A DNA stretch of 46,168 nt, from NCBI GenBank assembly GCA_945869195.1, contig CAMBNV010000011.1:1-46168 (forward strand). Reading direction: 5' to 3'. A program made the position numbers and the translations under genes. Within the stretch, counting starts at the first letter, position 1. Every line of letters begins with the position of its first letter. Positions 1 through 46,168 of the stretch are shown here, piece after piece. The notes under the pieces are model-generated. The model saw nothing but the letters and a program-made list of their open reading frames with translations. It was not told where the DNA came from and searched no databases. This DNA comes from Gemmatimonas phototrophica (GTDB lineage Bacteria; Gemmatimonadota; Gemmatimonadetes; Gemmatimonadales; Gemmatimonadaceae).

Positions 1-19
1 CCCCCCCCCCCCCCCCCCC
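1..19. repeat. Poly-C homopolymer at window edge
   Basis: The first 19 bases are all C, followed by a short CT run. It lies 33 bases beyond the stop of the first gene. A run this long at the very edge may be a contig end or a sequencing artefact as easily as a real tract. Confidence 0.7.
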
Positions 20-52
20 TCTCTCTGTCACCCTGCTGCTTTCAGGGCTGCT

Positions 53-3049
53 TCAGCGCCCAGCGCTGAGATCGTTCCAGTGCAGGATCGAGTTGAAGCC
101 GAGGAAGAAGGTGCCGTGCGTCTGCCACCGCCAGAACGGGCGGATGCCGAACATCACGACATGGCCGGCCCCGAGTGGCGCATCGACCACCTGGGCCCGG
201 TTCGCGAGGGTCTCGCCGGCGGAGAGTGATCCAGAGAGGAGCATGTCCGCCGCGCTCGCAGGGAAGCTCATGACCACGCGCGGCCTTGTGTTCGCGACGG
301 CTGCAGCGCGGGTACCTGCGGCGGCAGGGGGACCCGCCGCCGCAGCCGCAGCACCACCACCACCAGCCGCCGCTCCAGCAGCACCCGGGGCACCACCAGC
401 ACGCGCACCACCGGCACCACCAGGACCACGTGCGCCACCAGCAGCTGCGCCCCGCGGCATGTCATCGACCGCGTTCCAATCCCACGGCGAGAGCGTGAGT
501 GGATTGGCCATCGGTGTGGTGTTCTGCCCCTGCGGGGCGCCAGCACCACCACCACCACCACCCCCACCACCGCCACCGAAGCCGCCGGCTCCACCGGCGG
601 CCACGTTCATCACCGGCGCCTGATTGAAGTACACCGGCACCTGTGCCGAATAGCCGTACGCGATCGGGCTGGTCCGGTCCGTGACGATACCGCGCATCAC
701 CGAGCCGCGCGCGAAGAGTGCGGCCGGCTCCTCGATCGTGATCCCGGTCGTGATCTTGTATTCAGGGAAGATGGTGACTGTCGAGCCCTCGGTGATCAGC
801 GTTCCACCGGCCTCGACGAACTTCTTGAGCTCCATCAGCCCGTCGAAGCCCATGCCGCCGCGAATATCAGCCGACTCGTCGATCCCGCCGAGGTTCGGCG
901 TGTCGGCGGTCCGCTGGTACGGGAGTGGCGTCGTACCGGTCATGGCGATGCCGTTCACCTGCGATTCGGCGGTGCCACCCACGTGCGGGAAGATGATCAC
1001 GTCGTACTTGGCGCGAAGATTTCCGTCGCGGAGCTTCTGGTCGGCGAAATAGGTGTAGGGTACGCCGTACGTATCGAGCGCGGCGCGTACCCACCCCTCG
1101 TCCTGCGTGCGCTGCCAGCTGTGCACGTACCCGATGCGCGGTAGGTCGAGGTCGTGCTGTTTGACGGCCGGGGCGGTAGCCATCGCCACGCCCGTCAGGC
1201 CGAGCTCGGTGAGCACGGTGCCCAGTCGGGCGGCGGCCGCGTTCGCGATGATGAACGATCCCGCCCGGAACTTAAGCCCCGCGACTTCGAAGTCCGCCTC
1301 GGCGGCCGTCATCGGCACGTCCTTCAGGCGGACCCGCATCGTCATAAGGTTGTTGTCGGTCGTGTGATCGACCACGACCACGGGGCCGCTGCCTTCGATG
1401 CCGCCCGCCGCGCGTGCAGGTGCGGCCAGCCTGGTCATTTTTTGGCCAAAGACCATCGAGTCGGTGATCGTGTTGATCACGACGTTGCGCATGAGCTGGA
1501 AGGTCCAGCCAGTGTCGTCGTACGGGCGCGGGTTGGCGACCGGGTAGTTCTGCACCGCGAAGTACATCTCGGCCATCGTGCGGTACGGCTGATCGCCCCG
1601 CACCAGGTAGTCGCCCTTCTGCACCGTGACGCTGCCGGCCGTGAAGGTCGCATCGGCCAGATGAATCTCGAGGCCCTGCCGGAAGAGCTCATTCACCGCA
1701 GCGACGGCGTCAGCACGGCGACGCTGCCCGGCGGGGATGACCCAGGCGTTGGTCGGGCCGGCGCGGCCACGATCGACCGAGCGCTTGTTCTTAAGCCAGT
1801 AGTTCTCGAGGTACATCTTGCGGTTCTTCGCAAAGTGGTCGAGGGTGAAGAGCACCCCCGATTCACTGATGTTCACCGAGTTCCGAGGGCCCCACTTGAT
1901 CAGCGGGAGCGGCGGGTTCGGCCGGAACCACTCGCGGCTCGTCGTCTGGGCGCCAACGCGTAGGCTGTCGTTGTTGTCGGGTCCGTAGCTCTGCACTTCG
2001 TAAAAGCGCCCGATCGCGTTGCGGGTGTGCGCGGCGAAGAAGAGGTAGTTGGGCGTCCATCCGTCGTAGAAGCCATAAGTCCAGACCCCGGGCACGCCGC
2101 GCTTGGTCATCTCCATGACGTCGGCCTGCGCCATCGTCCACCACTCGGTCACGGTGATCGGGTCGATCGCTTCGTTGTACGGACCGGTCCCGGTGGAGGT
2201 GTAGAGGTACGACACCGACTCGTGCAGGTCGTGCATGACCTGCGGCGTCCAGTTGAGGAACTCGCGGTTGATGTTGCGCGTGAGCGCGAGGAACTGTCCC
2301 ATGCCGTCGCGGTTGTTGTCGTGCGCGACGTACTTGCCCCAGTACATGAGCGGCAGCCGAGCCTCGCCGGTGGGGCGCTTCTTGTTGAAATAGTAGGTGT
2401 CGACCTGACGTTCACGGCCATCCACCTCGAGCACCGGCGTGATGAAGGTGATCACGTTCGAGCGGATGTTGTTGTAGAACGCGTTCTCGGTCACCGCGAG
2501 GCGGTACGCGAGCTCCATGAGCATCTCGGGGCCGCCCGTCTCGCCGGAGTGCAATCCGCTGGTGAGCCAGTAGATCGGCTTGGCGGTGTTGAGCAGCTGC
2601 TGCGCGCGCGCCGGAGAGGTTTTCCGCGAGTCGGTCAGTTCGTTGAGGTACCCCTTGAACTTGTCGAGATCGCGAATCGTCGCCGCGTCGGCGACCGCGA
2701 GCACGTACATATCGCGGCCCTCTTCGGACTGACCGATCTTCCAGACCTTTACGCGGTCGGAGGCAGCGTCGAGCGCCTCATAGTAGCGATGGATGTCCTT
2801 CGCATACGTCAGCTCCCCCGGGGTGCCGACGATACGCCCGAGAAACTTGAGCGGGGTGGGCACGGTGGACGACGCCGGCATGTCGGCCACGAGCTCCGTG
2901 GAGATGCGCGGGTCGCGCAGATGCTCCTTGATCTTGGCCGTGTACTCGCGGTCGATGGCCTGGCCCTGGGCGGCCAGCGGCCGGGCGGACGACGCGACGC
3001 AGAGCAGCGCGGCAACAGGAAGAACGCGGAAGAGCATGGATCGCATCAT
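53..3049 (-). CDS. Secreted M14-family zinc carboxypeptidase
   Basis: 998 residues. Predicted secreted metallopeptidase that would trim C-terminal residues from peptides in the periplasm or outside the cell. A signal peptide with cleavage near A-A-Q (residues 25-30) is followed by the M14 fold; the zinc motif H-S-G-E is at residues 167-170 and an H-D-L-H-E-S segment lies about 100 residues on. The last 400 residues include a segment resembling a glutamine-amidotransferase-like fold, then a long Gly/Ala tract before the C-terminus. The start is supported by GGAG eight bases upstream. The protein is far longer than classical M14 enzymes (about 300-400 residues), but long forms are known in soil bacteria. 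Family assignment is firm; the substrate is unknown. Confidence 0.88.
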   Translation of the reverse strand: MMRSMLFRVLPVAALLCVASSARPLAAQGQAIDREYTAKIKEHLRDPRISTELVADMPASSTVPTPLKFLGRIVGTPGELTYAKDIHRYYEALDAASDRVKVWKIGQSEEGRDMYVLAVADAATIRDLDKFKGYLNELTDSRKTSPARAQQLLNTAKPIYWLTSGLHSGETGGPEMLMELAYRLAVTENAFYNNIRSNVITFITPVLEVDGRERQVDTYYFNKKRPTGEARLPLMYWGKYVAHDNNRDGMGQFLALTRNINREFLNWTPQVMHDLHESVSYLYTSTGTGPYNEAIDPITVTEWWTMAQADVMEMTKRGVPGVWTYGFYDGWTPNYLFFAAHTRNAIGRFYEVQSYGPDNNDSLRVGAQTTSREWFRPNPPLPLIKWGPRNSVNISESGVLFTLDHFAKNRKMYLENYWLKNKRSVDRGRAGPTNAWVIPAGQRRRADAVAAVNELFRQGLEIHLADATFTAGSVTVQKGDYLVRGDQPYRTMAEMYFAVQNYPVANPRPYDDTGWTFQLMRNVVINTITDSMVFGQKMTRLAAPARAAGGIEGSGPVVVVDHTTDNNLMTMRVRLKDVPMTAAEADFEVAGLKFRAGSFIIANAAAARLGTVLTELGLTGVAMATAPAVKQHDLDLPRIGYVHSWQRTQDEGWVRAALDTYGVPYTYFADQKLRDGNLRAKYDVIIFPHVGGTAESQVNGIAMTGTTPLPYQRTADTPNLGGIDESADIRGGMGFDGLMELKKFVEAGGTLITEGSTVTIFPEYKITTGITIEEPAALFARGSVMRGIVTDRTSPIAYGYSAQVPVYFNQAPVMNVAAGGAGGFGGGGGGGGGGGAGAPQGQNTTPMANPLTLSPWDWNAVDDMPRGAAAGGARGPGGAGGARAGGAPGAAGAAAGGGGAAAAAAGPPAAAGTRAAAVANTRPRVVMSFPASAADMLLSGSLSAGETLANRAQVVDAPLGAGHVVMFGIRPFWRWQTHGTFFLGFNSILHWNDLSAGR
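300..610 (-). repeat. Low-complexity Gly/Ala coding tract
   Basis: Within the M14 gene, GGN and GCN codons pile up (plus strand: CCA/CCG/CCC and GCA/GCC runs), encoding a glycine run of eleven and then alternating Ala/Gly/Pro stretches. The frame stays open throughout, so it is translated as a flexible linker. Such triplet-rich DNA is prone to slippage and to assembly error. Confidence 0.8.
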
Positions 3050-3304
3050 GCGACGGACTCCGATGGGTGGGAACGAGGCCTAAATGGGCCTGCAGTCGAT
3101 ACGCGACTGGCACGTGGGGCGTTGGGCGTTGGCGCGCGGCGCTGCGCCGGTCCGGGAGGGGTCAGGGTCACCCGCTCCGCTGCGACCGATTCGATGCGGG
3201 TACGCGAGCAAAATACCGGGAAGAATCGGTCCTGCGCATGAGGGGCGGGTAGAGGTGGCGGGGACCGCGATATTCGCACGCCGCGGCACCGCGCGGCAAG
3301 GCGC

Positions 3305-4615
3305 TCAGGCGCGTAACCGTTCCTGCATCCGCTGCATGTCGCCGCCGGTGGTCCGCGCCGCCGCAAAGAGCGCCGCCGCCGTACTCAGGAGTGCGACCGG
3401 AATTACGTACATGGCCGCATGCAGACCAGCGGCCCTGAACGGTTCTGAGAGCGTCGTGGCGCCCGCCGCGTGCATGGCGGTCTGCGCCATGCGATCGCTG
3501 AGCCAGCCGACGACCACTGGCCCAAAGCTGGCCCCCAACACATACATCGCGAAGAAATACAACGCGACGGCGGCGCCGCGCAGTCGGGGCTCGACGACGT
3601 CCTGGATGGCGCTGTATACCGAGGCGTAGTAGATGTACGTGGTGACCGTCATGACGCTGATGAGCACGGCGTAAAGGGCGACGCCACCCTTCGGTTGTTC
3701 GAGCGCGAGATACGCGCAGGGTGCTGCGATCAAAAAGCCGCCCGCCGCGAGGAGCAATCGGCCGTTCGGTCGCCACTCGCGCATCCGATCGCCCAGCACC
3801 CCGCCGATCAAGAGTCCCACGAGGCCGACAAGCCCGAGCGAGACCGCGGAGACCTGTCCCGCCTCACGCAGGCCGAGCCCGTGGTACCGCATCAGGAACG
3901 CCGTGTTGAACTGGCTCGTTGCGTAGGCGTGAAAGTTGAAGGTGGCGCCGGAGAGCACGATCCACCGCAGCGTACGAATGCTGGCGAGGTCACGGTAGGG
4001 TGTCTTGGTCACCACCGACTGGGTTTCGGACGGACCCTCGGTGGCCCCGCGCCGCGGCTCCTTCAGGCGAAGCGCAACCGCGGCCATCAGGAGACCGGGC
4101 ACGCAGGCCACGAAGTACACCGCCCGCCATCCCCACGCCTCGGCAATCGCACCGGCCAGCATATACGCGCTGAAGATCCCGAGAGGCAGACCCGCCATGA
4201 AGAGGGCCAGGGCGCGCGACCGATGCGCGGGCGGAAAGTAGTCGCCGATCAGTGACTGGCCGGCCGGCGCATAGACCGCTTCGCCAAGTCCAACCCCAAT
4301 CCGCGTCACCAGCAGGGAGGTAAAGTTCCACGCCAGGCCCGATGCCGCGGTGAGCAGGCTCCAGAACGCCACGCCCGCTGCGGCAAGTCGCGTTCTATTG
4401 TGCGTGTCGGCGAGCCGACCCAGCGGCAATCCCACGATGGCGTACGCGAGTGTGAAGATCGTGGCGGTCCAGCCGATCTGCTGATCGCTGAGTCCGAACT
4501 CGATCCGCACCGGTTCGACGAGCGCCGCGGCGAGCATCCGGTCGAAGAAGTTCAGCAGATTGATGGTGAACAGCACCCAGAGGGCAACTCGGGCGTCCCG
4601 CGGTGACACGGTCAT
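3305..4615 (-). CDS. MFS transporter (spinster-like)
   Basis: 436 residues, about twelve hydrophobic helices. The N-terminal half carries the MFS signature around L-P-L-G-R-L-A-D-T-H-N-R after helix 2, and N-F-F-D-R-M in helix 1, as in the spinster-like and hexuronate-type sugar or organic-anion transporters. A second, weaker loop motif (G-G-V-L-G-D-R-M-R) follows helix 8. An upstream in-frame ATG exists at 4633, but the start at 4615 has GGAG eight bases ahead and gives a normal N-terminus. No neighbour reveals the substrate. Confidence 0.85.
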   Translation of the reverse strand: MTVSPRDARVALWVLFTINLLNFFDRMLAAALVEPVRIEFGLSDQQIGWTATIFTLAYAIVGLPLGRLADTHNRTRLAAAGVAFWSLLTAASGLAWNFTSLLVTRIGVGLGEAVYAPAGQSLIGDYFPPAHRSRALALFMAGLPLGIFSAYMLAGAIAEAWGWRAVYFVACVPGLLMAAVALRLKEPRRGATEGPSETQSVVTKTPYRDLASIRTLRWIVLSGATFNFHAYATSQFNTAFLMRYHGLGLREAGQVSAVSLGLVGLVGLLIGGVLGDRMREWRPNGRLLLAAGGFLIAAPCAYLALEQPKGGVALYAVLISVMTVTTYIYYASVYSAIQDVVEPRLRGAAVALYFFAMYVLGASFGPVVVGWLSDRMAQTAMHAAGATTLSEPFRAAGLHAAMYVIPVALLSTAAALFAAARTTGGDMQRMQERLRA

Positions 4616-4679
4616 GCGGTGGCTCCGGCGCAACGTCTAGGTGAGTCGAGAACGACAGGACGTAGGGGACGTCCAGCTG

Positions 4680-5042
4680 CTACGAGATGAGCGACCCGAG
4701 CGCGAGTCCGAGCGCGGCGAAGAGGAGCAGGACAAAGGCCGCAATGCCCGTCACTGAGGCGACGCCCTGGAGCGCGCGCCAGAGCGAGGCCGGTGGAATG
4801 CGGTCCGGCCATTCGCGCTGCTGGAGCCGGCGCTCTGCAATCGCCCAGCTGCCATACGAAAGAAAGCAGAGGGCAGCGGCGGCTAGCACGACCCACCCAC
4901 GCGGTTGCGCCCAGACCGCCGCGGCGAGCACCAGAGCGCCGCCCACGAGATCGATAAACAGCCGCTCTAGCGGCGTAGCACGCGCCCGCGCACTGAGGAG
5001 CTCGGACAGACTGGCGTTTCCGGGCAACTCTTCGTCGTCCAT
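4680..5042 (-). CDS. Small integral membrane protein, unknown
   Basis: 120 residues. An acidic N-terminal stretch is followed by an amphipathic segment and three likely membrane helices (about residues 30-50, 52-68 and 95-118) separated by a charged loop rich in Arg/Glu. I do not recognise the family. It lies 64 bases beyond the MFS start and 60 bases from the stop of pntB, on the same strand as both, so it could be cotranscribed with the transhydrogenase genes. Confidence 0.6.
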   Translation of the reverse strand: MDDEELPGNASLSELLSARARATPLERLFIDLVGGALVLAAAVWAQPRGWVVLAAAALCFLSYGSWAIAERRLQQREWPDRIPPASLWRALQGVASVTGIAAFVLLLFAALGLALGSLIS

Positions 5043-5102
5043 GCTTCGCTCCTTGGCTGATGGGACCGTTCCCGGTCGATCGCCGCCCTTATCGCCCGGG
5101 CA

Positions 5103-6497
5103 TCACCCGGCCAGCAACTTCAGGATCGCCTCTACCGACGACTTGGCGTCCCCGTACAACATGCGCGTCTTGGGCTTGAAGAAAAGCGGGTTTTCCACGC
5201 CGGCGTAGCCGGCGCCGCGTCCGCGCTTGAACACAATGCAGCTCTCTGCCTCCCAGACCGGAAGGACCGGCATCCCGGCGATAGCGCTGGCGGGATCGTC
5301 GAGTGCGCTCGGGTTCACGATGTCGTTTGCCCCGATCACAAGCACCAGATCGGTTTTCTCGAAGTCCTGATTGATCTCATCCATCTCGAGGACGATGTCG
5401 TACGGGAGGTTGGCTTCGGCGAGGAGGACGTTCATATGGCCGGGAAGCCGGCCCGCGACGGGGTGAATCGCGAAGCGCACCTGCGTGTTGCGCTTGCGCA
5501 GGAGATCGACGATCTCGCGCACGGGATGCTGCGCCTGGGCGACCGCCATCCCGTAACCGGGCACGATGATCACCGACTGCGCTTCTTTCAGGAGCTCAAC
5601 GACCTCCTCTGCCGTTGTCGCGACCATCTCGCCTTCCATCACGACACCGCCCACCGCGGCGGCCCCTTCTTCGGCGCCAAAGCCGCCCAGGATGACGGAG
5701 ACGAACGACCGATTCATTGCCTTGCACATGATGTAGCTGAGGATCGCGCCGGACGATCCCACGAGGGCGCCGGTGATGATCAGCAGGTCATTCGAGAGCA
5801 TGAAGCCGGCCGCAGACGCCGCCCACCCCGAATAACTATTGAGCATCGAGACGACCACGGGCATGTCCGCACCGCCGATCGCCATCACGAGGTGGATACC
5901 GATCAGCCCCGAGACGACCGTCACCGCGAGAATCGCCGGAAGCGACGGGGGTCCCCCGCCCACGAAGACCACGCCGAGCCAGACGCAGGTGAAGATCATC
6001 GCGAGGTTGAGCAGGTGCCGCCCCGGGAGCAGCAACGGGCGGCTCCCGATCACGCCCTGCAGCTTCCCCCAGGCAATCACCGATCCGCTGAAGGTCAATG
6101 CACCAATGAAGACGCCGAGAAAGGTCTCGATGCCATGAATGGTGTGCTCGGCGCCAACGCGCGTGGTCCCAGGGTGCAAGTGATTGCTGATGCCGACCAG
6201 CACGGCGGCGGCCCCGACGAAGCTGTGCAGGATGGCGACCAGCTGCGGCATCGCGGTCATCGAGACGCGCATCGCCACGACGGCGCCAATGAGACCCGCG
6301 ATCAACACCGCCCCAATGACAATCGGAGACGTGGCGAGGCCGACCTGAATCGCCACGGCGAGCACGGCGATGATCATGCCGAGCGCGCCGAACAGGTTGC
6401 CGCGTCGCGCAGTCTCCGGGTGCGAGAGCCCCTTGAGGCTCATGATGAACAGCACGCCGGCGCTGAGGTAGGAGGTGGCGAGAAGAGAGGGGCTCAC
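5103..6497 (-). CDS. pntB: NAD(P) transhydrogenase subunit beta
   Basis: 464 residues, the usual length for PntB. Together with PntA it moves protons across the inner membrane while transferring hydride between NADH and NADP+, supplying NADPH. The first ~270 residues are a block of membrane helices; the C-terminal third is the NADP-binding domain III, with [10 protein letters not shown] and G-A-N-D-I-V-N-P signatures. It starts with GTG and overlaps the pntA stop by four bases (GTGA), implying translational coupling and 1:1 expression. Confidence 0.96.
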
Positions 6498-8023
6498 CGG
6501 TGGAACATCCTCAGCATGCGCTGCGTAACGAGAAACCCACCGGCCACATTAATGGTGGCGAGCAGGATGGCGAGAATGCCGAGGATGCTCGCCGCCGAGC
6601 TGCCATTGACCTGCAGCATTCCACCGATCACGATGATGCCGCTGATTGCGTTGGTCACGCTCATGAGCGGTGTGTGCAGGGCCGGCGTCACGCTCCAGAC
6701 CACCTGGTACCCGATAAAGCAGGCCAGGACGAAGACCGTGAAATGCGTCAGAAAGGCGGGCGGCGCGCTGAGGCCGAGGCCGAGCAGTGCGAGGCCCGCG
6801 AGCAGTAGCCCAATCCGCGTGGAGAGCGACATCGTCGTCGCGGTCGCCGGACCATGGCCCTCGCCGCGAGCGCGCTTTGCCGCGGGCGGGGTGAGGGGCG
6901 CGGGTCTGGCGGTCGGCATCGGCGCCGGCCAGGTCAACGTGCCCCCTCGGAGCACCGTCATCGGCCGCACAACGTCATTCGTCTCGCTGATCGCGAACTC
7001 TGCCGCCCCACCCATCTCCTCGAGGAGGTGGACGATATTCGTGGCGTAGAGCGTGGAGGCCTGCAGCGACATCCGCGACGGGAGGTCGGTGTACCCGATC
7101 ACCGTCACCCCATGCACGACGACCGCCTCGCCCGGCTTGGTGAGTTCGCAGTTGCCACTCTGCTCGGCGGCGAGGTCGACGACCACCGACCCCCGCTTCA
7201 TCGAGGCGACCATCTGGGCCGTGATTAGGATCGGTGCGCGCTGGCCCGGTATCAGTGCGGTCGTGACGATGATGTCCACTTCCTTGGCTTGCGCGGCGAA
7301 CAGCTCCATCTCGGCGGCGATGTACGCCGGACTCATCTCCTTAGCATAGCCGCCGCTTCCGCTGCCGTCCTCGGCGACCTGCACCTCGAGGAACTCGGCG
7401 CCCATCGACGCCACCTGATCCTTCACCGCGGCGCGCGTGTCGAACGCTCGCACGATCGCACCGAGTGCGCGCGCGGCACCGATCGCCGCGAGACCGGCCA
7501 CGCCTGCGCCGATCACCAACACCCGGCAGGGATGGATCTTGCCGGCCGCCGTGGACTGCCCGCGGAGCGGCCGTTGCATGACATGCACCGCCTCGATCAC
7601 CGCCCGATACCCCGACAGGTTACCCATGGACGAGAGCGCGTCGACCTTCTGCGCGCGCGTGATCCGCGGCACCTGGTCCATCGCGAGCGCATTCACCTGC
7701 CGCGCCGCGAGCGCGGAGACGAGTGCCGTGTTGAATGCCGGCTGCAGATAGCTGATGAGCGTCTGGCCGGGGGTCAGTCGTGCCACCTCGATGTCGTTCG
7801 GGGCACGTACCTTGGCGATGATCTCCGCCGTCCAGGTGGCGGCGCACTCCGCGATCGTGGCGCCGGCCTCGGCGTATGAGGCGTCGTCAAACCCTGCAGA
7901 GAGTCCGGCGTCCTGCTCGATGATCACGTCGAAGCCGAGCTTCCTCAGCTTCTTGACCGAGTCGGGGGTCGCGGCAACGCGCCGCTCACCCGGCAGACTC
8001 TCCTTGGGCACTCCAACTTTCAT
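6494..8023 (-). CDS. pntA: NAD(P) transhydrogenase subunit alpha (fused)
   Basis: 509 residues. Residues 1 to about 370 form the NAD(H)-binding domain I related to alanine dehydrogenase, with the Rossmann motif G-A-G-V-A-G-L-A-A; a basic Ala/Pro-rich linker leads to four C-terminal membrane helices (the PntAB part). This is the E. coli-like fused arrangement, not the split PntAA/PntAB seen in many other bacteria. Two ATGs are possible: the first (8029) abuts a GAGG, while the second (8023) has that GAGG at normal spacing and begins M-K-V-G-V-P-K-E, the family's usual N-terminus, so I chose 8023. First gene of the pntA-pntB pair. Confidence 0.95.
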
Positions 8024-8103
8024 TGTCATCCTCGTGAACGATTCTCCCGCTGCGCGTCGAGTGGTTCCGGCAGATCTGACACGCTAGGAATCTCGGCGAT
8101 GCG

Positions 8104-8225
8104 TCAGGCAGACGGTACCCACCACCCGGCAAAGATCGAGAACTTCCCAGTGGAGAGTATCTCCTCGTCCCGGATCGTGGGCGTGAGCGCTGGGTCCCAG
8201 ATGGCGATCTCGGGATCTGCGCCAC
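8104..8225 (-). pseudogene. C-terminal remnant of a cyclic amidohydrolase
   Basis: Directly after the nucleotidase stop, a different frame encodes about 40 residues containing G-A-D-P-E-I-A-I-W-D-P and T-I-R-D-E-E, ending F-A-G-W-W and a stop. This resembles the C-terminal strand region of dihydropyrimidinase/hydantoinase-type amidohydrolases (typical form: G-x-D-A-D-I-V-I-W-D-P). No start codon or upstream part of such a gene exists here. I read it as the scar of a deletion that fused the remnant to the nucleotidase end. Short, so only moderately sure. Confidence 0.45.
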
Positions 8226-9806
8226 TCAGCGCGCGATGAGTCGCCCCGCGGCCGGCGGCGAAATCACCTTCGCGCGCCGTACATGCTCGAGCACCAACTC
8301 GCTGAGGACTGAATCGCGGGCGACGACCGGCGCCCCCACGAAGGCGGCGTACCCGTCTCCCCCTTCCGCGAGGAAGCTGTTCGTCGTCACCCGATACCGC
8401 CGCTCCGGCTCGAGTGGCGCCCCGCCGATCTCCACGCGCAGCACCCGCGAGCCCTCCGGACGCGAGCGGTCCCATTCGGCGCGGAGTCCGGAGACCTGCA
8501 CCATCCCCGCCTCGAGCGAGCACCCTTGTTCGAGCACGGCGAGGATCGCGCCGCCGCGCATGTCGAGCGTCACCGAGTCGTTGAGGAACGGCAGTGCGTT
8601 CAGCACATGGCCGCGGTCGAGCGGGCCCTCGGGGAGGTCGGCGCGCAGGCCCCCGGCATTAGTGAAGGCGACGTCGGCCCGCGCCTTCTCGCGCATGACA
8701 TCGGTGCAAAACGATCCCAGCGACGACTCGGCGTGGTATTGCCTGACGAAGCGCTGCGCCGCGCGCCCGACCGGAGGCCCGATCTGGTCGGCGACACGAG
8801 CGCGGTACCGCGCCACACGCGCCACGATGCTCGGATGCGGCACGATCTCGTCGCTCCACACCTTGAGGAGCGTGACGTCATGGCCCACCACCTTGCCACC
8901 ATCGAGCGAGAGCCGCACGCGTCCGAGTCGCGTGCCGTAGCCGTATGTTTGCGTGATGATTGTTCCCGTATCGGGATGCACCAACGGCGCGTCGAGCCCG
9001 TGGTGTGAGTGCGCCGCGATGTAGAGGTCGATCCCCGGGACCGCGCCACAGAACGCGATATCCTCGTCCATCGCGCGCTGCACCAAAGGCTCGTGCTCAG
9101 CGTCGCTCTGCATGGGGCCCGGGAGGCCCTGATGCCCCAGCACCACGATCACATCCACCTGATCCCGGAGCACACGGAGGCTGGCACGCACCTCCGCGAC
9201 CGGGTCGGTGAACTCGAGCTCAACCACCTTGGAAGGCATGATCGTTCGGGTGGCGGCCTTGCTCCCCATCACCCCGATCACGCCGAGTCGCACACCATCG
9301 CGCTCGAGGATTGAATAGGGGCGCGTGAACCGGATTCCAGAGCCCTTGTAGCGGACGTTGCAGCAGATCACCGGGAACGGGACGCGCGCCATTCCGCGTT
9401 CGAGTACCTGCCAGCCGTAGTCGAACTCGTGATTCCCCACACTCATCGCGTCGTAGCGCATGAGCATCATCATCTCCCAGAGCGCCTCACCCTCGGTGAG
9501 CTTGGAGAGTGTGCCGGTGAACATGTCACCCGAGTCGAGGAGGAAGGCGGTGCCCGCGGCCGCCCGTTCGCGCTCCACGAGTGTGGCGAGCTGGGCCGCG
9601 CCCCCAATCCGTGGCGCGCCCGGCAGCCAGTAGGCCGGGGTGGGATCGAAGGCGCTGTGGAAGTCGTTCGTATAGAGGATGGTGACGTCGCGTGCGATCG
9701 CGCTCTGGCGGCCGTTGCGTCCGGAGCGCTCGCTCAACGGGCCGCGCCCCGCGATCGGAACCGCCGCAAGCATCTTGGTGAACTCGAGTCTTGAAATCGA
9801 TGTCAT
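8226..9806 (-). CDS. UshA-type 5'-nucleotidase / metallophosphoesterase
   Basis: 526 residues. Probably hydrolyses nucleotides or related phosphoesters outside the cytoplasm. The calcineurin-like domain carries all metal-ligand blocks in order: T-N-D-F-H (D-x-H), D-S-G-D-M-F-T-G, V-G-N-H-E-F-D-Y-G, L-G-H-Q-G and A-A-H-S-H-H-G. The C-terminal 5'-nucleotidase domain follows, with F-T-N-A-G-G-L-R and F-L-N-D-S-V. The N-terminus is weakly hydrophobic with L-E-F-T-K before it, so secretion (possibly Tat-like) is plausible but not clear. Monocistronic by spacing. Compare the degenerate relative at 27423-30326. Confidence 0.9.
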   Translation of the reverse strand: MTSISRLEFTKMLAAVPIAGRGPLSERSGRNGRQSAIARDVTILYTNDFHSAFDPTPAYWLPGAPRIGGAAQLATLVERERAAAGTAFLLDSGDMFTGTLSKLTEGEALWEMMMLMRYDAMSVGNHEFDYGWQVLERGMARVPFPVICCNVRYKGSGIRFTRPYSILERDGVRLGVIGVMGSKAATRTIMPSKVVELEFTDPVAEVRASLRVLRDQVDVIVVLGHQGLPGPMQSDAEHEPLVQRAMDEDIAFCGAVPGIDLYIAAHSHHGLDAPLVHPDTGTIITQTYGYGTRLGRVRLSLDGGKVVGHDVTLLKVWSDEIVPHPSIVARVARYRARVADQIGPPVGRAAQRFVRQYHAESSLGSFCTDVMREKARADVAFTNAGGLRADLPEGPLDRGHVLNALPFLNDSVTLDMRGGAILAVLEQGCSLEAGMVQVSGLRAEWDRSRPEGSRVLRVEIGGAPLEPERRYRVTTNSFLAEGGDGYAAFVGAPVVARDSVLSELVLEHVRRAKVISPPAAGRLIAR

Positions 9807-9935
9807 TCGGAGAACATAGCCTCACTATGAGCCACAATGGGACGACGCAAGCCGCTGTACCTGATCAGCGCGGCTCTCTCGGTTCCTGGGCCTGGGAGGG
9901 CGAGTCGGGGCTGATGCAGTGGCACAAACCGACCG

Positions 9936-11042
9936 TCAGCTCCCCCACACTTGGAGCGGTGCTCCCAGCACGTCCATGATCGGTCGTACCCCGAGCCCCG
10001 GCTCGCGCGAAGCGGCGAGCCGGCCGTGCGTGCGCTGCGGCGCGCCCTCGGCGAATGCCACCGTGACGTAGGAGTTGAAGTCCGTCGCCGAGAAGCGGAA
10101 CCGCTCCGGCGTGCTGTGCGCGAGATGGGCGATCGCCGCCGTGATGATATCGCCGCCCCACGTGTCCTCGATCGTCATCGCGATGCCGAGCGAGACACAG
10201 AGGTCGCGGATCTGCCGTGCCTTGGTGAGACCGCCGACCTTCGAGATTTTGAGGTTGATCACGTCCATCGCCTGGTCGGCGACTCCACGCACGACCAGAT
10301 CGATGCCGTCCACCACTTCGTCGAGCACGAAGGGGCGGTTGGTGTGCCGGCGCACGGCGAGGCACTGCTCGTACGTCAGGCACGGCTGCTCGATGTAGAC
10401 GTTCACGTCGCGCACGGCGTCGGTGACGCGCACGGCCACGTGCTGCGTCCACCCGGTATTCGCGTCGGCGACGAGGACGTCACCCGGCAGGAGCTCTGCG
10501 GCCGCCGCGCGGATGCGCTGGATGTCGGTGTCGGCGTCGCCGCCGACCTTGAGCTGGAACTTCGTGTATCCCTCGCTGCGATACTGGGCGATGCGGGCGG
10601 CCATCGCCTCGGGCGTGTCCTGCGAGATCGCGCGGTAGAGCGCGACGTCGTCGCCCGCATGGCCACCCATGAGCGTGGCGACCGACAGCCCGCTCGCCTT
10701 GCCGAGCAGGTCCCAGCAGGCCATGTCGATCGCCGACTTCACATAAGGGTGACCGCGCATCGCGCTGTCCATCCGCTCGTTGAGCACACCGAGCGCGAGC
10801 GGGTCGGCACCGAGTAGCTGCGGCGCGAGTTCGGCGATCCCGGCGCGCGCGCCGCGGGCGTACGCGGGCAGGTAGGCCGGACCGAGTGGGCACACCTCTC
10901 CCCATCCGGTGAGGCCCTCGTCGGTGTCGACGGCGACCACCGTCGCATCGAACACCGAGACCGAGTTGCCGCCCGACCACTTGTAGCTCCCCTCGTGCAG
11001 CGGGAGATCGACTTGGAACATCCGGATACCGGTGATCCTCAT
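9936..11042 (-). CDS. Enolase-superfamily dehydratase, probably cis-3-hydroxy-L-proline
   Basis: 368 residues, mandelate-racemase/muconate-lactonizing-enzyme group. Metal ligands fit D193, E218 and D241, and the catalytic lysine of the last-strand side is K265 (N-L-K-I-S-K-V-G-G). The usual first lysine of the K-x-K pair is Gln here (F-Q-L-K, Q163/K165). The combination with a divergent ornithine-cyclodeaminase homologue points to dehydration of 3-hydroxyproline to delta1-pyrroline-2-carboxylate, which that reductase would convert to L-proline; substrate is inferred from context. A much longer open frame runs upstream, but the ATG at 11042 overlaps the permease stop as ATGA and begins the family's normal N-terminus. 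Confidence 0.82.
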
Positions 11043-11851
11043 GCGGCCACCGGCGCGCTCAACTTCGACGAGGCCCAGAGCGTCACCGAGGTGTAGAGCA
11101 GCACCACGACCACCAACCAGAGCAGATAGGTCACGGGGAGTTCCTTGACCAGGTACGTGGCGATGAGGACGCCGGGAATGCCGCCCAGTGTCAGCCCGAC
11201 GGCGATGCGGCGGTCGAGGCGCCCCGACTTCCAGAAGCGGAACGCGGCCACGGGCATCATGAGCGCCGCGGAGCCGGCCATGATCGGGAAGGCCACGCGG
11301 GGGCTCATGCCGAGCGAATAGATCACGGCCATGCACGGCGCGTAGTTGCCGATGCCGAGCGAGACGAGCGCCCCGAACAGCGCGTTCGAGAGCACCGCGA
11401 CGACGAGCGCGATCCCTGCGAGGCCGATCGCGTCGCCGCCCTGCGGGAAGATCCCCATCTGACGCAGCGTGATCACCGCGGCGGTGAAGAGGAGCGCGAT
11501 CGCCATGCCCCGCTGCACGGTGCGACGGGGCCAGCGCACCACCACGCCAGCGCCGAACCAGGCGCCGAGGCCGCCCGCGATGATCATCGAGACCAAGGTG
11601 GTCAGCTCCACCTCGATGACGCTGAGGAAGAGGATCGCCTGCAGCAACACCGGGATCAGGTGCCCGACGTTCATCGTGCCGGGGATCAACTCGTCGGCGG
11701 TCATCCGGCCGAGCTTGAGCACGATCGTGGTGGTGGCGTACGATCCGACTCCCAGCGTGTCGAAGAAGTTGGTGACGAGTCCGAGGCCGATCAGCGCGGG
11801 GCCCGGGACGGTGCCTCTCGTACGGGGCGCGACACGGGCCGATTCGCTCAC
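11039..11851 (-). CDS. TauE/SafE-family membrane permease
   Basis: 270 residues with about eight membrane helices. The N-terminal [15 protein letters not shown] helix and its repeat around [13 protein letters not shown] show the duplicated four-helix TauE/SafE fold, a family that moves sulfonates, sulfite or organic acids. The open frame extends far upstream, but GTG at 11851 has AAGGA at good spacing and removes an implausible basic leader. It is the first gene of a two-gene unit with the dehydratase (4-base overlap), so it may import the hydroxyproline or export an acid product. Confidence 0.82.
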
Positions 11852-12002
11852 GGAGGGTCCTTCGGCAGAGGTGGGAGGACGGCGCTCGCGAAGGCGCGGG
11901 CGCGACCGCGGAGAATGTACGGGTCCGTGCGGCGCGAGCGCCATCCGCCGCCGCAGTGCCCTGCGTTTGCCGGCCACGAGGCCGCATCGTATCCTTGGCT
12001 CC

Positions 12003-13025
12003 ATGACCGACGCGCGAACGCTGATCGTCTCCCATGCCGACGTGGAACGGCTGCTCCCGATGCCCGCCTGCATCGACCTCATGGCAGAGGCGCTGGCCAC
12101 GACCGCGCGCGGCGGCGCGGTGCTGCCGCTGCGGCAGCTGGTCCTGCTCCCGGGCGGTCGCAACATCTTCGCGGTGATGCCCGCCGCGCTTGAGGGCGCC
12201 GACGGGCACCACGGCATCGGCGCGAAGGTCATCACGGTCTTCCCCGACAACGCGGCGACGGACTACGACTCGCACATCGGCGTGGTGCTCTACTTCGACG
12301 ACATCCATGGCCGCCTGCTGGCGATCATCGACGCCAGTTCGGTGACGGCCATCCGCACCGCCGCGGTCTCGGGTGTCGCCACGCGACTGCTCGCACGGCC
12401 CGATGCCAGCGACCTCGCGATCCTGGGTGCCGGCGTGCAGGCCATGACGCACCTCGAGGCGATGCTCGCCGTGCGGCCGATCACGCGCGTGCGCCTCTGG
12501 AGCCGCGGCGCTGCCCGGGGCATCGCGTTCGCCGAGCAGGCCTCACGGCGGTTCGGCGTGCAGGTCGACGTGTGCGAGTCCGCCGAGTCCGCGGTGCGCG
12601 GCGCACAGATCGTCTGCACGGTGACGGCGGCGCGCGAGCCGGTGCTCCGCGGCGCGTGGCTTGCGCCGGGCGTGCACGTGAACGCGGTGGGCGCGGCGAT
12701 TCCCACGGCCCGCGAGCTCGACACGCAGGCCGTCGTGCAGAGCCGACTGTTCGTCGACCGCACCGAGTCCACCCTGCGTGAGGCGGGCGACTTCCTCATT
12801 CCGCGCACGGAAGGCGCGATCGACGATGCGCACATTCTCGGCGAACTCGGGTCGCTCGTCGCGGGGACGCTGCGGGGGCGCGAGCGCGACGATGATCGGA
12901 CACTCTTTAAGTCGCTAGGACTCGCGGTGGAGGATGTCGCGGCGGCGCGGTTCATCCACGAGCGGGCGCTCGCCGACGGGTCCGGCACATGGATCATGAT
13001 CGGTGGTCTACGGCCAGAGCGCTGA
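12003..13025 (+). CDS. Ornithine cyclodeaminase/mu-crystallin family reductase
   Basis: 340 residues. The family includes ornithine cyclodeaminases and NAD(P)H-dependent reductases of delta1-pyrroline-2-carboxylate. Seen: K-V-I-T-V-F-P in the substrate region, R-T-A-A-V-S-G at residues about 115-121, and the nucleotide motif [10 protein letters not shown]. The longer open frame begins inside the divergent permease; ATG at 12003 gives the canonical family N-terminus. It is transcribed away from the permease-dehydratase pair across a 151-bp gap. Together they fit 3-hydroxy-L-proline to L-proline catabolism; the reductase role, rather than cyclodeaminase, is inferred from that context. Confidence 0.85.
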
Positions 13026-13070
13026 CGGTCGTAGTGCCGGAAGCGCGGGGCGTCGATCGCCGCCGTGTCG

Positions 13071-13988
13071 CTAGCGGAACTTCCACGTGAGTCCGAGCCA
13101 CGGCACGCCCGGCAGGAAGACGCTCTCTCCGCCGAGGAGCGTCACGAATCCGACGTCCCACGCCGTCTGTTCGCCAGTGGAGCGAAGGCCGTAGGATACG
13201 AGCGAAAATTTCGTATTGGGGAAGAGCCAGTTCTCGCTCACAAAGGTCCATCCTCGTGAGATGCGCTTCGTGACGCCGAGCATCGCCATCGGTGACTCGG
13301 CCATCCGGCCGCCCGCGAAACCATAGCCGCCGCCCAGCGTCAGGCTCGCGTCGAGAGTTCCCCAGGTGGCGATGCCGTACGCGATGCCGAAGGTGTTGCT
13401 GCTGGCGTTCTCGAAGAACGGCGCGGCGCCAATAAAAGCGCCTGCCGCGATGTTGAGCCGCTCTGATTGCTCGATCGCGTACTTCGGTGAGATGAAATAG
13501 AAGTTATTCTTGATGAAGTCGCCGGACGGGAATGTCGTCATTGCGCCGCCGAGCGTGAACCGGTCGGTAATCCCGAGATGGGCGTCGCTGAGGAAGATCC
13601 AGTGGTTTGAGTAGTACCCCTCCCCTTTGGCGAGCGTACGGCCGGTGGGGGCGAAGAGGAGCCGGGTCGCATTGGGGTCGTCGGCCCAGTAGCGGCCGTT
13701 GCGAATAGAGCTACTGGGGACGGTGCGCACCGAGGTGACATCGGCGCGGCGCAACATGATCCGCCCTGCCAGCGACTCGAACCGCGCCGAGTCGCCCCAC
13801 GACTCGGTGATCTGCCCCACCAGCGTGGACCCATCGCGCAGTTGCACGATCTGGCGCGTGTTGGAATCGCCCGGAGGGGGGAGCGCCGTGCGGAGCGGAT
13901 CTTGTGCAGCCGTCGTCCAGGGTGCGAGGCACGCCGCGAGCCCAATCAGGGTGGACAGGATCCGATGGGTGAATCGCGCGTGTGACAT
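13071..13988 (-). CDS. Secreted beta-rich outer-membrane-type protein
   Basis: 305 residues. The start at 13988 gives a clean signal peptide ending in T-T-A-A-Q; the open frame continues upstream but without one. The N-terminal part has a segment like those seen in proteins with an Arg/Asp-rich SH3-like repeat (V-Q-L-R-D-G-S-T-L-V-G-Q-I), then many short amphipathic strands with aromatic residues, ending in W-K-F-R, the terminal pattern of a beta-barrel protein. I do not recognise a named family. It converges with the reductase gene. Confidence 0.65.
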   Translation of the reverse strand: MSHARFTHRILSTLIGLAACLAPWTTAAQDPLRTALPPPGDSNTRQIVQLRDGSTLVGQITESWGDSARFESLAGRIMLRRADVTSVRTVPSSSIRNGRYWADDPNATRLLFAPTGRTLAKGEGYYSNHWIFLSDAHLGITDRFTLGGAMTTFPSGDFIKNNFYFISPKYAIEQSERLNIAAGAFIGAAPFFENASSNTFGIAYGIATWGTLDASLTLGGGYGFAGGRMAESPMAMLGVTKRISRGWTFVSENWLFPNTKFSLVSYGLRSTGEQTAWDVGFVTLLGGESVFLPGVPWLGLTWKFR

Positions 13989-14092
13989 CTTGGCTCTCGG
14001 CTGATGTGAATGGTTCCGAAAGAGCTCTTGTCCCAGTATCGCGACTTCACCGCAATCCGGGCCCAGCCGAGCGTGAATCGTGGAAAGGCGTA

Positions 14093-15208
14093 TCATCTGT
14101 CGACCCGCTTGATGAGCGCCGATTTTTGTACATCGTGCCGAGCATCGAAGGCGAGGGGACCACCAATCCCCTCGTAGGCTGGAAGGTCCTTGCCCACGGA
14201 CTCGATGTAATCGCGGATTTTTGCTCGATCAGGACCGACGGCTCTCGCGGCGCGCCCAATAAGCATTGCCGCGTCAAACGCCATCGCGGCCCTTTGATCG
14301 GGCTCCATCTTGAACGCGGCGACGTAGGCTTTGACGAACTCGTTCCCCAGCGGCGATGCGACCTCACGTGAGTTGAAGTACGAAACGTACCACGACGATG
14401 AAAACTCTGCCGCATGCGCTTCCATGCCAGCCAAGTCATCGCCTCCGACAATGGGGATTGTTACGCCAAGGGTTTTGAGGGCTCGTAACAGCTGAACCGC
14501 CGGCAGCGCGTCTCCCGCGAATACGATGACGTCCGGATTCAGCTTTTTGAGGTACGCGGCATACACGGCCATGGTGAGCGAGTCACGCACGCTGAAAGGA
14601 AGGGGAATGCGCGAGACGACCGTTCCATTGCCGGCGTGGAACGATTCAATGAAAACTTTTGCGAAATCGCGACCGTACGAACTGCTCTTGTAGACAACGC
14701 TCGCGCGTTTCAGTCGGAGTGTGTCGAGAACAAACCGAGCGACAGTCTTCGCATTTTGATTGTCGTTGGGGACGATGCGGAAGACCCAGCGATTGAGGCC
14801 AGACAAGCCAGGGCTCGTCGCTGTCGGCGAGATTGCTACGACGGCGTTGCGGCCAGCATGTTCTTGGTCGGAGTACACGCCAGCCGCTGCGTATGCCTCA
14901 CCGCTCGTGCGCGGACCGACCACGCCGATCACGTTCGGGTCATCACGCAAGTGATTGGCGATTGTAATGGGATCCTCAAGATCTGGCGGAGCCGAAATCA
15001 CGCGAAAGGTGGCTTGTCCCCCATCCTCGGCGTTCAAGAAGTTCACGGCGATCTGCGCACCGTACATCAGCGCGGTCCCCGCGTTGCCTTCCTCGCGCGG
15101 ATTGTAGGCCGCGCCAATCCCGAGCTCTTGTATCACGCCCTTACCGTTCGAGCAGCCGCCAACGAATACCGTCAGTCCGAGCAATGCGGTGAGTGCATGT
15201 CTATGCAT
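14093..15208 (-). CDS. ABC-type periplasmic binding lipoprotein (type I fold)
   Basis: 371 residues. The N-terminus has a lipobox V-G-G-C, so it should be a lipid-anchored periplasmic protein. The body is a type I periplasmic binding fold of the branched-chain amino acid/amide class: G-V-V-G-P-R-T-S-G-E-A at about residues 95-105, R-I-V-P-N-D at 145, S-Y-G-R-D-F at 175 and a D-V-I-V-F-A-G-D hinge region. No permease or ATPase is adjacent, so it is either an orphan sensor or works with a transporter elsewhere. GC content and codon choice look slightly lower than the neighbours. Confidence 0.82.
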   Translation of the reverse strand: MHRHALTALLGLTVFVGGCSNGKGVIQELGIGAAYNPREEGNAGTALMYGAQIAVNFLNAEDGGQATFRVISAPPDLEDPITIANHLRDDPNVIGVVGPRTSGEAYAAAGVYSDQEHAGRNAVVAISPTATSPGLSGLNRWVFRIVPNDNQNAKTVARFVLDTLRLKRASVVYKSSSYGRDFAKVFIESFHAGNGTVVSRIPLPFSVRDSLTMAVYAAYLKKLNPDVIVFAGDALPAVQLLRALKTLGVTIPIVGGDDLAGMEAHAAEFSSSWYVSYFNSREVASPLGNEFVKAYVAAFKMEPDQRAAMAFDAAMLIGRAARAVGPDRAKIRDYIESVGKDLPAYEGIGGPLAFDARHDVQKSALIKRVDR

Positions 15209-15440
15209 AGGTTAGTCAGACGACCTGGTAGGGGGCGATGTCGGACCCACGTTGCTAAGGGTCGCGTGTTCGATGCTAATTGGGTGGCGAAATCAGAAGT
15301 TGGCAAGTGGAGAACCCCACCCCAGCCCACTGTCGCTTCGCAGACGGGACCGCGCGAGAGTGGTCCGGCGGCAGGTATCGGAGAGGGTGGGGTGGCCGCC
15401 CGATGCCCCCCCCGCCCCCCTGCGGCGATATGGGGCGCGC

Positions 15441-15839
15441 TCAGCGCGCTGCGGCGTACCCCACCGAGGAGGCCACGGCGGTCAGCGCGATGCCCCACGC
15501 CAGGTCTACGAGTACGACGATCAGCGGAAAGTCGCGGATCAGCGCGAGGCTGGTCAGGTCGTAGGTGGCGTAGGCCGCCAGCCCGAAGAACGCACCGAGC
15601 GCAAGTGCACGCCCAAACGAACGCCGCTCAGCGGCCGGCATGACGACGAACACGACCACCGCAGTCACGTACACCACGTAGAAGAGCAGCGCCGGCACCC
15701 ACTTCACGTCGGGGCGGAGCAGGGAGCCCATCTCCTTCGCGTAGAAACCCTTGGCGACCACACCGAGCCAGACGAGGTCGAGGGCGAACATCGTCGCACC
15801 CGTCGCGGCAAACGCCTTGAGGAAAGTCATCGTGTTCAT
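15441..15839 (-). CDS. DUF2177 family membrane protein
   Basis: 132 residues with four membrane helices and the D-L-V-W-L-G motif in helix 1 and Y-D-L-T-S/L-A near helix 3, matching DUF2177. Function unknown. Its ATG overlaps the preceding SRPBCC stop by four bases (ATGA), making it the third gene of the unit led by the photosensory regulator. DUF2177 genes are repeatedly found beside LitR/CarH-type regulators, supporting a light-stress membrane role. Confidence 0.85.
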   Translation of the reverse strand: MNTMTFLKAFAATGATMFALDLVWLGVVAKGFYAKEMGSLLRPDVKWVPALLFYVVYVTAVVVFVVMPAAERRSFGRALALGAFFGLAAYATYDLTSLALIRDFPLIVVLVDLAWGIALTAVASSVGYAAAR

Positions 15840-16312
15840 GCGGAACTCCCGGCGGAGCCGAACTGCTCCGCGATGATGGTGGTGCGATAGTCGAAGATCG
15901 CGCGCAGCTGGTGCCGCACGACGAGCCAGTGGATGAGCCTGCCGAGCGGCCCAAAGGGCAGCCGGTACTCCACGTCATCGGTCATCTCGACGCCGCCGTC
16001 GACGGAGCGAAAGAGATGGCGATGGTACCAGCGCGAATACGGCCCGGTGATCTGCTCGTCGGCAAAGTGCGAGCCGTCGGCATGCTCGGCGTATTCGGTG
16101 ATCCGTGATTCCCATGCCATCGGAATTCCGTGGAGGCTCAGCCGATATCGAATCCGGGTGCCCTCGCGAACCGTCTCGTCGCTGGTGGACATGATGCGAA
16201 ATCCCAGCCACGGCGGCGTGATCGTCTCGAGGTTGCGCGGGTTCCTGAAGAACGCGAACACCTCCGGCAGCGTGCCCGGCAGGAGGGTCGTGCGCGTGAG
16301 CCGGTGCGTCAT
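15836..16312 (-). CDS. SRPBCC family ligand-binding protein
   Basis: 158 residues, single START/SRPBCC-type domain. The N-terminal half contains P-E-V-F-A-F-F-R-N-P-R-N-L-E-T-I-T-P and the middle F-x-D-E-Q-I-T-G-P-Y-S-R-W-Y-H-R-H, both typical of this subgroup (COG4276-like), which usually binds a hydrophobic ligand. The in-frame open region upstream is longer, but ATG at 16312 overlaps the regulator stop (ATGA). Middle gene of regulator-SRPBCC-DUF2177, presumably cotranscribed and under the same light control. Confidence 0.88.
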   Translation of the reverse strand: MTHRLTRTTLLPGTLPEVFAFFRNPRNLETITPPWLGFRIMSTSDETVREGTRIRYRLSLHGIPMAWESRITEYAEHADGSHFADEQITGPYSRWYHRHLFRSVDGGVEMTDDVEYRLPFGPLGRLIHWLVVRHQLRAIFDYRTTIIAEQFGSAGSSA

Positions 16313-17262
16313 GCGACCTGCGCCTCGCGCGCGAGCACGCGACGCATGCCGGCGATGCTGTCGCAGACGACGATGCCCGGCTGCTCCAGCGATTTCGTCA
16401 TCTTGACCGCCATTGCCCCCCCGGTGAGTACTGGGATTGTGGCCGGCATCGAGGCGCGCACGGCGTGCACTTCGCGAACCACCGCCGCCGGGTTGTCGGT
16501 ATGCACGATGCTCAGCGCGACCGCTTCGGCGCGGCTCGCTGACGCCGCCGCCACGATGTCGGCGGCGGGGACGTCCACGCCGAGATAGATGATCGTCCAC
16601 CCGTCCAGGGCGGCTGCGGTCGCGGCCAGGGCGGCACCGACGGCATGGCGCTCGCCCGCCGGTGTCGCGACGAGCAAGCGCGGTGCGGCGGGCGCTTCTG
16701 GCATCGAACGCAGGGCTTCGAGGATGATGGCCAGCACGGCCGCCGTCGCAAAATGCTCGTGGGCAATCGTCAGCTGCCCGGCCTGCCACTCGTCCCCGAT
16801 CCGATGCATGAGGGTCGGGACGATCTCCTGAAGAAATGCGGGAATGCCGTACAAAGCGATCGTGCGCCGCAGTTCGCGATCGAGGCTGGAGCCGTCCAGC
16901 GCACGGGCGTGCGCGAGTGCCGCATCGACGCGCTCAGTATGTGCGGCTTCATCGGCGTGTGCCGGCGGGGCGGGGCGGTGTGCCTTATCCGCCGCGACGA
17001 GCCGCTCGAGTTCCGCGGTCGGGAGGCTTGCGACCGTCTTGATCCTGCGCCCGTGCTTCGTGGCCGCCGCGAGTAGGAGAAAGCGATCGACCTGGGCGTC
17101 AGAATAGAGCCGCTGGCCACCCGGCGTGCGTTCCGGCTCGACCGCCGCGTAGCGCTGCTCCCACACCCGAAGAACGTGACGCGACAGTCGCGTACGCTCA
17201 GCGACCACCCCTATTGGGTGGCCGGCCATCGCATGGGGTGGTTTTTGTGGTTTGCTTACCAT
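16309..17262 (-). CDS. carH: B12-dependent MerR-type photoreceptor regulator
   Basis: 317 residues. Residues about 14-80 are a MerR DNA-binding domain (I-G-V-V-A-E-R-T ... R-V-W-E-Q-R-Y), 110-190 the helical B12-binding cap, 195-317 the Rossmann B12-binding fold. The CarH/LitR ligands are all present: W159 and E169-H170 (W-x9-EH) that cap adenosylcobalamin, and H206 in E-x-H-x-x-G that takes the lower axial position. In the family, adenosylcobalamin-bound tetramers repress in the dark and light breaks them up. The first gene of a three-gene leftward unit, divergent from the lipid genes. A second ATG at 17234 is possible; neither has a clear ribosome site. Confidence 0.93.
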   Translation of the reverse strand: MVSKPQKPPHAMAGHPIGVVAERTRLSRHVLRVWEQRYAAVEPERTPGGQRLYSDAQVDRFLLLAAATKHGRRIKTVASLPTAELERLVAADKAHRPAPPAHADEAAHTERVDAALAHARALDGSSLDRELRRTIALYGIPAFLQEIVPTLMHRIGDEWQAGQLTIAHEHFATAAVLAIILEALRSMPEAPAAPRLLVATPAGERHAVGAALAATAAALDGWTIIYLGVDVPAADIVAAASASRAEAVALSIVHTDNPAAVVREVHAVRASMPATIPVLTGGAMAVKMTKSLEQPGIVVCDSIAGMRRVLAREAQVA

Positions 17263-17268
17263 AAGCCA

Positions 17269-17297
17269 ATAATCGCAAACTGTCTAACTGTTGTCAA
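17269..17297 (-). promoter_or_regulatory. carH promoter, apparently leaderless
   Basis: On the minus strand TTGACA (17297-17292) is followed after exactly 17 bases by GATTAT (17274-17269). Transcription would begin about 7 bases later, at or within a base or two of the ATG at 17262, so the message would have no leader. The absence of a ribosome site at that ATG agrees. The -35 box contains one of the TGTC/GACA half-sites, so CarH would repress its own gene. Confidence 0.6.
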
Positions 17298-17324
17298 GAG
17301 ATAGGCATAGACAAAGCCTTGACA
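17281..17324. promoter_or_regulatory. Candidate CarH operator: four TGTC half-sites
   Basis: TGTC occurs on the plus strand at 17281 and 17292 (11 bp apart) and on the minus strand as GACA at 17310-17313 and 17321-17324 (again 11 bp apart). The extended half-sites read TGTCTA and TGTCAAG on both strands. They cover the -35 boxes of the two divergent promoters. An 11-bp direct-repeat register is the mode of DNA binding known for Thermus CarH. Assignment to this protein is inferred from position. Confidence 0.6.
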
Positions 17325-17348
17325 AGAGGGAGAAAATCGGTAGATATT
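17319..17348 (+). promoter_or_regulatory. Promoter of the fasciclin-lipid operon
   Basis: TTGACA at 17319-17324 and GATATT at 17343-17348 with an 18-base spacer, about 50 bases upstream of the fasciclin ATG. The -35 is identical to the consensus and lies inside the half-site array, so a bound CarH tetramer would exclude RNA polymerase. Confidence 0.6.
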
Positions 17349-17399
17349 AGGTTCCATAGTTCGACAACCTCCCAACACCCAATGCAAAGGTCACCCAAC

Positions 17400-17918
17400 A
17401 TGTTCAGCTCGAAGATGGTTGTTCTTTCGCTCGCAGGCCTGATGCTCTCGGCGACGTCTGCCAGCGCCCAGGCGGCCGCTCACAGCGGGATGAAGATGGA
17501 CAAGACGATCGTGGACGTCGCCGTCGAGAACGGTTCGTTCAACACGCTGGTGACGGCGCTCAAGGCCGCCGACCTGGTCGGAGCGCTTTCCGGAAAGGGG
17601 CCGTTCACGGTGTTCGCCCCGACCGACGCGGCATTTGCGAAGCTCCCGGCCGGCACGATCGACGCCCTCCTCAAGGACCCGAAGAAGCTGGCCTCGATCC
17701 TCACGTACCATGTCGTGTCGGGCAAGGTGATGGCTGCCGACGTGATCAAGGGCAACGGCGCGAAGCCGGCGACGCTGAACGGCGCCGCGCTCGACATCAC
17801 GGTGAAGGGTGGCAAGGTGTACGTGAATGGCGCGCAGGTCACGACGGCTGACGTCGTCGGCTCGAACGGCGTCATCCACGTGATCGACGCAGTCGTCCTG
17901 CCGCCGGCCGCGAAGTAA
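17400..17918 (+). CDS. Secreted fasciclin (FAS1) domain protein
   Basis: 172 residues. A signal peptide ends near A-S-A-Q-A; one FAS1 domain follows, with [14 protein letters not shown] (H1 region) and [10 protein letters not shown] (the Y-H motif), ending V-I-H-V-I-D. Such small secreted fasciclins are common next to LitR/CarH regulators. The ATG at 17400 has AAAGG nine bases ahead; an ATG 18 bases upstream is less well placed. First gene of the rightward unit; its stop overlaps the next ATG by one base (TAATG). Confidence 0.92.
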
Positions 17919-18505
17919 TGCTCATCGGTCTGCTGCTCGTGACGGCGCTCGCGATCGACGTGCCCGCGGCTGCTCCGGCAGTTGCCGCTTTGTCCGCTCC
18001 ACGCGAGACGACCGGATCTGTGCGGGATTCCGTTCGCCAGTTTCCGCGTGTGGACGGCTCGAACCTCGAGGGGAAGCGCTTTGCGCTGCCCGGCGATTTC
18101 GAGGCGGAGTACAACGTGGTGATCGTCGCGTTCCGTCGCGAGCAGCAGGCCGATGTGGACGCCTGGCTCCCCTTTCTGCGCGCCCAGAAACTGGCGGAGC
18201 GAGGCGTCCGGGTGTACGAACTGCCCACGCTCAACCGGTCGTATCGGATGATGCGGGGCTTCATTGATGGCGGCATGTCGCGTGGCATCCCGGAAAAGGC
18301 GACGCGCGAGGCGACCATTACCCTCTACATCGACAAGTCTCCATTCAAGAAGGCGCTGGCGATTGCATCCGAGGAGCGCATCGTCGCGCTGATCGTGGCG
18401 CGCGACGGTCGCGTGCTGTGGCGTGAGGATGGTCGGTTCACGCCCGCCGCCGGCGCGGGGCTCGCGGCGGCGCTCGATTCGCTCAAGGCCAGATCGGTCC
18501 CATGA
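17918..18505 (+). CDS. Secreted thioredoxin-fold-like protein
   Basis: 195 residues. A hydrophobic N-terminus (signal peptide) precedes an alpha/beta domain with N-L-E-G-K-R-F-A-L-P-G-D-F, then V-V-I-V-A-F-R-R-E-Q-Q at about 65-75 and a late A-L-I-V-A-R-D-G-R-V-L-W-R-E-D-G, a layout like peroxiredoxin-type or Atp10-like proteins but with no Cys-x-x-Cys pair. Enzymatic redox activity is therefore unlikely. It sits between fasciclin and the desaturase with overlaps on both sides (TAATG, ATGA), so it belongs to the light operon. Exact family not certain. Confidence 0.72.
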   Translation: MLIGLLLVTALAIDVPAAAPAVAALSAPRETTGSVRDSVRQFPRVDGSNLEGKRFALPGDFEAEYNVVIVAFRREQQADVDAWLPFLRAQKLAERGVRVYELPTLNRSYRMMRGFIDGGMSRGIPEKATREATITLYIDKSPFKKALAIASEERIVALIVARDGRVLWREDGRFTPAAGAGLAAALDSLKARSVP

Positions 18506-19167
18506 CCGGCGAAGTGCGCGGCGTCTCAGGCCCGATTCGCCACGCCTTGGTGACCGTTCGGCAGTCGTTCGACTCGGACTATTGCTCCGAGGGCGCACAG
18601 GCGGTGCGCGAGCACCCGGACCGGTTCGAGTTCCGACGCTGCCTGCCGTTCCTGTTCATCTACCTGGGCTGCATCGGCCTTGTCTGGGTCGGGTGGAGCT
18701 GGACCGCGGTCGCCGTGGCGTTCGCGCTGTACTGGATCCGCATGTTTGGAATCACGGCGTTCTACGATCGCTACTTCTCGCACCGCACGTTCCGCACGTC
18801 GCGGTCGGGGCAGTTCGCCTTCGCTGCTCTTGGGAACACCGCGGTGCAGCGCGGCGCCCTGTGGTGGGCCGCCGTCCACCGGCACCACCACAAGGACGCC
18901 GAGACCGAGCACGATGTGCACTCGCCAGGCGACGACAGCCGCAACAACTTCCTTCTCGCCGTCGTCACCCTTGGCGAAGGCTGGCACAACCACCACCATC
19001 GCTTCATGCGCGCCGCTCGTCAGGGCTTCTATTGCTGGGAGTTCGACCCGACCTGGTACGCGCTCAAGGCGCTCTCCTGGACCGAGCTGATCCGGGATCT
19101 GAATCCCATGCCGGAACGCGTGTACGCCGAAGCGGAAGCGCAGCACCTGCGCCCCCAGGCTGCCTGA
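18502..19167 (+). CDS. Acyl-lipid/acyl-CoA desaturase, internally shortened
   Basis: 221 residues. Di-iron fatty acid desaturase relative. Histidine boxes II (H-R-H-H-H) and III (G-E-G-W-H-N-H-H-H) are intact. Box I, normally H-x-x-x-x-H, reads D-R-Y-F-S-H, so the first His is Asp. After H-S-P (about residue 142) the protein jumps at once to D-D-S-R-N-N-F-L-L; relatives have about 85-100 residues here, forming membrane helices 3 and 4 and the N-S-x-x-H ligand. Family length is about 290-330. Activity is doubtful: it may be an in-frame deletion allele or an assembly collapse. Coupled to the upstream gene by ATGA. Confidence 0.85.
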   Translation: MTGEVRGVSGPIRHALVTVRQSFDSDYCSEGAQAVREHPDRFEFRRCLPFLFIYLGCIGLVWVGWSWTAVAVAFALYWIRMFGITAFYDRYFSHRTFRTSRSGQFAFAALGNTAVQRGALWWAAVHRHHHKDAETEHDVHSPGDDSRNNFLLAVVTLGEGWHNHHHRFMRAARQGFYCWEFDPTWYALKALSWTELIRDLNPMPERVYAEAEAQHLRPQAA

Positions 19168-19197
19168 ACACAAAGTGAACGCCGAGCGAACCGTTTT

Positions 19198-20472
19198 ATG
19201 AAGTCACTCGCGATTGTCGGCACGGGCATTGCCGGCCTCGGTGCCGCCCACTTCCTCCACGACCGGTTCGACCTCACGGTCTTCGAGCAGGGCGACTACG
19301 CCGGCGGGCACACCAACACGATCACGGTCGACGAGCAGGGTCGACCGGTGCCGATCGACACCGGGTTCATGGTGTTCAACCCTGTCACCTACCCCAACCT
19401 CACGCGGTTCTTCCGTGAACTGGACGTGGCGACGAAACCCACCGAGATGTCGTTCAGCGTGCAGCACGCGCCGAGCGGGCTCGAGTACAACGGCAGCAGC
19501 CTCGGCCAGCTGTTCGGGCAGAGGCGCAACCTGCTGAGCCCGCGCCACTGGCGCATGCTGATGGCCATCAACCGGTTCAACGACGAAGCCGTGCCGGCGC
19601 TCGACGACCCGCGCTGGGCCGGCCATTCGCTCGGCGAGTACGTCGCCGAACGCGGTTACGGTGACGACATGCTGCATCGCTACCTGATTCCGATGAGCGG
19701 TTCGGTCTGGAGCACACCGCCCGACCGGATGCTCGAGTTTCCCGCGATGACGCTGCTCCGCTTCTGGCACAACCACGGCTTTCTCGGCATGCGCACGCAG
19801 CATCCGTGGCGGACCGTGGTGAACGGTGCGCAATCCTACGTTGCGAAGATCACGACGCCGTTCCGCGGTCGCATCGAACTTCGTAACCGCGTGGTCCGGG
19901 TGGAGCGGCGCGGCGCCCGCGTATTCGTGAAGACTGAAGCCGGCGAGCTGCGTGGGTTCGACAAGGTGATTCTCGCCTGCCATGCCGACCAGGCGCTTGC
20001 GCTGCTCGCCGATCCGACCGAAACCGAGCGGAGGCTCCTCTCCGCGTTCAAGTATCAACCCAACACGGCGACGCTCCATACCGACCCCTCGTTCATGCCG
20101 CGCACACGCCGCTGCTGGGCGAGCTGGAACTACCGGATCGACCAGTCGGGGGCCGGCAGCGACCAGCCGACCATTCACTACTGGATGAACAGCCTGCAGG
20201 GCGTGTCTGAGCGCGAGAACTACTTCGTCTCGCTCAACTGTGACGACCGGATCGCTCCCGACCGCGTGATCCGGCGCATCGAGTACGCGCATCCGCTGTT
20301 CGACCGCGCTGCAGTGGCCGCGCAGGCAGAGTTGCCCGCGCTCAACCGCATCGGGCCGAACCAGACGACGTACTACGCCGGCGCCTGGTTCAAGTACGGA
20401 TTCCACGAGGACGGATTGACGAGCGGGCTCGACTGCGCGCGCGCCGTCACCGGTGAGGCGATGTGGTCGTGA
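19198..20472 (+). CDS. FAD-dependent amine-oxidase-like protein (COG2907)
   Basis: 424 residues. The N-terminal dinucleotide motif is V-G-T-G-I-A-G-L-G-A-A, followed by an acidic end of strand 2 (V-F-E-Q) and G-G-H-T-N-T. I-D-T-G-F-M-V-F-N-P and the C-terminal T-Y-Y-A-G-A-W-F-K-Y-G-F-H-E-D-G are hallmarks of the COG2907 group. COG2907 with DUF1365 and a CFA-type methylase forms a conserved trio that in Rhodobacter belongs to the singlet-oxygen sigmaE/ChrR response; its reaction, probably on fatty acyl chains, is not established here. Starts 30 bases after the desaturase. Confidence 0.92.
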   Translation: MKSLAIVGTGIAGLGAAHFLHDRFDLTVFEQGDYAGGHTNTITVDEQGRPVPIDTGFMVFNPVTYPNLTRFFRELDVATKPTEMSFSVQHAPSGLEYNGSSLGQLFGQRRNLLSPRHWRMLMAINRFNDEAVPALDDPRWAGHSLGEYVAERGYGDDMLHRYLIPMSGSVWSTPPDRMLEFPAMTLLRFWHNHGFLGMRTQHPWRTVVNGAQSYVAKITTPFRGRIELRNRVVRVERRGARVFVKTEAGELRGFDKVILACHADQALALLADPTETERRLLSAFKYQPNTATLHTDPSFMPRTRRCWASWNYRIDQSGAGSDQPTIHYWMNSLQGVSERENYFVSLNCDDRIAPDRVIRRIEYAHPLFDRAAVAAQAELPALNRIGPNQTTYYAGAWFKYGFHEDGLTSGLDCARAVTGEAMWS

Positions 20473-21272
20473 ACTCCGCCCTGTACGAATGCCGCGTGAT
20501 GCATCACCGGCTGGCGCCGAAGGTGCACCATTTTCGCTACGGCATCTTCATGTTCGCGCTCGACCTTGACGAGATCGACGCCGTCGCGGCGCGGATTCCG
20601 TTCTTCAGTCGCAACGGTGCCAACATCTACGCTTTTCGCGATCGCGACCATCTCACACTGCCGGGCCTCGAGTCCGCGGGCGTCAAGGCGAACGTCGTGG
20701 ACTGGCTCGCGCAGCAGGGCGTCGCCTTCCCGGCGGACGGTCGGATCATGCTCGTCACGTTGCCGCGCGTGTTCGGCTATGTGTTCAACCCCGTGTCGTT
20801 CTACTACTGCTTCGACGCGACGGGCGAACCGCTCTGCGCGATCGCCGAGGTGGGGAATACCTTCGGCGAGATGAAGCCGTACCTCATCGGCGCGCGCGCG
20901 CCGGATGGCGTCTTTCGCCGCCTGACGCCGAAGCAGTTCTACGTGTCGCCGTTCTTCGCGCTGAATCTCACGTTCGACTTCAGGCTGCGCGTGCCGGATG
21001 AACGGCTCGACATCCACATCGATGATCACGACGGCGACGAACGGGTGCTGCTCACGTCGCTCACCGGCCGCCGCGCGCCGCTGACTGCCGGGCGCCTGGC
21101 CTGGTTCACGCTCAAGTACCCGATGATCACGCTCAAGGTGATCAGCCTCATCCACGCGCACGCCGTGGCGCTCTGGCTCAAGCGTGTGCGGTGGCACCGC
21201 AAGTCAGACAACGTCGCCCATCAGCGCGGGGTCCTCAAACCCCACGCTTCGCTCGCAAGGAAAACGTCATGA
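20469..21272 (+). CDS. DUF1365 family protein
   Basis: 267 residues. Begins N-S-A-L-Y-E-C-R-V-M-H-H-R and contains H-H-F-R-Y, L-P-R-V-F-G-Y-V-F-N-P-V-S-F-Y-Y-C and F-G-E-M, the conserved blocks of DUF1365. Function unknown, but nearly always paired with the COG2907 flavoprotein and a CFA-type methylase. I chose the GTG at 20469 because it overlaps the flavoprotein stop as GTGA; another GTG lies two codons upstream. Confidence 0.92.
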   Translation: MNSALYECRVMHHRLAPKVHHFRYGIFMFALDLDEIDAVAARIPFFSRNGANIYAFRDRDHLTLPGLESAGVKANVVDWLAQQGVAFPADGRIMLVTLPRVFGYVFNPVSFYYCFDATGEPLCAIAEVGNTFGEMKPYLIGARAPDGVFRRLTPKQFYVSPFFALNLTFDFRLRVPDERLDIHIDDHDGDERVLLTSLTGRRAPLTAGRLAWFTLKYPMITLKVISLIHAHAVALWLKRVRWHRKSDNVAHQRGVLKPHASLARKTS

Positions 21273-22546
21273 CCGACAGCACCGCACGAACCGGGATCGA
21301 CGCCCCCCCCGGCGGCGGCGGCGCGGCCCACGGCCTCTACGAGCGTCTGATGGTCGCCGCGTTCGGTGAGATGACGGCCGGGTGCCTGCACCTCGACCTG
21401 CCGAACGGCGATACGAAAGTCATCGGCACGCCGGGCGCAGAGGTCAGCGCGCTGATCCGCGTCCGCGACGCCGCGTTCTTCAAGAAGTGCGTCCTCTTCG
21501 GCGACATCGGCTTCGGGGAGAGTTATGTTGACGGCGACTGGGAGACGGACAGCATCGAACGCGTGATCGCGTGGGCCGTGCTGAACGTCGAGCACTCGCC
21601 GACGATGTCGGGCTCCAAGGCCAAGCACTTCGCGCTCAACCTGCTCAAATGGTACAACCGCGCGCTCCACCTGCTGCGCCCGAACAGCCTGGAGACGAGC
21701 CGGCGCAACATCGCGGAGCACTACGACCTCGGCAACGACTTTTATCGTCTCTGGCTCGACGACACGATGACATACTCGAGCGCGTACTTCACCGAGCAGG
21801 GGCAGTCGCTCGAGTCGGCGCAGGTCGCCAAGTACGACGCCCTCTGCCGCAAGCTGCAGCTCCATGCGGGCGACCACGTGCTGGAGATCGGCAGCGGCTG
21901 GGGCGGCTTCGCGTCGCACGCGGTGCGCACGTACGGCTGCCGTGTCACCGCCGTCACGATCTCCGAAGCGCAGCTGGCGTACGCGCGCGCGCGGTTCGCG
22001 CGCGAAGGGATCGCCGAACGCGCCGATGTCCGGCTGGCCGATTACCGCACGCTCACCGGCCTGTACGACAAGATCGTGTCGATCGAGATGATGGAGGCGA
22101 TCGGCGACCGGTACCTCGAGACCTACTTCGCGAGGATCCATGACCTGCTGAAGCCCGGCGGCCTCGTGGCGGTGCAGTACATCACGGTTCCGGACTCGCG
22201 CCACGCGGAGCTGAAGCGCGGCGTGGACTGGATCCAGAAGCACATCTTTCCCGGATCACTCCTCCTCAGCGTGGGACGCGTCAACCAGGCCATCAATCGC
22301 ACGGGCGACCTCTTTCTCCACGACCTCGAGGACCTTGGCGCCAGCTACGCGAGGACGCTGCATGTTTGGTGGGAGCGCTTTAATGGCCGCATCGCCGACG
22401 TCCGCGCGCTTGGGTTCGATGCTAGATTCGTTCGCAAGTGGAACTACTACCTCCAGTACTGCGAAGCGGCGTTCGCCAGCCGGAACATCAGCGTCGTGCA
22501 GGCCGTGTACACCCGGCCCAACAACCGCGCGCTGCATCGGGCCTAG
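21269..22546 (+). CDS. cfa: Cyclopropane-fatty-acid-synthase-type methyltransferase
   Basis: 425 residues. SAM-dependent methylase acting on double bonds of membrane acyl chains. Residues about 140-425 form the CFA-synthase core: I-A-E-H-Y-D-L-G-N-D-F-Y, the Y-S-S-A-Y-F motif, SAM-binding L-E-I-G-S-G-W-G-G-F-A, I-E-M-M-E-A-I-G and Q-Y-I-T-V-P-D. ATG at 21269 overlaps the DUF1365 stop (ATGA) and has AAGGA eight bases upstream, so the much longer open frame is not used. Third member of the flavoprotein-DUF1365-CFA trio; could make cyclopropane or other methylated acyl chains. Confidence 0.95.
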   Translation: MTDSTARTGIDAPPGGGGAAHGLYERLMVAAFGEMTAGCLHLDLPNGDTKVIGTPGAEVSALIRVRDAAFFKKCVLFGDIGFGESYVDGDWETDSIERVIAWAVLNVEHSPTMSGSKAKHFALNLLKWYNRALHLLRPNSLETSRRNIAEHYDLGNDFYRLWLDDTMTYSSAYFTEQGQSLESAQVAKYDALCRKLQLHAGDHVLEIGSGWGGFASHAVRTYGCRVTAVTISEAQLAYARARFAREGIAERADVRLADYRTLTGLYDKIVSIEMMEAIGDRYLETYFARIHDLLKPGGLVAVQYITVPDSRHAELKRGVDWIQKHIFPGSLLLSVGRVNQAINRTGDLFLHDLEDLGASYARTLHVWWERFNGRIADVRALGFDARFVRKWNYYLQYCEAAFASRNISVVQAVYTRPNNRALHRA

Positions 22547-22582
22547 TGATGCGGGGCGTGGCGTGGGCATGACGGAGGACCG

Positions 22583-23086
22583 ATGAGCGAACCCGCGCCG
22601 GAATCGTCGGACGCGCCGGCCGGCTCGTTCTCGTCGCGGCGCGTCGTCGCCCCCATGGTGCGGCAACTCCAGCAGGGTGTCACGCCGGAGATGGTCGCGC
22701 TCGGGCTGGTCATCGGCGTCTTTCCGATCCTCGGTTCGACGACGCTGCTCTGCGGGATCGCCGCTGCCGCGCGCGGGCTCAACCAGCCGATCATTCAACT
22801 CGTCAACAACTTCGCGTATCCGGCGCAGTTGGTCGCGCTCATCCCGTTCTACCGGGCGGGTGAGTCGCTGTTCAATCGCCCGCACCTGCCACTGTCGATC
22901 CCGATGCTCATCGAGCGGTTCCGGGCCGACATAGGCCAGTTCTTCTCCGACTTGGGGATGGTCGCCGTGCAGGGAATCGTGGTCTGGTGCCTGCTCGCGC
23001 CGTTCGTCGCCGCGACGGTCTACTACCTGACACGGCCGCCCCTGCGGTTGCTCGCCCGCCGGGCGCGCGCGGGACGGGTCGCGTGA
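22583..23086 (+). CDS. DUF2062 membrane protein
   Basis: 167 residues, with a G-V-T-P-E-M-V-A-L-G-L-V-I-G-V-F-P-I-L-G-S-T-T segment and N-Q-P-I-I-Q-L-V-N-N, both typical of DUF2062, and two or three membrane helices. Function unknown. An ATG in the middle of a short 36-base gap after the CFA-type gene; its stop overlaps the next gene by GTGA. Confidence 0.88.
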   Translation: MSEPAPESSDAPAGSFSSRRVVAPMVRQLQQGVTPEMVALGLVIGVFPILGSTTLLCGIAAAARGLNQPIIQLVNNFAYPAQLVALIPFYRAGESLFNRPHLPLSIPMLIERFRADIGQFFSDLGMVAVQGIVVWCLLAPFVAATVYYLTRPPLRLLARRARAGRVA

Positions 23087-23856
23087 CAACGCTGCTCGCC
23101 GCCGGGCTTGCGATCGCCGTGGCCTATTTCGCGATCGTCTGGGCGATCAGCCTGCGTGTCCGGAACTACGGGCTCCTCGACGTCGCCTTCTCGTACGGCG
23201 TGGCCATTCTCGCACCGATGTACGCGTGGTTCGGGCCCGGCGCTCCCTTACGAAAGTGGGTGTTTACGGCCATTGGCGTGGCGTGGAGCCTCCGGCTCGG
23301 CACCTACATTCTCGTCCGCGTCTTGAAGCACCATCCGGCCGAAGATGCGCGCTATCAGACCCTGCGGGCGCGCTGGCCAGAACCGCTGCAGTTCCTGGGG
23401 TTCTTCCAGCTGCAGGCCGTGCTCGTCGTGATCTTCTCGCTGCCCTTCCTGTTTGCCGCGTTCAATTCGGCGCCTTCGCTCGCGATGGTCGAGCTCATTG
23501 GGATGTCGATCGCGGCTACGGCGGTCGTGGGCGAGACGATTGCCGACCTGCAGATGCAGGCGTTCAAGCGCGAGCCGAACAATCGTGGCAGGGTGTGCGA
23601 CATCGGGCTGTGGCGATATTCGCGTCACCCGAACTATTTCTTCGAGTCGATGGTCTGGTGGGGCGCATGCCTTGCCGCGCTGGCATCGCCATGGGGCTGG
23701 GTGACCATCACCTGTCCGCTGCTGATGCTCTACTTCCTCTTCAAGGTCACGGGGATCCCGTTGACCGAGGAGTATGCAGTGAAGAGCAAGGGAGATGCCT
23801 ATCGTGAGTACCAACGCATCACGAGCGCGTTCGTCCCCTGGTTCCGCAAGGCGTGA
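23083..23856 (+). CDS. DUF1295 / steroid-reductase-fold membrane protein
   Basis: 257 residues with about six helices. The C-terminal half has F-K-R-E-P-N-N-R-G-R-V-C-D-I-G-L-W-R-Y-S-R-H-P-N-Y-F-F-E and E-Y, the NADPH-dependent 5-alpha-reductase/isoprenylcysteine-methyltransferase fold signature of DUF1295. It may reduce a double bond in a lipid. DUF1295 is a regular member of CFA-DUF1365-COG2907 clusters. The GTG at 23083 overlaps the DUF2062 stop (GTGA); the longer frame upstream lies in coding DNA of another gene. Confidence 0.92.
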   Translation: MTTLLAAGLAIAVAYFAIVWAISLRVRNYGLLDVAFSYGVAILAPMYAWFGPGAPLRKWVFTAIGVAWSLRLGTYILVRVLKHHPAEDARYQTLRARWPEPLQFLGFFQLQAVLVVIFSLPFLFAAFNSAPSLAMVELIGMSIAATAVVGETIADLQMQAFKREPNNRGRVCDIGLWRYSRHPNYFFESMVWWGACLAALASPWGWVTITCPLLMLYFLFKVTGIPLTEEYAVKSKGDAYREYQRITSAFVPWFRKA

Positions 23857-24001
23857 CCACCAGGCCCACGATTCTCCTGACCGGCGCCAGCGGCTACAGC
23901 GGCGGAAGATTGCTTGGCAGTCTGGCGCGGCGTGGCGTGGCGTGCGCCTCCGCTGCCTGGCCCGTCGCCCGGAATTCCTGCGGGGGCGCATGGCTTATTG
24001 A
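23853..24001 (+). pseudogene. Truncated, frameshifted SDR/NAD(P)-epimerase
   Basis: From GTG at 23853 (overlapping the DUF1295 stop as GTGA) the frame encodes a Rossmann start, T-I-L-L-T-G-A-S-G-Y-S-G-G-R-L-L. At a (GGCGT)3 tract (23929-23943) the homology shifts frame, continuing as R-C-L-A-R-R-P-E-F-L-R-G-R-M-A; removing one 5-bp unit restores a single frame. The second frame then stops inside the dispersed element at 23997. So the gene is both frameshifted and cut to about 50 of the usual 300-plus residues. It was probably the last gene of the light operon. Confidence 0.75.
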
Positions 24002-24013
24002 AACTCCTATCGG
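23997..24013 (+). repeat. Dispersed element, core only (copy A)
   Basis: ATTGAAACTCCTATCGG, identical to the 3' core of copies B and C. The upstream GC-rich hairpin part is absent; SDR coding sequence abuts the core directly. It supplies the stop codons of both flanking frames: TGA for the SDR remnant and, on the minus strand, TAG for the gene at 24007. Confidence 0.75.
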
Positions 24014-24339
24014 ACGGTCGCAGTGGCCTTGCGAAAGACTCGCCCATCCGCGGAGAAGGTGACGGTCTCGCCCCTGTTGGCATGCGGCTCGTCCGCGTAG
24101 GCGATGCGAAAGTCCCAACTCGCGTCGGTCGTTGTCGCCTCAAGGATGCGGGTGAGAAGGAGCGCCGCCTTGATGACTGTGCGCGCCTCGGTGGAGTAGT
24201 CGCGATACGTCAGTGTCCCCACCGACCCGGGTCCGACGAGTCGGTCAATATCAGCGGCCGTAGCGGCAGTCTGTCCGGAGAGCGCCGGGGCAACGATGGC
24301 CAGGGCGACGGGGAGCGGAAGGAGTCGAGAGAATCTCAT
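24007..24339 (-). CDS. Small secreted protein, unknown, possibly truncated
   Basis: 110 residues. The start at 24339 opens a signal peptide ending around L-S-G-Q-T-A; the frame runs further upstream but there overlaps the divergent gene. The mature part contains T-L-T-Y-R-D-Y-S-T and ends F-R-K-A-T-A-T-V-R. The TAG stop lies inside the dispersed element, so the true C-terminus may have been lost at the seam. I do not recognise the family. It is divergent from the amidohydrolase lipoprotein gene, 111 bases away. Confidence 0.55.
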   Translation of the reverse strand: MRFSRLLPLPVALAIVAPALSGQTAATAADIDRLVGPGSVGTLTYRDYSTEARTVIKAALLLTRILEATTTDASWDFRIAYADEPHANRGETVTFSADGRVFRKATATVR

Positions 24340-24450
24340 AGGCGTACGACAAGTAAGCATGCGGAAAGGTTTGCACTGCCCGGTTCGCAATCCCGCAGGG
24401 AGGCGCACTAAGTTTTGCGCTGCCAACCCTCCCCACCGACGAGCCCCTTC

Positions 24451-25962
24451 ATGCACCGACCCCTCGCCATTACCCTCGCCACCCTCTCCCTTGCCTCCTG
24501 TGGCGGCGGAGCGGGCGACCGCGAGCCCGTGGATATTCTCATCACCGGCGGCACGGTGATCACGATGGACTCGTCGCGACGCGTGCTGGAGGATGGCGCG
24601 GTCGCGATCACGCGGGATCGCATCGTCGCCATCGGTCTCACCGCCGACCTCACGGCCACGTATGCGGCGCGCGAGACAATCAACGCCGATAAGAAGATTG
24701 TCATGCCTGGCCTGATTGACGGCCATGGACACGCGGGCCACGGCCTAGTGAAATCCATGGGGATGGACACCGACGAGTGGTATCCCGCCACGGAAACCAT
24801 CTACGCCCGCGGCTCTACGGTTGACTTCTGGCGCGCTGAGGCGCTCCTCACCGGCGTGGAGCGCGTGCGCTTTGGCGTCACGACCGCGCTCAGCTACTTC
24901 GGCGGTGGCGACATGATTACGCGCACCGACGATGTGAAGTACGGCAACGCCTACATGCAGGCCACAGCAGACGTGGGACTGCGCTACATCCTCGCTGTCG
25001 GCCCGCGACGCCCGCCATTCCCAAAGACCTACACGGACTGGAACCGCGACTCCAGCACCGATGTCGCCGTGACCTTCGCACAGCAACTCGCCGTCTCGGA
25101 GGAACTCATCAAGACATGGCACGGCGCCGCTGACGGCCGCCTCAACATCGCGATGATGTTCCCCACCCATCGGCAAGAAGAGACCCCGCTGTCTGGTGCG
25201 GCACTTGAGGAAGTCATTCAACAGGCGCAGGCCACACGCGACCTGTCGCGCCGCTACAAGCTGCTCTTCACACAAGACGGCCACACGACGAACAGCGTCA
25301 AGTTCGCACACTCCATTGGCCTCTTGGGCCCCGACGCACTACTCTCGCACGCCACGGAGTTGACGCCGGAGGAAATTGCGATTCTCGTCCAGACGAGGAC
25401 GAATATTGTGCACAATCCAAGCGCTAATGCCGCCACACGTCGTCGCTTCCAGTTGGTCGAACTGCTCGACGCCGGCGTGACCGTTATGCTCGGCTCGGAC
25501 GGCGTCGCTCCGGATCGCAGCTACGACATGTTCCGCCACATGTTCCAAGCGATGCGCTATCACCGCTTCTATTGGCGCGACACCAAGGTGCTCCCGCCTG
25601 GAAAGGTGCTGGAGATGGTCACGATTGATGCCGCGCGCGCGCTCGGCATGGAACGCGACATCGGCTCGCTTGACGTTGGAAAGAAGGCCGACATCATCCT
25701 CATTGACTGGTTCCGGCCGCACATGGTGCCGATGAACATGCCACTGTATCGCGTCGCCTACTTTGCAAACGGCAACGACGTCACCACCGTGCTCGTCAAT
25801 GGGCGCATCCTTATGCGCGACCGCGTCGTACTCACCGTGAACGAAACCGAAGTGCTCACCTTGGCGCAGCGCGAGGCCGACGCCGCGATTCGTCGCACGG
25901 GGCTCGATTCGCTCCTCCGCACACCAGAAGGATTCTGGGGTACGAGCCGCTTCCCCGACTGA
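24451..25962 (+). CDS. Amidohydrolase lipoprotein (Atz/Trz-like)
   Basis: 503 residues. A lipobox L-A-S-C at about residue 17 suggests a lipid-anchored periplasmic enzyme, unusual for this mostly cytoplasmic superfamily. The TIM-barrel amidohydrolase has the metal motif D-G-H-G-H (about residues 90-94), later H of S-H-A-T-E-L, and the Asp of L-G-S-D-G-V-A-P. The N-terminal beta-sandwich (I-L-I-T-G-G-T-V-I-T-M-D) is typical of cytosine-deaminase/adenosylhomocysteine-deaminase and triazine-hydrolase relatives. The substrate is not predictable. ATG at 24451 is chosen because it opens the lipoprotein signal; an ATG-type start 12 codons earlier is less sensible. Confidence 0.85.
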   Translation: MHRPLAITLATLSLASCGGGAGDREPVDILITGGTVITMDSSRRVLEDGAVAITRDRIVAIGLTADLTATYAARETINADKKIVMPGLIDGHGHAGHGLVKSMGMDTDEWYPATETIYARGSTVDFWRAEALLTGVERVRFGVTTALSYFGGGDMITRTDDVKYGNAYMQATADVGLRYILAVGPRRPPFPKTYTDWNRDSSTDVAVTFAQQLAVSEELIKTWHGAADGRLNIAMMFPTHRQEETPLSGAALEEVIQQAQATRDLSRRYKLLFTQDGHTTNSVKFAHSIGLLGPDALLSHATELTPEEIAILVQTRTNIVHNPSANAATRRRFQLVELLDAGVTVMLGSDGVAPDRSYDMFRHMFQAMRYHRFYWRDTKVLPPGKVLEMVTIDAARALGMERDIGSLDVGKKADIILIDWFRPHMVPMNMPLYRVAYFANGNDVTTVLVNGRILMRDRVVLTVNETEVLTLAQREADAAIRRTGLDSLLRTPEGFWGTSRFPD

Positions 25963-26051
25963 GATGTGCTGGCGCGGCCGACACGCATTTCGACGATCCC
26001 CTCGTCAACGCCTTGGCTCGCGTGGACATTTCGGGTTCAGTCGCTACTTAG

Positions 26052-26270
26052 CGTGAGCCAGGTGAAGCCGTCTGGCTGCCCGAGCTACTCGGCCCGGAAT
26101 TCTCCGCCCTCATTCGCCTGCTCGAACAGATCACGGGTGAGCGGCTCATCCTTCAAAGGCAAGCGGTTCACCCTACTCATCGACCTGGTGAACCGCTCGT
26201 GGCCTGCAACGGCGATACGCTCTGGCACGCGGTGGCGTACTTCGGTATTCGCGGCATCTTGCGCCGCTGA
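26052..26270 (+). other. Orphan open frame, probable gene remnant
   Basis: The 334-bp gap 25963-26296 holds an open frame of 72 codons without a start codon, with good coding character (W-L-P-E-L-L-G-P-E-F, L-L-E-Q-I-T-G-E-R-L, G-D-T-L-W-H-A-V-A-Y-F-G-I-R-G). It begins right after an in-frame TAG and ends in TGA at 26270. I do not recognise it; it looks like the C-terminal end of a lost gene. Otherwise nothing is visible in the gap. Confidence 0.35.
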
Positions 26271-26296
26271 CGCCGAAGCACTGAAGGCGTCGCTCC

Positions 26297-27193
26297 TCAA
26301 CGCGTTGCGCCACCCACTCCAAACCCTGCCGTCCCGGTGCGCGGATCGAATGTCGCACCGGCCGGCAGCAGATGCATCCGCATCCCCGATGCGCCGAGGA
26401 CCTGCCCGGTTGGCGTCATCGCCGCCGACCGCGCGTCGTAGATCACGACCGTGCTCGCGCCGCGCACGCTCCACGTACCGTCGGGATGCACCACGAGCGC
26501 CGTGGATTCGTCGATACCCGCGGCAAGATGCGGGGCGCGCTCGAGCACGAGGCTGATCAGCCGGTTGTGCCGCTTCCGCCGCAGGAAATGCTGGTCGATG
26601 ATCACGTTGTCGATCAGCCCGAAGCCCGCGGTCGTGATGGTGTTGTCGCGCGCGATTGTGACCCACGAGAGCGTACTATCTGGGCGCGTCCCGCCTGGCC
26701 TGCGCTCGTCACCTGTGAGCATCACCGCCGACATCACCGCCGCGCCGGCCGAGGTCCCACCGATGACGGCTCCGGCGGCGTAGCGCGCATGGATCGCACG
26801 CTCGGTGGCCGTGCCGCGAATGACGTCCGCTAGGCGGACCTGATCGCCACCACCGAACCAGACGCCGGTCGCGCCGTCGAGCAATCGGGCGACCGAGTCG
26901 GTCATCGCTTGCTCGCGCGTGATCCATACGTTCTGCGCCTGCGCGCCGAGTCCACGGAGCTGCTCAGCCTTCTCCTCACCGCCGGTCAGACCGGAGGCAC
27001 TCGCCATCGCGAACACGATGATGCGTGCCTTGCCACGACCGCCCGCGAGCTCGACGAACTCTTGCACTAGTGCCGCGGGCTGTGGTCCGCCGCCGACGAT
27101 GTACAGGGTGCCGCGGCCCGCGGCCGATTGACCGGCGAGGGGGGCCGCGGCGAGTGTGGCGGCGAGCAGCAGGGTTTTGAGGAGTCTTTTCAT
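26297..27193 (-). CDS. Cyanophycinase-like S51-family peptidase, secreted
   Basis: 298 residues with a signal peptide (cleavage near L-A-G-Q). S51-type serine peptidase fold: I-V-G-G-G-P-Q at the start, F-G-G-G-D-Q at about 115, nucleophile Ser in G-T-S-A-G-A at about 147-152, and D-Q-H-F-L-R-R-K-R-H-N-R-L, a cyanophycinase hallmark. The family splits the isopeptide bonds of multi-L-arginyl-poly-L-aspartate or related substrates. A secreted form would act on external polymer. No cyanophycin synthetase is in the window. Confidence 0.88.
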   Translation of the reverse strand: MKRLLKTLLLAATLAAAPLAGQSAAGRGTLYIVGGGPQPAALVQEFVELAGGRGKARIIVFAMASASGLTGGEEKAEQLRGLGAQAQNVWITREQAMTDSVARLLDGATGVWFGGGDQVRLADVIRGTATERAIHARYAAGAVIGGTSAGAAVMSAVMLTGDERRPGGTRPDSTLSWVTIARDNTITTAGFGLIDNVIIDQHFLRRKRHNRLISLVLERAPHLAAGIDESTALVVHPDGTWSVRGASTVVIYDARSAAMTPTGQVLGASGMRMHLLPAGATFDPRTGTAGFGVGGATR

Positions 27194-27315
27194 GACTCAA
27201 AAGATACGACGGATGGCCCGGCGTGGCGCGAGCTATGGTAGCGTTTCCGTGAATGAATCGCCCCTCTACATCCGGCCTTGGTCTCGGCCTATCGGATGAC
27301 CCGCGACGCGGAGAA

Positions 27316-27420
27316 ACGGGCGACAGACGGCCGACAGGCCCCACCTGGGCCGCGCGGGGGCTGGTGGCGCCGCGTGAAGCGGCGCGCCCTAGTCCCGACC
27401 CCGATTGAAACTCCTATCGG
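27316..27420 (+). repeat. Dispersed element with hairpin (copy B)
   Basis: About 105 bp. In order: ACGGGCGACAGA, a CCCCAC/GGGCC block, a GC-rich hairpin with arms GCGCCGC and GCGGCGC around loop GTGAA (27368-27386), CCCGA, then CCGATTGAAACTCCTATCGG (27401-27420), itself able to pair by its CCGAT/ATCGG ends. Copy C matches almost base for base except for a 9-bp insertion. Located two bases beyond the stop of the 967-residue gene. Not a known IS end or CRISPR. Confidence 0.7.
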
Positions 27421-27422
27421 TT

Positions 27423-30326
27423 CTACAGCAAGGGCTGATAGCGCGGCTTCCAGAGGCGATCGTACGTGATGCCGACCCGCAGTTGACTCGCCATTCCCGG
27501 CATCAGGCTTCCAGGCACTTTTCCCTTGAAGAACATCAGGTCAGCGGACACGGCCAGCGACAGTTCATCCACGAGCGGGACCACGATCTCGTGGATCTGG
27601 TTGTAGCGGAGCGCGAGATTGGCGTCCGTGTCGAGAGGGGCAGGAAAGAAGTAGGTGAGATCGTTCACCATCCGGTAGCGCACGCGTCCAAATTCCCGAC
27701 GCCCGGCCCCGCCGCCGATCTGTCGTTCGTAGTCGCCACGCGCCTGCACGCCGACCTGCGGATTGGGGCGTCCGTAGTCGTTCTCCACCACCGCCGCGAG
27801 CTCCGTGCGTGGCCAGCGTTCAGTAGGGGTGAGCAGGAGTCCCGACATCCCACGCAACGAGAGCTGGCGAGCATTCCGTAGTCCGCTTGCGGTGTTCCGC
27901 GTGGGACTGAACTCACTATCGAACAGGGCGCGCACAAAAGGTTGGAGGCGGCGCCCTCTGTTCGCGCTGGAAGGGCGTAGCGTCAGGTCGATCCGTATGT
28001 CGTCCGTGGTCTCGACGACGCGAGCATTTCCACCCGCGGTGAGATGCTGCTCCGCGAAGGCGAGCCCGATACCGAGGTCCGTTGCCACCCGCATGCGGTC
28101 CTGCGACACGACAAATCGTCCGCTTGCCCCAGCTACCCACGCGTTGGCCCCGACGATGCGGCTCTCGGGGACATTTTCATATCCCGTGCGCGTCGAGACG
28201 GAGTTGGTGGAGACCCAGAGCGTGGGGCGCTGAAACATGAATGAGAAGAGCGGTTCGTATCGGGAATCGGGGGCGAGCATCGCCGCGATGGAGTCGACCT
28301 GCGCGGTCCCACGAGCGACGCCGCGGACCCGACGTAACTCAGCAAGGGCCCAGGGCTTGATGGCCAATGGCTCACCGCCGCGGACCGTCGCCTCAAGCAC
28401 ACCTCCGGCACCGATCTCAAAACGACGTCGGACCCGTCGTGCGCGCGTGAAGAATCGCGAACGGGCGCCTTCGTAGAGCACATCGCTCGTTGCCACTCTA
28501 TAAAACGTGGCACCGTCAATCGGGCGGCCATTGATGGATCCGGCGGCGAAGTCGATGCCGCTCGTCGCAAGCTCGCCGCGTCTATCGTCGCGCAACAGGG
28601 CCAGCAGGTCGCTGCCCGGCAGATCCAGTATGACGATCTCGTCCTCGGTCCATAGCCACTGACCGATTTCGTTCTCGTGCAGCTTGCCGATGAGCGGAGG
28701 AAACTGGTCGAGCCGGCGAATCACCGACGCCTCGGCGTTGCCGCGCTGGCGCAGCAACCGTGCGAGGAATGCCTCCCACATCGGCTTGGAAACCCGCCCT
28801 TGGGCAGTGACGGCGTCAAAATCCCGCAGCGCAGGACGGCGTTCGACGAGATCCACGAAGGCCGGAAGCATCAGCTCCCCCCGGGGCTGCGGATCCAAGC
28901 TGACCAAGCCTCTGAGTCGCCGTACGAATCCCGTATCGCTCGGCGTATCGTCGGTGACCATCGACAGGCGGTGCTCGACGGCCTTGAGGTAAGGCTGTCC
29001 TCCCCCCGCGGAGGATTGGAACTCCAGGTCGAGTCGGCCGACGCCTATGCCGTTGGCCGCGCTGCGTGCCACGATCGCCGGTGAGCTCGGTCGCACGAAT
29101 GGGCGGGCGGGAAGCTCCACTCGCACCCGACGATCTTCCGGAGCCGACGCGGCCGGAAGGTCGGCGACAATCGCGTCGATGCCGCGGACTTCCTCGGCCA
29201 CGAGGGCGTTCTCTGGTGCCGACATATTCGAGAGCACGACGATGGCGGTCGCGCCTGCGGCTTGCAGCGCAGCAACCTCGCGCCGGGCCGCGCTCACTGG
29301 CGACTCGAATCTGAATCCGGCAAGCGCGCTACGCGGTAGGCGATCCCGCAGCTCGCCGCTCACGAGCCCCAGGAAGCCAAGACGTACGCCTGCCTGCTCC
29401 ACGATCACGCGTGCCTTGAAGAGCGAGGAATCAGCCGTGGCGACATTCGCCGCCAGCAGGCCGACTTCCGGAAACTCACGCGCGAGAGCGGCAAGGCCGT
29501 CAGCACCCAGACCCAACTCGAACTCATAGGGCACGAGCAAGGAGTATCCCAGTTCGCGGAGCGCGGTGAAATCGAGGCGAGCCCGGCTTGGGCGCTCGAG
29601 CCCGACATCCGCGTTCTGGTGACCGAGGTCCACGGTGATGACGGCGACGGACTGTGCCGAGCCATTGGAGCGAAGTCGCGCTAGCAAGGTGGCCCGCGGG
29701 CCGAGTTCACCGAGATTGAGCGGGAGTTCGAATAGCCGCGAATCGAGGAGATCGAGTCGGTTCATCTCCCCGGTCGTGAACCCAGCGGTATCGCGGGGCC
29801 AAACGGCGCCGGGTCGCTCGATGATGATGGCGCGGTCACCCCGAGCCGTGCGCAGGCGCGAGGCGCGCACGGTCGTGCGCACCAAGTCTCCGAAGTCGCG
29901 TTGGCGCCGTGGATTTCGATCGATCATCGCCAGGAGATCGGGCTGCGGACGCCAAGGATCTTGGATCAGGAGCACGTTAGCCGAGATCATCGCAGGCAGC
30001 TCCTCAAGTGCTTCAGCCTGCTCGCGCCCCTCGAGGATCTCCGCGAGTTCGTCGCCCAGCGGCTCCTCCGACGGGAGGAAGATCACGATGCCCGGTGCCC
30101 GCCAAGCCAGATGCGAGACGAGCTTGAACGGAACTGACTCGGCGACGGCAACTTCGGCGAGCAGTTCATGCTCGTCCTGCGCGCGCTGGGCCCCCATCGC
30201 GCCGAGCGAGCGGGCTGTGTACACGACCGAGACACGGGTCGGCTGCGACTGCGCGCCAAGCTCCGGGGCGGACTGAGCCAGGAGACAAAGGACCAGGCCA
30301 AGCCGGATTAGGCAGCGAGTTACCAT
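27423..30326 (-). CDS. Degenerate nucleotidase fused to outer-membrane barrel
   Basis: 967 residues with a signal peptide (cleavage near L-G-A-Q). Residues about 200-640 follow the UshA layout: calcineurin-like part, then a 5'-nucleotidase C-domain-like part (N-G-R-P-I-D-G-A-T-F-Y-R-V-A). Yet the metal motifs are gone: the N-H-E-F-D-Y-G position reads Y-E-F-E-L-G and the G-H-S-H position V-A-D-L-P. Residues about 690-967 are beta-rich with aromatic-capped strands like an outer-membrane barrel. I read it as a catalytically dead nucleotidase domain on a barrel, perhaps a binding or uptake protein. Ends immediately at element copy B. Confidence 0.7.
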   Translation of the reverse strand: MVTRCLIRLGLVLCLLAQSAPELGAQSQPTRVSVVYTARSLGAMGAQRAQDEHELLAEVAVAESVPFKLVSHLAWRAPGIVIFLPSEEPLGDELAEILEGREQAEALEELPAMISANVLLIQDPWRPQPDLLAMIDRNPRRQRDFGDLVRTTVRASRLRTARGDRAIIIERPGAVWPRDTAGFTTGEMNRLDLLDSRLFELPLNLGELGPRATLLARLRSNGSAQSVAVITVDLGHQNADVGLERPSRARLDFTALRELGYSLLVPYEFELGLGADGLAALAREFPEVGLLAANVATADSSLFKARVIVEQAGVRLGFLGLVSGELRDRLPRSALAGFRFESPVSAARREVAALQAAGATAIVVLSNMSAPENALVAEEVRGIDAIVADLPAASAPEDRRVRVELPARPFVRPSSPAIVARSAANGIGVGRLDLEFQSSAGGGQPYLKAVEHRLSMVTDDTPSDTGFVRRLRGLVSLDPQPRGELMLPAFVDLVERRPALRDFDAVTAQGRVSKPMWEAFLARLLRQRGNAEASVIRRLDQFPPLIGKLHENEIGQWLWTEDEIVILDLPGSDLLALLRDDRRGELATSGIDFAAGSINGRPIDGATFYRVATSDVLYEGARSRFFTRARRVRRRFEIGAGGVLEATVRGGEPLAIKPWALAELRRVRGVARGTAQVDSIAAMLAPDSRYEPLFSFMFQRPTLWVSTNSVSTRTGYENVPESRIVGANAWVAGASGRFVVSQDRMRVATDLGIGLAFAEQHLTAGGNARVVETTDDIRIDLTLRPSSANRGRRLQPFVRALFDSEFSPTRNTASGLRNARQLSLRGMSGLLLTPTERWPRTELAAVVENDYGRPNPQVGVQARGDYERQIGGGAGRREFGRVRYRMVNDLTYFFPAPLDTDANLALRYNQIHEIVVPLVDELSLAVSADLMFFKGKVPGSLMPGMASQLRVGITYDRLWKPRYQPLL

Positions 30327-30741
30327 CCACTAAAATGTAGGATTCCGGGAGAATCCGCGACGTGCTCGATTAAAAGACGATTAATCCGCTGAGGCGGGGA
30401 AGGAGCAGGGGCATTCCGGACCGGGCGCATGATTCACGACGGGGGCGACATCCGGAATCTTCCCCTCAGCGTGTTACCCAGCGAGATCGGATTCGTCGTT
30501 TACGGAAGCATGGTGTTCAGCGAATCCCTGACGATGAACCTGTCGTACGGGCCCTCCCACGACTCCGAGGCCCAGTGGGGGGGGGGTGGGACGCCATGCG
30601 AATCTGCTCGCGACAAATGGACGCTGACCACGCTGCTGCGTGGTCAACACTTAGAAGAAGAGATCGAGCAGGAACCCGTGGTCGTCCGGGAATAAGGCGA
30701 CGGTCGGAGACAGCCTTCTCAATCCAAATTTCGGAGGTAGT
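30327..30741 (+). other. 415-bp gap with orphan open frame
   Basis: Contains an open frame at 30429-30695 (88 codons) starting near G-G-D-I-R-N-L-P-L-S-V and V-V-Y-G-S-M-V-F-S, a pattern vaguely like the C-terminal part of AsmA-type proteins, then broken by a ten-base G run (near 30575-30585) after which coding character is lost. Probably a decayed fragment. GGAGG at 30733-30737 is the ribosome site of the next gene. Nothing else seen. Confidence 0.35.
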
Positions 30742-31263
30742 ATGCGTTCAGTTCTTCGTCATGCGTTTGCGGTTGCGGCCCTTGTTGGTGCGGTGGCGAT
30801 CTCTGCCCAGGCCCAGATGGGGGGGCTAAAGGTTGAAGAAATCCGTATCGACCTCGCGAGCCTCAAGATCACGAACGGCACGTTGCTCGGCGCCGGGATT
30901 CCGGGCTCGGTGGCGCTCGGCATCTATCTGAACGACAAGATCGCACTCGAGCCGACCATGGGCTTCTCTTATACGAAGGCCGATGGCGCGACCGATGCCG
31001 CCACGGGGTTGAACCTCGGCGTCTTCGCGCCGTTCTACTTCGCCGGTGACCGCGGCCATAGCGGCCTCTTCGTCGCCCCCGGCGTCATGATTAGCAAGGT
31101 GACCGACGTGGACGCCGCGATTGACTTCGGCGCCGATGTGGGCTTCAAGCGCAAGATGAGCGACAAGGTCTCCTGGCGTGCCGCGGCCCAGCTGCGCGAC
31201 GGCGACAGCTTCACCGACGCCTCGATCAGCGGCGTGTTCGGCCTCAGCGTCTTCTGGCGCTAA
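30742..31263 (+). CDS. Small outer-membrane beta-barrel-like protein
   Basis: 173 residues. Signal peptide ends at A-Q-A-Q. The mature protein has alternating hydrophobic strands (L-F-V-A-P-G-V-M-I, V-S-W-R-A-A-A-Q-L-R-D) and ends F-G-L-S-V-F-W-R, typical of a small eight-strand outer-membrane barrel. Ribosome site GGAGG four bases from the ATG. It stands alone and is followed by a strong terminator. Family name unknown. Confidence 0.75.
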   Translation: MRSVLRHAFAVAALVGAVAISAQAQMGGLKVEEIRIDLASLKITNGTLLGAGIPGSVALGIYLNDKIALEPTMGFSYTKADGATDAATGLNLGVFAPFYFAGDRGHSGLFVAPGVMISKVTDVDAAIDFGADVGFKRKMSDKVSWRAAAQLRDGDSFTDASISGVFGLSVFWR

Positions 31264-31296
31264 GCGTCCCATCCGCGCGCTTCGGCGCGGACCGAT

Positions 31297-31339
31297 TGCA
31301 GGAAACCCCGCCGCGGATTCCGCGGCGGGGTTTTCTGCA
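31297..31339. terminator. Strong bidirectional rho-independent terminator
   Basis: Arms 31297-31316 and 31320-31339 pair over 20 bp with one mismatch around a 3-base ATT loop; the core is CCCCGCCGCGG with A-rich and T-rich ends, so it works in both directions. It separates the converging barrel gene and the small membrane protein gene. Confidence 0.85.
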
Positions 31340-31356
31340 TCTGGCACTCGGCGCCG

Positions 31357-31539
31357 CTACTTCCGCGCGAGATTGTAGGCGATCGCGGTCCCGATCGGCA
31401 TGGTAACCCAGAGCAAGGGCCCGCCAAAGAACCCCGCCACGCTTCCGGCAAGGGTGGCCGAGCCCCCCAGGCGGCGCGCGTGCGCAGGTGCGTCAGCCTC
31501 CGTGTCGCCGAGGTTGCCGCGTCTCAGGTCGCCTCTCAG
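31357..31539 (-). CDS. Short membrane protein overlapping the glycosyltransferase stop
   Basis: About 60 residues if it begins at CTG 31539, which overlaps the glycosyltransferase stop as CTGA. The second half is clearly coding: R-R-L-G-G-S-A-T-L-A-G-S-V-A-G-F-F-G-G-P-L-L-W-V, then T-M-P-I-G-T-A-I-A-Y-N-L-A-R-K, a glycine-rich membrane hairpin. The first half is less typical, so the start is uncertain. Function unknown; bounded by the bidirectional terminator. Confidence 0.4.
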   Translation of the reverse strand: MRGDLRRGNLGDTEADAPAHARRLGGSATLAGSVAGFFGGPLLWVTMPIGTAIAYNLARK

Positions 31540-32696
31540 GTGATGAACATCGGCCGGCTGAGTACTTCGCGGTACGCGAGATCGAGCCGATCGAGCTCCT
31601 TCTCCCACGAACGTGACTCCGCGGTGGCACGCGCGCCGCGACGGAGGCGCTCCCGCGCCTCGGCATCGACCATGAGTCGCCGCATCGCCGCTGCGCACGC
31701 GAGCGCATCGCCTGCAGGGAAGGCGAGGGCGTTGACGTCGTTCGCGAGATGGTCCGCGACTCCCCCGGCCGGCGTCGCGATGACGGGCAATCCCGACGCC
31801 ATCGCCTCGAGGACCACGAGACCTAGTGTCTCGGTGGTCGAGGCAAACAAGAAGGCGTCGGCGCTCGCGTAGAGCGCCGGCAGGATGTGGACGCGGTCGA
31901 GTGTGCCGAGGAAGGTGACCGATCGGCTCGCCCGCGCCCGCAGGGCGGGCAAGCTCGGCCCCGTGCCGGCGATGATGAAGCGCACGCTGCCGGGTGGGAG
32001 GGACTGCGCGAGCATCTCGTACGCGTCGAGCAGGCACTCGACGTTCTTCTCGGGCGCGAGCCGCCCGACATGCACGAAGGTGAATGCCGATCCGACGTGG
32101 AACCCCTCACGCGCCGCAAGGGAGCGTTTGCGCGGATGGAACTGCTCGATGTCGACGCCTCGTCCCCAGACCTCGACCGTGCTGACGCCGAGCTTCGCGA
32201 GATCGGCCTTGGCCGGGCTCGATGGCGTGAATGTACGCGTCGCAGAGGCATGGAACGCGGCGATGTTCCTCGCGATCGGCCCGCGGAGCCAGGGCACGCC
32301 ATAGGAACTCGCGTAGCGTGCGAAGTCCGTGTGGTACGAGGTGCACCATGGTACGTCCATGCGCCGAGCAGCGCGGCGCCCGAGTCGGCCGACGACGAAC
32401 TCCGTTGCGCAGTGCACGAGGTCGGGCTTGAACCGTGCGGCGACATCGCGGACCGTGCCCCACGCTGGCGCGGCGAGGCGGATCTCCTTGTACACTGGCG
32501 CCGGGATCGAAGGGATCGTCGTCACACGCGCGCCACCGTCGTCGACCACGAGACCATTCGCGTCGTGGGGATACCGCGGCGCGATCACTTCGCACTCCCA
32601 GCCTCGCGCGAGCAGGCCACGCACGGAGATCGCCGTGACGACGCTCACGCCGTTGACCTGCGGCGGATAGGTGTCGGAGCAGAAGAGGATGCGCAT
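31536..32696 (-). CDS. GT4-family glycosyltransferase (PimB/MgtA-like)
   Basis: 386 residues, GT-B fold. N-terminus R-I-L-F-C-S-D-T-Y-P-P-Q-V-N-G-V-S is the acceptor-side signature of the mannosyl/glucosyl-lipid transferases; in the C-terminal half, G-R-L-A-P-E-K-N-V-E and E-T-L-G-L-V-V-L-E-A-M-A-S-G (E-x7-E) bind the sugar nucleotide. Likely glycosylates a membrane lipid. Divergent from a phosphodiesterase-PAP2 pair and a second, truncated GT4 gene, so the group looks like a small glycolipid locus. Confidence 0.9.
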   Translation of the reverse strand: MRILFCSDTYPPQVNGVSVVTAISVRGLLARGWECEVIAPRYPHDANGLVVDDGGARVTTIPSIPAPVYKEIRLAAPAWGTVRDVAARFKPDLVHCATEFVVGRLGRRAARRMDVPWCTSYHTDFARYASSYGVPWLRGPIARNIAAFHASATRTFTPSSPAKADLAKLGVSTVEVWGRGVDIEQFHPRKRSLAAREGFHVGSAFTFVHVGRLAPEKNVECLLDAYEMLAQSLPPGSVRFIIAGTGPSLPALRARASRSVTFLGTLDRVHILPALYASADAFLFASTTETLGLVVLEAMASGLPVIATPAGGVADHLANDVNALAFPAGDALACAAAMRRLMVDAEARERLRRGARATAESRSWEKELDRLDLAYREVLSRPMFIT

Positions 32697-32881
32697 GGTG
32701 AGAACTTTGCGCGGCGCAGGTAACTAGGGAGTGACGGAACGGTCACAGGGAGATGATGCATTCAAGCCGCCCCGGCGGAATAGCGTTACCGATACGCGAC
32801 CGAGCGGTCGGCACGCTGATACACGACTCCGTGAGCTTCCTTCGCGATGACACTCCACTCGCCCTGCCCTATGGAGGCTTC

Positions 32882-33730
32882 GTGACCCGGGTTTCTCCGA
32901 TCCAGCGCGCGATCGTCGTCGTTCTCGACGGTCTCCGTCCCGATGCGATCCCACGCTTCGGCTTGCATCACGCGGCCGCACTCGCGCGTCGCGGCTCGAG
33001 CACGATGCTCGGTCGCACGGTCGAGCCGAGCGTGACCGCGGCGGCGATGGCCTCGCTCCTCACCGGCGCATCGCCGGAGCGCCACGGGCTGCAGGACACG
33101 CGGTTCCGGATCCCACGTCCGGGCGGCGTGCTGCACCCGCTGCCGCGCCTGCTCGGCGAGAAGTCGCTGCCGTCGTCGGCCTTCCTCGCTCGCATGCCGA
33201 TCCTGTTCAGCGGCATCGCCCAGCGGATGGCGACGCACCTTGGCTTCTCGCAGACGCGCTTCTCAGGGCTCGGCGCCTCGGACATCCTCACTGCTGCGAC
33301 CGCAACGTTGCGCGACCAGAAGCGCGGCCTGATCCTGTTGCATTGGCCGGACGGCGACGCAGCGGGCCATGCGCACGGTTGGATGTCGGACGGCTACGCC
33401 GATGCCGCGCGTGGCATGGACCGCGAGTTGGGCCGACTTGTCGCGACGCTCGACCTCGAGGATCCCGCGACGCTGCTGATCGCGCTCGCCGATCATGGCG
33501 GCGGCGGGACTCGCGCGGACCACCATGACAGTGCGCACCCGCTCAACCGAACGATCCCGATCATGCTCGCCGGTGGCGCGGTGCGTCGTGGCGACCTCGG
33601 CGCAGGCGCATCGCTACTCGACGTGCCAGCGACCGTCTGCTGGGCGCTGGGGATCGCGCAGCCCGAGAGCTACGCCGGACGACCGCTGTTGCACGCGATC
33701 CCAGGTGTAGTCGAGGCGGTGGCGGCATGA
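32882..33730 (+). CDS. Alkaline-phosphatase-superfamily phosphodiesterase
   Basis: 282 residues, type I phosphodiesterase/nucleotide-pyrophosphatase fold. Metal/active-site blocks: V-V-L-D-G-L-R-P-D-A near the N-terminus, nucleophile Thr in V-T-A-A-A-M-A-S-L, W-P-D-G-D-A-A-G-H and A-L-A-D-H-G-G. A longer frame starts at 32753, but GTG at 32882 has GGAG five to six bases ahead and starts just before the fold. Last codons overlap the PAP2 gene (ATGA). No signal peptide is obvious, so it may be cytoplasmic. Confidence 0.85.
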   Translation: MTRVSPIQRAIVVVLDGLRPDAIPRFGLHHAAALARRGSSTMLGRTVEPSVTAAAMASLLTGASPERHGLQDTRFRIPRPGGVLHPLPRLLGEKSLPSSAFLARMPILFSGIAQRMATHLGFSQTRFSGLGASDILTAATATLRDQKRGLILLHWPDGDAAGHAHGWMSDGYADAARGMDRELGRLVATLDLEDPATLLIALADHGGGGTRADHHDSAHPLNRTIPIMLAGGAVRRGDLGAGASLLDVPATVCWALGIAQPESYAGRPLLHAIPGVVEAVAA

Positions 33731-34263
33731 TCGTGCGCGCACCGCTGCTTCACCGACTCGACGCGCGCGACCGCGCGCTCTTCGTTCGCTGGGTGCTCGA
33801 CGAGCTGGCGCCGGCGCGCACGGCGCGCGGGTGGCGCGTGTTGACGCATACGGGCGGTTTCCGCGCGTCGATCGCGGCCGTGCTCGTGCCCTACTTTCTT
33901 GGCGCGCCGGTCCTGAGTGGGGCCGCGTTCACCGCCGGACTCGCGCTCTTACTTTCGCACCTCGTCGTGCAGTTGGTGAAGCGACGCGTGCTACGAGCGC
34001 GTCCCGGCCTGCGCGTCGACACCGCCGTGTATGTGCATACTCCGGATCAGTTCTCGTTCCCGTCCGGTCACTCCTGCGCGGTGATGAGTGTGGCGTTCGC
34101 ATACGCCGCGGCATTTCCCGCGCTCGCGGTGCCACTCGTCTCCGTCTCCACACTCGTCGGATTCTCCCGCGTGCGCCTCGGAGTCCACTACCCTGGTGAC
34201 GTCGTTGCCGGACAGGCGATCGCGATGCTCACGGTCCTCGGCTTGCGCTCCCTGGGAGTCTGA
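33727..34263 (+). CDS. PAP2-family membrane phosphatase
   Basis: 178 residues with about four helices. The three acid phosphatase motifs are complete: K-R-R-V-L-R-A-R-P (KxxxxxxRP), P-S-G-H, and S-R-V-R-L-G-V-H-Y-P-G-D. Would dephosphorylate a lipid phosphate such as phosphatidate, undecaprenyl-PP or a glycolipid precursor. Coupled to the phosphodiesterase by ATGA, followed two bases later by the truncated glycosyltransferase. Confidence 0.92.
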   Translation: MIVRAPLLHRLDARDRALFVRWVLDELAPARTARGWRVLTHTGGFRASIAAVLVPYFLGAPVLSGAAFTAGLALLLSHLVVQLVKRRVLRARPGLRVDTAVYVHTPDQFSFPSGHSCAVMSVAFAYAAAFPALAVPLVSVSTLVGFSRVRLGVHYPGDVVAGQAIAMLTVLGLRSLGV

Positions 34264-34265
34264 CT

Positions 34266-34445
34266 GTGATCGATGCACGTAAACTCCGGCTCGAGGTCTT
34301 CAGCGACACCTTCGCGCCGCAGGTGAATGGCGTGTCCCGTACGCTCGAACGACTCGTGAGGGCGTTCGAGCGGCGTCGTGCCGCGGTGTTGGGCGAGACC
34401 GTGGATGTACCGGGAGCGCTTCCGGATCCGCTGAGTCGAGCATAG
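34266..34445 (+). pseudogene. Truncated GT4 glycosyltransferase (N-terminus only)
   Basis: 59 codons from GTG 34266. The N-terminus R-L-E-V-F-S-D-T-F-A-P-Q-V-N-G-V-S-R-T-L-E-R-L is an intact GT4 start, and the frame continues E-T-V-D-V-P-G-A-L-P-D-P-L-S before hitting TAG at a sequence unlike any glycosyltransferase. A full gene would have about 380 codons. It follows the PAP2 stop by two bases, so it was the third gene of that operon and was cut off at about 34435. Confidence 0.75.
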
Positions 34446-34839
34446 TCAATCGTCGAGATTAACGTCGTCGCGGCACTTTCGACGATGACATGCTGCTTCA
34501 CAGTATTGTCGCAAAGCTACGTGTGACGCACTGCACTTCGATAGGTGGCGAGGCACGCCATGCCGATTCACGACTTCGATTCGTGGCTGGGTTCTGAGAC
34601 CGCAACGTGCGCGAGTTGGCGTGGGTCCCAAGCTACGATTCGCACGCCTGGCGGGACCGCGGGGCCGCGTGTCGCTAGTGAGATTTGAAGCGCGGCATCA
34701 TCGTGTCTAGGCCGACAACGGAGCCGCGGGATTCAACGGATCCGGTGTCCCAGAACCAGGTGCTGTTCACCCTGAGCCGCCGGCAGGTGGGACTGATCAC
34801 CGCATGGCGCGCGACCGTAAGCGAAAACGCGAGGGCGCG
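34446..34839. other. 394-bp gap, no gene recognised
   Basis: Lies between the broken glycosyltransferase and the xylanase stop. Slightly lower GC and no convincing coding pattern; short frames on both strands show no recognisable motifs. It contains no copy of the dispersed element and no clear terminator. Likely junction or decayed sequence. Confidence 0.5.
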
Positions 34840-36528
34840 TTACGGTCTCGCCAACGCATCCCGCAGGATGAGGTACGCGGGCTTGGGGCCGAAGAGTTGA
34901 TCGAATGGCAAGGCGCGTCCAAAGCCCGAGAACGTTCCCGGAATCCACGAGTACTTGTCGGTGAAGCCCCAGGTGGTCAGCGCTTTGCAGCGAGGTTGCG
35001 CCAGGCACGCGTCAATCGTAGTCCCGTAGGCGCTGCCTTGGACCGCGAGGTTGTCGGTGCCGTCCGCCAATCGCACGTCGATCTCGGTGTAGCGGATATC
35101 GAGGCCGGCTGCCGCGAAGCGCGCCAGATTTGCCGTGAGCTGCGCCGGACTCGGCGCGGGTAACACGAAGTGGCCCTGCAACCCAACGCCGTCGATCGGA
35201 ACACCGGCCGCTTTGAGTCGGGTGGCCAGCGCAAACAACGAATCGGATTTCCGATTCACCGTTTCCACGCTGTAGTCGCTCAGGAAGAGGCGTGCGTTGG
35301 GATCGCTGCGGCGCGCCCACACGAAGGCCGAGTCGATGATATCCGCACCGGCCACCTCGATCCAGAAGCTGGGGCGCAGCCCGGAGCCGTCGTCGGCAAT
35401 CAACTCGTTGGCGACGTCCCAGCTGGTCGTCTTGCCGGCATATCGTGCCACTACCGTTTCAATGTGCGACTTGAGCGACGACAGCAGGAACGCGCGCGTG
35501 GGAGCCCCGGCCGTCAGCCAGGCGGGCTGCTGACTGTGCCACAGAAGCACATGTCCGTACACCTTCATGTTGTTGGCCACCGCGAAACCGACGATCGTAT
35601 CGGCATTGGTGAACGCGTACGTCGTGGCGGCGGGATGAATGGATCCGAACTTCATCGCATTCTCGGTCGTGACCGAATTGAATTCTTCGGCGAGCACGCG
35701 CCGGTACGTCGAATCGGCCCGCAGTGCGTCAGCCGATACCGCGGCGCCGATTTCAAAGCTGCGACGCTGCGCATGACCACGCAGTGATGGTGGGGGCGCG
35801 AACACGGCGAGCGTACCGGTGCCGGTGACTCGTCCCGCGGCGGTCCGGTTCACGCGGTCTGGCGGCGCCACGGCGAATGTCTGCCACGTGGTATCGGTGA
35901 GACGGCCAATACGCAATTGCGTCTCGACCACATCGGCCGCGAGTGCTGTCGGATAGCGCAGTCTCACCGATGCGGGAGTGGCAAACGTGATCGCTGGTGT
36001 GATCGCCACGGCGGTGCCTGCCAACAGTCGCGCGTTCGGCGTGGGCGCCGCAACCGGGCGCACCACGAACGCGGTGGGTGCCGTGAGTGCGCCGGCCGGT
36101 ATCTCCAGTCGAAGCTGGCCGTTCAACGCGGTCACGGTACCGCCACTCATCGCAACAAACCCGCCCTCATTCACCGTGAGGAGTGCGGTGGCGGACACGG
36201 CGCCGCTAGTTGCCGAGATGGTAGTGGTGCCCTGCGTGATCGCCGTGGCGCGTCCATCACTCGCGACCGTGGCTACACTCACCGACGACGAGCTCCAGAT
36301 GAATGCCGCGCCGGCGATGGCGGTACCGGCGGCATCGCGGGCGACGGCGGCGAGTAGCTGCGATTCACCGGGCACCAGGGAGCCGGTGGTGGGCGACACG
36401 GTCACCACCGCTACCGTTGGCGGGAGTGGCGGCAGCGGGGGAGAGGTGGGCGTGGTAGGTGCTGCCTCGGAACCACCACAGCCGACCACGAACAGAGCGA
36501 GTGCCAACAGCGCGACGCGACGCGGCAT
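34840..36528 (-). CDS. GH10 endo-xylanase lipoprotein with Ig-like domain
   Basis: 562 residues. Lipobox V-V-G-C, then a Pro/Thr linker, a bacterial Ig-like (Big_2) domain (T-V-S-P-T-T-G-S-L-V-P-G-E-S-Q-L to about 110), a second beta domain, and the GH10 barrel from about residue 250. GH10 landmarks: T-T-E-N-A-M-K-F, G-H-V-L-L-W-H-S-Q, catalytic acid Glu in W-D-V-A-N-E-L, nucleophile Glu in Y-T-E-I-D-V. Would cleave xylan at the cell surface. The start at 36528 opens the lipoprotein signal; longer frames carry no better leader. Dispersed element C lies just upstream. Confidence 0.92.
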   Translation of the reverse strand: MPRRVALLALALFVVGCGGSEAAPTTPTSPPLPPLPPTVAVVTVSPTTGSLVPGESQLLAAVARDAAGTAIAGAAFIWSSSSVSVATVASDGRATAITQGTTTISATSGAVSATALLTVNEGGFVAMSGGTVTALNGQLRLEIPAGALTAPTAFVVRPVAAPTPNARLLAGTAVAITPAITFATPASVRLRYPTALAADVVETQLRIGRLTDTTWQTFAVAPPDRVNRTAAGRVTGTGTLAVFAPPPSLRGHAQRRSFEIGAAVSADALRADSTYRRVLAEEFNSVTTENAMKFGSIHPAATTYAFTNADTIVGFAVANNMKVYGHVLLWHSQQPAWLTAGAPTRAFLLSSLKSHIETVVARYAGKTTSWDVANELIADDGSGLRPSFWIEVAGADIIDSAFVWARRSDPNARLFLSDYSVETVNRKSDSLFALATRLKAAGVPIDGVGLQGHFVLPAPSPAQLTANLARFAAAGLDIRYTEIDVRLADGTDNLAVQGSAYGTTIDACLAQPRCKALTTWGFTDKYSWIPGTFSGFGRALPFDQLFGPKPAYLILRDALARP

Positions 36529-36587
36529 GACGGAGACAAAGGTGAGGTGACGACCCCGGGAAAACATGAGATCGTGGTGTCCGATAT

Positions 36588-36680
36588 CCGATAGGAGTTT
36601 CAATCGGGCTCGGGAGTATGGCGCGCCGCTTCACGCGGCGCCACCAGCGCGCCCGGGGCCCGGTGGGGTCTGTCGCCCGT
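36588..36680 (-). repeat. Dispersed element with hairpin (copy C)
   Basis: Reverse-orientation copy, about 93 bp: minus-strand order ACGGGCGACAGA, CCCCAC, the same GGTGGCGCCGCGTGAAGCGG hairpin region, TCCCGA and the 20-base core (36607-36588). Differs from copy B by a few substitutions and a 9-bp gap. Lies upstream of the xylanase and at the edge of the AT-rich island. Confidence 0.7.
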
Positions 36681-36865
36681 CTCGTCAGTCGGAAGGCTTG
36701 GCCCCCCTACTTTGCAGAACAACTTATAGAACATACATATTGAACAAGGAATCATCATTGAACCAGCGGCGGATGTTAAAAGATTTACGGATAGATTACC
36801 CGACTAATTAATGGAAAAAAAAGAATATTTTATTCCGCATTAAAAACCAACCACCGATAATCGCC

Positions 36866-37270
36866 ATGAGCAATCAAACAAACGAAAAATATAATATTCC
36901 ATATAAGTACCGGAAAATGGAAAACCTACATATCGTATTTTGGTTGTTTAAAGATGTTGCCTGGTGCATGTCTTTGACACTTTTAGGAATTGTGATGATT
37001 ATTCCAACATTAACAATCGCCATAATTATCGCATATAGAACTCGAAATATTTTTTCTGAATTAGCGCACAACAGTGCTATCACCGTTTGGATTACGGCCA
37101 ACTCATTCTGGATGTGTACCGAATTTTTTGGTGTAGATCATTTAATCGTATATGGCAACGTCACAGTGAAGCATTTGGCTCTAATCCCATTTGTTACAGG
37201 TATTTTGATATTAGGCTATTACTATCTTGTCTATCAGCCATCACACAAAGAAGTAAATTCGACTTTATAA
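36866..37270 (+). CDS. AT-rich integral membrane protein, unknown
   Basis: 134 residues, with three to four hydrophobic helices (about 30-55, 75-90, 105-125) and many Ile/Asn/Tyr codons ending in A or T, unlike every other gene here. No ribosome site precedes the ATG, as is usual in Bacteroidota. I do not recognise the family. Codon use and composition suggest a Bacteroidota-like donor, which is inference. Confidence 0.6.
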   Translation: MSNQTNEKYNIPYKYRKMENLHIVFWLFKDVAWCMSLTLLGIVMIIPTLTIAIIIAYRTRNIFSELAHNSAITVWITANSFWMCTEFFGVDHLIVYGNVTVKHLALIPFVTGILILGYYYLVYQPSHKEVNSTL

Positions 37271-37284
37271 ATTCATCGATTTGC

Positions 37285-37309
37285 TTTTTCAACCGATAGG
37301 ATTGAAAAA
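37285..37309. repeat. A/T inverted repeat with element-like loop
   Basis: TTTTTCAA and TTGAAAAA flank the 9-base loop CCGATAGGA, 15 bases beyond the AT-rich gene. The loop matches the complement of the dispersed element core (TCCTATCGG). It lacks a T-run after the second arm, so it is a poor terminator. Confidence 0.5.
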
Positions 37310-37317
37310 ATGTGGCT

Positions 37318-37440
37318 GACCCGAATAAGGGAATTCACCAATACCATGCTGGCGTAGCGGATGGCTTGCAGTTCCATTCGCCCGCCGTCGTTGGTGCGCT
37401 GGAGTTCGATCACAACGAGGTTCCTCCCCTTGACGCCGCC
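37318..37440 (-). pseudogene. PD-(D/E)XK nuclease remnant, N-terminal half
   Basis: About 35 codons with no start: R-N-L-V-V-I-E-L-Q-R-T-N-D-G-G-R-M-E-L-Q then A-I-R-Y-A-S-M-V. This is the central strand of a NucS/DUF91-like or related PD-(D/E)XK nuclease family, whose usual form is I-E-L-K-R-T-x-D-G-G-H-M-E-L-Q-A-I-R-Y-A-A-M-V; the catalytic Lys is Gln here. Homology stops around 37342. It abuts the methyltransferase start and pairs with the C-terminal half at 38215-38391. Confidence 0.6.
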
Positions 37441-38139
37441 GTGCTTTTGATCAGGTCTCTCCCATGGATCCGTGGCACCGTCGTAACGGCCGCGGCGCTG
37501 GTGGCCCTGCTGCTGGCCTCGGCGACGGCCGGCGCCCAGGCTCGCCACCCGGTGTCGGGCCGTGCGATCGCGCAGGTGATGGGTTACGAAGGCGCGGCTT
37601 GGCTCGAGCGGCCCGAGCGCGAGTCCGAGGAGCGGCCGTCGAAGGCCATTAAGGCGCTCGACATCAAGCCGGGCCAAGTGGTGGCCGATGTCGGGGCTGG
37701 GTCCGGCTACTACACCGTCCGGCTGGCCGAACGCGTCGGGCCCACCGGCCGCGTGTTCGCCACCGACATCCAGCCGGAGATGCTCTCCCTGCTTCGGTCG
37801 CGCGTCTCGCGTGCGCGGCTGGACAACGTCGAGCTGGTGCTGTCCGCGGACGCCGATCCCCGGCTGCCCGAGGGCTTATTCGACCTGGTGCTGATGGTTG
37901 ACGTCTATCACGAACTGGCGCGTCCTCAGGAGGTCCTGCGCAAGCTGCGCGCGTCGCTGAAGCCGGACGGCCGCCTCGTGCTCGTCGAGTTCCGCAAGGA
38001 AAACGCCTGGGTGCCTATTCGGGAGGAGCACAAGATGAGCGTGAAGGAAGCGCGGATGGAGCTCGAGGCGGAAGGCTACCGCTTCGATCGCGTCATCGGC
38101 GTGCTGCCGTGGCAGCATATCCTCGTATTCCGCCGCTGA
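37441..38139 (+). CDS. Secreted SAM-dependent methyltransferase
   Basis: 232 residues from GTG 37441. An N-terminal hydrophobic segment (A-L-L-L-A-S-A-T-A-G-A-Q-A) looks like a signal peptide, curious for a SAM enzyme but common in this subgroup. Class I fold: V-V-A-D-V-G-A-G-S-G-Y-Y motif I at about 75, D-I-Q-P-E-M, F-D-L-V-L-M-V-D-V-Y-H-E-L and a late V-L-P-W-Q-H-I-L-V-F-R-R. The frame runs upstream through the nuclease remnant, so the exact start is uncertain. Methyl acceptor unknown. Confidence 0.8.
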   Translation: MLLIRSLPWIRGTVVTAAALVALLLASATAGAQARHPVSGRAIAQVMGYEGAAWLERPERESEERPSKAIKALDIKPGQVVADVGAGSGYYTVRLAERVGPTGRVFATDIQPEMLSLLRSRVSRARLDNVELVLSADADPRLPEGLFDLVLMVDVYHELARPQEVLRKLRASLKPDGRLVLVEFRKENAWVPIREEHKMSVKEARMELEAEGYRFDRVIGVLPWQHILVFRR

Positions 38140-38214
38140 ACCGAGGCCGCGGTCCCTTGCCTCGCAAGGGGCGGCGAGTGGGCGTCGCCGCGCCCTGCGC
38201 TGAGCTGGCGCACC

Positions 38215-38391
38215 GTCAGGTAAGGGGATATTTTCCTGCACACAGATACAGTCGCTTACCTCCATCCTCAAGTAGGGCCGTAGCCGAATGCAGCGGATGT
38301 CGATGTCGCGATCGCGCCGCCAGAGCAGGGCGGTGGTGAGTTTCTTCCCAAAATCTTCAAAAACCAGCACGATGCGGACATCGGGCGCAGA
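38215..38391 (-). pseudogene. PD-(D/E)XK nuclease remnant, C-terminal half
   Basis: About 58 codons without a start: A-P-D-V-R-I-V-L-V-F-E-D-F-G-K-K-L-T-T-A, L-L-W, D-I-D-I-R-C-I-R-L-R-P-Y and N-I-P-L-P. The same nuclease family ends with this pattern (D-I-R-C-V-R-L-K-P-Y ... V-I-P-L-P). It lies upstream, in minus-strand order, of the N-terminal half at 37318-37440, so the two halves are in permuted order with the methyltransferase gene between them. Confidence 0.6.
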
Positions 38392-38441
38392 CAGTGGCCT
38401 TGTCCGGATTTCCCGTTCTTAAATTCAAACCCACTCACCCC

Positions 38442-39236
38442 ATGATCAGATCACTAAAATCCTCCGTGGTTAAGTCAGGCGCCTTGTTTGCCCTTAGCCT
38501 GTTCACTCCGACCCCTGCGATGGCCGCCGCCGGCGAGCCTAATCTGAAGGCCGACGACCTTGTCGGAGTGACCTTCTGGGTCATCTCGATGGCGCTTGTC
38601 GCCGCGACCGCCTTCTTCTTCCTCGAAATCCAGCGCGTCGCGCCCAAGTGGAAGACCTCGTTGACCGTCTCCGGCCTCGTGACCCTCGTCGCCGCGACGC
38701 ACTACTTCTACATGCGCGAGGTCTGGGTGGCCACCGGGGCGACCCCTACGGTCTTCCGTTACATCGACTGGCTCATCACCGTGCCCCTTCTGATGGTCGA
38801 GTTCTACATCATCCTCTCGGCTGTGACCAAGGTCCCGGGCGGCGTGTTCTGGCGCCTGATCATCGGTACCCTGGTGATGCTCGTCGGCGGTTACCTCGGT
38901 GAAGCCGGCCTCATGGGTGTTTGGCCCGCCTTCATCATCGGCATGGCCGGCTGGGCCTGCATCATCTACGAGATCTACTTTGGCGAAGCCAGTAAGATCA
39001 ACGCCGAGTCTGCGACCCCCGCAGTGCAGTCCGCCTTCAAGCTCATGCGCAATATCGTGCTGATCGGCTGGGCCATCTATCCGCTTGGTTACTTCCTCGG
39101 CTACCTGACCGGTGGGTCCGCCGCCAACTCGGCCAACATGCTGAACGTCGTCTACAATCTGGCCGACTTCGTGAACAAGATCGGCTTCGGCGTGATCATC
39201 TGGCAGTGCGCTGTCAGCGAATCCGACAAGGCCTAA
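38442..39236 (+). CDS. Proteorhodopsin-type light-driven proton pump
   Basis: 264 residues with a signal peptide, seven helices. The retinal lysine is K246 (D-F-V-N-K-I-G-F). The proton-pump triad is D109, T113, E120 (R-Y-I-D-W-L-I-T-V-P-L-L-M-V-E), the DTE pattern, and H87 matches the His that pairs with the acceptor Asp. Residue 117 at the spectral-tuning site is Leu, typical of green absorption. The ATG at 38442 is followed by K-S-S-V-V, giving a normal leader; a longer frame upstream is not needed. No retinal-synthesis gene is nearby. Confidence 0.96.
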   Translation: MIRSLKSSVVKSGALFALSLFTPTPAMAAAGEPNLKADDLVGVTFWVISMALVAATAFFFLEIQRVAPKWKTSLTVSGLVTLVAATHYFYMREVWVATGATPTVFRYIDWLITVPLLMVEFYIILSAVTKVPGGVFWRLIIGTLVMLVGGYLGEAGLMGVWPAFIIGMAGWACIIYEIYFGEASKINAESATPAVQSAFKLMRNIVLIGWAIYPLGYFLGYLTGGSAANSANMLNVVYNLADFVNKIGFGVIIWQCAVSESDKA

Positions 39237-39472
39237 GCACCCCTCGTGGTTCGGACGGGATAGGACGGTCACTCGGGACCTCGACGGCGGTGTGCAGGTG
39301 GAACCCGGAGTGGGACCATGTGAGCATCCTCGCGGTCTGCTCTGCGTCAGACATTTCCCGCTCAAAAAGTCCCGCCTGCGCCGACTACCAGGGGCGCGTG
39401 CCGGCCTTTTGGCCCCGCCCCCCCCCGCGGCTGATTTTCCGGCGGCGGCGGGTTGCCAGCGCCGCGGACGCC

Positions 39473-40528
39473 ATGCAACGTAACGCCATGCCGCTGATCG
39501 ATACCCTCATCGAAAAAGACATCCTGCCGGACACCGTGCTCCGCTGGGGTATCCGTCGCCTGCTCCGGCAGCGCCTCGCCGACGAACGGCCGGACTCCGC
39601 GGCGGGGCGCTTCGCGAAGGTCGACGCCTTCGCGGCCGAACTGCGCACGCTCCCCGTGGCCATCGAGACCAAGGCCGCCAACGAGCAGCACTATGAGGTG
39701 CCCGCGGCGTTCTACAGGCTCTGCCTCGGCCCGCGCCTGAAATATTCCTCCTGCTTCTACGAGCAGGGCGCCGAGACCATCGGGGAGGCCGAGGAGGCGA
39801 TGCTGGCTCGCACCTGCGCCCGGGCGGAACTCCAAGACGGGCTCGAGATCCTCGAGCTCGGCTGCGGCTGGGGTTCGCTTACCCTCTGGATGGCCGAGCA
39901 ATACCCATACGCCCGCATCACCGGCGTCTCCAACTCCGCCTCCCAGCGGGCTTACATCGAAGGCGAATGCGCCAAGCGTGGCTTCCAGAACGTCCAAATC
40001 ATCACCTGCGACATGAACGTCTTCGCCGCCGAGGCCTCGCGCTTCGACCGCGTGGTGTCGGTCGAGATGTTCGAGCACATGAAGAACTGGGGCGAGCTGA
40101 TGCGCCGCATCGCCGGTTGGCTCAAGCCCGGGGGCAAGCTCTTCTTCCATGTCTTCACGCACAAGGACATCGCCTACCACTTCGCCGCCAAGGAGACGAC
40201 CGACTGGATGTCGCGCCACTTCTTCACTGGCGGCATCATGCCTTCCAACTGCCTCGCCAGCCGCTTCCAGGAAGACCTGAAGCTCGAAGCGCAGTGGGAG
40301 GTCGAAGGGCGCCACTACGGGCAGACGTCGGAACATTGGCTGCAGAACACCAACCGCCATCGCGCGGAGATTCTGCGGATCTTCGCGCAGACCTACGGCG
40401 CGGCGCGGGCGCGGGCCTGGCTGGCCAATTGGCGCGTGTTCTTCATGGCCTGCGCCGAGCTCTGGAACTTCCGGGGCGGCGCGGAGTGGATGGTCTGCCA
40501 TTACCGGTTCGCCAAGCGCGCGGGCTAA
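39473..40528 (+). CDS. CFA-synthase-like SAM methyltransferase (second copy)
   Basis: 351 residues. E-Q-H-Y-E-V-P-A-A-F-Y, Y-S-S-C-F-Y, L-E-L-G-C-G-W-G-S-L-T and F-E-H-M-K-N-W-G place it in the COG2230 superfamily, in a subgroup nearer to coclaurine-N-methyltransferase-like proteins than to the copy at 21269. It lacks the N-terminal domain of that copy. ATG at 39473 or five codons on (39488) is the start. It follows the rhodopsin by 236 bases; both look transferred together, with codon style resembling Verrucomicrobiota (inferred). Confidence 0.88.
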   Translation: MQRNAMPLIDTLIEKDILPDTVLRWGIRRLLRQRLADERPDSAAGRFAKVDAFAAELRTLPVAIETKAANEQHYEVPAAFYRLCLGPRLKYSSCFYEQGAETIGEAEEAMLARTCARAELQDGLEILELGCGWGSLTLWMAEQYPYARITGVSNSASQRAYIEGECAKRGFQNVQIITCDMNVFAAEASRFDRVVSVEMFEHMKNWGELMRRIAGWLKPGGKLFFHVFTHKDIAYHFAAKETTDWMSRHFFTGGIMPSNCLASRFQEDLKLEAQWEVEGRHYGQTSEHWLQNTNRHRAEILRIFAQTYGAARARAWLANWRVFFMACAELWNFRGGAEWMVCHYRFAKRAG

Positions 40529-40876
40529 GTCCGCACCTGCCTGACGAGCGGTGCGCGTCTCCTGCGCGGCTTCTCCGATCTTAGGCAGGGTCACGGTCGC
40601 GCCACCGTAGTGTCCTTTGTTACCCCTGTTACGGCTGGGAGCGGGGGCCGCGAGCGATCTAAAGCGATTTACGGCCTCTGACCCACCCTCGCTGAACTTC
40701 TGGATGGCCACGCGCTGCGTGAACGTTGCCAACTATGAATACGGCATTGGGGGTAAAGCCCGCCGCCCAGCCCGTCTGGTCTCCCTGGGTAATCTTTGTC
40801 GAGGCCGGACTCAGCGGCGCCCTATTGTAAGCCGTGGTAAATGTGCAGTATATGGGAGCACCCCGGGGGCGTTCCG
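40529..40876. other. Gap without recognisable gene
   Basis: About 350 bp after the methyltransferase. No recognisable open frame of coding character, no element copy and no clear terminator with T-run. GC falls slightly toward 40700. Apart from the small lipoprotein gene that follows, I see nothing in it. Confidence 0.5.
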
Positions 40877-40987
40877 ATGTCCACGAATGCAATCATGATC
40901 TGTCTGGGTCTTCTCACACTGGCCGCGTGCGCGAGCGATGTCACTGAGCTCGGCGAGTACAACTCGTTGGGGCTGTTGGGCGACTAG
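40877..40987 (+). CDS. Very small lipoprotein (36 residues)
   Basis: ATG 40877 to TAG 40987. The N-terminus has two uncharged residues, a hydrophobic stretch M-I-C-L-G-L-L-T and the lipobox L-A-A-C; the mature part is only about 18 residues, S-D-V-T-E-L-G-E-Y-N-S-L-G-L-L-G-D. A purine-rich GGGGG precedes it. Resembles entericidin-type tiny lipoproteins in size only. Moderately confident that it is real because a lipobox is improbable by chance. Confidence 0.5.
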   Translation: MSTNAIMICLGLLTLAACASDVTELGEYNSLGLLGD

Positions 40988-41153
40988 GCGACGAGTCGCC
41001 AGACAGAGTGTGAAGCTGCTCGCTGAGTTTGGCGGCAGCCTGGTGGCACCCGCTGAGGGCTAGGCGAATGCCCTAGGGCGCATCTCGGCGGCTTCTGGGC
41101 AAAGCACTATGATTGAGTGCGGTTCAGAAACGTCTTGACTGGAGGATGCTTCC

Positions 41154-42236
41154 TTGCGTTCACGCTTCGCTGTTGCGCTTCTCCTGCTTGCTGTTGCGCT
41201 TGCTGTTGCGCTTGCTGTTGCGCCTGATGCTGCCAAGGCGCAGTGGCGCACGTCCCTCCTCCCAGTGCTTGGCTCAGCACCGGAGACCGGTGGCCAGTTT
41301 GGCCTTGCCGTGTTTCGCACGCGGCAGCCGGAGGATTCACTGGGCACGCGTCCATCCTCGATCATTGGCAATGCCATCGCGACCAGCAAGGGCCAGCAAC
41401 GCGCTTTCGTTGAGTATGATGGCTGGACGCCGGGGAATGAGCGGCGCCTGCAGGTCCTGGCAATCGCATCCAAGTTTCCCTTGCCGTTTTATGGGTACGG
41501 GGATGACACACCCGATGAGGCGCAAGGCTATGAGCCAACTACGCTTGATCTCAGTGTCACGCGCTCACGCAAGCGGGGTGATGCGCTGTGGCGGTATGTG
41601 AGCGCACGAGTTGTGGCGACCCGTGCAAATCTGCAGGGCGCGGAGAGTGCAGGCATTCCTGGTGCGGACGGCTACGGACTTGGGCTGCTGACCGCCGGCC
41701 GCATTCGGGACACGCGAGACAATATCTTCGCGCCGTCGCGGGGTCGGGTGCTGGACCTTTCAGTATCGGCGGGGCTCTTGCGGGAGCCTGATCAAACCAT
41801 CAACCCGAACACACTGCTTCGCCTCCGTCTCGATTGGCGCGCGTACCGGCCTCTGCCTAAGGGCGGAGTCCTTGCCAGCCAAGTGAACATCATGACAAGT
41901 GGGGGCGGATTCCCCTTGGACCAGATCGCGCTCGTGGGTCACAATACCCTCAACCGTGGTTACACCATGGGGCGATATCGCGATGAGGGGATGCTTGCCT
42001 CACAGCTTGAGTGGCGTAGCCCCACACGCGCGATGAACGGTCGGCTTGGTATGGCTGCCTTCGGTGGCCTCGCCTTTCTGTTTGGCGATTCCGACAACGG
42101 CCGTCCCCTCCCCTCCGGCGGCGCAGGCCTCCGCTTTCGCTTAGACCCGCGCACGCGTTCCACGATTCGCGTAGACTATGCCAAGGGCGCGTCGCGGCAA
42201 TCGGGTCTCTACGTCGCCTTTAATGAAGCGTTCTAG
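41154..42236 (+). CDS. Omp85/BamA-type outer-membrane barrel protein
   Basis: 360 residues. The start is TTG with GGAGG eight bases ahead; an ATG ten bases upstream is in another frame. Signal peptide ends A-K-A-Q. The body is a D15 surface-antigen barrel: V-L-G-S-A-P-E-T-G, R-D-T-R-D-N at about 190, L-V-G-H-N-T-L-N-R-G-Y and terminal G-L-Y-V-A-F-N-E-A-F. It has no POTRA domains, so it is more like the short patatin-linked or stand-alone barrel subgroup than BamA. Confidence 0.8.
   Translation: MRSRFAVALLLLAVALAVALAVAPDAAKAQWRTSLLPVLGSAPETGGQFGLAVFRTRQPEDSLGTRPSSIIGNAIATSKGQQRAFVEYDGWTPGNERRLQVLAIASKFPLPFYGYGDDTPDEAQGYEPTTLDLSVTRSRKRGDALWRYVSARVVATRANLQGAESAGIPGADGYGLGLLTAGRIRDTRDNIFAPSRGRVLDLSVSAGLLREPDQTINPNTLLRLRLDWRAYRPLPKGGVLASQVNIMTSGGGFPLDQIALVGHNTLNRGYTMGRYRDEGMLASQLEWRSPTRAMNGRLGMAAFGGLAFLFGDSDNGRPLPSGGAGLRFRLDPRTRSTIRVDYAKGASRQSGLYVAFNEAF
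41187..41222 (+). repeat. Triplicate 12-bp repeat in a signal peptide
   Basis: CTTGCTGTTGCG occurs three times in perfect tandem, encoding L-A-V-A in each copy, within the hydrophobic core of the barrel protein's signal peptide. A 12-bp unit keeps frame, so copy number can vary without loss of function, changing only core length. Confidence 0.85.
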
Positions 42237-42265
42237 CCGCGCCTCCGGCACTCGGAGAGCCACCC

Positions 42266-42484
42266 ATGGCAGGCCTTACCCTCGGCAAGATTCAACAGAT
42301 CGCGCTGGTCCAGCATGACGTGGACGCCGCCGTCCCATTCTTCCGTGACGGGCTCGGTCTCACGCTGCAGTTCGCGATGGCGGGTCTGGCTTTCTTCGAC
42401 GCCGGCGGTGTGCGTCTGATGCTCACCAAGCCGAGTAGCGCGGCAGCGCCTCCTAGATTCGCGCACGGCCACGAGTCGGCCTGA
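42266..42484 (+). pseudogene. Truncated VOC/glyoxalase-family protein
   Basis: 72 codons. From ATG 42266 (GGAGAG upstream) the first half of a vicinal-oxygen-chelate domain is clear: I-Q-Q-I-A-L-V-Q-H-D-V-D-A-A-V-P-F-F-R-D, then F-F-D-A-G-G-V-R-L-M-L. After T-K-P-S-S, at about 42430, the sequence turns to unrelated A-P-P-R-F and stops. About 55 C-terminal residues, including the second metal-ligand strand, are missing. It is 26 bases from the M24 peptidase. Confidence 0.7.
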
Positions 42485-42512
42485 TCGCTCTCCGTCCCTC
42501 CCCCCGCCCCAT

Positions 42513-43967
42513 ATGCCTCTCGCTTCGTCGCGCCGCCTCGCCGCCTGCCTCCTGCTACTCGGGCCCTCCCTCGCCAACGCGCAGGCGTCCCACGGCTACC
42601 AGAGTGACTTCTCCAAGGAGGAGTTTGCCACTCGGCGCGCCCGGGTCTACGACGCGGTCGGCACGGCAGGGATCGCCGTTGTGCTCGGGAGCAGCGGCGT
42701 GCCCGGCTTCAGCCTGATCCGGCAATCGAACGACTTCTACTACCTGAGCGGCGTGGAGTCGGCACACGCCTACCTGTTGCTCAACGGGCGCACCCGTCGG
42801 TCCACCCTTTATCTGCCGAACCGCGACGACGCGCGCGAGCGCTCGGAGGGGAAGATCCTTTCGGTGGAGGACAGCCTGCTCCTCATCCAGCTGACCGGGA
42901 TTGATCGCGTGCGCAGCCTGGATGGGCTGGCGCGGGACCTCGTCGGCGCCGACCTGCTGCGCCCACCCGCCATGGCGCTCTTCACGCCGCTCGCCCCGAT
43001 GGAGACCGGCAACGACAGCCGCGACGAGCTGCTCGCCGGCCGCGCCCGTATTGCCAGCGACCCGTGGGATGGCCGACCGTCGCGGGAATCACAGTTCGTC
43101 GGGCTCGTGAAGGAACGCTTCCCTCAGTTCGAGGTCCGGGATTTGTCGCCGATGCTCGACCTGATGCGGACCATCAAGAGTCCCGCGGAGATCGCGCTCA
43201 TCCGTCGCGCCACGCAGTTGGCGGGGTTGGGGATCATGGAGGCGATGCGCTCCACGAGCCCGGGCGTCTTCGAGTACCAGCTCGATGCCGCGGCCAAGTA
43301 CGTCTACTACCTGAACGGCGCCCGCGGTGACGGCTACGCCTCGATCATCGCGGGCGGGACGAACGCCTTCATGGGGCACTATTTCAAGAAGACCGACGCG
43401 CTGCGCAACGGCGACCTTGTGCTGATGGATTACGCTCCCGACTACCGCTACTACACGAGCGACGTCACGCGCATCTGGCCCGTGAACGGGAAGTTCACAG
43501 CGGCACAGGCAGCACTCTACGAGTACATCATCGCCTATCGCGATGCACTCTTCCGCCATGTGAAACCGGGGGTCACCGCCGATCAGGTGCTCGACGGCGC
43601 CGCCGCGGATATGCGACAGTACCTCGTGGGGAAGACGTTCGCCTCGCCTGCGCATCTCAAGGCGGTGCAGGAGGGCGTGACCTTCCGCGGCCACTTCCAG
43701 CACCCGGTGGGGATGGCGGTGCACGACGTGGGGCGCATCCGCGGCGTGGAGCTCCAGCCGGGGATGGTGTTCACGATCGATCCGATGATCTGGATCCCTG
43801 AAGAGCGGCTCTACATCAGGATCGAGGATGTCGCCCTTGTGACGGCCGACGGGGTCGAGAACCTCAGCGGCTTCGTCTCCACCAGCATCGCGGAGGTGCA
43901 ACGGACCATCGCGGAGCCGGGGCTGGTGCAAATGCACACTCCCGTCCCGCCGCCAGCGCGTCGTTGA
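42513..43967 (+). CDS. Secreted M24 peptidase (aminopeptidase P type)
   Basis: 484 residues with signal peptide (A-N-A-Q). N-terminal creatinase-like domain to about 170, then the pita-bread fold: metal ligands Asp in V-L-M-D-Y, Asp in Y-T-S-D-V-T-R, His in H-P-V-G-M-A-V-H-D and Glu in R-I-E-D-V. The fourth position, normally Glu (F-T-I-E-P-G), is Asp (F-T-I-D-P-M). Would remove N-terminal residues next to proline. The stop overlaps the start region of the M1 gene, so the two peptidases are probably cotranscribed. Confidence 0.92.
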   Translation: MPLASSRRLAACLLLLGPSLANAQASHGYQSDFSKEEFATRRARVYDAVGTAGIAVVLGSSGVPGFSLIRQSNDFYYLSGVESAHAYLLLNGRTRRSTLYLPNRDDARERSEGKILSVEDSLLLIQLTGIDRVRSLDGLARDLVGADLLRPPAMALFTPLAPMETGNDSRDELLAGRARIASDPWDGRPSRESQFVGLVKERFPQFEVRDLSPMLDLMRTIKSPAEIALIRRATQLAGLGIMEAMRSTSPGVFEYQLDAAAKYVYYLNGARGDGYASIIAGGTNAFMGHYFKKTDALRNGDLVLMDYAPDYRYYTSDVTRIWPVNGKFTAAQAALYEYIIAYRDALFRHVKPGVTADQVLDGAAADMRQYLVGKTFASPAHLKAVQEGVTFRGHFQHPVGMAVHDVGRIRGVELQPGMVFTIDPMIWIPEERLYIRIEDVALVTADGVENLSGFVSTSIAEVQRTIAEPGLVQMHTPVPPPARR

Positions 43968-43969
43968 TC

Positions 43970-45619
43970 ATGTTGGCCGGAGTCCACGTGTTCCATTCGT
44001 TGAACATCCTGCTCGTTGCCGCCGCGACCATCACCTCGGGTGCGGTCGACACATATCCGCGCCAGCCGATCGACATCGAGCACTACCGCTTCGCGATCAC
44101 GCTCGCGGACAGCACCGATCGCATCGAAGGCGAGGCCACCATACGCCTGCGCCTGCTGAAGGCAGAGGTCCGCACCGTGGCGCTCGACCTTGCCGACGCG
44201 TCACCCGTTCGGCAAGGGCGCGGCATGCGCGTGAGCAGCGTCACGAGCCGCGGCGCGGCGGTCGTCTTCGCGCACCGGGACGATCGACTCACCATTACGC
44301 TCGCGGGAGCGTCCACGGAGGGCGAGGTCATCGAGATCGTTGTGCGCTACGGTGGCATCGCCGCCGACGGCCTTCGCATCACGCAGACCAAGTACGGCGA
44401 CCGCACCTTCTTTTCGGATGACTGGCCCGACAAGGCGCGACAGTGGCTCCCCACGATCGATCACATCGCCGACAAGGCGACGATGGAGATGTCAGTGGTC
44501 GCGCCGGCGCATTATCAGGTCATCTCCAACGGCCTGCGCATCGAGACGACGGACCTCCCGGGTAACACCCGGCGCACGGTGTACCGCGAGTCGGTGCCAG
44601 TCTCGCCCTGGCTCTACACCCTTGGCGTTGCGCGTTTCGCGGTGCAGGAGGTGGGCGAGTACGACGGCAAGCCTATCCAGACCTGGGTCATCGCCCAGGA
44701 CCGGGACGCGGGATTCCACGACTTCGCCGTGCCCACCCGCGACGTGCTGGCGTTCTACAGTGAGCGCGTGGGCCCCTTCTCGTACGAGAAACTCGCCAAC
44801 GTGCAGTCGAACATCGGCGGTGGCGGGATGGAGGCGGCCTCGGCGCCGATGTACGGCCCGGCCAGTGTGACCGGTACCCGCACCGTGCGCTGGCGCAACG
44901 TCGTCATCCACGAGATCGCGCATCAATGGTGGGGGAACGCCGTCACGGAGAGTGACTGGAACGATGTCTGGCTCAGCGAGGGGTTCGCGACCTACTTCAC
45001 GCTACTGTTCATCGAGCACGCGTACGGCCGCGACGAGTTTTCGCAGGGCCTCCGCGACTCGCGCCGCACGGTGCTCGACTTCTACGCCAGGCGGCCGGAC
45101 TACCGGGTGGTGCACGAGAATCTCTCGGACATGACGCAGGTGACCACGGGCATGACGTACCAGAAAGGGAGCTGGGTGCTCCACATGCTGCGCCAGCGCC
45201 TGGGGGACGATCGCTTCTGGGCGGGGATCCGCGAGTACTACGCGCGGTACAAGGATGCGACCGCGTCCACGACCGACTTCCGTCTGGTGATGGAGCGCGT
45301 GTCGGGCACCGACCTGAGGGCCTTCTTCCAGCAGTGGCTCTATCGCGGTGGCGTGCCGCGCGTGGAGGGCACTTGGCGATGGGATTCCGCGGCCAAGCAG
45401 GTGGTGGTGGAGCTCGCGCAGACGCAGGTCGGCGAGCCGTTCCAGCTGCCGGTGGAGATCGGGATCACGGACGCAGCCGGCAAAGTGCGCGTGGAGCGGG
45501 GCGAGCTTGTGGCGCGGTCAGCGCGCTACACCTTCGCCGCGGAGCAGGAGCCGGCGGGGGTGAGCCTCGATCCGCAGGTGCGGTTGCTCATCGACGCGCA
45601 GATTGTGCGTCGGCCCTGA
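43970..45619 (+). CDS. Secreted M1-family zinc aminopeptidase
   Basis: 549 residues. Signal-like N-terminus, an N-terminal saddle domain, then zinc motif H-E-I-A-H-Q-W-W-G-N with the third ligand Glu in W-L-S-E-G-F-A-T-Y-F. The exopeptidase motif (G-A-M-E-N in the family) reads G-G-G-M-E-A-A-S, keeping the Glu that binds the N-terminus. Starts at ATG 43970; a TTG two codons upstream overlaps the M24 stop (TTGA) and could be used. With M24 it forms a peptide-degrading pair. Confidence 0.92.
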   Translation: MLAGVHVFHSLNILLVAAATITSGAVDTYPRQPIDIEHYRFAITLADSTDRIEGEATIRLRLLKAEVRTVALDLADASPVRQGRGMRVSSVTSRGAAVVFAHRDDRLTITLAGASTEGEVIEIVVRYGGIAADGLRITQTKYGDRTFFSDDWPDKARQWLPTIDHIADKATMEMSVVAPAHYQVISNGLRIETTDLPGNTRRTVYRESVPVSPWLYTLGVARFAVQEVGEYDGKPIQTWVIAQDRDAGFHDFAVPTRDVLAFYSERVGPFSYEKLANVQSNIGGGGMEAASAPMYGPASVTGTRTVRWRNVVIHEIAHQWWGNAVTESDWNDVWLSEGFATYFTLLFIEHAYGRDEFSQGLRDSRRTVLDFYARRPDYRVVHENLSDMTQVTTGMTYQKGSWVLHMLRQRLGDDRFWAGIREYYARYKDATASTTDFRLVMERVSGTDLRAFFQQWLYRGGVPRVEGTWRWDSAAKQVVVELAQTQVGEPFQLPVEIGITDAAGKVRVERGELVARSARYTFAAEQEPAGVSLDPQVRLLIDAQIVRRP

Positions 45620-45651
45620 GGCGGCGCCGACCGGGCGGCCCGCGACCGACC

Positions 45652-45671
45652 CCGATCGAAATTCCTATCCC
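45652..45671 (+). repeat. Dispersed element, degenerate core (copy D)
   Basis: CCGATCGAAATTCCTATCCC, a diverged copy of the element core, preceded by the same GACC block seen in copies B and C. Lies between the convergent M1 and FAD oxidoreductase genes. Confidence 0.5.
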
Positions 45672-45709
45672 GCACACCGGCGCCATCGTGCCTTGCTCAG
45701 CCCACTGGC

Positions 45710-46168
45710 TCAGCGCGCGAGCCGCACCATGTGGTCGAAGTCGCCGTCGGTGGCTTCGCCCAGCGCCCGTTTCGCGATGTAATTGCCGATCACGGGCCCG
45801 TGCTTGAAGCCGTGGCCGGAGCCGCCGCCGGCGATCATCACGTTGGCCATCTCGGGGTGCCGGTCGATGATGAAATGCTCGTCGGCGGTGTTTTCGAGCT
45901 GGCAGACGCGCGATTCGGTGATCGGTTGCCCGGCGAGCGAGGGAAAGCGCTGGGCGAGGTAGGCACGGGCGCGGCGGACTTCGGTGGCGCTGATGATCCG
46001 CTCGTCGACATCGGGGTCGAAGCTGTTGGTGCCCGTGGTGGGGCACACCTTGAAGCCGCGGCCATCGATGCTGGCGAAGCCGTAGTAGCGCTCTTCCGAG
46101 TAGTTGGGAAAGTTCGGGAAGGCGAGGCGCTGATCGCCGGACGGGAGCCCGAAGTACAGCACATCGCG
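45710..46168 (-). CDS. FAD-dependent sarcosine-oxidase-like protein, partial
   Basis: C-terminal 150 or so residues; the gene runs off the window edge. T-T-G-T-N-S-F-D-P-D-V-D-E, then V-C-Q-L-E-N-T-A-D-E-H-F-I-I-D-R-H and G-G-G-S-G-H-G-F-K-H-G-P-V-I-G match the C-terminal FAD-binding region of the sarcosine oxidase/N-methyltryptophan oxidase group. The invariant C of S-R-V-C fits the covalent FAD cysteine of this family. Likely oxidises an N-methylated amine. Confidence 0.88.
   Translation of the reverse strand, partial: RDVLYFGLPSGDQRLAFPNFPNYSEERYYGFASIDGRGFKVCPTTGTNSFDPDVDERIISATEVRRARAYLAQRFPSLAGQPITESRVCQLENTADEHFIIDRHPEMANVMIAGGGSGHGFKHGPVIGNYIAKRALGEATDGDFDHMVRLAR

Follow-up and report, generated by a model that had tools for sequence, protein, structure and literature searches.

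A degenerate 5'-nucleotidase module fused to a twelve-stranded outer-membrane barrel is conserved in Gemmatimonadota

What does a protein do when it keeps the fold of a 5'-nucleotidase, lacks the residues that make such an enzyme work, and carries an outer-membrane barrel at its end? The question is raised by an open reading frame (ORF) of 967 amino acids (27423–30326, minus strand) in a stretch of 46,168 nucleotides from Gemmatimonas phototrophica, hereafter the window. Its strand and length match those given in a first-pass annotation, in which the protein had been described as a pseudoenzyme on a barrel. We compared the ORF with sequence families, structures and related genomes, and all parts of it discussed below lie on the minus strand.

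A nucleotidase fold without its metal site

As a single sequence, the ORF had no match to any Pfam family. NCBIfam models gave weak matches (SoxB, the UshA-like PCGU family, NadN and UshA), mostly over residues 209–438. The E value for the SoxB model was 1e-9, and the score for TIGR04486 (SoxB) was 36.8 bits, against a curated cut-off of 550 bits. The top PDB sequence match was the Thermus 5'-nucleotidase 2z1a (E 1e-5), while a profile of ten orthologue sequences found SoxB 2wdc (E 1.5e-9) and 2z1a (E 2.4e-9). PF02872 matched six of the ten family members, with a best E value of 4.5e-4. When the orthologue alignment was compared with intact nucleotidases by hhalign, residues 203–667 were aligned (probability 99.7, E 1.2e-25), and therefore both nucleotidase domains were covered. 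The AF2 model built from the ten sequences had an overall pLDDT of 61, and of 81–92 in the dead metallophosphatase core (about residues 250–370). The top 50 Foldseek matches of this model were all SoxB, UshA, CD73, NadN or other 5'-nucleotidases, and VIA-align gave Z scores of 26–27 against the best SoxB, CD73 and UshA structures.

The protein is a homologue in the 5'-nucleotidase (UshA/CD73) superfamily, and its two-domain fold spans residues 30–667. The retention of a UshA-like fold, proposed earlier from the sequence, was borne out by both hhalign and the predicted structure. The dead metallophosphatase domain consists of strand 1 (residues 30–42, 30201–30239, located by VIA-align) and a remainder after an interruption (residues 203–460, 28947–29720), followed by a degenerate 5_nucleotid_C-like domain (residues 461–667, 28326–28946; hhalign, PF02872). 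The ORF shares this architecture (Metallophos plus 5_nucleotid_C) with UshA, CD73 and 2z1a; it differs from them in that all metal ligands are replaced, the nucleoside-contact positions are changed, and an insertion of about 160 residues and a barrel are present. Among the NCBIfam models and in the PDB profile search, the dead domain matched the SoxB thiosulfohydrolase best; unlike SoxB, the ORF has lost the metal site and possesses a barrel.

An intact 5'-nucleotidase paralogue in the window (8226–9806, minus strand; PF02872 E 2e-38, PF00149 E 2e-11, PDB 3ivd E 4e-84), correctly recognized as such in the first-pass annotation, served for comparison. Its first motif was aligned with the ORF without gaps (VTILYTNDFHS versus VSVVYTARSLG; by eye, in agreement with VIA-align), and the other motifs were aligned by hhalign. 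On the ungapped reading and in the structure, N-D-F-H is replaced by A-R-S-L at residues 38–41. G-D is replaced by G-H/Q at residues 235–236, N-H-E-F-D-Y-G aligns to E-F-E-L-G-L-G at residues 268–274, and G-H-Q is replaced by S-N-M/L at residues 366–368. A-H-S-H stands opposite D-L-P-A (residues 389–392), and therefore its two His ligands correspond to L/M390 and A/V/G/L392. None of the seven dimetal ligands (D, H, D, N, H, H, H/Q) is kept in any orthologue. Their replacements (R39, L41, H/Q236, E268, N367, L/M390 and A/V/G/L392) are near-identical across orthologues, and the catalytic His next to the Asn is replaced by F269. R39, L41, E268 and N367 are invariant across the eight sequences that reach these positions, and it is therefore the dead form that has been conserved. 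The profile alignment thus confirmed the earlier claim that the metal motifs are replaced, but the counterpart of N-H-E-F-D-Y-G lies one register away from the Y-E-F-E-L-G given before. No complete metal site was found in the sequence.

The nucleoside contacts of CD73 were also followed into the second domain. We take R395 to be one of them, and the placement of the CD73 numbers on the motifs is likewise our assumption. By hhalign, N390, R395, F417, F500 and D506 align to R/P537, F542, T/S560, V616 and R622, with a possible local shift of about one residue (e.g., W559 instead of T560). In CD73, N390, F417, F500 and D506 touch the ligand (PMC12586806). The contacts of an active 5'-nucleotidase are changed at these aligned positions, which are locally uncertain by about one residue. 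Because the contact positions are changed and the metals that hold the phosphate are gone, capture of nucleotides at the old site is disfavoured. The first-pass annotation had suggested a surface role for the dead domain, in which it would capture nucleotides or phosphate esters. Although the ancestral fold is retained, the metal ligands and nucleoside-contact positions have all been altered, and we consider this suggestion very improbable. We infer that the protein probably does not hydrolyse nucleotides.

The insertion and the barrel

The phosphatase domain is interrupted after strand 1 by about 160 residues, a feature absent from the first-pass annotation. Because the VIA-align alignments start at model residue 25–30, opposite the first strand of UshA and CD73, V-S-V-V-Y-T (residues 32–37) was read as strand 1 of the fold. 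In the model, residues 43–202 (29721–30200), between this strand and the G-E-L-G-P-R-A-T helix, are read as an insertion. Conservation is highest here of all parts: mean pairwise identity was 0.67, compared with 0.58–0.60 elsewhere, and in each of the three close pairs available for the comparison, its Ka/Ks was lower than that of the dead phosphatase part. Its invariant polar residues include E52, H53, E54 and H72. No match was found among known families, enzymes included, and a PDB sequence search returned chance-level matches only. When the insertion alone was searched in 298 genomes of the phylum, it was seen only inside the same fusion.

At the N-terminus, residues 1–25 (30252–30326) form a signal peptide, assigned by eye from a hydrophobic helix (residues 5–16) followed by A-Q, with a presumed cleavage site. 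At the other end, a linker modelled with low confidence (residues 668–694, 28245–28325) contains a short conserved helix (677–683), itself predicted by AF2 at low confidence. It leads to a 12-stranded barrel (residues 695–955, 27462–28244; model, VIA-align and hydropathy) and a conserved C-terminal tail, D-R-x-W-K-P-R-Y-Q-P (residues 956–967, 27426–27461). Twelve strands were present in both models, including that of residues 690–967 folded alone (pLDDT 77, pTM 0.74). Foldseek matched the barrel model to outer-membrane barrels with modest scores (best E 1e-4), and 12-stranded outer-membrane barrels ranked top in VIA-align with Z scores of 12–15 (Tsx 15.2, PcoB 15.1, NalP 14.9, NanC 14.6, and OMPLA, EstA and KdgM 14.1 each). 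The alternation of hydropathy between the inner and outer faces of the strands was matched by only 2 of 2000 shuffles. Thus, the attached barrel-like region of about 280 residues, and with it the fusion of a pseudoenzyme to an outer-membrane barrel, held up. In addition, Ka/Ks was lower in the barrel than in the second domain in all four close pairs, and many charged strand residues are invariant, including several assigned to the inner face by hydropathy. The barrel had no match to the autotransporter family PF03797, no POTRA domain was matched in Pfam, and the PDB sequence search of the barrel returned chance-level matches only. Searched alone in 200 genomes of the phylum, the barrel was seen only in the same fusion, except for one fragment match (E 5e-4, 45-aa frame).

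Conservation and genomic surroundings

A scan of genome contigs with the single sequence gave no match, while nine loci were recovered by a scan based on the alignment. Eight other Gemmatimonadota genomes contain the fusion, as six uninterrupted full-length copies and two copies cut by contig ends. Full-length orthologues (50–60% identity) occur in six genomes of the same genus, one of them split at a contig end, and in one of another genus of the same family; in a further record, L025, the copy is cut by a contig end. The named records are Gemmatimonadota metagenome-assembled genomes. No relatives were found in the viral contigs and plasmids searched. The gene is missing from several genomes of the same genus. 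In the genus, the gene mostly occurs in small genomes (1.8–2.3 Mb, with one at 3.5 Mb); noncarriers mostly reach 3 Mb or more, and this split may mark one subclade.

Ka/Ks values of 0.04–0.18 in close pairs indicate purifying selection, and all parts of the protein are under such selection over the long term. Because the fusion recurs in eight other genomes under purifying selection, it is neither decaying nor an artefact of assembly. The loss of every catalytic motif would be expected of a pseudogene, but uninterrupted copies exist in six other genomes with Ka/Ks well below 1, and two further genomes contain contig-cut copies. Both explanations were rejected, with a residual probability close to nil.

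In the window, the gene is flanked by a same-strand cyanophycinase and a divergent 173-aa ORF. The cyanophycinase (26297–27193, minus strand), directly downstream, has an apparent signal peptide and scores above the cut-off of TIGR02069 (153.6 bits). In L021, a cyanophycin synthetase and a cyanophycinase lie about 3.4–7 kb from the orthologue; a cyanophycinase is near the gene only in the window and, more distantly, in L021. The 173-aa ORF (30742–31263, plus strand) has a signal peptide, is beta-rich, has no family match and resembles a small outer-membrane protein; it was not found at the orthologue loci. No neighbour or partner gene is conserved across these loci, where the neighbours are unrelated enzymes. 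A search for SoxZ, as a link to the Sox system, gave no match, and the control likewise matched nowhere. Elsewhere in the window, a glycoside hydrolase family 10 protein with a Big_2 domain (34840–36603, minus strand) is likely a secreted xylanase-type enzyme.

The genome also carries one intact single and one intact tandem 5'-nucleotidase. Two 5_nucleotid_C domains occur in a 1091-aa open frame (genome G000, contig C1, about 1535–4327, minus strand; L066, L096, L097), a tandem nucleotidase of a type common among relatives. Outside the fusion family, the top-scoring nucleotidase-like protein was a 356-aa open frame (L034, G195:C255; E 3e-17); its motifs, G-E-W-D-F and G-H-G-G, hint at a separate, partly degenerate metallophosphatase.

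Possible function and sidedness

Because the metal residues are lost and yet selection keeps the protein intact, a binding or scaffolding role is probable rather than an enzymatic one. We favour, with a probability of roughly 0.5, a noncatalytic binding or scaffold protein that is anchored in the outer membrane, whose dead module carries the insertion in an autotransporter-like layout. The signal peptide would direct export of the pseudo-nucleotidase, and the C-terminal 12-stranded barrel would anchor it in the outer membrane. The dead two-domain module would be retained as a rigid scaffold presenting the insertion domain, which may bind a partner such as a protein, a glycan or a small ligand. 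Several points stand against this reading. H/Q236, E268 and N367 might in principle hold a metal, the invariant His, Glu and Asp of the insertion could be catalytic, and the neighbourhood gives no conserved gene and no partner. An enzyme whose active site had arisen anew within the insertion (E52, H53, E54 and H72, among others), or one with an altered metal site at H/Q236, E268 and N367, would account for the insertion being the most conserved part and for its invariant polar residues. But the insertion matches no known enzyme family, a metal Asp has given way to R39 and either His or Gln stands at position 236, and such an enzyme is unlikely.

On which side of the membrane would the dead module lie? 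No cysteine occurs after residue 29 in any of the ten orthologue sequences, and the absence of cysteine from the mature protein is a frequent, though not a specific, trait of translocated passengers. The conserved tail past the last strand differs from what we take to be a typical autotransporter end. In type Va autotransporters, an N-terminal passenger is brought to the outside by a C-terminal 12-stranded barrel; in EstA, this passenger is a globular enzyme (PMC6555100). The ORF likewise has a C-terminal 12-stranded barrel after an N-terminal passenger-like module. It shares with EstA the order of signal peptide, N-terminal module and barrel (Z 14.1), but it has no PF03797 match, its passenger fold differs and secretion is only putative here. 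PlpD (type Vd, Omp85 superfamily), formerly considered an autotransporter, also has an enzyme-fold module ahead of a C-terminal barrel and holds it in the periplasm; its barrel has 16 strands and a POTRA domain (PMC11116518), whereas that of the ORF has 12 strands and no POTRA match, outside type Vd/Omp85. The order of parts and the cysteine-free mature protein make autotransporter-like surface display appear a slightly better fit than a periplasmic location, while three points lean against it: PF03797 is not matched, the C-terminal tail is conserved, and PlpD sets a precedent for a periplasmic module. A periplasmic module that docks on or plugs the 12-stranded channel, making a gated or receptor-coupled outer-membrane channel, is possible though doubtful. 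It draws on the channels among the top structural matches of the barrel (Tsx, PcoB, NanC and KdgM), on the invariant charged strand residues, several of them facing inward, and on PlpD. However, autotransporter barrels (NalP, EstA) score equally, the neighbourhood holds no hint of a substrate or partner, and the lack of cysteines, unspecific as it is, also speaks for translocation.

The fusion is real and conserved, and it is apparently undescribed: known parts plus one insertion without a known family. In a limited literature search, no dead nucleotidase on a barrel was found, and the terms for a metallophosphoesterase–Omp85 fusion are absent from the text of PMC4104836. Returning to the favoured binding or scaffold protein, we tentatively suggest that it may represent a lineage-specific outer-membrane class, in which an autotransporter-like 12-stranded barrel displays a dead 5'-nucleotidase scaffold with a new inserted recognition domain. 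The family shows clearly that a catalytic fold can stay under selection after total loss of its active site, here tied to the outer membrane, in Gemmatimonadota, a phylum with few cultured members. Its insertion, for which no relatives are known, forms a well-delimited unit that lends itself to testing.
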